In this document: positions 1 to 41,441 of the stretch, one piece after another
Position numbering within the stretch: position 1 is the first letter of the stretch
How the letters are laid out: every line of letters starts with the position of its first letter
From: Armatimonadota bacterium
GTDB taxonomy: Bacteria; Armatimonadota; UBA5829
Length of the DNA: 41,441 bases
Assembly: GCA_012522575.1 (NCBI GenBank)
Contig: JAAYKE010000008.1
Location: 1 to 41,441, forward strand
Direction: 5' to 3'
Position numbers and translations under genes: made by a program
The notes under the pieces: model-generated
The model's input: only the letters and a program-made list of their open reading frames with translations
Told to the model about the DNA's origin: nothing
Databases searched by the model: none

Positions 1-2097
1 CAACGGATCGATATCCGTGTAGGAGGGTCGAGCAACATCGGATATAATAGTCAACCAGTCTCGGTTGCCGCTAACTCCGGCGTGATCTATCATACCGGGC
101 GCGGCGCTGGAATCGTGCACTGTTACCGATATAGTTGCACTTTCAAAGGTTACAATTTCCCTGTCTCTGACTCCGCGTCCCACATTTTTCAACTGTCGGA
201 CTGCTGGAGCTCCGCTAGGTCCCGCCCGTAAACTAGACGCGTAATACATAGGATGGGATCGCGGGTCATATATCAGCCTGTTGTTAGTCCGCGGCTGATT
301 GAGCGCAGGTTCGTTGTAAGGCTGCTGCCTTGTGTTGGACATATTTAGTCCTGCGCTGACCGCGACTCGGAAAATAGCTCCCTGCGAAGGGGAATTCTCG
401 TGGTGGCGCATAGGAATATTTCCACTGAGCCAAACGACGCGTCCGCCGGAGTAGTTAGCCCAGTAACCTATTGCCGCACCAAATGTGCCGTATGGCAGTT
501 GCTTAGTGTCAATGGTAAATCTGCCGTTAGCCAGATTGCACTGCGCGTCCTTGGAGGTGAACTCCCAACCCGCCGCTCCGGGAGTCGGAGTTACGGATGT
601 GACTACCCCGACGCTTGAGGTCTGACCAACGGTAAATGATCTACTGCTGAGTTTGCGATATTGCACAAATAGCTGCTGGCCGGCAATGACCCTTTTAGCA
701 TCAGGATCAATTTCCAAACTTGTTTCCGGCAGCGGAGTGGCCAGTCGAATAACACCCGATTTGGAGCAATACCCTACAGGCTTTCCTTCATGCAAATAGT
801 AGTTGGTTCCGCTCGTATCATAGACACCGTCAACCGCATTGGAGGACACTACAACATAAAACTGCGCGCCTTCAGTAAGACGATTCAAGTCGGGAAGGTG
901 GGTGAAATATAATTTCCCGTAGGGATTGCTTGCCGACGGAGCTTCATAACGCGGTTTGAGCGGCGCTGTCGGGTTAGCCGGATCGTCAAGCGGATCGGTC
1001 AGGTCGAAAAAGTTTTCTCCGTTCATCACGTCGTTTTGACTGCCGTAAATCCCCAACACCGGACATTCCTCCGGCGTCAATTGAGGGTCATTAAGCTTGC
1101 CTTCTACCTCATTGGCGGCATAACTGCGGTTGGGATCCAGGTTGAGGATGCCCGGATTGATAAGCAGATACGGCGAGTGATTGTCCATAATGGGAATGCT
1201 GTAAACGGTATATGGCATAGGCAGCGGGCTGGACTCGGTAATGACATAGTTCGTGCCCGGCGCATAATAGCTCACATAGACCTTGTTGACTCCCGCAGGA
1301 AGCTTCCCATCGGTCTCCATAATTTCGATGACATTATAAGCAGGCCAGCCTGCATTATCGTCGTCTTCTGGAAATATTGCGGATGCATTTCTGATTCGAG
1401 CCTTAAGTCGACTGGCAGCTGACTTGGAAGGCGAGCTCCATACTCCCACCAGCAGCAGCGGAACCTTTTCGGTCACGATAACTGCTGGCGTAGCAGGACG
1501 GGAGGAATCATCATCTCCGCCAGCGGCCTCATCCTGCTGGGGAACGATGCACGCAGGTACATTGCCATGTGCGTCAGGTACGGGAACTTCTTCAGCCACA
1601 GCCGTGATAGCTTCAGCATCTACGAAGTCGACTCCGTGTTCGAATGCCGGGTTGCCGGTGCCGTCCGGATTGATGGCGACGGGTTCAGGGTCGGGCTGTA
1701 CAGATACGTACCCGATTTCCATGAATTTTTCTCCGGGAAGCACCGGAGATGGCTCCTCGAATCCTACAAAGCCGTCGGGCGGAACCAGCGCAGGCCACCA
1801 GGTCAGCGTATCAGCCCAGGCAGACGGAATGGTTTGTCGCACTGAGCCTATGGTGGCAGACCACGTAGACCCTATTCTGCCCCGGTTTATCAGACCCTCA
1901 GTGCGGCCGCTGGCTTCCAGCGTGGGCCAAACATTGTCGGTATGCGACCACACCGCAGAGATATTCCAGACCGAGTTGGCAGTAGCTGCTGTCGGAGAGG
2001 AACTTAGACTCATTTCCGCCAATGTCCCCGTGCCAAGCCCAAGCAGCCCCGCCACAATCAAGAGAATTAAGAGCAAACGCCCGTTATAGGTCTTCAT
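1..2097 (-). CDS. Secreted protein of unknown function, partial (runs off left edge)
   Basis: An uninterrupted reading frame of 699 codons begins at an ATG at 2097 and is still open at position 1, so the C-terminus is missing. The N-terminus is a typical signal peptide: MKTYNGR followed by a hydrophobic stretch (LLLILLIVAGLLGLG), with likely cleavage near TLA-EMS. The mature part is rich in Ser, Thr, Pro, Asn and Trp, with short Fn3-like or beta-sandwich-looking stretches. I recognise no catalytic motif. It is the last visible gene of a run of exported proteins transcribed leftward, 149 bases after the preceding gene. It could carry the same C-terminal 'GWN.IGNP' module as its two upstream neighbours, but that end lies outside the window. 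The continuous frame and signal peptide make it a confident gene; the function is unknown. Confidence 0.85.
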   Translation of the reverse strand, partial: MKTYNGRLLLILLIVAGLLGLGTGTLAEMSLSSSPTAATANSVWNISAVWSHTDNVWPTLEASGRTEGLINRGRIGSTWSATIGSVRQTIPSAWADTLTWWPALVPPDGFVGFEEPSPVLPGEKFMEIGYVSVQPDPEPVAINPDGTGNPAFEHGVDFVDAEAITAVAEEVPVPDAHGNVPACIVPQQDEAAGGDDDSSRPATPAVIVTEKVPLLLVGVWSSPSKSAASRLKARIRNASAIFPEDDDNAGWPAYNVIEIMETDGKLPAGVNKVYVSYYAPGTNYVITESSPLPMPYTVYSIPIMDNHSPYLLINPGILNLDPNRSYAANEVEGKLNDPQLTPEECPVLGIYGSQNDVMNGENFFDLTDPLDDPANPTAPLKPRYEAPSASNPYGKLYFTHLPDLNRLTEGAQFYVVVSSNAVDGVYDTSGTNYYLHEGKPVGYCSKSGVIRLATPLPETSLEIDPDAKRVIAGQQLFVQYRKLSSRSFTVGQTSSVGVVTSVTPTPGAAGWEFTSKDAQCNLANGRFTIDTKQLPYGTFGAAIGYWANYSGGRVVWLSGNIPMRHHENSPSQGAIFRVAVSAGLNMSNTRQQPYNEPALNQPRTNNRLIYDPRSHPMYYASSLRAGPSGAPAVRQLKNVGRGVRDREIVTFESATISVTVHDSSAAPGMIDHAGVSGNRDWLTIISDVARPSYTDIDPL

Positions 2098-2246
2098 AGT
2101 TCATCTTCCTTCCACGCTCCATTTCTGGAGCGCCCTTCCGCAATCTACCCCCAAGGCATCTCATCATCAGGAGGGCAATGCGCGGGGAATTCTGCCAGAC
2201 CCCACGCGCCCGCCGCTGATATGTAGATGTGTTATCCGCGAAATAA

Positions 2247-4400
2247 CTAATTGCCCCCCGGATTGGCAGTCACATCGCCACCGGGGAACACAGGCGGACG
2301 GAAGACAAGAGTGACTGGCTGTTTGGCTCGAACCCAATAACCACTCCAGGGATTCATCAGAGTGCTTTTATCGTTGCTGATATCATAGGCCCACTTGGTA
2401 GTATTCCAACTGAACAGATATCCGTCCATCCAACCCTTGGAGACTGCATCAGCCAGCGACCAGGTATCATTTCCGTAATGGACCTTAACCTGTCCCCAGT
2501 AGACCGGATAGACAAATGGGTTGCCAATTATATTCCAGCCCCTCTTCAGACTGATATATTGCTCAACAGTCTGTTTGCCGCTTCCAAACCCTTCGCCGAC
2601 AATGGCGGCGTCCGTATTCACCCTGAACGACTGTCTCTCGTTCCAGGAAAGTCCTCCGACATATATCCAGAACCCCTGCCCCGGCGTCAATTTACTAATG
2701 TTGTAGTAACGATTGGTAAGGGTGTCATAATACTGAGCGCCGAACAGTCCCGGAGTCAGTCCCAACGGGTTGCCATCGGACAAAAAGTATGGGTTATTAA
2801 ATGCAAACGGCACGTGCATCAACTGCCATCCGTAGTCAAAATAACTTCCTTTGGTCGCGGGAATGCAAATCGTTCTTTTCACGGACTGCTGCCAGTATTT
2901 GCCTGTGGGATCATTATCGGCGACGGAGACATAAATCGGCAGTTCGCCGGCATATTCTCCGGTAGCCCTTACAGTCCATTCGACCGGAGTGCACTCCATG
3001 TTGCGCTCGACTACTTCCTCGATTCGCTGGCTTGCCGTGTTGCCCGGCAGACCGGAGACAAGCTCCAGACCCTGAGGCAGCGAAATTGTTGCGGTGGCCT
3101 CGCGCAGTTCGTATGGCCCAAGTTCGGTAGTAAGATTGTAGACATACGCTTTCACGTTGAACATCGACGGGTACAGCTCAGGCGTGTTGATCATCGCGTT
3201 CATGCTGTCGTATTTCAGGCTTTTTGGAGCCTGCACGCTCAGCAGCGCCGTGTCCCGCTCCGTCTTGGAGCCTACCTGATGGGTCCATCTGCTGGTCGAG
3301 GAACCAAGTCCGTAATAAGTGACTATTTTTCTGGTAGCTCCCGGGGCCAGAAGTTTCTGCTCCCAGCACAGCAGCCAGGCCATATCGAAAATGGTATGCG
3401 GTTTCTCCGGTCGATAATCGGTCGGCAGCCACAAGTTTTTGTGATACAGGTCGACGTGCTCCCCGATAGCTACCATATTCGGCCTGGTGGCGTCCTCCAG
3501 GCCAAGAACATTCCTCGTCACGTTGCCCGGATTTGAAATATCGTCATATACCTCAAACCAGTCCGGCACAGCAGGATTGAGCTTATTGTCTTCGGGGTCC
3601 CTGCCGCCGAATATCATAGCTTTCTGCTTTGTGATCGGCTGGGTAGCTCCGATGCCGGGTATGAAAGCGTAGTTCTGGTTAATGTAGTAACCATATCCAA
3701 TGGTCTCAGCAGCCGACCCGACTATCGGAGCTCCTGTTTCTACATCTCCATATTGCTGGAAGCCGATATTTTGAGTCACGATGCCGGTGTTTGTGATTTC
3801 GTACTCGAACCTGACCAAATCCCGGACAAGCTCAATTCTGATCTTTACAAGAACATCCGAGCCGGCTACCCGCCATGTCCCTTCGATATAAGGACCCCAT
3901 TTGCCGCTATCGATCAGCGTCGGAATCTTTCCGGGCTGACCGTCGCCGGTGCTATACCATCCTCCGGTGCTGCCATCGCCGATCATTCGCATTTCATCGC
4001 CGATGCGCAGTTTCCAGTAGCCAAAGTAGTGACACGGCATAAAACCCATAAAAGTCAGCGGCATGTTATCATCGGCGGGGTTCTCCGGGTCTCCCTTTTT
4101 GGAAACAACTCCCCAGCGTCCGGCAATGCCCCAGTCATGATCGGTCTCTGAGGTGATCACCTTATCATCCCTGGCCCCTACATCGTCATCGTCAGACCTG
4201 GCCCTGGATACTACTTTGCCACTGACACCGATCTTAGCAGCAATATATTCATTCTCCAGAGTTATGACACGTGCTGCCTCAGTAGTATAGCTCGGATAGT
4301 TGGCGGGTATCTGCCCTTGAGCAAACGCCATACCCGCTGCCATCAAAGCAACACCTATGAACAGAACTCCTCCGATAATACGTCGCTGACCTGTCTTCAT
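2247..4400 (-). CDS. Secreted beta-rich protein with C-terminal GWN-IGNP module
   Basis: A 717-residue protein with a clear signal peptide (MKTGQRR, hydrophobic core, AMAFA-Q cleavage). The first 400 or so residues look like an extracellular beta-sandwich or carbohydrate-associated fold, with phrases such as 'VRFEYEITNTG', but no catalytic signature is recognised. The last 170 residues hold a module with GQGFWIYVGG, then KRGWNIIGNPF, then a Trp-rich stretch ending in SGYWVRAKQPV. The same order of motifs closes the subtilisin-like protease encoded just upstream, so the module is shared and may serve surface attachment or sorting (inference). The gene starts 30 bases after the protease stop codon and is probably cotranscribed with it. 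Function unknown. Confidence 0.85.
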   Translation of the reverse strand: MKTGQRRIIGGVLFIGVALMAAGMAFAQGQIPANYPSYTTEAARVITLENEYIAAKIGVSGKVVSRARSDDDDVGARDDKVITSETDHDWGIAGRWGVVSKKGDPENPADDNMPLTFMGFMPCHYFGYWKLRIGDEMRMIGDGSTGGWYSTGDGQPGKIPTLIDSGKWGPYIEGTWRVAGSDVLVKIRIELVRDLVRFEYEITNTGIVTQNIGFQQYGDVETGAPIVGSAAETIGYGYYINQNYAFIPGIGATQPITKQKAMIFGGRDPEDNKLNPAVPDWFEVYDDISNPGNVTRNVLGLEDATRPNMVAIGEHVDLYHKNLWLPTDYRPEKPHTIFDMAWLLCWEQKLLAPGATRKIVTYYGLGSSTSRWTHQVGSKTERDTALLSVQAPKSLKYDSMNAMINTPELYPSMFNVKAYVYNLTTELGPYELREATATISLPQGLELVSGLPGNTASQRIEEVVERNMECTPVEWTVRATGEYAGELPIYVSVADNDPTGKYWQQSVKRTICIPATKGSYFDYGWQLMHVPFAFNNPYFLSDGNPLGLTPGLFGAQYYDTLTNRYYNISKLTPGQGFWIYVGGLSWNERQSFRVNTDAAIVGEGFGSGKQTVEQYISLKRGWNIIGNPFVYPVYWGQVKVHYGNDTWSLADAVSKGWMDGYLFSWNTTKWAYDISNDKSTLMNPWSGYWVRAKQPVTLVFRPPVFPGGDVTANPGGN

Positions 4401-4430
4401 TGAGATTCTCCTAACGTCCCCGCCGCCTGG

Positions 4431-6767
4431 TTAATGAACACTCATTGTAAGTTTGTCATTGGGCGAGGTTCCGCCCACCAGGGCACGCAGCCAGTAGCCC
4501 TTGTAAGGATCCAAAAGCCTTCTGTCGGCGGGCACTATCTTATAGCCACTGCCGTCATATCCAAAGAAAATAGCGTCTACCCACCGATTGCTCGAAAGTT
4601 GGTCCTCGTCGAGCGTCCTGATGGCGCCTCTATAATTTAGTCTAATCGCACTGAGCGGCACAGATACCGTATACGGGTTGCCGATGAGGTTCCAGCCTTT
4701 GAACAAATTAATGCTGAAACCCTGCGGTGCGCTGACTTCGGAGTATGTGCTGTTTATATATACATCTCTTTGCAACGTCAACCAAAAACCACTGCCGGCC
4801 GGGAAGTTCAAATGTCGGAACGAGTCATTACTGAGAAAACCGCCCGCTGTCGGCACGGTATTCCCGTCGAACGTCCCAAACGGATACACCCAGCACTGGT
4901 CATTTAGTTTAGGCTCGTTGGAATCGGGATCAACGAGGCCGGTGATATAAGAGAAGTAGTCGTTATCAGGCGTTGACCAGCGATGCAACCTGGCTCTGTT
5001 AACAGACTGGTAGCGGAAATCCACCTCAGCGCCGGTTGCCGCATCCAGCAATAGATCGGAAGGCAGCGTATTAATTTTAATAGTGCCATCGGGATGGGTA
5101 ACGGCAAAATTGTAGGGAAATGCGCACAGATGCTGGCCTGCCGGAATAACCCTGCTTGCCACCTCAAACGCTCCCCAGTCATAAACCAGTTCATCACCCA
5201 CCGAGGTCCTGGCCGAAACGTAAATCCAGTGTATGCCGGTGGAAAGCGGATGTTGTGAGACCTCGGCCCAGTTGAAAGCAATGGCGGTGCTGGAGGCGTT
5301 GAGATATTTGCTCAATGTAACCCCTGCGATCACAGGAGTCTCAAGGGCAAGGTTATCAGGCAATCCGTCTCGATTGGTGTCCACATAGTCCACATACACC
5401 CTGACGCTATCGACCTGCACTCCCCTTATGTTGAGTCGAACGTCGGGAGCGGAGTTCACCGTGGAGCCTTTGGTAGGCTTATTGATGAATATGGTTCCGT
5501 TGGCTATAGCTCCGGCAACATCAAGTATCCCGTTGCCGAATCTCCTCCGGTCCATACCCGATACCTGGCGAGCCGTCTCTTCGAGCCTTGATCGCACATC
5601 TCCGGCTGGCACTCCGGAGCTTAAAAGCAATGCCGCTGCCCCTGAAACGTGCGGACAGGCCATTGATGTGCCCTCATAGGCGTCATAATCGAAGACCGGT
5701 TCGTCTTCAACCCAACTAACCACAGTGCTATAGATGCCGGCATCGCTGCCTGATAGTCTTATATCCCCGCCCGGAGCAGTTATATCCACCTCGAAGCCCG
5801 GGCCATAGCTGGAATACGACGATATGCCGTCATTGGGTCCGGACGCAGCCACCGCAATGCACTCAGGATACGAGGCAGGTTCTCCTACGCCCGGATTAGC
5901 CGTTAGTCCGTTATTACCAGCAGACGCACATAGAATAAGTCCTGCCGCATCCAGAGCTTCGATCTGGGCCTGCAGTTCTGTATCGTGCGCCCCATAGTCC
6001 GCTCCCCAGCTCATATTGACCACATCAGCGCCGTAGCTCATTGCATGACTTAAGGACAGCAGCGCGTTAGCAGTGGTTCCATTGCCGGTATTGTCCAGGA
6101 ACCTGATGGGCATAATCTGCACGCCATCCCAGCAAACTCCAACCACGCCGATGTGGTTATCGCCCTGTGCGGCTATGGTCCCGGCAACGTGAGTTCCGTG
6201 CCCGTCAAGGTCGTTGCTGGGATCGGAGTCATTGTCCACGAAATCGTAGCCATTGTTCAATACCCTGCCTGCAAGGTCCGGATGATTCGCGACTCCTGAG
6301 TCTATAACCGCAACTGTAACCGATGAGCTGCCTTTATTTGCATCCCATGCCCTGGGCATATTTATGGTCCTCAGTCCCCAGAGCTTGTTGTTGGCCCAGT
6401 ATGGGTCGTTAGGCAGCGCATCCTTCGTGTATATAAAGTTAGGCGCAAAGCTTTTGACTACCCAGGGAGAACTTGCCACCCGCGTATTGCGCAAGGCTCC
6501 GCCCGTACTAGCGCCGGTCGTTACGCCCATTCGCACCAGATAGGTGTCTTTCAGAGGCAGCACCTTAACTATCACGCCGCCCAATTGATTGACCACACCG
6601 GAGACGCTATTCAGGCTCGATCCCTCTACAGCGCGGATAATAAACTCATTTTGCACATACCTGGGCGGGACATACTCATCCGCCAGGCAAGCCGACAGCA
6701 GGACTGCCGAAAGCAAACAAGCGGCAATTAGCATTATCCCCATCAACCGGACTGCATAGATTTTCAT
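4431..6767 (-). CDS. Subtilisin-like serine protease (S8), exported, with C-terminal GWN-IGNP module
   Basis: The catalytic triad of peptidase family S8 is intact. Counting from the chosen start, Asp156 lies in VAVIDSG, His190 in DGHGTHVAG and Ser368 in GTSMACPH, with oxyanion Asn285 in ASAGNNG. Residues 31-115 resemble an inhibitor-like propeptide. I chose ATG 6767 over the longer frame from 6803 because it begins a signal sequence (MKIYAVRLMG) and has GGAGAA eight bases upstream. The signal ends in LSAC (Cys27), which fits a lipobox, so a lipoprotein is possible; signal peptidase I cleavage is the alternative. After the catalytic domain come beta-rich segments and a terminal module (GSGFWLTL, KGWNLIGNPY, KGYWLRA) shared with the next gene. 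It probably degrades or matures extracellular proteins. It starts 39 bases downstream of the CsgG-like gene's stop. Confidence 0.93.
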   Translation of the reverse strand: MKIYAVRLMGIMLIAACLLSAVLLSACLADEYVPPRYVQNEFIIRAVEGSSLNSVSGVVNQLGGVIVKVLPLKDTYLVRMGVTTGASTGGALRNTRVASSPWVVKSFAPNFIYTKDALPNDPYWANNKLWGLRTINMPRAWDANKGSSSVTVAVIDSGVANHPDLAGRVLNNGYDFVDNDSDPSNDLDGHGTHVAGTIAAQGDNHIGVVGVCWDGVQIMPIRFLDNTGNGTTANALLSLSHAMSYGADVVNMSWGADYGAHDTELQAQIEALDAAGLILCASAGNNGLTANPGVGEPASYPECIAVAASGPNDGISSYSSYGPGFEVDITAPGGDIRLSGSDAGIYSTVVSWVEDEPVFDYDAYEGTSMACPHVSGAAALLLSSGVPAGDVRSRLEETARQVSGMDRRRFGNGILDVAGAIANGTIFINKPTKGSTVNSAPDVRLNIRGVQVDSVRVYVDYVDTNRDGLPDNLALETPVIAGVTLSKYLNASSTAIAFNWAEVSQHPLSTGIHWIYVSARTSVGDELVYDWGAFEVASRVIPAGQHLCAFPYNFAVTHPDGTIKINTLPSDLLLDAATGAEVDFRYQSVNRARLHRWSTPDNDYFSYITGLVDPDSNEPKLNDQCWVYPFGTFDGNTVPTAGGFLSNDSFRHLNFPAGSGFWLTLQRDVYINSTYSEVSAPQGFSINLFKGWNLIGNPYTVSVPLSAIRLNYRGAIRTLDEDQLSSNRWVDAIFFGYDGSGYKIVPADRRLLDPYKGYWLRALVGGTSPNDKLTMSVH

Positions 6768-6806
6768 ATCTGAGTTCTCCTGTATCCTGCGCGCCTCTAA
6801 CAACTA

Positions 6807-8594
6807 TTAAGGAGTCCCTGGAGGCATCGGGCCGATGACAAACCTCGGCGTCTCGAATTCTTCCGGAGATGTCCACGCCGCCTTATTTGAGTCCGCCTCG
6901 TTCTGAGACTCCACGCGCCATCGCATTACAACATCATTGTATATTGAGTTGTTGAGGGCTCTTGCCAGCGACAATCTGTCAGCATCGGAGATGGATACTT
7001 CTGCATCTCCGGTATTAGATATCATCCCGCTGCTCCACACCGGGCCTGCTCCGGGCGTAACCGGTTCCACAATCACCCGATATCTGGTGACCATATCGGA
7101 GCGCATCCACTTCAGGGTTGATGTCCCATCCAAAAGCTCCGTAGCAAACAGCAGGTCGCCGTCAACAGGACTAACAACCCTGTCTCTGGTAACCGGCTGA
7201 ATAGCCGTCGCAAGAATCGCCTTGCTGAAATTGGGTATTTCGTATTTGTAAGTCGTTCCGGAAGATTCTTCCGAACTTTCGCCCGCCCGCGATCTGAGTA
7301 TAACGCGCAGTCGATATGTATGCTGTCTTTCGCCATAGCCCTCCGGCGCGAATTCCGATGACGTTGCCGATGGCGTAGATGCGCCTGAGGCCATTCTGGA
7401 GTGTGCGACTATTCTGGGGGCTATAATCGGGTAAATCTTGCTAAGATCGATGCTGCCCTGGTTCCACAGGCCGACATCCTGAGTTGCCCAGAAAACCGGC
7501 GCTGTTCCGTCCATCGCATCTCCGGCGTCGCGAACGATCTGTAGTTCATATACGCTGTTGCCATAGTCATATTGCTTGGGGTTCCACGTAAATTCGAGGT
7601 TTGACTTTCCCATGCCCGCTTTCGGCGAGTCTGAGACCCCTCGTCCGCTCTGGAACAACGAACCCAACCCGACAAGCACTCCTATAGTCACAAAGAGTTT
7701 GACCATCTTGCCGCCGACTCCGCTGCCTATGCGATCTTTTTTGGGAGCGCCCGAAGGCAGCGATTCGGATTTCAACGCCGCAGATACCGTCGGCATATCG
7801 TAGATTGCCCGGGCTTTATCTTCCGGCTGAATGCCGCTTACCGACTTGAGCACTGTAGCAAAAGCGTCATCAGCGGCGGTGGTAGTCACCTGCAGATAGC
7901 CGATTATCTCTCGGTTGCGAAGCACAATCATGCGCATTCCCGGTTTGATGCCGGCGCGCACGCCTTTGTTGATCATGACCTTGTCGTCGCCGACGTTCAT
8001 CATAACCGTAGCTTCGGGTATAACATAATCGACCATCGTCCGCACTGTGAGATATGCAGCAGCGTTAATAGCCTCGGCGATCAACGCATTGTCGTCTGCC
8101 GTATATCCGACTCTTGCAGTCGATGTACCGGTCTGCGCCGCTCCGTTAATGATCTCTCCGGAAGCCTGATCGATCATTTGCGCAACGAGAGTAACACTGG
8201 CGCGTCTGTTTGGCCCTGACCCGGACAACTGCACCGTTCTGACCGACCCCTGCATCATCGCGTCGGCGCTAAGGGCCTCACCCAGCCTGATCAGGTCGAT
8301 TTTTGTCATTGGACTGCGGATGCCGAGTTCGTCCATTTTGGCCTGCATCATCGTTCGGGTGATGCTAACATCGTAGCGGTTGGATTTGCTCATCTCCACA
8401 ACCACCGCGTCAGTAGCCAGCCTGGCGAGCAGTTCGCCCTGAACACCGGATTCATTAGCGAAGTCAATCACTCCAACCGAGTAAGTCGGCATAAGCTGTG
8501 CGCTTGCCGGCTGAGTGAACGGCGCGGGCGTTAGCGTCGTCAAAAGCGCTATAACCAACGTATAGCACAAGCTCCGAATTGCCCTGATTTGCAT
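6807..8594 (-). CDS. Exported CsgG/FlgT-like domain protein with C-terminal Fn3-like region
   Basis: The start at 8594 gives a signal peptide (MQIRAIRSLCYTLVIALL, cleavage near ASA-Q); an in-frame ATG at 8660 would add 22 non-signal-like residues. Residues 35-170 match the CsgG pattern: VGVIDFANESG, a long helix, 'LGEALSADAMMQGSV', then 'SGEIINGA'. CsgG-type proteins form or assist outer-membrane secretion pores or flagellar and lipoprotein assembly. No lipobox Cys is seen, unlike true CsgG. A following domain (VMINKGVRAGIKPGMRM) resembles the FlgT C-terminal SH3-like domain. A hydrophobic stretch (KLFVTIGVLVGLGSLF) may be a membrane segment. It is followed by fibronectin-like sequence (LEFTWNPKQYDYG). 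It heads the leftward run of secreted proteins, so a role in exporting or anchoring them is a reasonable guess, not shown. Confidence 0.8.
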   Translation of the reverse strand: MQIRAIRSLCYTLVIALLTTLTPAPFTQPASAQLMPTYSVGVIDFANESGVQGELLARLATDAVVVEMSKSNRYDVSITRTMMQAKMDELGIRSPMTKIDLIRLGEALSADAMMQGSVRTVQLSGSGPNRRASVTLVAQMIDQASGEIINGAAQTGTSTARVGYTADDNALIAEAINAAAYLTVRTMVDYVIPEATVMMNVGDDKVMINKGVRAGIKPGMRMIVLRNREIIGYLQVTTTAADDAFATVLKSVSGIQPEDKARAIYDMPTVSAALKSESLPSGAPKKDRIGSGVGGKMVKLFVTIGVLVGLGSLFQSGRGVSDSPKAGMGKSNLEFTWNPKQYDYGNSVYELQIVRDAGDAMDGTAPVFWATQDVGLWNQGSIDLSKIYPIIAPRIVAHSRMASGASTPSATSSEFAPEGYGERQHTYRLRVILRSRAGESSEESSGTTYKYEIPNFSKAILATAIQPVTRDRVVSPVDGDLLFATELLDGTSTLKWMRSDMVTRYRVIVEPVTPGAGPVWSSGMISNTGDAEVSISDADRLSLARALNNSIYNDVVMRWRVESQNEADSNKAAWTSPEEFETPRFVIGPMPPGTP

Positions 8595-8910
8595 TATCTG
8601 CCTCAACGGTCGATTTCCTCCTAGATCAAACCACACAGTCGTACTGTTTGAAGTGAGCACGCTGCTTTGATTTTGTCCGACTTACGTAGCCGCGCAACCG
8701 CCTGAAATCACCCACATATAAGCGGGTCAAGATAACCGACAAAAGGTGGGAGCGAAGCGCAGGGGTGCAAGCACTGATGACAACAAGCCCGCCGGATCGC
8801 AGCAATTGCGCGGCCCCGACGAACATACGGCACATTGATCCCATTGTTGTGCATTTTCACTGCTTAGTCGCGAACTCATCAGTCTATAGACTATAGCACA
8901 CCTGCTCATG
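8595..8910 (-). other. Intergenic region between coaE and the CsgG-like gene
   Basis: These 316 bases hold no gene I can support. Two short minus-strand frames (8626-8844 and 8727-8909) exist. The first contains 'AAQLLRSGGLVVISA', which faintly recalls Rossmann-type or LarA C-terminal sequence and could be a relic, but it has no ribosome-binding site and no supporting context. The segment closest to 8594 contains a GGAGG about 20 bases before the CsgG-like gene's start and a closer GAGG-like site. Confidence 0.4.
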
Positions 8911-9519
8911 TTAGGGCAAGTAAATTTCAGCCCAAAACGCCCGAACCAGGCTCTCTAACGACTCCAGGGAATCATTGTTCCAAATCACCCTGTCTGCCAG
9001 TAGCACTTTGCGCTCAACGGGCATCTGCGCAGCCATCATTCGCCGCGCCTGGTCGTCTGAGAGACCCCTTACCATTGTGAGACGACTCAGTTGCGCTTCA
9101 GGTTCCGCAGCAACGACCACAACCTCATCAACAATTTCCTGCAGCCCGCATTCCATCAACAGCGGTATTTCAACTGCCAGAACGCTTGCCGCATTAGCAT
9201 AGTCGTCGCGAAACTGCCGTATGCGTTCATTGATTTGTGCGATAATGTGCGGATGGGTGATCTCTTCGAGGTCTCTTTTTGCCTCGGAATCTGAAAATAT
9301 AATCCTTGCAAGCTCAGCACGATCAATCTCACCATCCGTGTTTAATATCCCCGCGCCAAATCTCTCTACGACCCCGTCGTGACAAACGCCCTCCCTGGCC
9401 ATTGCCTGTCTGGCCACATCATCCGCGCTCAAAACCTGCGCGCCGAGCCGGGCAAGCATACTCATAACCGCACTTTTGCCCGTAGCAATGCCACCTGTAA
9501 TTCCTATTACCTTCGGCAT
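8911..9519 (-). CDS. coaE: Dephospho-CoA kinase
   Basis: A 202-residue protein of normal CoaE length. It phosphorylates the 3'-hydroxyl of dephospho-CoA with ATP, the last step of coenzyme A synthesis, in the cytoplasm. The P-loop is GGIATGKS at residues 8-15. The family Asp follows in LSADDVARQ, the substrate region is THPHI, and the lid region contains LSRLTMVRGLSDDQARRM, a typical CoaE helix. The ATG at 9519 is preceded by AAGGGGAA. It lies 161 bases downstream of rpsA on the same strand, with a GC-rich hairpin between them, so it may be partly cotranscribed. Confidence 0.97.
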   Translation of the reverse strand: MPKVIGITGGIATGKSAVMSMLARLGAQVLSADDVARQAMAREGVCHDGVVERFGAGILNTDGEIDRAELARIIFSDSEAKRDLEEITHPHIIAQINERIRQFRDDYANAASVLAVEIPLLMECGLQEIVDEVVVVAAEPEAQLSRLTMVRGLSDDQARRMMAAQMPVERKVLLADRVIWNNDSLESLESLVRAFWAEIYLP

Positions 9520-9600
9520 AGTGCGTTCCCCTTCGGTTTTTCTTCTTCAAAGTGCAGTATTCATCCTTCGTATTTTGTCAAACAGCCCATCAAATACAGC

Positions 9601-9630
9601 GCCGGCCCGTGCACAACGCATCGGGCCGGC
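9601..9630 (-). terminator. GC-rich hairpin after rpsA (terminator or attenuator)
   Basis: A perfect 9-bp inverted repeat (GCCGGCCCG / CGGGCCGGC) with a 12-base loop lies about 50 bases after the rpsA stop codon and before coaE. No T-run follows directly on the minus strand, so it may be a weak or Rho-assisted terminator or an RNA-stabilising hairpin. Confidence 0.45.
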
Positions 9631-9680
9631 AATTATTTCTCATATCCGAGGATAATTTCCTCGCTTATGCAGATTTTTTA

Positions 9681-11429
9681 TCAGGCCTGCTCTGAGGATT
9701 CCTCGGTTGGCGCCGACTCGTCAGCCTCGGCTGGTGTTTCGTCTGCGGCGGGTTCTTCCTCTGCCACCGGCTCCTCTGTTGCAGTCGGCTCTTCTTCTGC
9801 CACTGGCTCCTCTGTTGCAGCCGGCTCTTCTTCTGCCACTGGCTCCTCAGTCTCCTCAGCCTTGGGTTCTTCGACGACTTCGGGTTGCGGCTCCTGGTCA
9901 ACGACCTCGGCCTCAACCTCGACTTCCGGCTGGCTGATCTCCTCGATGAATTCCTCAGCTTCCGCCAGCGCTTCAGCTTCCGCAAGAGCTTCTTTTTGCG
10001 CGCTTCTGGCACGTGATTTTCTCTTGGCGGCCTTTTCGCTATCGGGTTTTGCCATCGATGAGAACTGATCCAACTGTCCGCCGATCAGGTCCCCTATTGT
10101 CGTCTTTGACTCACCCCTGCTCTGCTGGAACTGCCTGTAGTCAGGCTGCTCTTCTCTGGCAGGTCGCTCAGGCGCGGGTTGAAGCTGCCTCAAAGACAGC
10201 GTCATTCGACGTTCCTCTGCGCGCAGGTCGATAACCTTGACTTCGACCTCGTCCCCAACCTGCACAATTTCTTCGGGCTTATTGACTCGCTTGTGAGCAA
10301 GCTCGGCATTGGGAATAATTCCCTCTACTCCGCCCTCAACGGCAACAAATGCTCCAAACGGCACCAGTCGAGTGATCGCAACCTTGATCGTATCCCCGAC
10401 GCTGTGGATTCTCTGCACCTCGATCCACGGGTCAGGCAGAATCTGTCTCAGCCCCAAAGATACGCGCCCCTGTTCGAGGTTCAGCTTGAGCACCATAACC
10501 TGTATCTTCTGGCCGACCTTCACTGCTTCTGAAGGATGGTTGATTCGAGTCCACGACATTTCGCTGACGTGCAGCAGTCCGTCGACTCCGCCAAGGTCAA
10601 CAAATGCGCCATAGTCGGTAATTCTGCGCACAACGCCTTCGCGGGTCTGTCCTTCTGCCAGCGAAGCCATAGTCTCTTTGCGCAGCTCTTCCTGCTCCTC
10701 TTCGGCTGCCATTCTGTTGGAGAGCACGACTTTTCTGCGCTCGCGATCCACCTCGATAACTCTAAAGGACATACTCTGCCCGATAAATTTATCCAGATTC
10801 TTCAGCTTGCCGCTGCCGACGTGTGATGCGGGCACAAAGCCGCGAATTCCCAAGTCGACAACCAGACCGCCTTTAACACGGTCGGAGACCATCGCCTTGA
10901 GGACTTCTTTTTCGCGGTGCGCCTTCTCCACACGATCCCAAGCATTTTCGAAGTCCGCTCTTTTTTTGGAGAGAATCGGGCCTCCCTCCTGGCTGTCCGC
11001 CTGCACAACATAGACACGAATCTTCTCTCCCACAGTGACAACTTCCTCCGGGTTTGCTCCCGGATCGCGGGAAAGTTCGTTGGGTTTAACGTGTCCTTCG
11101 GACTTTGTGCCTACGTCCACCAGCACGCCCTCGCGGTCGATGTGCACAACTACGCCATCGACAACTTCGCCTTCTTTAAGCGCCTTGAAAGTGCCGCTGT
11201 AATCGATTCCCGCCTGTGCCGCCATAGCTTCTTCCATAGTCATCTCTTTTTCAACGACTTCTTCTGCGGCTTGCGGCTGTTCGGCCTCTTGAGCCGGAGC
11301 CTGCGGGGTTTCAGTCACCTCCGGCGCGTCATTTGTTGCGTCGGCTGGCTTCTCTGCGCCAAACGGCGTTGCGGACATTTCGTGGTTCGGGTCAGTATTC
11401 TGTCCCTGCTCAATCTTCTCGTCAGACAT
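9681..11429 (-). CDS. rpsA: 30S ribosomal protein S1
   Basis: A 582-residue protein with four S1 (OB-fold) RNA-binding domains from about residue 85 to 420. They are recognisable by GEVVDGVVVHIDREGVLVDVG, 'VKGGLVVDLGIRGFVPASHV', 'DYGAFVDLGGVDGLLHVSEM' and 'PFGAFVAVEGGVEGIIPNAE'. S1 binds mRNA on the 30S subunit and helps initiation. Four domains is typical outside Proteobacteria, where six are usual. The start at 11429 (MSDEKIEQ) has GAGGAG upstream; the frame can be extended to 11537 but that part is not protein-like. The N-terminal 80 residues and the last 150 are acidic and low in complexity. The tail carries a repeated 12-residue unit (TEEPVAEEEPAA). A 17-bp-spaced promoter lies upstream at 11601-11629. 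Confidence 0.96.
   Translation of the reverse strand: MSDEKIEQGQNTDPNHEMSATPFGAEKPADATNDAPEVTETPQAPAQEAEQPQAAEEVVEKEMTMEEAMAAQAGIDYSGTFKALKEGEVVDGVVVHIDREGVLVDVGTKSEGHVKPNELSRDPGANPEEVVTVGEKIRVYVVQADSQEGGPILSKKRADFENAWDRVEKAHREKEVLKAMVSDRVKGGLVVDLGIRGFVPASHVGSGKLKNLDKFIGQSMSFRVIEVDRERRKVVLSNRMAAEEEQEELRKETMASLAEGQTREGVVRRITDYGAFVDLGGVDGLLHVSEMSWTRINHPSEAVKVGQKIQVMVLKLNLEQGRVSLGLRQILPDPWIEVQRIHSVGDTIKVAITRLVPFGAFVAVEGGVEGIIPNAELAHKRVNKPEEIVQVGDEVEVKVIDLRAEERRMTLSLRQLQPAPERPAREEQPDYRQFQQSRGESKTTIGDLIGGQLDQFSSMAKPDSEKAAKRKSRARSAQKEALAEAEALAEAEEFIEEISQPEVEVEAEVVDQEPQPEVVEEPKAEETEEPVAEEEPAATEEPVAEEEPTATEEPVAEEEPAADETPAEADESAPTEESSEQA
9751..9850 (-). repeat. 36-bp in-frame tandem repeat in the rpsA tail
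   Basis: About 2.8 copies of a 36-bp unit encode TEEPVAEEEPAA-like repeats in the C-terminal tail of S1. The first full units are 9751-9786 and 9787-9822, with a partial copy after. The copies are close at the DNA level, so the tail length may vary between strains by slippage. Confidence 0.85.
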
Positions 11430-11600
11430 CGAAAACACTCCTCTTCGCGAACAAGACGCCAAAATGTGGCGCTCTCGCGGGTTAGTCGTCCCAGACCCAA
11501 ATTTCCGTTGGCCCGGGAGTCTGGTCAGCGCCGGCACTAGTAATATGGGAGCTTGCCGGCACGGCTGTACGGATCCAGCTAGCGGAATCCCACGCCATAT

Positions 11601-11629
11601 ACTATAACCGGTTGATCCACATGCGTCAA
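11601..11629 (-). promoter_or_regulatory. Sigma-70-type promoter for rpsA
   Basis: On the minus strand TTGACG (11629-11624) is followed after exactly 17 bases by TATAGT (11606-11601). The predicted start is near 11594, giving a 5' leader of about 165 bases before the rpsA ATG. Such a leader could allow S1 autoregulation, but no specific structure was identified. Confidence 0.7.
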
Positions 11630-11771
11630 ATTTTGTCGGGATATTTATTTGCGCGGCAGGCGACGCTTTATTTTTACCCCCGCATTTCTTTTTGCAAGCT
11701 CAAATTATCACTTTGTGAAGTCATAAATACCTCCGGGAAGGCTCAAACAATAAAATAGTGACGAAAAATGC

Positions 11772-11800
11772 TTGCGTTGCTGCAAAATGTAGTATATACT
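11772..11800 (+). promoter_or_regulatory. Promoter and long 5' leader for the RRM protein gene
   Basis: TTGCGT (11772-11777), a 17-base spacer and TATACT (11795-11800) form a good sigma-70-type promoter. Transcription from about 11807 gives a leader of roughly 150 bases with no ORF of note before the ATG at 11956. The leader contains GGAAGGA (11940-11946) as ribosome-binding site. Long leaders are common on cold-inducible RNA-binding protein genes; regulation here is inferred. The remaining bases between rpsA and this promoter hold nothing else recognised. Confidence 0.65.
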
Positions 11801-11955
11801 TTTTACAGCTACAATCAGCCCTTCGGTGCCGGTGTCTTCTCTCTCCGTAGATTGCTTTTCCTTCTGCGACTGATCGGACTCCCGTAACAGGCAATCGTGC
11901 CCATGCGCCGACTGATTAATAGGCTCAGGGTTTAGTCCCGGAAGGATGGCATAAC

Positions 11956-12252
11956 ATGGCCAACAAGACACTTTATGTAGGGAATATGTCCTACAGCACA
12001 ACCGAGAGCGAACTTCGTGGTCTCTTCGAGCCGTTTGGCCCGATCGGCGATATCAGAATTATCGGCGACAAGGGATTTGGATTTGTAGAGATCCCCGAGG
12101 AGCAGATGGAAGCGGCAATCGAAGCCACAAATGGCAAGGAATTCGGCGGAAGGACCCTCACGGTTAACGAAGCCAAGCCCAAGCCTGATCGCGGCAGCGG
12201 TGGCGGCGGACGCGGCTACGGCGGTGGCGGTGGCGGCGGTCGACGCTGGTAG
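11956..12252 (+). CDS. RRM-domain RNA-binding protein with Gly/Arg-rich tail
   Basis: A 98-residue single-RRM protein of the bacterial/cyanobacterial Rbp and glycine-rich RNA-binding type. RNP2 is LYVGNM (residues 5-10) and RNP1 is the slightly shortened KGFGFVEI. The RRM ends with GGRTLTVNEAKP. The last 20 residues are RGSGGGGRGYGGGGGGGRRW, an RGG-like flexible tail that can add nonspecific RNA affinity. These proteins act as RNA chaperones, often under cold or stress. The gene is monocistronic, with its own promoter and a strong terminator. The ribosome-binding site GGAAGGA is ten bases from the ATG. Confidence 0.94.
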   Translation: MANKTLYVGNMSYSTTESELRGLFEPFGPIGDIRIIGDKGFGFVEIPEEQMEAAIEATNGKEFGGRTLTVNEAKPKPDRGSGGGGRGYGGGGGGGRRW

Positions 12253-12278
12253 ATTTCTCTAAACAGTAGTCAAAGCAG

Positions 12279-12310
12279 AGACGCCCGGCATTCACACCGG
12301 GCGTCTTTTC
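12279..12310 (+). terminator. Rho-independent terminator of the RRM gene
   Basis: AGACGCCCGG and CCGGGCGTCT form a perfect 10-bp stem with an 8-base loop, followed by TTTTC. It lies 27 bases after the RRM stop codon. Confidence 0.9.
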
Positions 12311-12336
12311 TTGCTATTCAACTGCCTGAGTTCGCA

Positions 12337-13461
12337 TCAACTCCACGGATGCTCGATATCCTGCACTGCGTCGTATCCCCGCCACATCATCAAGTGATCG
12401 AGAAGGGTAAGCCTGATCATAGCCTCGGCAACGGCAAGCAGTCGAGCCGTAATAGTGGGATCTCGGCGCGTGATGGCGGCCAGTTTTTGATCTTTCATAT
12501 CCGCCATGTTCACGGTTTGCTGATCGATGGAAATTGTTGAGGTCGGCTTGACCGCCAGCCGCACAACGATGTCCTCGCCGTTGGATACGCCGCCCTCTAT
12601 TCCTCCGGCGTTATTGGTTTGGAAGCGAACCTTGCCGTCATCGTCAACATACGGAATGTCGTTGCACTCGGAGCCTTTCATATTGGCCACTGCAAATCCA
12701 GCGCCGAACTCGACCCCGCGCACAGCCCCGATGCTGAGAAGAGCGTGAGCCAGCGTTGCATTGAGTTTATCGAAAACCGGCTCGCCGAGTCCGGGAGGAA
12801 CTCCGGTAGCGATGACCTCGACCACGCCCCCTGCCGTGTCGCCTTCTTCTTTAATCTCCAGCACCCGCTCGATCATCTTCTCGGCAGCTTCCTCATCTGC
12901 GCAGTTGATCAGATTCTTTCGATAGTGAGCCTTGATACCGGCGAAATCCATCTTTTTGGCCTTTATGCCCATACATTCGGCTACATGGCCGAGCACTTCT
13001 ATGCCTTTGCCGGCCAGAATCTTTTTGGCAACGGCGCCGGCAGCGACACGCATACATGTTTCGCGCCCGCTGCCTCGACCTGCTCCGCACCAGTCGGCAA
13101 ACTTGCCGTATTTGATCATGTGAGCATATTCCGCATGTCCCGGTCGAATAAGGTCCTTTACGTCGTGATACTGCTTGACGTGAATGTCGTGGCGGTCCAC
13201 ATTGTATATGATCAGACCCAGCGGCGCGCCTGTAGTGAAGCCGTCACGCACGCCTGCGAAAATATGTACCTGGTCGGTCTCCTGTCGCGGCGAATCCAAA
13301 GGAGAGGTTCCGGGGCGGCGGGCATCGAGTTCGGTCTGCACCTCGGCATCCGATATTTCAAGACCCGCAGGACATCCGTCAATAATCGCGACCAGCGCAT
13401 CGCCGTAACTTTCGCCACACGCAGTCACTCTGAACAATCGTCCGAAAGAATTACCCAGCAA
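12337..13461 (-). CDS. aroC: Chorismate synthase
   Basis: A 374-residue protein that converts 5-enolpyruvylshikimate-3-phosphate to chorismate using reduced FMN. It starts with TTG at 13461 (LGNSFGRLFRVT), chosen because GGAGG sits about eight bases upstream and the N-terminus then matches the family exactly. Conserved parts include RPGHAEY (with the second active-site His), GRGSGRET with the Arg-rich FMN region, and 'NNAGGIEGGVSNGEDIVVR'. The first signature, normally GESHG, reads GESYG here, replacing the other active-site His (Tyr19). It lies downstream of aroA on the same strand with a 91-base gap, so the two form a small shikimate operon. The rest of the protein looks intact. Confidence 0.95.
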   Translation of the reverse strand: MLGNSFGRLFRVTACGESYGDALVAIIDGCPAGLEISDAEVQTELDARRPGTSPLDSPRQETDQVHIFAGVRDGFTTGAPLGLIIYNVDRHDIHVKQYHDVKDLIRPGHAEYAHMIKYGKFADWCGAGRGSGRETCMRVAAGAVAKKILAGKGIEVLGHVAECMGIKAKKMDFAGIKAHYRKNLINCADEEAAEKMIERVLEIKEEGDTAGGVVEVIATGVPPGLGEPVFDKLNATLAHALLSIGAVRGVEFGAGFAVANMKGSECNDIPYVDDDGKVRFQTNNAGGIEGGVSNGEDIVVRLAVKPTSTISIDQQTVNMADMKDQKLAAITRRDPTITARLLAVAEAMIRLTLLDHLMMWRGYDAVQDIEHPWS

Positions 13462-13552
13462 GGATGAGCCTCCAATCTATGTTCCAAAATCTGTATATTT
13501 TTGTCGTTCTATGGGTTTTACCCGTCTGAGGGGTTTGATATGCATGAAAATG

Positions 13553-14824
13553 TCAGTCGATTATACTCATGTGTGCGCCCACGCTGTTCATCAGCGATGC
13601 AAATTCCGGAAACGTAACACTGAGCGCATCGGCGGTGTCGATGGTGGTTTCATCTGATAAGGCCAATCCGGCTATCCCCAGCGCCATTATAACGCGATGA
13701 TCTGCGTGGCCGTGCACGTATGACGCCGTCAAATCACTTTTGCGTATAATAAGCCCGTCGGGCATCTCCTCGATATCCGCGCCCATTTTTTGCAGTTCTT
13801 CACGCATCACCGATATTCGGTCGGTCTCTTTCAATCGAGCCTGCGCCACATTATATAGTCGCGTTTCGCCCTCGGCAAAGCATGCTGTGACCGCCAGCGC
13901 GGGCAGGGCATCCGGTGTGTCGGCCAAGTCGAAATCCGCCGCTCTCAGAGTTCCGCCGGAGACTTTAATGCCGTCGGGCGTCGGTTTTATAGTCGCTCCC
14001 ATCTTTACGAGCATATCCGCGACGGCTTTATCGCCCTGAGAATCGTTCATATCAAGTCCCAGCAGGGTCAGTTCTGAACCCGTGATGGCAGCAGCGCACA
14101 TAAAAAACGTAGCCGAACTCCAATCTGCCGGAATTGGCTTGTCGAATGCGGCATAACTCTGCCCGCCGGGGATACGAAAGCGCTTAAAATCGTCGTTTTC
14201 AATCTCGATTTTCTGGCCAGACAACCATTGAAGCGTCATTTCTATGTAAGGTTTTTCGGTGACATTCTCCACCTCAATGACCGACTCCTGTTGGGCCAGC
14301 GGGCAGTTGATGAGAAGGCTGGTGAGATATTGCGAGGTTTTGCTGCCGTCGAGCTTGATGCGGCCTCCCCGCAAAGGGCCGCGCACTATTATCGGAGCCA
14401 TGCCGTTGTCTCGGGTGGATTTAACGCTTGCTCCAAGTGAATTTAACGCGTCGATGAGCGGCTGGACCGGTCTTCTGCGAATTTGATCGTCCCCTGTAAA
14501 GACGGAGTATCCATCGACAAGGGCCGCCGAAGCCAGCGCAATATACAGCGTGGTGCCTGAGTTGCCGACATCGATGACGTTATCCGGTATCTGCGGATGT
14601 CCTGCGACTCCCTGTACCAGCACATCCCCTTCGTCTACAGCCTCCGCTCCCAGCAAACGGTATGCGTCAAAAGCGGCCACCGTATCGGATGCCAGCAGCG
14701 GCTCCCGCACGCGAGATTCACCTTCCGCAAGCGAGGCAATGGCAGCCGCGCGAATGGTATGCGATTTTGAGCCGGGAATCCGCACGAACCCGGATAGCTG
14801 AGATTTTCGGACGACTAGTTTCAC
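13553..14824 (-). CDS. aroA: 3-phosphoshikimate 1-carboxyvinyltransferase (EPSP synthase)
   Basis: A 423-residue enzyme joining PEP and shikimate-3-phosphate, the step just before AroC. The N-terminus carries GSKSHTIRA with the substrate-binding Lys, Ser and Arg. The 'DVGNSGTTLYIALA' loop matches the family NSGT motif. Further on are GSKTSQYLTSLLI, the catalytic Asp region DTPDALPALAV, RLKETDRI with Glu, and DHRVIMALGIAGL. The GNSGTT loop (not GNAGT) suggests a class other than the E. coli type; inhibitor sensitivity cannot be judged by eye. Transcribed just upstream of aroC. Confidence 0.96.
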   Translation of the reverse strand: MKLVVRKSQLSGFVRIPGSKSHTIRAAAIASLAEGESRVREPLLASDTVAAFDAYRLLGAEAVDEGDVLVQGVAGHPQIPDNVIDVGNSGTTLYIALASAALVDGYSVFTGDDQIRRRPVQPLIDALNSLGASVKSTRDNGMAPIIVRGPLRGGRIKLDGSKTSQYLTSLLINCPLAQQESVIEVENVTEKPYIEMTLQWLSGQKIEIENDDFKRFRIPGGQSYAAFDKPIPADWSSATFFMCAAAITGSELTLLGLDMNDSQGDKAVADMLVKMGATIKPTPDGIKVSGGTLRAADFDLADTPDALPALAVTACFAEGETRLYNVAQARLKETDRISVMREELQKMGADIEEMPDGLIIRKSDLTASYVHGHADHRVIMALGIAGLALSDETTIDTADALSVTFPEFASLMNSVGAHMSIID

Positions 14825-14866
14825 AGTATCTTAAGAATACTCGACCATCGGATCAAATGTCAACGG

Positions 14867-14905
14867 GTGACGTAACCACGTGACGTAACCACGTGACGTA
14901 ACCAC
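14867..14905. repeat. Three tandem copies of a 13-bp unit
   Basis: GTGACGTAACCAC is repeated exactly three times without spacer (14867-14879, 14880-14892, 14893-14905). The last copy overlaps the left end of the dispersed composite repeat that starts at about 14898 with GTAAC. Confidence 0.95.
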
Positions 14906-15206
14906 GAATAATGAGCGCCCATACCCGTAGTGTCCGATCTCCGTCTCGGACAAGGCCGTTTAGAGGTTAGAAGTTGGAAGTTAGAGGTTAGAATGTTTAT
15001 TGAGAGGGTTCGAGTAGGCTCCAAATTTAGTCATTCCGAGGCGAAAGCCGAGGAATCTGCTTTTTCCCTTCCCATTTCCGGGTTTCGCTTCTTTCGAGCT
15101 TTCGCGATTCACGGAAAATCAGATTTCTCACTTCGTTCGAAATGACAAGGGTTGTGTGGCAGGCGCCAAAACCAGCCACTATCACTCACGAAGAGTGATT
15201 TGTTAC
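14898..15206 (+). repeat. Composite MITE-like dispersed repeat, copy 1
   Basis: The element has GTAAC...GTTAC ends. Its outer left end reads GTAACCACGAATAATGAG and its right end contains CACTCACGAAGAGTGATTTG before GTTAC. Inside, a TAGAGGTTAGAAGTT-type repeat (14960-14992) is followed by a 119-bp imperfect palindrome (15029-15147). The palindrome runs from GTCATTCCGAGGC to TTCGAAATGACA, with CAGATTTCTCACTTCG near its right side. The same order recurs at 23683-23957 (inverted) and at 40988-41180 (interrupted). No ORF is credible inside. Together with the tandem repeats it fills the gap between aroA and the next gene. Confidence 0.85.
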
Positions 15207-15296
15207 CGGATGGTGGCTCGTAATATCAATGCAACTCGAAGGGTTTCCGGCCGGCTCGTAGAAGGTCAATCATATAGCTGATATGCGAGGTGCATA

Positions 15297-16148
15297 ATGA
15301 AGAAAATAGGATTCATAGATTACTATATAAATGAATGGCATGCGGACAACTATCCGTCAATGATCGCCGAGAGCGCTTACGCGGGCAACTTCGAGGTCGC
15401 TCTTGCATGGGAAGAAACCAGCGTCGAAGGTCGAAAACCGATCGATCTCTGGTGCGCGGAGATGGGGATTGCCAGAGCCGAAAGCATTGAGCAGGTGATA
15501 GAAGAGTGCGACTGCCTGGTGGTGCTATCCCCTGATAATCCCGAACGACACGAGGACCTTTCAATGCTGCCTCTGGCCAGCGGAAAGCCTGTCTATGTGG
15601 ACAAACCCTTTGCCGACTCCTTTGCGGCGGCAAGGCGAATGGTCGAGAGGGCAAGGAAATTCAAAACCCCGCTTATGTCATCCTCTGCCCTGCGATTTGA
15701 CTCAACTGTAACAAACGCGCTGACTCAGATCGGAGACAACACGGTCAATTTTTTCTCTGCGCGCGGGCCAGGGGAATTTGCGATCTACGGTATCCACCAG
15801 ATCGAGCCTATGGTCACGTTGATGGGAGTCGGCGCAAAACGTGTTATGCAGTGCGGCAACGAGCGGACGAAGCTGATGGTTACGGACTATGGAGACGGGC
15901 GTCGCGGAGTTGTGAATCTCATCCCTAACTGCCCGTTTCAGTTCAATGTGAGCTATGGCGATGGAGGCATCGTGGCAGTCAACGATATGCAGGACTTCTT
16001 CGCTCGGTTCATCGACTCGATGCTTGGCTTCTTCGAAACGGGCGAATCGCCGATCCCAATCGAGCAGACCCTTGAGGTCGCCGCGCTCATTGAGTCCGGC
16101 TCTCAGGCTCTTGACAGGATGGATGAATGGGTCGATGTCGCAGGATAG
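15297..16148 (+). CDS. Gfo/Idh/MocA-like oxidoreductase family protein
   Basis: A 283-residue protein with the MocA-family pattern around LVVLSPDNPERHED and 'GKPVYVDKPFADSFAAARR', matching the EKP-type motif that contacts substrate and cofactor in this family. The N-terminal strand reads IGFIDYYINEW and lacks the GxGxxG of a standard Rossmann NAD(P) site. It is shorter than usual family members (330-400 residues). It may therefore be a divergent or non-catalytic homologue, perhaps acting on sugar derivatives. GAGG precedes the ATG by six bases. It is a single gene between a repeat element and tRNA-Leu. Family assignment is fairly good; substrate unknown. Confidence 0.8.
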   Translation: MKKIGFIDYYINEWHADNYPSMIAESAYAGNFEVALAWEETSVEGRKPIDLWCAEMGIARAESIEQVIEECDCLVVLSPDNPERHEDLSMLPLASGKPVYVDKPFADSFAAARRMVERARKFKTPLMSSSALRFDSTVTNALTQIGDNTVNFFSARGPGEFAIYGIHQIEPMVTLMGVGAKRVMQCGNERTKLMVTDYGDGRRGVVNLIPNCPFQFNVSYGDGGIVAVNDMQDFFARFIDSMLGFFETGESPIPIEQTLEVAALIESGSQALDRMDEWVDVAG

Positions 16149-16171
16149 AGTGATAATGTATAGTCAGGGTT

Positions 16172-16257
16172 TGGTGCCGGAGGTCGGAGTCGAACCGACA
16201 TGAGGTTGCCCTCGGTGGTTTTTGAGACCACTGCGTCTGCCATTCCGCCACTCCGGC
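16172..16257 (-). tRNA. tRNA-Leu (CAA anticodon)
   Basis: On the minus strand an 86-base class II tRNA with encoded CCA. The acceptor stem is GCCGGAG/CTCCGGC. The anticodon stem GTGGT/ACCAC encloses CTCAAAA, so the anticodon is CAA. The long variable arm (CGAGGGCAACCTCAT) and the T-arm GTCGG-TTCGACT-CCGAC are clear. It lies between the MocA-like gene and sppA, on the opposite strand to both. Confidence 0.97.
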
Positions 16258-16351
16258 GTTGTGCTCAAATTATAAAGCTTATGGCAGGAAGTGTCAATGC
16301 AGGAAGCGAATTAAACGTGGCGGTATATTCTATTTATATGGAGCAATAGAC

Positions 16352-17398
16352 ATGAGCGACGATGCTTCTCAGACCCAACAGCCGTGCCCTGAGCCGCCTC
16401 CTTCACAGGGCGGACAAACCACTGGAACCCCTCCAACTCAAACGCCCGCAAAGCGCAGTTACTGGGCGTGGATTATTGCTGCAGCGGCCGCAATAGGCTG
16501 CCTGCCGTGGCTGATTCTTATCTGCATGGCATTGGTCGGCATATCTGTCGGCTTATCCGGCTCCGACTCACCGAGTAAGCGGGGAGATCAGATTGCTCTG
16601 ATTCGCATCAGCGGAGTGATCACCTCCGGGCGCAGCATGTCCAGCATGTTCAGCGATTCCAGCACCGGTTCGGATGATCTTATCGATCAGCTTGAACGAG
16701 CGCGCAAAAACAAAAAAGTTAAAGCCATTGTCCTGCGCATTAACAGCCCGGGGGGAAGTCCCGCTGCCGCAGAGGAAGTTTATAAGGAACTTATGCGCAT
16801 ACGCCGCGCAAAGAAGCCTGTATATGCTTCTATGGCAGATTTGGCGGCATCGGCGGGCTACTACATCGCCGCAGGCTCCGATAAAATTTACGCCGATGAA
16901 TCCACTATCACCGGCAGCATAGGCGTCATCTGGAACAGCGCGGATATGAGCGGCCTGTTCAAGAAAATCGGCTTAAACCCTCAGGTCATTAAGTCCGGCA
17001 AATTTAAGGATATCGGCTCTTCAAATCGTCCGATCACTGCTGAGGAACACGAACTGCTTAAAAGCATAGTCATGGACACCTACGATCAGTTTGTAAAAGC
17101 TGTTGCGAAGGGCCGCGGGCTTCCGGTTGAACAGATCAAACAGATAGCCGACGGCCGCGTGTTCACCGGCAACCAGGCCAAACAGAACAAACTTGTCGAC
17201 GAGATCGGCGGTATGAGGGAAACAGTCCTGGCGGCTGCAAAGGCCGGAGGCATCAAAGGGGAGCCAAAAGTGGTAGAATACCAACGCCGCCTCTCGTTGT
17301 CTGATATATGGAGTGGCGAAAGCGAGGCAATGGAGCGCGTGGTCACCAGACATCTTATCGATCAACTTACAAAAAATTCAGGCTCCGGCCTTAGATAG
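16352..17398 (+). CDS. sppA: Signal peptide peptidase SppA (36K type)
   Basis: A 348-residue membrane serine protease that cleaves leftover signal peptides in the membrane. I chose ATG 16352 (MSDDASQT); the frame opens 31 codons earlier without protein-like sequence. A Pro/Gln-rich cytoplasmic N-terminus is followed by one membrane segment (about residues 37-62). The S49 domain carries RINSPGGSPAAAEEVY, the catalytic Ser in DLAASAGYYIAAG, and the general-base Lys in SGKFKDIGSS. The ending ('FTGNQAKQNKLVDEIGG') is typical. Length matches the single-domain Bacillus-type SppA rather than the double-length E. coli protein. It ends 21 bases before polA and is probably cotranscribed with it. Confidence 0.95.
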   Translation: MSDDASQTQQPCPEPPPSQGGQTTGTPPTQTPAKRSYWAWIIAAAAAIGCLPWLILICMALVGISVGLSGSDSPSKRGDQIALIRISGVITSGRSMSSMFSDSSTGSDDLIDQLERARKNKKVKAIVLRINSPGGSPAAAEEVYKELMRIRRAKKPVYASMADLAASAGYYIAAGSDKIYADESTITGSIGVIWNSADMSGLFKKIGLNPQVIKSGKFKDIGSSNRPITAEEHELLKSIVMDTYDQFVKAVAKGRGLPVEQIKQIADGRVFTGNQAKQNKLVDEIGGMRETVLAAAKAGGIKGEPKVVEYQRRLSLSDIWSGESEAMERVVTRHLIDQLTKNSGSGLR

Positions 17399-17419
17399 CG
17401 CTCGACAAAACAGGATCTA

Positions 17420-20125
17420 ATGACATCAAATAAGCCAAAACTCATAGCAATAGATGGCAACAGCCTTCTCTATCGTGCGTTTTTTGCGATGAGATATCTG
17501 TCGACTTCCGCGGGCGTTCCCACAAACGCGATCTATGGCCTGACCACTATGCTGCTGAAGGTGCTCGATGATGAGCCTGATTATGTGGTGGTAGCGTTCG
17601 ATACGCCCAAACCGACCTTCAGACATGTGCAATACGATCAATATAAGGCGCATCGCAAGCCCACCCCGGACGCATTGATCGAGCAGGCTCCGATTGCGCG
17701 CGAGTTAATAACCGCCTTCAACATCCCTATCATCGAGATTGACGGATATGAGGCGGACGATATCATCGGAACCCTGGTCACGCTGGCGAGGGATAATGGG
17801 TTGCAGTCTGAGATATTGACAGGGGATCTCGATGCGCTTCAGCTTGTTAATGAGGACGTGCGCGTTCTGACCACCGTCAAGGGCGTATCGGACATAGCCG
17901 TCTACGATGAGGCTGCAATCGAGGAGCGCTATGGCTTGACTTCCGGGCAAATAATAGATTTCAAGGGTCTGAAAGGGGATCCTTCGGATAATATCCCCGG
18001 CGTGCCCGGCATAGGGGACAAGACCGCTCAGAGTCTGCTTGCGAAATATGGGACCGTGGAAGGCATTCTCGAACACACCTCGGAGCTTCCTGAGGGCAAG
18101 GTAAAGAGGACTCTCGAGGAAAACGCGGGTATGGCAAAGTTCTCGAAGCATCTTGCGACGATAGTCACCGATGTGCCGTTCGATTTCGAATTGGAGAGAT
18201 ATCGCAGCCGCCGGCCGGACTACGATGCTCTGCGTGATTTATTCGTAAAACTCGAGTTCAAAACGATGCTCAAACGCCTGCCGGAAGTCGAACAGGCTGG
18301 CGGGAAAGCGCCGGTTGAGCAACGAGCGGCTCTGGGAAAATGCCGGCGCATAAACTCATCTGAAGAACTTGACGAGTTTATTGGCTCACTAAAAAAAGCC
18401 GGATCTTTCGCGATGCAGTGCCATACCGCCTATGATAAGTCCGTTCGCGCTCGAATCATCGGAATAAGTTTTTCTACCGGGACAGATGAAACTGCTTATG
18501 TGCTGGTAAACGATCCCGCTGAACAATCCCTGGCCCTTGTGATGAGCGATGTATTTCAGGCGGAGTTGTCTGCATTCGGCGACATTTTAAGCTCAGATGA
18601 TCTTTCCAAATATGTCCACGATGCCAAACGCAACATTGCGGCCCTGGCTCTGCGCGGAGTCGAGCTTAAGGGCGTGGTATTTGACGCGATGTTAGGAGCA
18701 TATTTGATTGATTCCTCCCGCAGCTCGTACGATATCGGCAGCATCGCCTTTGAGCAATTGTCCGTCGAACTTGCTGGCGTGACGAGCAAAAAGGATGCCG
18801 ATATAGACGAAGCGGAGCAGTATTGCAACGAAGCTGAGGTTATATATCGAGTAAAACCGCTGATCGAGGAACGGCTGCGTGCGGATGATGAATATAGTCT
18901 TTACCACGATGTGGAACTTCCGCTGGCCGGGATTCTCGCTGATATGGAGCTTACGGGAGTGATGATTGATCAATCGCAGCTTGAAGCTCTTTCGGTGCGG
19001 TTGAACGGAGAAATACGTGAGCTTGAAGAGGAGATTTATCAGCTTGCAGGGGAAGAGTTCAACGTTGGATCGCCAAAGCAGATACAGTCAGTGCTTTTTG
19101 AAAAACTGGGACTGACGGCGGGAAAGAAAACCAAAACCGGCTACTCGACCTCTGCATCCGCTCTCGAGGCCCTTGCATCCGAATATCCAATTGTGGAGCA
19201 TATCCTGAAGTGGCGGGAGCTTGCCAAGATAAAGTCCACCTACGCTGATGCATTGCCGAAACTGATCAACCCTGCCACAGGCCGCGTGCATACTTCGTTG
19301 AATCAAGCCGTGACTGCCACCGGTCGACTTTCGTCGAGTGATCCTAATCTTCAAAACATACCGATACGCACTGAGCTGGGTCGCGAGATTCGCAAAGCTT
19401 TTGTTGCCTCGCCGGGCAATGTGCTGCTGTCGGCGGACTACTCACAGATCGAGTTGCGTATGCTGGCGCATGTTACCGGGGACGATGGGCTGATGTCGGC
19501 CTTTGAGCACGATCTGGATATTCATACACGCACCGCAAGCACCATTTTTGGTTGTTCGGAGTCGGAGGTTACCTCGGAGATGCGTAGGCGAGCTAAAACG
19601 GTGAACTTCGCGGTTATTTATGGTATGAGCGACTTTGCGCTTGGGCGAACGCTTGGGATATCCATAGAAGAAGCGCGGGCATACATAAAGACGTATTTTT
19701 CGAGTTTCCCCGGAGTGCAGGACTATACCAAATCCACTATCGCACAAGCCAGGGAGCGCGGTTTTGTGTCTACACCTTTGGGCAGGCGCAGGTATGTGCC
19801 GGATATCCACAACTCCAACCGCAATACGCGCCAGTTCGCCGAGCGGGCTGCGGTCAACATGCCGATTCAGGGAATGGCGGCTGACATAATGAAGATAGCG
19901 ATGATCCGCGTCGCGCAGGCGCTGCAATCACGGGCGGCGAAAATGGTGCTCCAGGTTCATGATGAACTGCTATTTGAGGTCCCCGTGAATGAATTGCGGG
20001 CGATATCTGAGTTGATTCGTTTGGAGATGGAGAACGCATACCGCATTCGAGTGCCGCTGAAAGTTGATGTCAACGCGGGAGCGAACTGGGCGGAGATGGA
20101 GAAAATCGCTGCATCGGATAATTAA
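17420..20125 (+). CDS. polA: DNA polymerase I
   Basis: A 901-residue family A polymerase for Okazaki fragment processing and repair. The 5' nuclease domain (about 1-290) has DGNSLLYRAF, DGYEADDIIG, TGDLDALQLV and 'GDPSDNIPGVPGIGDKTA'. The polymerase domain has motif A SADYSQIELRMLAH, motif B RRRAKTVNFAVIYGMSDF with the conserved Lys and Phe of the O helix, and motif C QVHDELLFEVP. The middle 3'-5' exonuclease-like domain (about 310-490) lacks the metal-binding acidic residues: the DxE position reads FAMQCHT. Proofreading is therefore probably absent, as in Taq-like enzymes. It follows sppA by 21 bases. Confidence 0.98.
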   Translation: MTSNKPKLIAIDGNSLLYRAFFAMRYLSTSAGVPTNAIYGLTTMLLKVLDDEPDYVVVAFDTPKPTFRHVQYDQYKAHRKPTPDALIEQAPIARELITAFNIPIIEIDGYEADDIIGTLVTLARDNGLQSEILTGDLDALQLVNEDVRVLTTVKGVSDIAVYDEAAIEERYGLTSGQIIDFKGLKGDPSDNIPGVPGIGDKTAQSLLAKYGTVEGILEHTSELPEGKVKRTLEENAGMAKFSKHLATIVTDVPFDFELERYRSRRPDYDALRDLFVKLEFKTMLKRLPEVEQAGGKAPVEQRAALGKCRRINSSEELDEFIGSLKKAGSFAMQCHTAYDKSVRARIIGISFSTGTDETAYVLVNDPAEQSLALVMSDVFQAELSAFGDILSSDDLSKYVHDAKRNIAALALRGVELKGVVFDAMLGAYLIDSSRSSYDIGSIAFEQLSVELAGVTSKKDADIDEAEQYCNEAEVIYRVKPLIEERLRADDEYSLYHDVELPLAGILADMELTGVMIDQSQLEALSVRLNGEIRELEEEIYQLAGEEFNVGSPKQIQSVLFEKLGLTAGKKTKTGYSTSASALEALASEYPIVEHILKWRELAKIKSTYADALPKLINPATGRVHTSLNQAVTATGRLSSSDPNLQNIPIRTELGREIRKAFVASPGNVLLSADYSQIELRMLAHVTGDDGLMSAFEHDLDIHTRTASTIFGCSESEVTSEMRRRAKTVNFAVIYGMSDFALGRTLGISIEEARAYIKTYFSSFPGVQDYTKSTIAQARERGFVSTPLGRRRYVPDIHNSNRNTRQFAERAAVNMPIQGMAADIMKIAMIRVAQALQSRAAKMVLQVHDELLFEVPVNELRAISELIRLEMENAYRIRVPLKVDVNAGANWAEMEKIAASDN

Positions 20126-20172
20126 CGCTTGTGCGAAGTGTTCAGTGTGGAGCTATGGCCGCGTCAATACCG

Positions 20173-20204
20173 GAAAAGCCCCGACTTTTACACCAGGGCT
20201 TTCC
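20173..20204. terminator. Possible shared terminator between polA and tmRNA
   Basis: AAAGCCC (20175-20181) and GGGCTTT (20196-20202) form a stem flanked by A and T runs, between the convergent polA and ssrA. The loop is long (14 bases) and the T-run short, so support is moderate. Confidence 0.4.
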
Positions 20205-20206
20205 AA

Positions 20207-20242
20207 TCTCTAACCTCTAACATCTAACTTCTAACCTCTAAA
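20207..20242. repeat. CTAACCT-type short repeat cluster
   Basis: A run of degenerate 7-8 bp units (CTAACCTC, TAACATC, TAACTTC, TAACCTC) between polA and tmRNA. The same type of cluster occurs inside the three composite repeats and again at 30822-30854, so it also exists on its own. Confidence 0.8.
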
Positions 20243-20245
20243 CTG

Positions 20246-20595
20246 TGGAGGTGCCGGGACTCGAACCCGGGTCCAAGAGAGGGCAAACAAGAGCGTCTAC
20301 GAGCATATCCTGCATTTTAATTTTCGGGCTTCGGTCTCCTGCGGGCGGGATACTTCAGCCTTAGTCCGTAAGGGGGTCCTCGACAACTGCCGGACTTAGT
20401 TTGTCGAGCAAGTCGGTTCTAGTTACACTCGGATCCGTTCACACCGACTCAGAACGGGCGAATGCGCTGCTCTTAGGCAGCGAGTGCGTAATTGTTATTC
20501 GCGTTTATGTTTTGGACGGCTTTTTACGAGGCCAACCGACCAACCTCGGCTCGCAACTCAGGCCAACCACTCCCCTGTCAACACCAATCACCCCC
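20246..20595 (-). ncRNA. ssrA: Transfer-messenger RNA (tmRNA)
   Basis: A 350-base tmRNA on the minus strand, which rescues stalled ribosomes and tags the peptide for degradation. The 5' end is GGGGGTGATTGG with GTTGACAGGGG following. The 3' end has the T-arm GACCCGGGTTCGAGTCCCGG and acceptor CACCTCC, which pairs with the 5' GGGGGTG (one G-U pair). CCA is not encoded. The tag frame (about 20502-20473) reads GCG AAT AAC AAT TAC GCA CTC GCT GCC TAA, giving ANNNYALAA. Pseudoknot-like repeats lie downstream of the tag. It is convergent with polA and divergent from cdnL. Confidence 0.96.
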
Positions 20596-20641
20596 ACATC
20601 TTATAACCGCAGACGCAAAGCATGCTAACTGTGGCCATTAC

Positions 20642-20670
20642 ATTATACCCTATTATTGATTGTAAAACCA
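20642..20670 (-). promoter_or_regulatory. Putative tmRNA promoter
   Basis: On the minus strand TGGTTT, 17 bases, then TATAAT (20647-20642). The -10 is perfect and the -35 weak. It would start a precursor about 40 bases upstream of the mature tmRNA end. Confidence 0.5.
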
Positions 20671-20720
20671 TTTTTGCTATGGCATAGAAGCTATGTCCTC
20701 ACTTTATCTCCCTCATTCCC

Positions 20721-20749
20721 TTGACAATTGAGCCGTATTGTATTATAAT
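20721..20749 (+). promoter_or_regulatory. Full-consensus sigma-70 promoter of cdnL
   Basis: TTGACA (20721-20726), a 17-base spacer and TATAAT (20744-20749) match the bacterial consensus exactly. Transcription would begin near 20757. The leader then contains a 7-bp inverted repeat, CGAGACC-AGAGCC-GGTCTCG (20764-20783), which could be a hairpin or operator. Confidence 0.9.
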
Positions 20750-20802
20750 GCTTCTAACGTACGCGAGACCAGAGCCGGTCTCGGAAGGGGGACTGTTTCC
20801 TT

Positions 20803-21288
20803 ATGGAAATTGGTGATACAGTCTTACACCCGCGTTACGGCGTCGGCGTAATCGACCACATCGAACAACGCGACCAGGATGGCGAAGTCCGCGATTTCTA
20901 TGTAATTCCCAAACCATCTATCGCATCTACGATCTTGGTTCCGGTAGAATCGGCCGACGAGTTGGGCTTAAGACCAATCTCTTCCGCTGACAAACTCAAC
21001 AAGGCCATAAAAATCCTCTCAGGCGAGACTGATGAAGGTCTGCTCTCATGCGCGCTGCGCAACGTGACCTGGAACGACCCTCTCGCTCTTGCCCGTGCTA
21101 TTCGAACTCAGGCCACCGAACCTAAACCTCGCTACCCTAAAGTCAGCGAGCTTCATCAACTCAAAAGAGCAAAAAAACTGCTCGCAGAGGAGATGTCTGT
21201 GGTGCTGGGAATATCCGAGGAAGAAGTGGCAGCGCTTATCGACTGCAAGGATGCAGGCCCTGATGCAGCGGCGGCAGGCAAGGCTTAA
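20803..21288 (+). CDS. CarD/CdnL-family RNA polymerase-binding regulator
   Basis: A 161-residue protein of standard CarD/CdnL length. The N-terminal Tudor-like RNA polymerase-interacting domain is visible from residue 1: MEIGDTVLHPRYGVGVI, then FYVIPKP and ILVPVESADELGLRPI. The C-terminal helical DNA-binding region contains LHQLKRAKKLLAEEMSVVL, a typical feature. These proteins bind the beta subunit and stabilise open complexes, notably at rRNA promoters in mycobacteria and myxobacteria. It has a full-consensus promoter, which fits an abundant housekeeping factor. It is convergent with greA, another RNA polymerase factor. Confidence 0.93.
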   Translation: MEIGDTVLHPRYGVGVIDHIEQRDQDGEVRDFYVIPKPSIASTILVPVESADELGLRPISSADKLNKAIKILSGETDEGLLSCALRNVTWNDPLALARAIRTQATEPKPRYPKVSELHQLKRAKKLLAEEMSVVLGISEEEVAALIDCKDAGPDAAAAGKA

Positions 21289-21381
21289 CCTTTCTGCCAA
21301 AGGGTCTACGATTGAAGTTGTTATAACAGTGTGCTTCGACCCGCGTAACACGTCGAAGCACACCAGACCCTGCAAATCCAC

Positions 21382-21852
21382 CTATGCCACAGACACTATC
21401 TCCAGCTTCCTGGCCCCGACCGGCGTTTTGACCACCACAACATCACCGGCTTTTTTGCCAAGCAGCGCCTCTCCAACGCGAGACTCCAAAGATATCTTTC
21501 CTTCACCCGGATCCGATTCTGCGGGACCAACTATTGTATAAGTGTCCCTGGCGCCTCGCGGAAGGTTCTTGACGGTGACAGTCGAGCCGACGGCGACGGC
21601 TCCGTCTGCCGATGTGCCTTCCATTATGCTGGCATGCGAAATAATAGCCCTCAGCTCGATAATGCGTGACTCAAGCAGAGCCTGGCTGCGCTTGGCGTCA
21701 TCATAGTCCATATTCTCGCTGGGATCGCCAAGCTGCCTGGCCTGGCGGATTCTCTCAATGATCGCAGGCCGCTTGCTGGTCACCAGATCGGCCAATTCGT
21801 TTTGAATCTCCTGATACCCACTCGGAGTCAGGATAAATTCCATATCGGACAT
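21382..21852 (-). CDS. greA: Transcription elongation factor GreA
   Basis: A 156-residue protein of typical GreA length. It enters the RNA polymerase secondary channel and stimulates cleavage of backtracked RNA. The N-terminal coiled coil begins after MEFILTPSGYQEIQNEL. The tip is QLGDPSENMDYDDAKRSQ, keeping the Asp and Glu that coordinate the second metal. The C-terminal FKBP-like domain contains 'YTIVGPAESDPGEGKISLES' and ends GARKLEIVSVA. The start at 21852 (MSDMEF) is preferred to 21906; ATG 21843 is also possible. No strong ribosome-binding site is seen for either. Confidence 0.95.
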   Translation of the reverse strand: MSDMEFILTPSGYQEIQNELADLVTSKRPAIIERIRQARQLGDPSENMDYDDAKRSQALLESRIIELRAIISHASIMEGTSADGAVAVGSTVTVKNLPRGARDTYTIVGPAESDPGEGKISLESRVGEALLGKKAGDVVVVKTPVGARKLEIVSVA

Positions 21853-22174
21853 TTTTTGACAATAACTCCAATTTGCATCTTTAACCCGCCGACTGGCAGG
21901 CATCAAGCGCGCATGTTACCACAAATTGCGCACCAATGGAATACCCGACACACCTCAAATCGCATACCTGCAGCCGACCTCAACATAACAATCAGGCAAT
22001 TTCCTGCGGCGCAGATATTGTCGGCATTGGGTTGAATATCGTTTCCTCGCTTAAGCTACGCTGCATGATTGCCATATTATATAGTTTGACGAGGATAATT
22101 GCGTCCTGAATGGGCGTCCGTTGTTAAATTGTTCTTAATCTCTGAAGGTTTTGCACTCAAACAGAAAATTGTTC

Positions 22175-22203
22175 TTGACAACTGAATTTCTTTGAGATAC
22201 ACT
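22175..22203 (+). promoter_or_regulatory. Promoter of a putative small RNA
   Basis: TTGACA (22175-22180), a 17-base spacer and TACACT (22198-22203). Downstream there is no convincing gene but a hairpin and a terminator. The preceding 21907-22174 shows nothing recognised. Confidence 0.65.
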
Positions 22204-22209
22204 GCGTAT

Positions 22210-22340
22210 GTGATTATTGATTTTCCGATTGCCCGATGCAAGACCGGCAGGAATCTTGCACAATAGTGCGATCAGTCGTATAGAGAGGATGGAAAGAGGG
22301 GGAGGAAAGTGGCCGAAGGCTTCAGCTTTCGGCCATTTTC
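22210..22340 (+). ncRNA. Candidate small RNA, promoter to terminator, about 130 nt
   Basis: The transcript predicted from the 22175-22203 promoter contains a perfect hairpin, TGCAAGA-(CCGGCAGGAA)-TCTTGCA at 22237-22260. A purine-rich single-stranded tract (GGATGGAAAGAGGGGGAGG, 22288-22306) follows, then a terminator. ORFs inside are only 15 and 24 codons and the longer one runs through the terminator. It does not match 6S, SRP RNA or RNase P by eye. The G-rich tract could be anti-anti-SD-like or a protein-binding site. Confidence 0.5.
22310..22340 (+). terminator. Terminator of the putative small RNA
   Basis: TGGCCGAA (22310-22317) pairs with TTCGGCCA (22328-22335), with a 10-base loop and TTTTC after. 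It may also act in the other orientation for the convergent oxidoreductase gene that ends at 22354. Confidence 0.75.
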
Positions 22341-22353
22341 ACGCTTGGGAAAC

Positions 22354-23604
22354 TCAAACCTGAGTGATGGTTCGCTTCACCGGGTCAAATATCTGCTTTC
22401 TGCCTGAATCCTGCGCCCGAACTCCCATAACCACAGCGATTGCGTGTTCGTAGCCGTTCATAACGGTGGCGACAGGTTGCTTGCCTGACCTTACCGACTC
22501 CACCCAGTTGCGCATGTGGTCGGGCATAGGCTCCCCTGTTATGGTTATTTCATCACCGAGCCTGATATCTTTGCCGCCGCCGGCCCCGCTTGCTTTCCAA
22601 GAAGAACAGTCCAGCGTGCCCTTGGTTCCAAAGATTTTGAACTCCGTGCCGGGGGAATCGTTGCCAAAGCCGGTGGTGTAGTTAAGGATGAAGCCCTCCG
22701 GATATTCGAACAGCGCCTCAAACGTATCGCCGTTTTCGCGTCCGTCCTTCCAGACCAGCGTCTCGCCCATTGCAACGCATCTTCTTGGGAATGTGACGCC
22801 CATAACCAGATTCACTGCATCGACCATGTGGCTCATCCATTGACACGGTATGCCGGTTGAAAATGGCTTGAATATGCGCCACTGCCGAAAGACTCGTGCG
22901 CTAAACGGCCGGTCCGCCCTGCCCATCTGGAACTGTTTCCAGTCCACATCCTCCTGCCGAACGCCGGAGTAGTCGCGAATCCATCGAGCGCCGTAATAAT
23001 TCCACGACACATTGACGCGAGCGATCGTCCCCAAGGCTCCGCTCTTGATAAAATCTGCTGCCGCTTGAAATTTACCATCGCTGCGTCGCTGAGTGCCTAC
23101 CTGGACAATGACTTTAGGGTTAGCTTCTGCGGTCTTTATCAATGCGTTGGCGTCTTCAAGCGTGTTTGCAGTGGGCTTTTCGCAGTAAGTATGTTTGCCC
23201 GCCAATATCGCCTTGCGCAACATCTCCGCGTGCTGAAAATCCGCCGTGCCGATAATCACGCCATCAATATCTTTGGCTGCCAGCATATCTTCGTAGGCTT
23301 TATAAACTTTGGGCTGGACGCCATACAGATCGGTAATTCGCTTTACTGCCTTGTCTCGATTGACGGTCCAGATATCGTTGACCGCGACGATCTCGCAGTT
23401 GTGGCTGTCTTTGAGGCGATGGAACTCCTTGATGAGCGAGTCCATACGCTCTCCGACGCCAATCACGCCAACTCTAAGTCGATCATTGGCTCCCTGAGCG
23501 TGGGCAGCGGACAGTATGCCCGTGCCGGAAATTGCCAATCCCGCAACCCCGGCTGCGGTGGCAGTCAGGAACTCACGCCTGGTGATATCTTTCTTTTTCA
23601 TCAT
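22354..23604 (-). CDS. Tat-exported Gfo/Idh/MocA-family oxidoreductase
   Basis: A 416-residue protein. The N-terminus MMKKKDITRREFLTATAAG has the twin-arginine pattern RREFL and a hydrophobic stretch ending in AHAQ, so the folded enzyme is exported by Tat. The Rossmann motif is VGVIGVGERM. The MocA motif is HTYCEKPTANTLEDANALI with the EKP triad. Further conserved parts are VQVGTQRRSDG and the His-rich region after WMSHMVD. This Tat-type subgroup is common in Planctomycetes and Armatimonadota and is thought to act on sugars or polyols using bound NAD(P). The substrate is unknown. GGGGG lies a few bases before the start; the second Met at 23601 is equally possible. Confidence 0.93.
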   Translation of the reverse strand: MMKKKDITRREFLTATAAGVAGLAISGTGILSAAHAQGANDRLRVGVIGVGERMDSLIKEFHRLKDSHNCEIVAVNDIWTVNRDKAVKRITDLYGVQPKVYKAYEDMLAAKDIDGVIIGTADFQHAEMLRKAILAGKHTYCEKPTANTLEDANALIKTAEANPKVIVQVGTQRRSDGKFQAAADFIKSGALGTIARVNVSWNYYGARWIRDYSGVRQEDVDWKQFQMGRADRPFSARVFRQWRIFKPFSTGIPCQWMSHMVDAVNLVMGVTFPRRCVAMGETLVWKDGRENGDTFEALFEYPEGFILNYTTGFGNDSPGTEFKIFGTKGTLDCSSWKASGAGGGKDIRLGDEITITGEPMPDHMRNWVESVRSGKQPVATVMNGYEHAIAVVMGVRAQDSGRKQIFDPVKRTITQV

Positions 23605-23682
23605 TGCACCCCCGAAACATCAGCTCAACGTTGGCACGAGTATACAGCACACTAACAGCGAAGGCAAGTTATTCGGAGGTGG

Positions 23683-23957
23683 GTAACAACTCACTCTTCG
23701 TGAGTGATAGTATTGGCTGGTCTCCGTCCCAGCCACATAAACTATTTCATTTCGAACGAAGTGAGAAATCTGTTTTTCCGTAAATCGCGAAAGCTCGAAA
23801 GAAGCGAAACCCGGAAAAGAGAAGGGAAAAAGCAGATTCCTCGGCATTCGCCTCGGAATGACAAAAATTGGAGGCTACGCATAACCCTCTCAATAACTCT
23901 TCTAACCTCTAACTTCCAACATCTAACCTCAAGACCTCATCATTCGTGAGCTGTTAC
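23683..23957 (-). repeat. Composite MITE-like dispersed repeat, copy 2 (inverted)
   Basis: A complete 275-bp copy in the opposite orientation to copy 1, bounded by GTAAC (23683) and GTTAC (ending 23957). The ends are imperfect inverted repeats (GTAACAACTCA and GTAACAGCTCA on opposite strands). It contains the palindrome (23747-23863) and the CTAACCT-type cluster (23901-23929). It fills most of the gap between the oxidoreductase and the serine hydrolase. Copy 2 preserves the CAGATTTCTCACTTCG site that is broken in copy 3. Confidence 0.85.
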
Positions 23958-24001
23958 GGAGGCAGCACAGGGCCGTTAATGTCCCCGGCAATATCCAATC
24001 T

Positions 24002-25198
24002 CTATTCTTTTTCCTCTGCCTTTTGGTAGGCCGGATCCGTATTTACTACCACCTGCCTGACCCCGGTTTTGATGGATGCGATGCTTGTATTGTCATTGGG
24101 ATAGACTCGGTTGGTGAGAATTATCGTATATGTCCCGGCATATCTGTCGATCTCGACCGAGGTTCCGGTATAGCCGCCGTGCGATATGCTGGCTTCTTTG
24201 GGGCCGCGTTTGGGAGGGGCGGGATATCGCTTGCTGTCCGATATTCCCCACCCAAGTCCCCATGTGTATTTATCTACCGGCGGAGCTTGATTTGCGAAGA
24301 ACAAATCCACAATTTCCGGCTTGAATATAATGGGCTGACCGGGCAGGCTGCTGCTGCCATATCGACCATCATTAAGCAGCATCCGACACAGTTTGGACAG
24401 GTCGTTAGCGGAACTGAAAAGGCCTGCATTGCCGGCGCAACGCCAGGTGCCGCGATAGTAGTATGCCAGCGGATCGTGAACATCGCCCTGCCTGTTGACC
24501 AGCGTGGGCACGCAGAGTTTTTTGCGGTCGGCGGGCATATAGTAAGCGGTATTTTTCATACCCAGCGGCTCCCAGACCTTTTCGCGCAATAAAGCCTCCT
24601 GGCTCATACCTGCCGCCTCCTCGTTCACCCTCGCAAGCGTCAGAAAGTTCAGGCAGGAATACGTATAGCCCTTATTCGTTTCATACTTCAACGACAGCGT
24701 AGCTATGCTGTTGATCAGCGCATCGGCGTTGGACTCACCGGCTTTTTTGGCTTTTTCGGCGCGGTCTACACTGGTATATGCGATCAAGCCCGATGTATGG
24801 GTAGCAAGGTTGCGAACTGTAATCTCCCGCTTGTCGTCGACATCCCACGCAGGTATGTATTTGCGGACAGGATCGTCGAGCTTGATCTTGTCCTCCTGTA
24901 AAAGCAGCGCAAGGGCAATCGCTGTCCCCGTCGCCTTGGAACAGGAGGCCAGGTCATAGGGAGAGTCCAGAGTGACCTCAGGGGAATCGGAGTCATAGGT
25001 GAATCGTCCATACGCCTTTGCAAACAGAATCTTTTGACCCGTGCCTATAACAACACAACAGCTTGGGGCCTTCTTTAATGAAATCGCCTCATTTACTACC
25101 TCATCAATTTGCTTTGAGGCGGCTTCATCAATCACCGGCGCGGCGGCGACCGGGGTCATAATTCCGATAATGGCAATTATCAACATTCGAAATATCAT
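24002..25198 (-). CDS. Secreted serine hydrolase, beta-lactamase/PBP-like family
   Basis: A 398-residue protein with a signal peptide (MIFRMLIIAIIGIMTPVAAAP). It follows the class C beta-lactamase/esterase (Pfam Beta-lactamase, S12) plan: the SxxK motif is SCSKATG, the YxN motif is YSCLNF, and the HxG-like third motif is SHGGYTGT. Members act as DD-peptidases, esterases or amidases; true beta-lactamase activity cannot be inferred. It lies between a repeat and gyrA on the same strand as gyrA, 90 bases downstream. The ribosome-binding site is weak. Confidence 0.9.
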   Translation of the reverse strand: MIFRMLIIAIIGIMTPVAAAPVIDEAASKQIDEVVNEAISLKKAPSCCVVIGTGQKILFAKAYGRFTYDSDSPEVTLDSPYDLASCSKATGTAIALALLLQEDKIKLDDPVRKYIPAWDVDDKREITVRNLATHTSGLIAYTSVDRAEKAKKAGESNADALINSIATLSLKYETNKGYTYSCLNFLTLARVNEEAAGMSQEALLREKVWEPLGMKNTAYYMPADRKKLCVPTLVNRQGDVHDPLAYYYRGTWRCAGNAGLFSSANDLSKLCRMLLNDGRYGSSSLPGQPIIFKPEIVDLFFANQAPPVDKYTWGLGWGISDSKRYPAPPKRGPKEASISHGGYTGTSVEIDRYAGTYTIILTNRVYPNDNTSIASIKTGVRQVVVNTDPAYQKAEEKE

Positions 25199-25289
25199 AG
25201 TTCAATATCCCCATACCATAAAGCAAAATGGGGCCGAGACGACCCCATTGCTTGAAACCATAACATATTGATCAACCGGCTGATGCGGT

Positions 25290-27887
25290 CTATTCCTCCT
25301 GCTCTTCAGCCTCATCAACTTCTTCGACGATATCTTCTTCCTGATCCTCGTCATCTATGGGTTGCGCCTGTTCGAGAAGCGAAGTCGGGTCATGCTTGTC
25401 TTTCGCTTTCGGCGCTTTGTCATTGCTCTGCGGAGCCTCGGCCTTTGGAATCCTGGCCAGTCCAGCAACTCCATCCCCTGCTCCAAGGTTGATCAGGCGC
25501 ACGCCCTGAGTCGACCGCCCTATCGCGCGTATTTCCTTGCCGCGAATTTTGAGCAGAATGCCCATATTGGTGACTATGGCGATCTTGTCGGTATCATCAA
25601 CGACGGCGGTCTCCACGATTTTACCGGTTTTATCGGTTATGTTCATGGTCTTTATGCCCTTGCCGCCGCGAGTCTGCTTGCGATAGTCCATCAGCGGCGT
25701 TCGCTTGCCATAACCTCTCTCGGTGGCAACCAGCAAATCCGCATCCGGCTTAACGAGGCACATCCCGACCACTCGATCGTTACCCGACAGCCTTATGCCA
25801 CGCACTCCGCCGGCCGCCCGACCCGCGCTGCGCAGGTCCGACTCATTGAATCTGATCGACAGTCCGTGGTGCGTGACCAGAATGACCTCGTTCTTGCCCG
25901 TGGAGATCTCCACCCACTTGAGCGCGTCTCCCTCCTCGATATCGAACGCACGCAATCCGTTGGACCTCAAATTATGGAACATCTCCAGGGCAGTCTTCTT
26001 GACTTCGCCCTGTTCGGTCGCCATAACGATGAAGCCTTCCTTATCCATCTCCCTCAGCGCCACGGTAGCAGTGATTCTATCGTCAGGCTCTATGCTGATG
26101 AGGTTGATTATCGCGGTTCCCATAGCGGTGCGGGTAGTCTGCGGTATCTCATAGGCTTTGAGGCGATACACGCGGCCGCGATCGGTGAAGAACAGCACAT
26201 AATGGTGCGTGGTCGCGGCAAACAAATGCTGAACCTTGTCCTCTTCTTTTGCGGTCGCACCTATCTTGCCGCGCCCGCCTCTTCTTTGGGCGCGATAGGT
26301 ATCCATCGGCACTCGTTTTATGTAGCCATCCCGAGTGATGGTGATTATGGTCTCCTCATCGGGGATCATATCCTCTTCGCCGATCTCATCCGCTTCCATA
26401 GGGACGATGCGGGTTTTGCGCTGGTCCCCGAACTTGTCCTTCAGATATGCAAGTTCCCCTTTTATGACCGCCAGGATTTTGACCGGATCAGCCAGCAGGT
26501 CCTCCAGCCAGCCAATTCTTTTGAGCAGATCCTTATAGTCGTCCTCGATTTTTTCCCGCTCAAGGCCCGTCAACTGCCTGAGCTGCATATTCAAAATAGC
26601 ATCGGCCTGAAGCTGCGAAAGGCCGAAACGCGCCATAAGCTGGGTGCGCGCGTCCTCCGGCCTGTGTGATTGGCGGATGATGCGGATTACCTCATCGAGG
26701 AAGTCAACGGCAATGCGCAAGCCTTCAAGAATATGTGCTCTGAACAGCGCGCGCTGCAGCTCGTATTTTGTCCTGCGCTCCACTATCTCGACCCTGTGAT
26801 CGATATAATGCTGCATAATTTCGCGCAAAGTGAAGACGCGCGGCTGGCCATTTATGAGCGCAAGGTTGATAACGCCAAATGTCTTGCGTAAATCTGTATG
26901 TTTGAGCAGATAGTTGAGCACCTTTCGCGGGTGCGCATCTCTTCTCAGCTCTATCTGCAGCCGAATGCCGTGCCGGTCGGAGTAGTCATACATCGCCGTA
27001 ATGCCATCGACTCGGCGCTCCCTCGCCAGCATAGCGATTTTTTCCTGCAGGGTCTGTTTGTTGACCTGATATGGCAGTTCGGTAACAACAATGGCGCTCT
27101 TGCCGCCTTCCATAGGCTCGATGGTAGTCTGCGCCTGCATAATTATCTGTCCGCGTCCCGTTTCGTATGCCGACCGAATCCCCTTCATGCCCAAAATCAA
27201 GCCCGATGTCGGAAAATCCGGGCCTTTTACATGCTCCATCAAATCCTCGATGGTGGCTTCAGGGTTGTCTATCAGATGAGTTATGCCGCTGCACACCTCG
27301 GTGAGGTTATGCGGAGGCATCTTGGTCGCCATTCCAACCGCGATTCCTTCGCTGCCGTTACACAGCAGGTTCGGAAACTTGGCGGGCAGCGTCAGCGGCT
27401 CCATGCGGGTCTGGTCGTAGTTGTCCTGCCACTCGACGGTATCCTTATCGAGGTCTTCGAGCATCTCCACCGCAAAAGGATTCATGCGCATTTCTGTGTA
27501 GCGCATAGCCGCCGGAGGGTCGCCGTCTATGGAACCCATATTGCCTTGAGCATCGATAAGCGGATAGCGGGCCTTGAAATCCTGGGCCATATTGACCATA
27601 GTCGGATAAATGACCTGCTCGCCGTGCGGGTGATAGTTACCCGATGTGTCGCCTGCTATCTTTGCCGACTTCCTGTGCTGGGCGGATGGCCCGAGGTGGA
27701 GGTCGTTCATTGCGGACAGAATCCGCCTCTGAACCGGCTTGAGACCGTCTTTTACATCGGGCAGAGCGCGGGAGACGATTACGCTCATCGCGTAGTCCAT
27801 ATACGACCGCTTTAACTCATCCTCGATATTAATGGGAATGACTTCCCGTGCGATGTTGCTCAAAATGGGGGGATCCTCTCGTGACAT
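25290..27887 (-). CDS. gyrA: DNA gyrase subunit A
   Basis: An 865-residue type IIA topoisomerase A subunit that cuts and rejoins DNA during supercoiling. The catalytic Tyr130 lies in AAMRYTEMRM. The N-terminal winged-helix region has DYAMSVIVSRALPDVKDGLK. The C-terminal beta-pinwheel domain has the GyrA box QRRGGRGK, which distinguishes gyrase from topoisomerase IV. The quinolone region reads HPHGEQVIYPTMVNMAQDF: residues aligned with E. coli Ser83 and Asp87 are Gln91 and Pro95. The C-terminus is a strongly acidic tail (EEDIVEEVDEAEEQEE). The promoter is so close to the ATG that the mRNA seems leaderless, and no Shine-Dalgarno is present. Confidence 0.97.
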   Translation of the reverse strand: MSREDPPILSNIAREVIPINIEDELKRSYMDYAMSVIVSRALPDVKDGLKPVQRRILSAMNDLHLGPSAQHRKSAKIAGDTSGNYHPHGEQVIYPTMVNMAQDFKARYPLIDAQGNMGSIDGDPPAAMRYTEMRMNPFAVEMLEDLDKDTVEWQDNYDQTRMEPLTLPAKFPNLLCNGSEGIAVGMATKMPPHNLTEVCSGITHLIDNPEATIEDLMEHVKGPDFPTSGLILGMKGIRSAYETGRGQIIMQAQTTIEPMEGGKSAIVVTELPYQVNKQTLQEKIAMLARERRVDGITAMYDYSDRHGIRLQIELRRDAHPRKVLNYLLKHTDLRKTFGVINLALINGQPRVFTLREIMQHYIDHRVEIVERRTKYELQRALFRAHILEGLRIAVDFLDEVIRIIRQSHRPEDARTQLMARFGLSQLQADAILNMQLRQLTGLEREKIEDDYKDLLKRIGWLEDLLADPVKILAVIKGELAYLKDKFGDQRKTRIVPMEADEIGEEDMIPDEETIITITRDGYIKRVPMDTYRAQRRGGRGKIGATAKEEDKVQHLFAATTHHYVLFFTDRGRVYRLKAYEIPQTTRTAMGTAIINLISIEPDDRITATVALREMDKEGFIVMATEQGEVKKTALEMFHNLRSNGLRAFDIEEGDALKWVEISTGKNEVILVTHHGLSIRFNESDLRSAGRAAGGVRGIRLSGNDRVVGMCLVKPDADLLVATERGYGKRTPLMDYRKQTRGGKGIKTMNITDKTGKIVETAVVDDTDKIAIVTNMGILLKIRGKEIRAIGRSTQGVRLINLGAGDGVAGLARIPKAEAPQSNDKAPKAKDKHDPTSLLEQAQPIDDEDQEEDIVEEVDEAEEQEE

Positions 27888-27898
27888 TTGACTGACTG

Positions 27899-27928
27899 AT
27901 TATACTACTTTTGAGCTTGCACGGTCAA
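27899..27928 (-). promoter_or_regulatory. gyrA promoter, apparently leaderless transcript
   Basis: On the minus strand TTGACC (27928-27923), 18 bases, TATAAT (27904-27899). Only 11 bases separate the -10 from the gyrA ATG at 27887, so transcription should begin about five bases before it. Confidence 0.75.
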
Positions 27929-28051
27929 GGAAAACCGCTTTATGCGGCGCAGAGCCGAACGAGCCGGCACAAATTACGGTTTTTCGACTAAAACCTAATC
28001 TTATCCCGCCGACTTACTGATAATAAATATCGGGAGCATGTCCTTAGGCTT

Positions 28052-28546
28052 ATGAATAATAATCGACTCATTATGCCAATCGGCGCAAAGCGGCGCAGAA
28101 GCGGCCTCACTTTGATGGAAGTGATGGTCTCTTTGTTCGTCTTTTCGCTGCTGATAGTAGTATTCTCATCTTCGTTGATAGTGGGCAAATCCGCCGCAAA
28201 GATAAATGGCGAATATGCCCAGGCGATCAGTCTCGCCCAGCATAAAATCGACCAACTGCGCGCCATCGAGTACGGCAGGCTTACATACTCCGAACTCAGC
28301 GAAGGCGGCTTTGTGGACTACTCGCCAAATAAGTCTCCCTACAGCTTTGCATCGGTCGACAATGTGGCTAGCTATCTTCCGGGAGCAAGCCTCGGAAGCC
28401 CGCCGACAGCCACTCTAAAAATTGAAAATCATCCCTCAGATTCGAGGATGAAAAAAATCACTGTCACCATAACATGGCGATCCTCGCCAAGACGCGCCGG
28501 TGACAGCAAGGTGGAGCAGATTGCATATATCTCCAATGCAAGTTGA
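28052..28546 (+). CDS. Minor prepilin, PilV/GspI-like
   Basis: A 164-residue protein with a class III (prepilin) signal: a basic leader ending KRRRSG, then LTLMEVMVSLFVFSLLIVVF with Glu at +5, cleaved and methylated by prepilin peptidase. The rest is a short pilin-like domain. Position, first in a run of three pilin-like genes, matches PilV/GspI of type IV pilus or type II secretion minor-pilin operons. An in-frame ATG at 28073 is an alternative start. The gene overlaps the next by 11 bases. Confidence 0.88.
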   Translation: MNNNRLIMPIGAKRRRSGLTLMEVMVSLFVFSLLIVVFSSSLIVGKSAAKINGEYAQAISLAQHKIDQLRAIEYGRLTYSELSEGGFVDYSPNKSPYSFASVDNVASYLPGASLGSPPTATLKIENHPSDSRMKKITVTITWRSSPRRAGDSKVEQIAYISNAS

Positions 28547-29135
28547 GGTCACAACCAAAAAGCTCCGCAATCGCCGGGGATTTACCGTTTTAGAGATACT
28601 CGCTGCGGCAGGCGTGATGGCGCTGCTGCTGTTTTGCACGGTAACTATGCTGATCGGAGCAATGTGCGAGGTTGATAACGACCTGGCGCAGGTGAGCGCC
28701 GATACCAATGCCGCAACTGCCCTGCAATGGATGGTAATGTGGGTAAGAGAAGCGCAAAAGATCACCATCTATGACAACGGCCCCTCCAGCGGCAAACGCC
28801 TGTGTGTCATACTGCCCGAGACCGTCGGCGACCATTATGATCGCACCTTATCCGACGATGCGAACCCTATGTTTTTCTATCTGTCCAATCAATCGGGCGT
28901 GGTGGGACGCAGCGGAACGTGGCTATGGTGGAGCTGGAAAGGCAAGCTGACTCCAATACGCAAAGACGTGGTCAACCTGCTCTTTGAGGTCAACTCAGAG
29001 TTGGGCGCAGACGCGGTGCAGATAACAATCACTACCAGCGACAACGTGTTTAAGTATGCCGCCACCGACTCGGGCAAAAGAGAAACCACCCTCACGCAGC
29101 GCGTCATTTATATGCGCAACTACTATAATCACTAA
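28536..29135 (+). CDS. Minor prepilin, PilW/GspJ-like
   Basis: About 199 residues from ATG 28536; a longer frame begins at GTG 28500. The prepilin signal is NRRGFTVLEILAAAGVMALL with Glu +5. Hydrophobic helix, then a pilin-like globular part with 'TNAATALQWMVMWVREAQK', typical of PilW/GspJ proteins. It overlaps the previous gene, and the next gene starts eight bases after its stop, so the three are clearly cotranscribed. No strong ribosome-binding site is visible, consistent with translational coupling. Confidence 0.85.
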   Translation: MQVEVTTKKLRNRRGFTVLEILAAAGVMALLLFCTVTMLIGAMCEVDNDLAQVSADTNAATALQWMVMWVREAQKITIYDNGPSSGKRLCVILPETVGDHYDRTLSDDANPMFFYLSNQSGVVGRSGTWLWWSWKGKLTPIRKDVVNLLFEVNSELGADAVQITITTSDNVFKYAATDSGKRETTLTQRVIYMRNYYNH

Positions 29136-29143
29136 GGTGCAAT

Positions 29144-30742
29144 ATGACGCCATTCGCAAAAATAACTAATATGTGCAGTTGCCATGCATCAGTAGCCCGC
29201 AACAAACGGGGTTCGCTGCTGCTGGCGGTAGCGGGAGCCACTTTTGTCATAATCAGCCTGTCCGTGATTCTTCTTGGAATGACCAGCGCCGCAATTCGAT
29301 CAAACAACAGGCAGCAGCTTCGATCTTCGGCGTTGCAGGTGGCGGAATCCGGCGCGGAGAGAGGGGTTTTATGGCTGCGCGACCAGGCTATACCACCTGT
29401 CGCAAATCAGAATATAACCTCGCAGATAGGATCGGCTCCAACAGGCTCGTGGACAGTCAACATAGTCTGCGATGCCGAAAACAATGTGGTGTTCCTTAAA
29501 AAATATATAATCTACGCGACCGGCACTGTATCAAGCCACACCCGAAGCGTTCAGGTGGTGGTCAGACAGTCCACATTTGGCAAATTTGCATATTTCACCG
29601 ACCGTGAAACCGCCTCCAGCGGCAGCGTTATAAGGTGGGCCTCCAGCGACAGAGTCGACGGCCCTGTGCATAGCAACAACACCGGCGGCACCAATTTCCA
29701 AATAGACTACAACGGCTATTCGAGCTCCAAACGGCCGATATTTATGGATCAGGTGACGGCGTGCGGCAGCACGATAAACTATAATCCGCGCAGGCCGACC
29801 AGCGAGACTGACTATAAAAAAGTATTTCTCAACGGCAGCAGGGGCTATCTTCTCGGAGTGCAAAAAGTCAATTTGCCCCCCTCAACCGAAGAGCAAAGAA
29901 AAGCCGCATGGGGAAGCGACAGCGGGTTTCCAACCACCACCGGCGTCTATTTGAAGGCGTCAAAGGTCAATGGCATTGACACCGGCGTCCTGTATATTCG
30001 CGGGGATGCGGCTGTCACCATGTCCGTAAACGCATCCGGCAATCAGGTCATAACCGTCACGCAGGGCAGCGGAAAATCACAAAAGACTGCTACGATCACC
30101 TATAACAAATCCAGCGGAACCACGACAGCTTCCGGGACCGCACTAGGATCGGGCAGCGCGACATCTGCCTCATCCCTGTCAAACGGAGTTATCTATTGCA
30201 CAGGCAACATAACCGCCCTGAGCGGAACCATTGCGGACAACTCATATTCCGGCGGCAAAATCACACAAAGATCCGCCTGGACCATAGCTACCGATACCGT
30301 CGCACAGAAAAGTATCACTATTGCAGATGACCTGGTGTATAAGACCAGACCGGACAAAACCAAGGCAGCTAACCATGCGACAAATCTGGCGGCAGGCACC
30401 CTTGGGCTTGTCGCGCAGGACATCTATATTGCAGACGACGGAACCTCGAAACATGACCATCCTGACCGCGAGATCGACGCTGTTCTGCTCGCGGGCAGCA
30501 GCACCGTAAACGGCAGTATCTCGGTAAACAACTACAGTCAAGGCAACACAGGCACGCTGAAGGTAATCGGCGGACTGATCCAAAGCACAAGAGGCGCAGT
30601 CGGAACGATAAGCGGCGGCGTTGTAAACCACGGATATGCCAAAGATTACAACTATGACCCAAGGCTTGCCACAGCCCCTCCCCCGTTCTATCCCACAACC
30701 GGCCAATATGACAGGCTTTCGTGGCGGGTTATCCCGGACTAG
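29144..30742 (+). CDS. PilX-like pilus-associated protein with long beta-rich C-terminal region
   Basis: A 532-residue protein. The N-terminus contains NKRGSLLLAVAGATFVIISL and then 'LRSSALQVAESGAERGVLW', the pattern of PilX N-terminal (and GspK-like) minor pilins, without the usual Glu +5. The remaining 450 residues are Ser/Thr/Gly-rich with short repeats (SGTTTASGTALGSGSATSAS), suggesting an extended surface-exposed part. AAGGTG lies just upstream. It is the last of three pilin-type genes; it may sit at the pilus or pseudopilus tip as an adhesive subunit (inference). Confidence 0.8.
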   Translation: MTPFAKITNMCSCHASVARNKRGSLLLAVAGATFVIISLSVILLGMTSAAIRSNNRQQLRSSALQVAESGAERGVLWLRDQAIPPVANQNITSQIGSAPTGSWTVNIVCDAENNVVFLKKYIIYATGTVSSHTRSVQVVVRQSTFGKFAYFTDRETASSGSVIRWASSDRVDGPVHSNNTGGTNFQIDYNGYSSSKRPIFMDQVTACGSTINYNPRRPTSETDYKKVFLNGSRGYLLGVQKVNLPPSTEEQRKAAWGSDSGFPTTTGVYLKASKVNGIDTGVLYIRGDAAVTMSVNASGNQVITVTQGSGKSQKTATITYNKSSGTTTASGTALGSGSATSASSLSNGVIYCTGNITALSGTIADNSYSGGKITQRSAWTIATDTVAQKSITIADDLVYKTRPDKTKAANHATNLAAGTLGLVAQDIYIADDGTSKHDHPDREIDAVLLAGSSTVNGSISVNNYSQGNTGTLKVIGGLIQSTRGAVGTISGGVVNHGYAKDYNYDPRLATAPPPFYPTTGQYDRLSWRVIPD

Positions 30743-30821
30743 CTGAGCGGGTTTCAAATCTCCGGCCAAATGGATAGTATGAGATCAGTCTGGTGGTTGG
30801 AAGTTGGGAATGGGGAGCTTT

Positions 30822-30854
30822 TCTAACCTCTAACCTCTAACCTCTAACTTCTAA
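30822..30854. repeat. CTAACCT-type short repeat cluster, stand-alone
   Basis: TTCTAACCTC followed by TAACCTC, TAACCTC and TAACTTC units, four to five copies, in the gap between the PilX-like gene and the ligase. It is not attached to the palindrome here, showing that the cluster can move or persist independently. Confidence 0.85.
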
Positions 30855-30878
30855 ACCCTCCCTTGACACGGCGCGGCT

Positions 30879-33056
30879 TTGGTCGTATCGTTTATCCAAT
30901 CCAATTATGGGTGGGGATGGTGGCTGGTGATTAGCTCCGTGCTGCTATTGGCGGCGCTCGCACTTGACCCGGTCATTGGCGGCGGGATCGACGCGCTCAA
31001 AAACGGAATTCTTCAACTGCTTGTTCTTGGCGGTATCTGCTGCCGCCTGCTGTCGACAAAGAACAGACCCGGAACATTTGCACGTGTGCCCGGAGAGTGG
31101 TTTATCGCGGCATTTCTGGCATTTGCCGTCATCTCGACCTGCGCCTCAAAGTCGATCTATTTCAGCCTGAACCAGTTTATATTTTTCGCCACCTGTCTGG
31201 GTGCGTATCTGCTGTCATCTTCTGTCAGTGACGACAAAAGGGTCGCGGCGGCCGCTATGTGGCTGCTGTTGCTTTCCTCACTGGCGGTCAGCAGCCTGGG
31301 CATACGGAACTATGCGCTGGATGCGGGCGGAGGGATTAACTTCTGGAGGTCGCTTCTGGGATCGGGACAGCACAGCCGGTTGTTCGGAGCGTTTATTAAC
31401 CCCAGTTTCTTTGCGGGCTATCTGGTGCTGGCCCTGCCGGTGAGTCTGGGCATATATCTGGTGACACGGCGCACGGCTCTGGTTGTCCTTGCCGGGCTTG
31501 CTTTCGTGGTGGATATGCTGGCATTGATGTTGACAGGAGCCAAGTTCGGAATAATAGCCGCGGTGGCATCCCTCGGGCTGTTTTTTTTGTTGGCCATTGT
31601 AACCAAAGCTTTGCGCAGAGCGCGATTTATTCGCCTGCTGGCGCTGTGTGCAGTCTTGACTCCGCTGCTGGTGTTGTTTTCCGCCCCGGTAAAATCGAGA
31701 ATCCAGGCCGCAGAATCCGGGGGCGCTCAAGTCCACTCGACTGTATTTCGTGTCTATACCTGGCAGGCGACGATGAATATGATCGCGGCGCAACCCTGGT
31801 TTGGCGCAGGGCCGGGGACATATCCAATAACATACCCGAAATATACCATCGCAGGCCCAACGAGACATGCTCATAACTCATATCTGCAGGTTGCCGCTGA
31901 GTGCGGCATCCCTGCCGCCGTCGTGTTCCTGGCCCTGTTGATAGCCCTTGCCCGCTCGACCCTGCTTACGACGATCCGATACTCCGGATGCTCACCTGAT
32001 GAGCGCAAAGAGGCTGTTGAGGAGCCTTTGCCGGACGCTATAACCTGGACCGATATTCTGCCGTTCAGCGGATGGAGGCTGATGAACTGCGCCTTATTCG
32101 CCGCGCTATTCGGGTCGGCCGTTCGGAACCTTGTGGATTCTGACTGGTATATCTCAGGCATATCGATCACGTTCTGGGTGATTGCCGGCGTGCTGGCGAC
32201 GCGATCCGGCGCGGTCGGCGGACAGCGATTGCAACCAGGCAAATTTACACGAAACGTAGCGTGTGCCGTCTGTGGAGTGATGATACTGCTGACTGCGTCG
32301 TTCGGGCTGGGTGATTATTACTCTGACAAAGCGGAATCCATACAGCAACGATCCGCAGACGAAGGTCAGGAGGTCATTCGTCTCTACCGCAAAGCGGCAG
32401 CCGTATCCCCTCTTGCGCCATCATATCACCGACACCTCGCCGTGTGGCTGGGCATGCATGACGGAGACTGGAAAAATGCATACAAACAAGCAGACTGGGC
32501 GATCAGGCTTGCGCGCAACACCTCCGAAGGCGGCTGGTATGCAAAGGCCATCATAGCGGAGGCAAACAACGAAACGCCTCGGGCAATCGCCTGCTACTAT
32601 AAAGCCCTGCAATACAACCCTAACTCCACCAAAACTCTGTTCAGGCTGGCTCAGATCTTCCGGGAAATACATAATACGGAGGGGCTGGAAGGGGCGCTCA
32701 GGCGATTGTTAGCTATTGAGAACTCCGACTACGAGCTTGTCAGGGGAACCCCGGAAATTATAGATGGAACCTACGCCTATGCGCACGCTTATTTCGGCGA
32801 GCAGTATCTGAACCGACACTATTATAGCGCGTCCATTCGCGAATACCGCGCCGCCATCAAGAGACTCGAACAATGGAGAGAGTCAGGAAACATGCGCGAC
32901 GTTCAGCGGCAGATTGGGTTGGTTAGCGATGCGGACGCACGAAACCTGCTGCGTTTGCTGAGGGATTGCTATACCCAACTCGCCGCCGCATACGCAGCTA
33001 CCGGCAACGATGCCGAGGCCAAACAAGCGTTGGAGAGGGCGGCGAAAGTCGATTAG
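30879..33056 (+). CDS. O-antigen ligase/polymerase-family (Wzy_C) membrane protein with TPR tail
   Basis: A 725-residue polytopic membrane protein. About ten to twelve hydrophobic segments in residues 10-480 carry the Wzy_C signature around WFGAGPGTYPITYPKY and 'RHAHNSYLQVAAECGIPA', with the His and Pro pattern of WaaL, Wzy and PglL-type enzymes. The C-terminal 240 residues contain TPR-like helices (KAAAVSPLAPSYHRHLAVW, 'RLAQIFREIHNTEGLEGALR'). It transfers or polymerises lipid-linked glycans at the periplasmic face. The start is TTG at 30879, the only candidate after an in-frame stop, with weak ribosome-binding support, so the true start is uncertain. Its place behind three pilin genes makes a pilin glycan ligase possible. 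Confidence 0.85.
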   Translation: MVVSFIQSNYGWGWWLVISSVLLLAALALDPVIGGGIDALKNGILQLLVLGGICCRLLSTKNRPGTFARVPGEWFIAAFLAFAVISTCASKSIYFSLNQFIFFATCLGAYLLSSSVSDDKRVAAAAMWLLLLSSLAVSSLGIRNYALDAGGGINFWRSLLGSGQHSRLFGAFINPSFFAGYLVLALPVSLGIYLVTRRTALVVLAGLAFVVDMLALMLTGAKFGIIAAVASLGLFFLLAIVTKALRRARFIRLLALCAVLTPLLVLFSAPVKSRIQAAESGGAQVHSTVFRVYTWQATMNMIAAQPWFGAGPGTYPITYPKYTIAGPTRHAHNSYLQVAAECGIPAAVVFLALLIALARSTLLTTIRYSGCSPDERKEAVEEPLPDAITWTDILPFSGWRLMNCALFAALFGSAVRNLVDSDWYISGISITFWVIAGVLATRSGAVGGQRLQPGKFTRNVACAVCGVMILLTASFGLGDYYSDKAESIQQRSADEGQEVIRLYRKAAAVSPLAPSYHRHLAVWLGMHDGDWKNAYKQADWAIRLARNTSEGGWYAKAIIAEANNETPRAIACYYKALQYNPNSTKTLFRLAQIFREIHNTEGLEGALRRLLAIENSDYELVRGTPEIIDGTYAYAHAYFGEQYLNRHYYSASIREYRAAIKRLEQWRESGNMRDVQRQIGLVSDADARNLLRLLRDCYTQLAAAYAATGNDAEAKQALERAAKVD

Positions 33057-33067
33057 TCTGCCGCAAT

Positions 33068-33814
33068 TTAAGGCTTGCTCTTCCTGCCCGCGCCGATTGC
33101 TCCATTGATCTTCGAAAGCATCGATATAGCGTAGTGGTTCGATGGCTCCATAGAGAGGGCTGTATTGATTTCCTTGAGCGCCTCCGAATAACGACCGTGC
33201 TTGAAGAGAGCATGGGACATATCCATGTGAACTACCGGATTTTTGTATTTGAGATCGGCGGCGAAGGAGTCCCTGTCGGCGGGAGCAACCAGCAAAGCCC
33301 AATATCCTTTCGGCTTCCATAGCTTCTCACACAGCTCATAACTGAGTTCCGTTATGTCGTCGTAGTATGAGTCGGTAACGAAGAACTTGCATTCGGCATC
33401 ATCATAGCCGGTGAGCACGCGGAAGTGCCCGGAGGTGTCGCGCAGGCTGTTTTGCTGCAGAACCAGCACCGGAAAACCGGCGGCCAGCTTGTGCTTCGCA
33501 TCGTCAATGCCGGAGTTCCAGGAATATGCGGCATAACCCTTGTTTTTGGCATAAAAGAGCATATCCGCGCCGTGCGTGGAGCCTCCGACCGAGTCGTATA
33601 TCTCCGCGCCAATATCCTGCTGGGTGATATTTTCGCCAAAATACTGCAGCACGGATGTCATAGTCGCCGGGCCGCAATAATTGTTGAGTTGTTTGATTCT
33701 GGGGATTCGTTCTAACTTGACGATTGACAGACTGTCATCGCTGACAATCGGCGAGATCAACGCAATGCTCAAAACCACGATAGCGGATATGAATAAAATG
33801 CGGTTAGTGCGCAA
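33068..33814 (-). CDS. Secreted C39-like cysteine peptidase with TPR-like tail
   Basis: A 248-residue protein starting at TTG 33814 with GGAG eight bases upstream. The N-terminus (LRTNRILFISAIVVLSIALI) is a signal or anchor. The C39-type papain-like domain has catalytic Cys in LNNYCGPATM, His in SGHFRVLTGYDD and Asp in TDSYYDD. C39 family members often cut leader peptides at double-glycine sites, but free-standing secreted ones have unknown substrates. The last 60 residues look like one or two TPR repeats (LFKHGRYSEALKEIN). Convergent with the ligase gene, 12 bases apart. Confidence 0.87.
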   Translation of the reverse strand: MRTNRILFISAIVVLSIALISPIVSDDSLSIVKLERIPRIKQLNNYCGPATMTSVLQYFGENITQQDIGAEIYDSVGGSTHGADMLFYAKNKGYAAYSWNSGIDDAKHKLAAGFPVLVLQQNSLRDTSGHFRVLTGYDDAECKFFVTDSYYDDITELSYELCEKLWKPKGYWALLVAPADRDSFAADLKYKNPVVHMDMSHALFKHGRYSEALKEINTALSMEPSNHYAISMLSKINGAIGAGRKSKP

Positions 33815-33964
33815 CTGGGTTCTCCGTTAGAGATGGATTGCTGCGGCAGCGTATAAACTAGCTGACTATATTCACTGGTTGCATAAAATGTGCCACTAAA
33901 ACTCATTATAGCAGCGTAAATGGAAGGTGCAAGCAAGGAAGCGCGACGTTTTTGGGCGCACACA

Positions 33965-33998
33965 CAAAAAAAGCGGAGAGTGTGGCTGCTCTCCGCTT
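33965..33998 (-). terminator. Terminator of the secretin-N protein gene
   Basis: On the minus strand AAGCGGAGAG and CTCTCCGCTT form a 10-bp stem with an 8-base loop followed by a run of seven T. It lies about 50 bases after the stop of the gene at 34047. Confidence 0.92.
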
Positions 33999-34046
33999 CG
34001 ATTCCAGTGCTTGCTCAGATAATGCACTCGTTTTGTCTATATACGA

Positions 34047-34808
34047 CTACCAGCCTCGGTAGTTTCCATAAGTCGATGTGCCATAACCATAGGAGCGGTT
34101 GCCATAACTGTTGTAGTTGCTGCCATAGCTGCTGCCATATCTGTTATAGCCACTGCCGTAACTGCCATAGCCGCTGCCGTAGCTACCGTAGCCACTGCCG
34201 TAGCTGCCATAGCCGCTGCCGTAGCTGCCATAGCCGCTGCCGTAACTGCCATAGCCGCTGCCATAGCGCCCGGACGTTCCGTAGTTGTTCATACCCCAAC
34301 TGCCCATGCCATATCCGCCATAGGTGCGGTTGGAATCCGCCCCGTTCAACATAGAAAGAATTTCAGATGCGCTGAGATTATTGAGCGGTATCTTCTCTAT
34401 TTTGATCTCAGGCTCATCTGTAGTGGCATCAACGGCAGGAATATCCGCGATGGGCATCGGCGCAGCAGCGACATCGGCCGCGTTTGGCTTTGCGCTGATG
34501 AGATAAACGCCGCCATCCTGTCGGTAGACCAACCCGGCAGACTTGGTAAGGCTCCGAAGCGCCGTATCAAACGGCACATCCTTGATCGAAAGAGCCGAAA
34601 CAACGCCGGATACGTTGGAATCTATTGAGTAGTTTTTTCCGGTACCCCGGAACAGAGCCTCGATTGCTGATTTGACATCGGTGTCTTTCAGATCAAGATT
34701 AACATTGGACTGCTCGGCCTCAGCCGCCAGAACCCCGACGCCGATCGGCAATATCAGTGCGGCCGCCAGAACCGCAGAGCACAGCATTCGCAAACGCAAT
34801 TTACTCAT
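34047..34808 (-). CDS. Exported short secretin N-domain (STN) protein with [G/S]Y[G/S] repeat tail
   Basis: A 253-residue protein with signal peptide (MSKLRLRMLCSAVLAAALIL, cleavage after VLAAEA). Residues 35-105 match the secretin/TonB short N-terminal domain: NVNLDLKDTDVKSAIEALFRG, GVVSALSIKDVPFDTALRSL and AGLVYRQDGGVYLISA. A short N1-like strand follows (IEKIPLNNLSASEILSML). No secretin pore domain is present, so it cannot form a channel itself. From about residue 160 the protein is nearly all Gly, Ser, Tyr and Asn in YGSGYGS repeats. It has its own terminator. It may bind a pilus or secretion machine, or form an extracellular polymer (inference). Confidence 0.88.
   Translation of the reverse strand: MSKLRLRMLCSAVLAAALILPIGVGVLAAEAEQSNVNLDLKDTDVKSAIEALFRGTGKNYSIDSNVSGVVSALSIKDVPFDTALRSLTKSAGLVYRQDGGVYLISAKPNAADVAAAPMPIADIPAVDATTDEPEIKIEKIPLNNLSASEILSMLNGADSNRTYGGYGMGSWGMNNYGTSGRYGSGYGSYGSGYGSYGSGYGSYGSGYGSYGSGYGSYGSGYNRYGSSYGSNYNSYGNRSYGYGTSTYGNYRGW
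34148..34266 (-). repeat. 21-bp tandem repeat encoding YGSGYGS
   Basis: About 5.5 near-identical 21-bp units (34148-34168, 34169-34189, 34190-34210, 34211-34231, 34232-34252 and part), in frame, encoding the seven-residue repeat YGSGYGS. Variation between units is mostly at third positions or single bases. Confidence 0.95.
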
Positions 34809-35108
34809 CGTAAAGCCCTCCGCCTGCTTGCTAATATATATTCACCCAAACAGATTATTACCCTGCCGAGCGTAACCTTACTCATATTCCACTACATGTA
34901 TATTTGACGTATATTTAAGCTGATAGTTTCCATTACTCCGCAAAACGCGCCCAAATCCGCCCCTCAATTGCATTATACCCGGTTATCCGCAATAACCTGC
35001 TTGCTATGAAAAAATCTAAGCTGTGCGCATGCGGGCTGCTGTTAGGCATATTCGCGGGAGGGTGTTATAATGCTACCGCGAATGCCAGTTGTCAGTGGAG
35101 GTGCTTAT

Positions 35109-36806
35109 ATGCGATATATCCTTACTATGCCGATTGTTTTTTTTGTGTTGGCCATCACCTGCGTGTTTGCACAGGTTGAAGCGCGCGCATCCGACTGGGG
35201 GATTGTGGCGCAGGGCAAATGGGGCGTTGCCTGGACTGCAAGCCCTATGCAGAAAATTATGCCGAACACATCCGTGCCTGCCAATAAGGTCAAAGGCGTA
35301 CAGTTGTATGCGGCAAACAACGAGTATGAGCCGTTCCAGATAGTGCTAAGGACCAAGGCTCGAGTCGGGAACGTCAAAGTTGTGCCGCATGCCCTGTCAA
35401 GCGCTAAGGCCAAGGTTCCCGCATGGTGCGTAACAGTCAAAAATGTGGAGTATGTAAACTGCACAACTCCGACCAACGAAGGCATTGAACCGGGGCTGTA
35501 TCCCGACCCGCTGCCCGATCACTTCCCATATAACGCGATAGAAAACCGCAATACCTCGGCCTGGGTAACGGTTTATGTGCCGAGAAACACCCCACCCGGG
35601 GATTATAAGGGGACGGTGGATGTTATCGCTCAGGGCATCGGCAAAGTTGTGGTGCCGATCAATTTGCGCGTCTGGAACTTCACGCTGCCGTCGGTGAGCC
35701 GCTTGCGCACAGCCTATGGCAACTCGATGGGCAAAGCTTTCAGCTACCAGGGGGCCACCACCACCGCGCAAAAACGCAAGCTGGTTGATCTGTATAATCT
35801 TAACTTCCGTAAACACAGAGTTTCGCCATACCAGCCATACGCCGGCTACGATGTGAAAATCGAGAAGGAGAACGGCGAAGTTAAGGTCGATTTCAAAGAT
35901 TTCGACATCGCAATTCAGAAGTATTTTCCGTATTTCAACAGCTTTATGCTGCCGAGATTCTGGATGAATGATGATCTCGGGTTTGGCAAGGGCGCAGACG
36001 GACAGCGTCTGAAAATCGATTATATGCGCCAGGTGGCGGAGCATCTGATCGACAAAGGCGTGCTCTCCAAGGGTTATGCCTATATAACCGACGAGCCTCA
36101 GCCGGACGTATACGACACCATCGTTGAATCCGCCAAAGATATGCGCATGGCCGATGGTCGAATTAAGATTCTTCTGACCAAGCGTGTCGAGGAGAAACTC
36201 ATCGGGTCTGTGGATATATGGGTGCCGATAGTTCATCATTATCTCGAAGAACCCAGCAAAGCCCGGCAGGCTAAAGGCGAGGAACTCTGGTGGTATTTGT
36301 GCTGCGAGCCGCGCGCACCGTATGCCAACGGCTATTTCATAGACTATCCCGGCGCACAAATGCGTATGTTCCACTGGCAAACCTGGAAATATGGCGTAAA
36401 CGGCATTCTGTACTGGAATACAATGTATTGGCAGGATAACCCCTGGAAGATCCCGATGAGCCAGCCGCCGGAGAGAACCCACAACTGGGGCAATGGCGAC
36501 GGCCAACTGCTCTATCCGGCGTCTCGGCTTCCATCTGAGAAGTTCGTGGACAAAGGCCCGGTGGACTCCATCCGATGGGAGCTGGTGCGGGAGGGCATCG
36601 AGGATTGGGACTATTTCCGCATTCTTCAGGACAAAATAGATGCGGCATCACAGGCCACAAAAAAGACGTCGGCCTATGCTGCTGCGGTCGATGCTCTGAA
36701 TCAAGTCAATGCGTGCGTGCCGTCGCTGACAGAATTCTGCACCGATATTTCACGCATAGAGGCTGCGCGGGCGAGGATCGGACGAGCTATCGAGGGTATG
36801 AAGTAA
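35109..36806 (+). CDS. Secreted DUF4091/GH123-like glycoside hydrolase family protein
   Basis: A 565-residue secreted protein. ATG 35109 is chosen because GGAGG lies seven bases upstream and the signal peptide (MRYILTMPIVFFVLAITCVF) begins there. The N-terminal half is a beta-sandwich (NEYEPFQIVLRTKA, then NTPPGDYKGTVDVIAQG). The catalytic-type barrel includes KGYAYITDEPQPD with an Asp-Glu pair as in GH123. The C-terminal DUF4091 region is WELVREGIEDWDYFRILQ. GH123 enzymes remove N-acetylgalactosamine from glycans; DUF4091 relatives are otherwise little studied. Its gene ends in a strong terminator. The 300 bases before it hold no other gene. Confidence 0.93.
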   Translation: MRYILTMPIVFFVLAITCVFAQVEARASDWGIVAQGKWGVAWTASPMQKIMPNTSVPANKVKGVQLYAANNEYEPFQIVLRTKARVGNVKVVPHALSSAKAKVPAWCVTVKNVEYVNCTTPTNEGIEPGLYPDPLPDHFPYNAIENRNTSAWVTVYVPRNTPPGDYKGTVDVIAQGIGKVVVPINLRVWNFTLPSVSRLRTAYGNSMGKAFSYQGATTTAQKRKLVDLYNLNFRKHRVSPYQPYAGYDVKIEKENGEVKVDFKDFDIAIQKYFPYFNSFMLPRFWMNDDLGFGKGADGQRLKIDYMRQVAEHLIDKGVLSKGYAYITDEPQPDVYDTIVESAKDMRMADGRIKILLTKRVEEKLIGSVDIWVPIVHHYLEEPSKARQAKGEELWWYLCCEPRAPYANGYFIDYPGAQMRMFHWQTWKYGVNGILYWNTMYWQDNPWKIPMSQPPERTHNWGNGDGQLLYPASRLPSEKFVDKGPVDSIRWELVREGIEDWDYFRILQDKIDAASQATKKTSAYAAAVDALNQVNACVPSLTEFCTDISRIEAARARIGRAIEGMK

Positions 36807-36822
36807 GTAAAATGAATCAGAC

Positions 36823-36851
36823 GGGGCGAGGAGCGACTCGCCCCTTTTTTT
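36823..36851. terminator. Terminator between the glycosidase and the c-di-GMP gene
   Basis: GGGGCGAG (36823-36830) and CTCGCCCC (36837-36844) with a six-base loop, followed on the plus strand by T7. It terminates the DUF4091 gene and overlaps the end of the convergent GGDEF/HD-GYP gene. Confidence 0.9.
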
Positions 36852-38256
36852 ATGCTGCCTTCCCTTTCGATTCGCTTATCATACCGAGGAACATTTCGAC
36901 AAGCTCGGGGTCAAACTGCTTGCCGGAACACTTTTTCAACTCCGCAACTGCCTCCTCATGCGACATTGCATCCCTGTAGGGACGATGATTTGTCATCGCG
37001 TCATAGGAATCTGCAATTGCAATAATGCGCGCGATCAACGGAATATCGTTGCCAGCCAGCCCGCTTGGGTAGCCCTTGCCGTCATAGCGCTCATGATGAT
37101 GCCTTACGCCCGGCAGGATGGAACTCATCTCCTGCACTCGCCGCAGTATCTGCGAGCCAAGGTAGGGATGATTTTCGATCTGCATTCGTTCGGAGCCGTC
37201 CAGCGTCTTTTTGTCCAGCACCTCTTCGGGCGTGCCGCTCTTCCCTAAATCGTGCAGCAGAGAGGCGGACTTGAGCGTTTCGAGTTCCTCTTCGGACATG
37301 CCCGCTTTTTCGCCGATGGCCAACGATATCTCCATAACTGATCGGGAGTGACCCCTGGTATATTTATCCCTGCCATCGATGACCGTCGCCAAAGCTTCAA
37401 GGGCCGAAAAGTCTTCGCTGGCAAGCAGCGCGCCGACATGGTTGGTCGATATATGATGCAGCATGGAGCAACTTTCGTCGTATATCATGGATCTGTTGCG
37501 CCCGCGTTGCTTGGCCGAATAGAGAGCGGCATCTGCGCAAAGTATGAGTGAATGCTTGGATTTGGCGTGATCCGGGAATGTGGCAACCCCGGCGCTGGCG
37601 GTTATACGGCTGTTTTTGCCGAACTCCGGCGCGCTCATCTTCTCGGCGCTCTGCCTGATCCTCTCAGCAACCTCAAGAGCCGCGGTAAAACCCGTCTCCG
37701 GCAGAATCACCACAAATTCTTCGCCGCCATAACGCGCGAGGACATCCATATTTCGGATGGACTGTTTGCAGATGCCGGCAAACCACTTTAATGCCTTGTC
37801 CCCTTGCTGGTGGCCCCAGTTGTCGTTGAACAATTTGAAATAGTCCAAATCCAGCAAAATCAGCGACACGGTTCTGCCGTAGCGCTCTGCGCGCTCGATT
37901 TCAGCTTCAAGCCGCTCCTGAAAGTGTCGATGGTTATATATCTCGGTCACTCCGTCGATGTTTGCGCGCTCTTCGGCTCTAAGGCGATAATATACTTCTC
38001 GATCGAAAAGATAACCGATAACCGCCGCGATGACCACGCAAACGAACACCCATACAGTCAGGCTTGGCCAGTGCGAGGTCAATGAATAGCCGAGGTTCTT
38101 CATCAGGGACTCATACAGCAAAATGTCCCCCCAACTCGCAGATTCCAAGCCGTAAGCCCACACGCCAACGATGTAGGACAAGGCGGCAAACGCAAAGCCT
38201 CCAAAGTAGAACAGAAGGCGATACTTCAGACTCATTTTTATTTCAGGCTTAGCCAT
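36850..38256 (-). CDS. Membrane GGDEF plus HD-GYP c-di-GMP protein
   Basis: A 468-residue protein starting at ATG 38256 (MAKPEIKM; GGAT just upstream); a longer frame begins at 38295. Two membrane segments occur near residues 12-32 and 55-75. The GGDEF domain has 'LDYFKLFNDNWGHQQGD' and the active-site ARYGGEEF, with an inhibitory I-site RNMD five residues before. The C-terminal HD-GYP has HDLGKSGTPEEVL and HHHERYDGKGYP, the complete metal and GYP motif. It could therefore both make and break c-di-GMP, with the balance set by sensory input. Its neighbour genes do not reveal its target, though the pilin operon is a plausible downstream process. Confidence 0.95.
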   Translation of the reverse strand: MAKPEIKMSLKYRLLFYFGGFAFAALSYIVGVWAYGLESASWGDILLYESLMKNLGYSLTSHWPSLTVWVFVCVVIAAVIGYLFDREVYYRLRAEERANIDGVTEIYNHRHFQERLEAEIERAERYGRTVSLILLDLDYFKLFNDNWGHQQGDKALKWFAGICKQSIRNMDVLARYGGEEFVVILPETGFTAALEVAERIRQSAEKMSAPEFGKNSRITASAGVATFPDHAKSKHSLILCADAALYSAKQRGRNRSMIYDESCSMLHHISTNHVGALLASEDFSALEALATVIDGRDKYTRGHSRSVMEISLAIGEKAGMSEEELETLKSASLLHDLGKSGTPEEVLDKKTLDGSERMQIENHPYLGSQILRRVQEMSSILPGVRHHHERYDGKGYPSGLAGNDIPLIARIIAIADSYDAMTNHRPYRDAMSHEEAVAELKKCSGKQFDPELVEMFLGMISESKGKAA

Positions 38257-38446
38257 ACAGTATCCTCGATGATCCTGTTGGATTTTGTGGCACACGTTTT
38301 CACGCGAGCATCAGCAACAGCCCCACTCGCGTTCTCACATGTATATTATCAGTCGGAGGATTGATAGTCTTGAGGGTTACACAGTCTCGGTAATCCGCAT
38401 TATGGCTGCTTAATACGAAATTATCCCCTTAAACAGGGCCCGGAGG

Positions 38447-39034
38447 TCAAAAAGAATAAGATTTCCCCGCCTCAAACGCTTTGAGATTGAGTTCGAGGAA
38501 CCTCGGTTTCACGAGGGCTTCGATAGATTCCCGCCAGATTGCGTCGTCTATATCCGTGTGTCTCGTAAGCGCGCCGATCATCACAAGGTTGACCGCTCGC
38601 ACATTTCCCAATTCACGGGCAATCTGCAGTGCCGGGATAAGCTCCAGCGCGCCTTCGCTGAAAGCGGACTGCATCGTGCCGTCGAGGTCGTCGGGCCACT
38701 GCGCCTGGCCGCTTGATACGGTAATAGGTCTGATCTCCTGATCATTTACCATTGCGATGCCGGACGGACGCAGATAGTAAGCGTAGCGAAGGGCTTCGAG
38801 CTTCTCGAAGGCGATCAAAATATCGGTTTCGCCGAGCGCAATCAGCGGCGAATGCACCTTTTGACCGATCCTGACCTGGCTCACAACGCTGCCTCCGCGC
38901 TGCGCCATTCCGTGGACCTCACTCTTTTTGACGTCCCTGCCCGCAAGCAGAGCCACGTGGCAGAGAATCTCGCTGGCCAGCAACGTCCCCTGACCTCCAA
39001 CGCCAACGAGTGTAATATTAAGAGTCCTGGTCAT
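38447..39034 (-). CDS. iorB: Indolepyruvate:ferredoxin oxidoreductase beta subunit
   Basis: A 195-residue gamma-type domain of the 2-oxoacid:ferredoxin oxidoreductase superfamily. Conserved parts are LVGVGGQGTLLASEIL at the N-terminus and 'KSEVHGMAQRGGSVVSQVRIG'. Together with IorA it oxidatively decarboxylates aryl pyruvates to aryl-acetyl-CoA, reducing ferredoxin. AGG precedes the ATG. It is 34 bases downstream of iorA and cotranscribed with it. Confidence 0.95.
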   Translation of the reverse strand: MTRTLNITLVGVGGQGTLLASEILCHVALLAGRDVKKSEVHGMAQRGGSVVSQVRIGQKVHSPLIALGETDILIAFEKLEALRYAYYLRPSGIAMVNDQEIRPITVSSGQAQWPDDLDGTMQSAFSEGALELIPALQIARELGNVRAVNLVMIGALTRHTDIDDAIWRESIEALVKPRFLELNLKAFEAGKSYSF

Positions 39035-39068
39035 TTCCTACCTCGCATTGCTCATCATAAAATCAGAA

Positions 39069-40862
39069 TCAGGATGTGGGTTTTATGGCGTCGAACTTGC
39101 ACACCTGCACGCATAATCCGCAGCCCACACATAACACCGGGTTTATGCGGGCTTTGCGTTTCTTAGGGTTGGAAGGGTCCGCATCCGCGGCCTCAATCGC
39201 AGGGCAGCCGAGCTTAAAACACGCTCCACACGCCTTGCAAGCCTCCGAATCAACCCAGTATTGCTGTGTAACAGCGCACTTGCCGCCCAGAACGCACACT
39301 CGCTTGCTCACGATTACGGACGGCTCCGCAGCTTCAAGCTCCTCTTTCATGATCTCCATAGTGGCCTGCAGATCATTAGGGTCGATCACGCGAACTCGTT
39401 TCACTCCCACGCCCCTGGCCACATCCTCAACAAGGGTTTCGGCAGTCTGCTCATCCATCAAAGTCTTACCGGTTCCGGGGTGCTCCTGGTGGCCTGTCAT
39501 GGCGGTTGTGCGATTGTCCAGCACTATGATCGTAGATGCGCCGCGATTGTAGACCACGTTGAGCAAGCCGGTGATTCCGGAATGAAAGAACGTGCTGTCC
39601 CCTATAACAGCCACGACTCTACCGGGCTGACCGGCCTTTTCCAGCCCGTGGGCATTGCCGATACTGGCTCCCATGCATACGATCGTATCCAGCGCCGAAA
39701 GCGGCTCGAACGCGCCCAGGCTATAGCAACCGATATCGCCGGCCACAAACGCCTTCAGTCGGTTGAGCGCATAAAAGACGCCCCTGTGCGAACATCCGGG
39801 ACACAACACGGGAGGTCTTGCGGGCAGTTCCCCTATTGCCTCTTTTGGCTTGATTGGAGGGTTGCAGTTGATCTCAGCCGCGAGTCTCCCTATTCTTTCA
39901 GGACTAAGCTCCCCTATGCGCAGGCTGGTCTGGGTCTGTTCGACGGCAATTCCCATCGCAAGAATCTGCTCCTCGAGGTAGGGTTCCCCTTCTTCTATAA
40001 CATACAGTTTCTCTACCGAATCGGCAAAGCGGCGGATTACATTCTTCGGAACGGGGTGCGTGATCCCAAGCCGGAGAATCGATGCCTCCGGGAACGCCTC
40101 CCGCGCATATTGATAGGAAATCCCCGAGGTTATGATGCCGGTGGCGTCTCCGTGCTCAATCTTATGAAGCTCGCTGTTGTCGGAGTATTCCGCCAACTCT
40201 GCGCTCTTGTTTTCCAGATTCACCCTCATCCGCCTGGAAAACATCGGCACGGTCACTGTTTTGGTGATATCTTTTTTGTAGACTCGTCCTTGGCGGCTTG
40301 TCTGAACTTTTCGCAGGTTTTCTATGTCTCCAAGATCGACTATGCTGGATGAATGAGCCACGCGAGTCGTGGTGCGCAGGATTACAGGCGTATAGAACTG
40401 CTCGGATATCTCAATTGCCAGACGGGTCATGTCGTAGCATTCCTGGCTGTCTGATGGTTCAAGCATAGGGATTTTCGCGAATTTTGCAAGCGCGCGGTTA
40501 TCCTGTTCGTTTTGGGACGAATGCATGCCCGGATCATCCGCGCACACCACCACCATACCGCCGGTAGCGCCGATATAGGCAAAGGTCATCAATGGATCCA
40601 GCGCGACATTGAGGCCGACGTGTTTCATTGTGGTCATCGTTCGCGCACCCGCAAACGAAGCTCCTATCGCGACCTCCATCGCCACTTTCTCATTAACCGC
40701 CCATTCCGAGTAAATATCCGTATATTTGGACAGATTTTCCAGAATCTCCGTGCTTGGAGTGCCGGGATACGAGCTTGCTACCTCGACCCCTGCCGCGTAG
40801 GCTCCGTGCGCGATGGCTTCGTTGCCGGACAACACTTTTCTGTTCGCTGCGATTGCCTGCAT
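39069..40862 (-). CDS. iorA: Indolepyruvate:ferredoxin oxidoreductase alpha subunit
   Basis: A 597-residue fusion of the 2-oxoacid oxidoreductase alpha and TPP-binding beta domains plus ferredoxin. The N-terminus (NEAIAHGAYAAGVEVASSYP) and 'SQNEQDNRALAKFAKIPM' match the pyruvate-ferredoxin oxidoreductase alpha family. The TPP domain has CPGCSHRGVFY and GDSTFFHSGITGLLNVVYN. Two 4Fe-4S clusters are visible at the C-terminus: CKACGACFKLGCP and CVGCGLCVQVCKF. It uses indole-, phenyl- and hydroxyphenyl-pyruvate, in aromatic amino acid breakdown. GAGGTG precedes the ATG. It is the first gene of the iorAB pair. Confidence 0.96.
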   Translation of the reverse strand: MQAIAANRKVLSGNEAIAHGAYAAGVEVASSYPGTPSTEILENLSKYTDIYSEWAVNEKVAMEVAIGASFAGARTMTTMKHVGLNVALDPLMTFAYIGATGGMVVVCADDPGMHSSQNEQDNRALAKFAKIPMLEPSDSQECYDMTRLAIEISEQFYTPVILRTTTRVAHSSSIVDLGDIENLRKVQTSRQGRVYKKDITKTVTVPMFSRRMRVNLENKSAELAEYSDNSELHKIEHGDATGIITSGISYQYAREAFPEASILRLGITHPVPKNVIRRFADSVEKLYVIEEGEPYLEEQILAMGIAVEQTQTSLRIGELSPERIGRLAAEINCNPPIKPKEAIGELPARPPVLCPGCSHRGVFYALNRLKAFVAGDIGCYSLGAFEPLSALDTIVCMGASIGNAHGLEKAGQPGRVVAVIGDSTFFHSGITGLLNVVYNRGASTIIVLDNRTTAMTGHQEHPGTGKTLMDEQTAETLVEDVARGVGVKRVRVIDPNDLQATMEIMKEELEAAEPSVIVSKRVCVLGGKCAVTQQYWVDSEACKACGACFKLGCPAIEAADADPSNPKKRKARINPVLCVGCGLCVQVCKFDAIKPTS

Positions 40863-40987
40863 AGATGTTCACCTCAGAGACACACAAAAACGCGCCCGAA
40901 CGCATAGCCGCTCGAGCGCCTGAACTGCTCTGCTCTATCTATTTTATATCACTTAATCCCCTCAAAAGGCAAGCCGACCGGGAATGT

Positions 40988-41180
40988 GTAACTGCTCACG
41001 AATGATGAGGTCTTGAGGTTAGATGTTGGAAGTTAGAGGTTAGAAGAGTTATTGAGAGGGTTCGAGTAGCCTCCAAATTTTGTCATTCCGAGGCGAAAGC
41101 CGAGGAATCTGCTTTTTTCCTTCCCTTTTCCGGGTTTCGCTTCTTTCGAGCTTTCGCGATTTACGGAAAAGCAGATTTCT
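40988..41180 (+). repeat. Composite MITE-like dispersed repeat, copy 3, interrupted by IS110
   Basis: Begins with GTAACTGCTCACGAATGATGAG, matching the end of copy 2, followed by the TTAGAGG-type cluster (41012-41044) and the palindrome from GTCATTCCGAGGCG (41082). Sequence agreement with copies 1 and 2 is close until GCAGATTTCT (41171-41180), then stops abruptly. The missing half begins CACTTCGTTCGAAATGACA in the intact copies. Confidence 0.92.
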
Positions 41181-41207
41181 TGTATTAATTACTTGTCTGT
41201 CTATAAT
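41180..41207 (+). promoter_or_regulatory. IS110 left-end promoter
   Basis: TATAAT (41202-41207) is a perfect -10. TTGTAT (41180-41185) is a possible -35 with a 16-base spacer and begins with the last T of the target core. In a circular form the -35 could instead come from the right end, as reported for other IS110-type circle junctions. Confidence 0.6.
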
Positions 41208-41213
41208 GGTGGA

Positions 41214-41380
41214 TTATAGGACGCTATGGTCCACCTGGCAGTGGGAACGTGCAGATTTCAGTGCGTGAGAGCACGTTGGTGAGATTGTTTCCTCTGTCTT
41301 AATAAAGGCTTAGTCCGGACGGTATCCTGTGTCCCAGATGTGTGGCGAACCCGTATGTGCAAGAATGGACGCCTAATAGA
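41214..41380 (+). ncRNA. Candidate IS110 bridge RNA
   Basis: The noncoding leader contains structures expected of a bridge RNA. GGAC/GTCC forms a 5' hairpin (41219-41232). A 7-bp stem AACGTGC/GCACGTT (41246-41252 with 41271-41277) encloses an 18-base loop AGATTTCAGTGCGTGAGA. The loop matches the target: AGATTTC equals the left side of the insertion site and GTGAG is complementary to CTCAC on the right side. A second domain is closed by AGGC-TTA-GTCC (41306-41316) and GGAC-GCCT (41367-41374), and contains GTGCAAG, which pairs with the element's first bases (CTTGTAT) with two G-U pairs. Ends are approximate. Confidence 0.75.
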
Positions 41381-41393
41381 CAGGAGTGGCAAA

Positions 41394-41441
41394 TGCAATA
41401 TTTAGGAATTGATGTATCTAAGGACGGATTCGACGTAGCTC
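41394..41441 (+). CDS. IS110-family transposase (DEDD recombinase), N-terminal fragment
   Basis: Starts at ATG 41394 with AGGAG eight bases upstream. The first residues, MQYLGIDVSKDGFDVA, are the diagnostic start of the IS110 RuvC-like DEDD domain: the Asp in GIDVSK is the first catalytic acid. The frame is open at the window edge. It uses a bridge RNA for target and donor choice in the family members studied. Confidence 0.93.

What the first reader, a model, noticed from the sequence alone, without database searches (positions are those of the whole stretch)
41171..41277. IS110 leader carries a readable guide for the exact repeat it has cut
The element is inserted at GCAGATTTCT (41171-41180) inside a dispersed repeat; two intact copies (about 15120-15137 and 23755-23772) show the uninterrupted site CAGATTTCTCACTTCG. 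The leader contains GCAGATTTC at 41251-41259, a 9-nt copy of the left target half, and GTGAG at 41265-41269, complementary to CTCAC (core CT plus right half). Both lie in and beside one 18-base loop closed by the perfect stem AACGTGC/GCACGTT. A chance 9-mer match in about 210 bases is expected roughly 0.001 times. This is the layout expected of the target-binding loop of an IS110 bridge RNA (left and right target guides), here for an element aimed at palindromic MITE-like repeats.
Basis: partly seen in the sequence, partly recalled or inferred. Interest (0 to 1): 0.9.

Follow-up and report, generated by a model that had tools for sequence, protein, structure and literature searches.

The report
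IS110 element with repeat-targeting bridge RNA
The contig ends inside a jumping gene of the IS110 family whose leader encodes a small RNA with guides matching both the repeated host sequence it inserts into and its own ends, so it is a new, well-supported member of the recently discovered bridge-RNA elements rather than a new kind of system.

Summary
The host is Armatimonadota; the contig ends 49 bases into the recombinase gene. I found a second copy and a right end in the same genome, and a related element (7 left ends, 6 right ends) in another genome of the family. Together they give core CT, left target GCAGATTT-CT, right target CT-CACTTCG, and donor GACGGTAT-CT-TGTATTA. All four guides can be read: left target guide 41251-41259, right target guide 41279-41283, left donor guide 41318-41326, right donor guide 41355-41363, plus both 'handshake' guides. 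The related element covaries: right guide GCGAG for CTCGC sites, handshake GA for TC.

Two extras: the ends carry 10-11 bp sub-terminal inverted repeats, usually an IS1111 trait; and the host genome holds 13 element-free repeat copies in which the target octamer is replaced by the element's right-end octamer, probably footprints of past insertions. No transcript or activity was tested.

The parts
41062..41180 (.). Interrupted copy of the host's dispersed palindromic repeat: outer arm GTCATTCCGAGGC..GAGGAATCTGCTTTT, centre, then AAAAGCAGATTTCT up to the junction
   Evidence: 98 outer arms and 122 target-side arms of this repeat in the 3.06-Mb genome; the outer arm of this copy is listed at C38:41082-41115
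41171..41180 (+). Left target GCAGATTT plus core CT (41179-41180)
   Evidence: Same junction in the second copy (G000:C172) and in 7 left ends of the related element in G011
41181..41187 (+). Right donor half RD, TGTATTA (first bases of the element)
   Evidence: Common start of all left ends; -10-like TATTAA at 41183-41188 lies 17 bp from TTGACA of the right end across the circle junction
41192..41201 (+). Left copy of the 10-bp sub-terminal inverted repeat CTTGTCTGTC, partner GACAGACAAG in the right end at G000:C19
   Evidence: 7 of 3000 shuffles reach it; 11 bp in G011 with a compensatory T-A to C-G change
41208..41235 (+). 5' stem-loop of the predicted bridge RNA
   Evidence: Consensus fold, pairs kept in all five rows
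41237..41298 (+). Target-binding loop: basal stem 41237-41248/41287-41298, apical hairpin 41261-41264/41271-41274
   Evidence: RNAalifold consensus; one C-G/U-A double change and several single-side changes kept; C172 lacks the U-U mismatch seen here
41251..41259 (+). Left target guide GCAGATTTC
   Evidence: 9-nt identity to left target plus core C; related elements match their own targets, not each other's
41279..41283 (+). Right target guide GTGAG, pairs with CTCAC (core CT plus right target)
   Evidence: Right target read at G000:C19:97-127; G011 has GCGAG for CTCGC
41284..41285 (+). Handshake guide AT of the target-binding loop, pairs with the last two bases (AT) of the left donor half
   Evidence: positions as IS621 nucleotides 81-82 (PMC11208158)
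41318..41326 (+). Left donor guide GACGGTATC
   Evidence: Identical to the right end of the element, GACGGTAT-CT, at G000:C19 and in G011
41355..41363 (+). Right donor guide ATGTGCAAG, pairs with core CT plus TGTAT
   Evidence: 8 of 9 bases as IS621 nucleotides 157-165 (AUUUGCAAG, deduced from the pairs listed in PMC11208158) including its G-T wobble
41364..41365 (+). Handshake guide AA of the donor-binding loop, pairs with TT of the left target
   Evidence: G011 has GA for TC
41393..41441 (+). Start of the IS110 recombinase gene, MQYLGIDVSKDGFDVA, cut by the contig end; ribosome-binding-site-like AGGAG at 41382
   Evidence: G011 homologue N-terminus (48 aa) hits PF01548 at 5e-6 and NF033542 'IS110 family RNA-guided transposase' at 2e-8, both below curated cut-off, as expected for a 48-residue piece

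Best explanation
The window ends in the left end of an IS110-group insertion sequence (IS621/bridge-RNA type). After excision the element would be a circle whose junction reads GACGGTAT-CT-TGTATTA and forms a promoter (TTGACA, 17 bp, TATTAA). That promoter would transcribe the leader as a bridge RNA of roughly 180 nt. The first loop of the RNA pairs with both strands of the host repeat, GCAGATTT-CT-CAC. The second pairs with the two halves of the circle junction. The recombinase would then exchange strands at the CT core. Shown here: both ends, the core, all guide-to-site matches, and their covariation in a related element. Inferred: transcription, RNA-protein complex, chemistry and present activity.
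For: Second copy in the genome at the same target. Right end GACGGTATCT|CACTTCG found at the start of C19. Related element in G011: all 7 left ends at AGCAGATT(Y)CT and all 6 right ends at GACGGTATCT|CGC. Consensus fold with the two-sided target loop. RTG plus handshake pairs 7/7 in both elements despite different sites; 7 of 8, 9 of 9 and 7 of 8 in three other elements. LDG identity 9/9 and RDG match with the IS621 wobble. Own-versus-swapped left-guide test: 9 of 12 distinct elements match their own target by 8-10 nt; 1 of 264 swapped pairs reaches 8. The 48-aa start of the G011 recombinase is IS110-like.
Against: The recombinase itself is not in the assembly: no PF01548 or PF02371 match in the genome, only 16 residues in the window. 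The donor-binding loop is not the free-energy minimum; with the guides kept unpaired it costs about 6 kcal/mol. The left guide does not match the core T, unlike IS621. Two relatives (L206, L207) show no guide match at their sites and L204 only a partial one. No RNA data.
Confidence: 0.93

Rival explanations
1. One reading: one hairpin AACGTGC/GCACGTT with an 18-base loop presenting both GCAGATTTC and GTGAG 41265-41269.
For: The stem is perfect in this copy and the fold is only about 3-5 kcal/mol above the alternatives (-18.3 against -21.0 and -23.7).
Against: The stem is mismatched in the second copy (GCTCGTT) and in G011 (GACGAGC), and the proposed right guide is CTTGA in G011, which pairs with no right target there. 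The GTGAG at 41279 changes to GCGAG exactly as the site changes.
Confidence: 0.04
2. The 9-mer in the leader is a captured scrap of the host repeat or a chance match, with no guide role.
For: The repeat is abundant, with about 120 target-side arms, so scraps are available.
Against: Match length and position recur in relatives with unrelated targets. The flanking bases are bridge-RNA structure, not repeat. Three other guides match at the expected places.
Confidence: 0.02
3. The architecture is right but the element is dead: a relic or one of a few fixed copies, no longer mobile. This is compatible with the best explanation of how it worked.
For: Only two left ends and one right end were seen in this genome; the basal stem here has a U-U mismatch; the second copy has a broken apical pair.
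Against: The copies are 98% identical, the ends are intact, and assembly breaks at the element suggest several near-identical copies.
Confidence: 0.25

Closest known systems
IS621 and its bridge RNA (IS110 group; Durrant 2024 PMC11208160, Hiraizumi 2024 PMC11208158)
   Same: Leader-encoded RNA, 5' stem-loop, target loop with LTG/apical hairpin/RTG/handshake, donor loop, CT core, near-identical donor-guide logic (RDG 8 of 9 bases), junction promoter, palindromic REP-type target.
   Different: Target and guides are different. The left target guide leaves the core T unpaired. The element has 10-11 bp sub-terminal inverted repeats where PMC11208160 reports 2-3 bp for IS110-group elements. Host phylum Armatimonadota.
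IS1111 group and seekRNA (Siddiquee 2024 PMC11187229)
   Same: Sub-terminal inverted repeats of about the length typical of IS1111 (usually 11-13 bp there).
   Different: The guide RNA lies upstream of the recombinase gene, the right end is short, and the spacing of repeat to core is 7 and 11 bp, against terminal extensions of 7 and 3 bp reported for IS1111.
REP-targeting IS110 elements (ISPa11, ISPpu9, ISPpu10, ISRm19, IS621; Tobes and Pareja 2006 PMC1525189)
   Same: Selective insertion into an abundant extragenic palindrome.
   Different: A different repeat family and host phylum; those papers predate the guide RNA.

Membership tests
IS110-group bridge-RNA element (IS621-like) | DEDD recombinase with PF01548 and PF02371 domains | tested here: inconclusive
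   Only 16 N-terminal residues in the window; the G011 homologue gives 48 N-terminal residues (PF01548 5e-6, NF033542 2e-8, below cut-off) and a C-terminal fragment with no domain hit. The full gene is missing from both assemblies.
IS110-group bridge-RNA element (IS621-like) | Non-coding RNA in a long left end with 5' stem-loop and two loops | tested here: met
   About 212-nt leader; consensus 5' stem-loop and target loop; the donor loop is supported by guide matches, not by energy.
IS110-group bridge-RNA element (IS621-like) | LTG and RTG pair with opposite strands of the target around the core | tested here: met
   covariation with G011 and other relatives.
IS110-group bridge-RNA element (IS621-like) | LDG and RDG pair with the element's own joined ends | tested here: met
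   GACGGTATC 9/9 and ATGTGCAAG with one G-T.
IS110-group bridge-RNA element (IS621-like) | CT core at both ends, no terminal inverted repeats | tested here: met
   Left and right junctions in two genomes.
IS110-group bridge-RNA element (IS621-like) | Promoter reconstituted across the circle junction | tested here: met
   Sequence only: TTGACA-17-TATTAA in G000, TTGACA-17-TATTAT in G011. Transcription not testable here.
IS110-group bridge-RNA element (IS621-like) | Only 2-3 bp sub-terminal inverted repeats (typical trait, not a strict definition; exceptions published in PMC11187229) | tested here: not met
   10 bp in G000 and 11 bp in G011 with compensatory change; relatives L203, L204, L209 show 5 bp and L201 6 bp, within shuffle range.
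IS1111 group | Guide RNA in the right end, downstream of the recombinase gene | tested here: not met
   The right end is only about 25 bp from stop codon to core; the guides are in the left end.
IS110-group bridge-RNA element (IS621-like) | RNA expressed, bound by the recombinase, required for recombination | not testable with these tools
   Needs RNA sequencing and in vitro assay.

The most novel reading that the evidence does not exclude
The bridge recombinase has been rewriting the host's palindromic repeats. Element-free repeat copies carrying the exact half-sites LD-core-RT (13 exact) and LT-core-RD (at least 5) would be products or footprints of guided recombination, making them hybrid sites on which the same RNA could act. 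The element would also combine a left-end bridge RNA with IS1111-style long sub-terminal repeats.
Probability: 0.3. Interest if true: 0.65.

Novelty: new member of a known kind. Interest (0 to 1): 0.42.

Why it matters
It is a natural test of the bridge-RNA rules in the phylum Armatimonadota. Two sister elements with slightly different targets changed the right guide and the donor-loop handshake base in step with the site, which supports the published model, including handshake pairing, on independent sequences. The host genome carries over 100 target copies and a set of hybrid half-sites. If these are confirmed as footprints, they would show what guided recombination leaves behind in a genome over time.

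Tried and rejected
Rfam search of the junction region: nothing beyond a chance SprD match. PF01548 and PF02371 searches of the genome for the recombinase: none; the assembly breaks at the element. DNA search for the leader through 291 Armatimonadota genomes: only this genome and G011. The G004 match (85% over 38 bases) is upstream of a gene that is not IS110, and I did not use it. Viral contigs: no relatives and no leader motif. L042 matched the start of the gene by shared codons only. An AAGACGGTATCTTG hit in G002 looked like a joined circle junction, but its surroundings are unrelated. G011:C15 reads as N and could not be used. I considered chance and captured-repeat origins for the 9-mer and rejected them by the swapped-pair test.

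Full report
What is there. The window is contig C38 of a 3.06-Mb Armatimonadota assembly. The phylum follows because a genome in the same phylum set, G266, carries a 29,792-base IS110 contig that appears to be the same as one in a Candidatus Zipacnadia record. The contig stops 49 bases into an open reading frame, MQYLGIDVSKDGFDVA, the typical start of an IS110 recombinase.

Other copies. In the same genome the leader occurs once more, at the end of contig C172 (98% identical), again directly after GCAGATTTCT. In G011, from another genus of the family, a related element (about 75-82% identical) lies at seven contig edges. Its left flanks are AGCAGATTCCT, AGCAGATTTCT or AGCAGATTCT, so the shared part begins at CT. 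Reading the contig ends of G011 gave six right ends, all GACGGTATCT followed by CGC, mostly of a palindromic repeat. Searching with one of them gave the right end in the window's own genome, at the start of C19: the last codons of the recombinase, TTGACAGACAAGACGGTATCT, then CACTTCGTTCGAAATGACA. Target, core and donor are thus read from sequence, not assumed: LT GCAGATTT, core CT, RT CACTTCG; LD GACGGTAT, RD TGTATTA.

The RNA. An alignment of the two leaders gives a consensus fold with a 5' stem-loop, a 12-bp basal stem 41237-41248/41287-41298, and an apical 4-bp hairpin. The internal loop carries GCAGATTTC on its 5' side and GTGAG-AT on its 3' side. This is the order stem, LTG, stem-loop, RTG, handshake guide described for IS621 (PMC11208158). 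One basal pair changes on both sides (C-G to U-A) and others on one side.

Guides against sites. RTG plus handshake: GTGAGAT pairs fully with AT-CT-CAC here, and GCGAGAT fully with AT-CT-CGC in G011. Relatives L201, L203 and L204 pair 7 of 8, 9 of 9 and 7 of 8. LDG: nine of nine in G000, G011 and L201. RDG: ATGTGCAAG, against AUUUGCAAG deduced for IS621 from the pairs listed in PMC11208158, including the G-T wobble. Donor-loop handshake: AA for TT here, GA for TC in G011; in the more distant relatives the first handshake base pairs in L197, L198 and L201 but not in L203 and L204. The left guide was tested against swapped partners over 19 junctions: own mean 8.05 nt, swapped mean 4.7, and 1 of 264 swapped pairs reached 8. 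Two relatives, L206 and L207, had no match at their sites. For the donor loop, energy alone does not favour the open form.

Its stem is broken in the second copy and in G011. The right guide is the next GTGAG, at 41279-41283.

Ends. The circle junction would read TTGACA-17 bp-TATTAA (G011: TATTAT), as expected of the junction promoter reported for IS621 (PMC11208160). Flanking the donor is an inverted repeat, CTTGTCTGTC/GACAGACAAG (10 bp). In G011 it is CTTGCCTGTCA/TGACAGGCAAG (11 bp), one pair changed on both sides. Four relatives with both ends known show nothing beyond chance. IS110-group elements are described as having 2-3 bp repeats (PMC11208160) or none, or short and imperfect ones, with some exceptions (PMC11187229). 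I therefore treat this as a departure from type within a known group.

Hybrid half-sites in the host. Of 122 target-side arms of the repeat in the genome, 100 were listed. About 90 carry GCAGATTT (or a near variant) before CT and 10 carry GACGGTAT (or a near variant); there is no third class. Of the 98 mirror arms, which lack the right target, none carries GACGGTAT; with 12 of 122 counted (two more known among the unlisted), Fisher p = 0.0007. The exact string AAGACGGTATCTYR occurs 14 times in this genome (13 in host repeats, one the right end). It occurs six times in G011, all right ends, and not in repeats of the other 17 genomes of the order. Twelve of the sites inspected share 10 bases with the element's right end before the core and two share 14 (this set includes one site followed by CT-GAC). 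The complementary form, GCAGATTT-CT-TGTATT followed by host sequence, occurs five times at four loci in about 138-bp units, and a further site reads GCAGATTTCTTGTATG. My reading is footprints of past insertions of this element, some copied with the repeats. A short shared AAG on both sides would also allow simple deletion. Guided recombination among repeats is possible but not shown.

Verdict. The kind is known since 2024; the element is new in its host and target, and the half-sites deserve follow-up.

Noticed in passing
G000: C19:3327, C26:4295, C31:63107, C63:3937, C74:2997, C76:10401, C107:9221, C107:12533, C141:27383, C141:27595, C154:7751, C181:6551, C187:10873 (L177-L189): Element-free host repeats in which the target octamer GCAGATTT is replaced by the element's right-end octamer GACGGTAT before the same CT core; never in the mirror arm of the palindrome.
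   Followed up: partly
G000: C31:49128-49420, C36:2634-2787, C103:40547-40700, C165:12942-13095 (L190-L192, L195): About 138-bp units, two in tandem at C31, that begin TTGTATT(N)TT at the CT core after GCAGATTT and end in GCAGATTTCT again, like the element's left junction without the element.
   Followed up: partly
L092 (G011:C11:78700-79151): A truncated relative: the recombinase gene start runs to GGATTGAAT-CT and is then joined to a right-target repeat CGCTAATCC, as if an internal site had been used as donor end.
   Followed up: no
G000 genome-wide; window 41018-41046, L184, L185, L189: Two further dispersed low-complexity repeats, TTAGAGGTTAGAAGTTAGAGG and TCGGACATCGAACTTCGGACATCGAA, often abut the palindromic repeat.
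   Followed up: no
L204 (Acinetobacter plasmid NZ_CP127913.1): IS110 relative in another phylum with the same donor half AAGACGGTAT-CT at its right end as the window's element.
   Followed up: partly
window 41202-41207: A perfect TATAAT 16 bp after TTGTAT (41180-41185) inside the left end could be a second promoter active in the inserted state.
   Followed up: no
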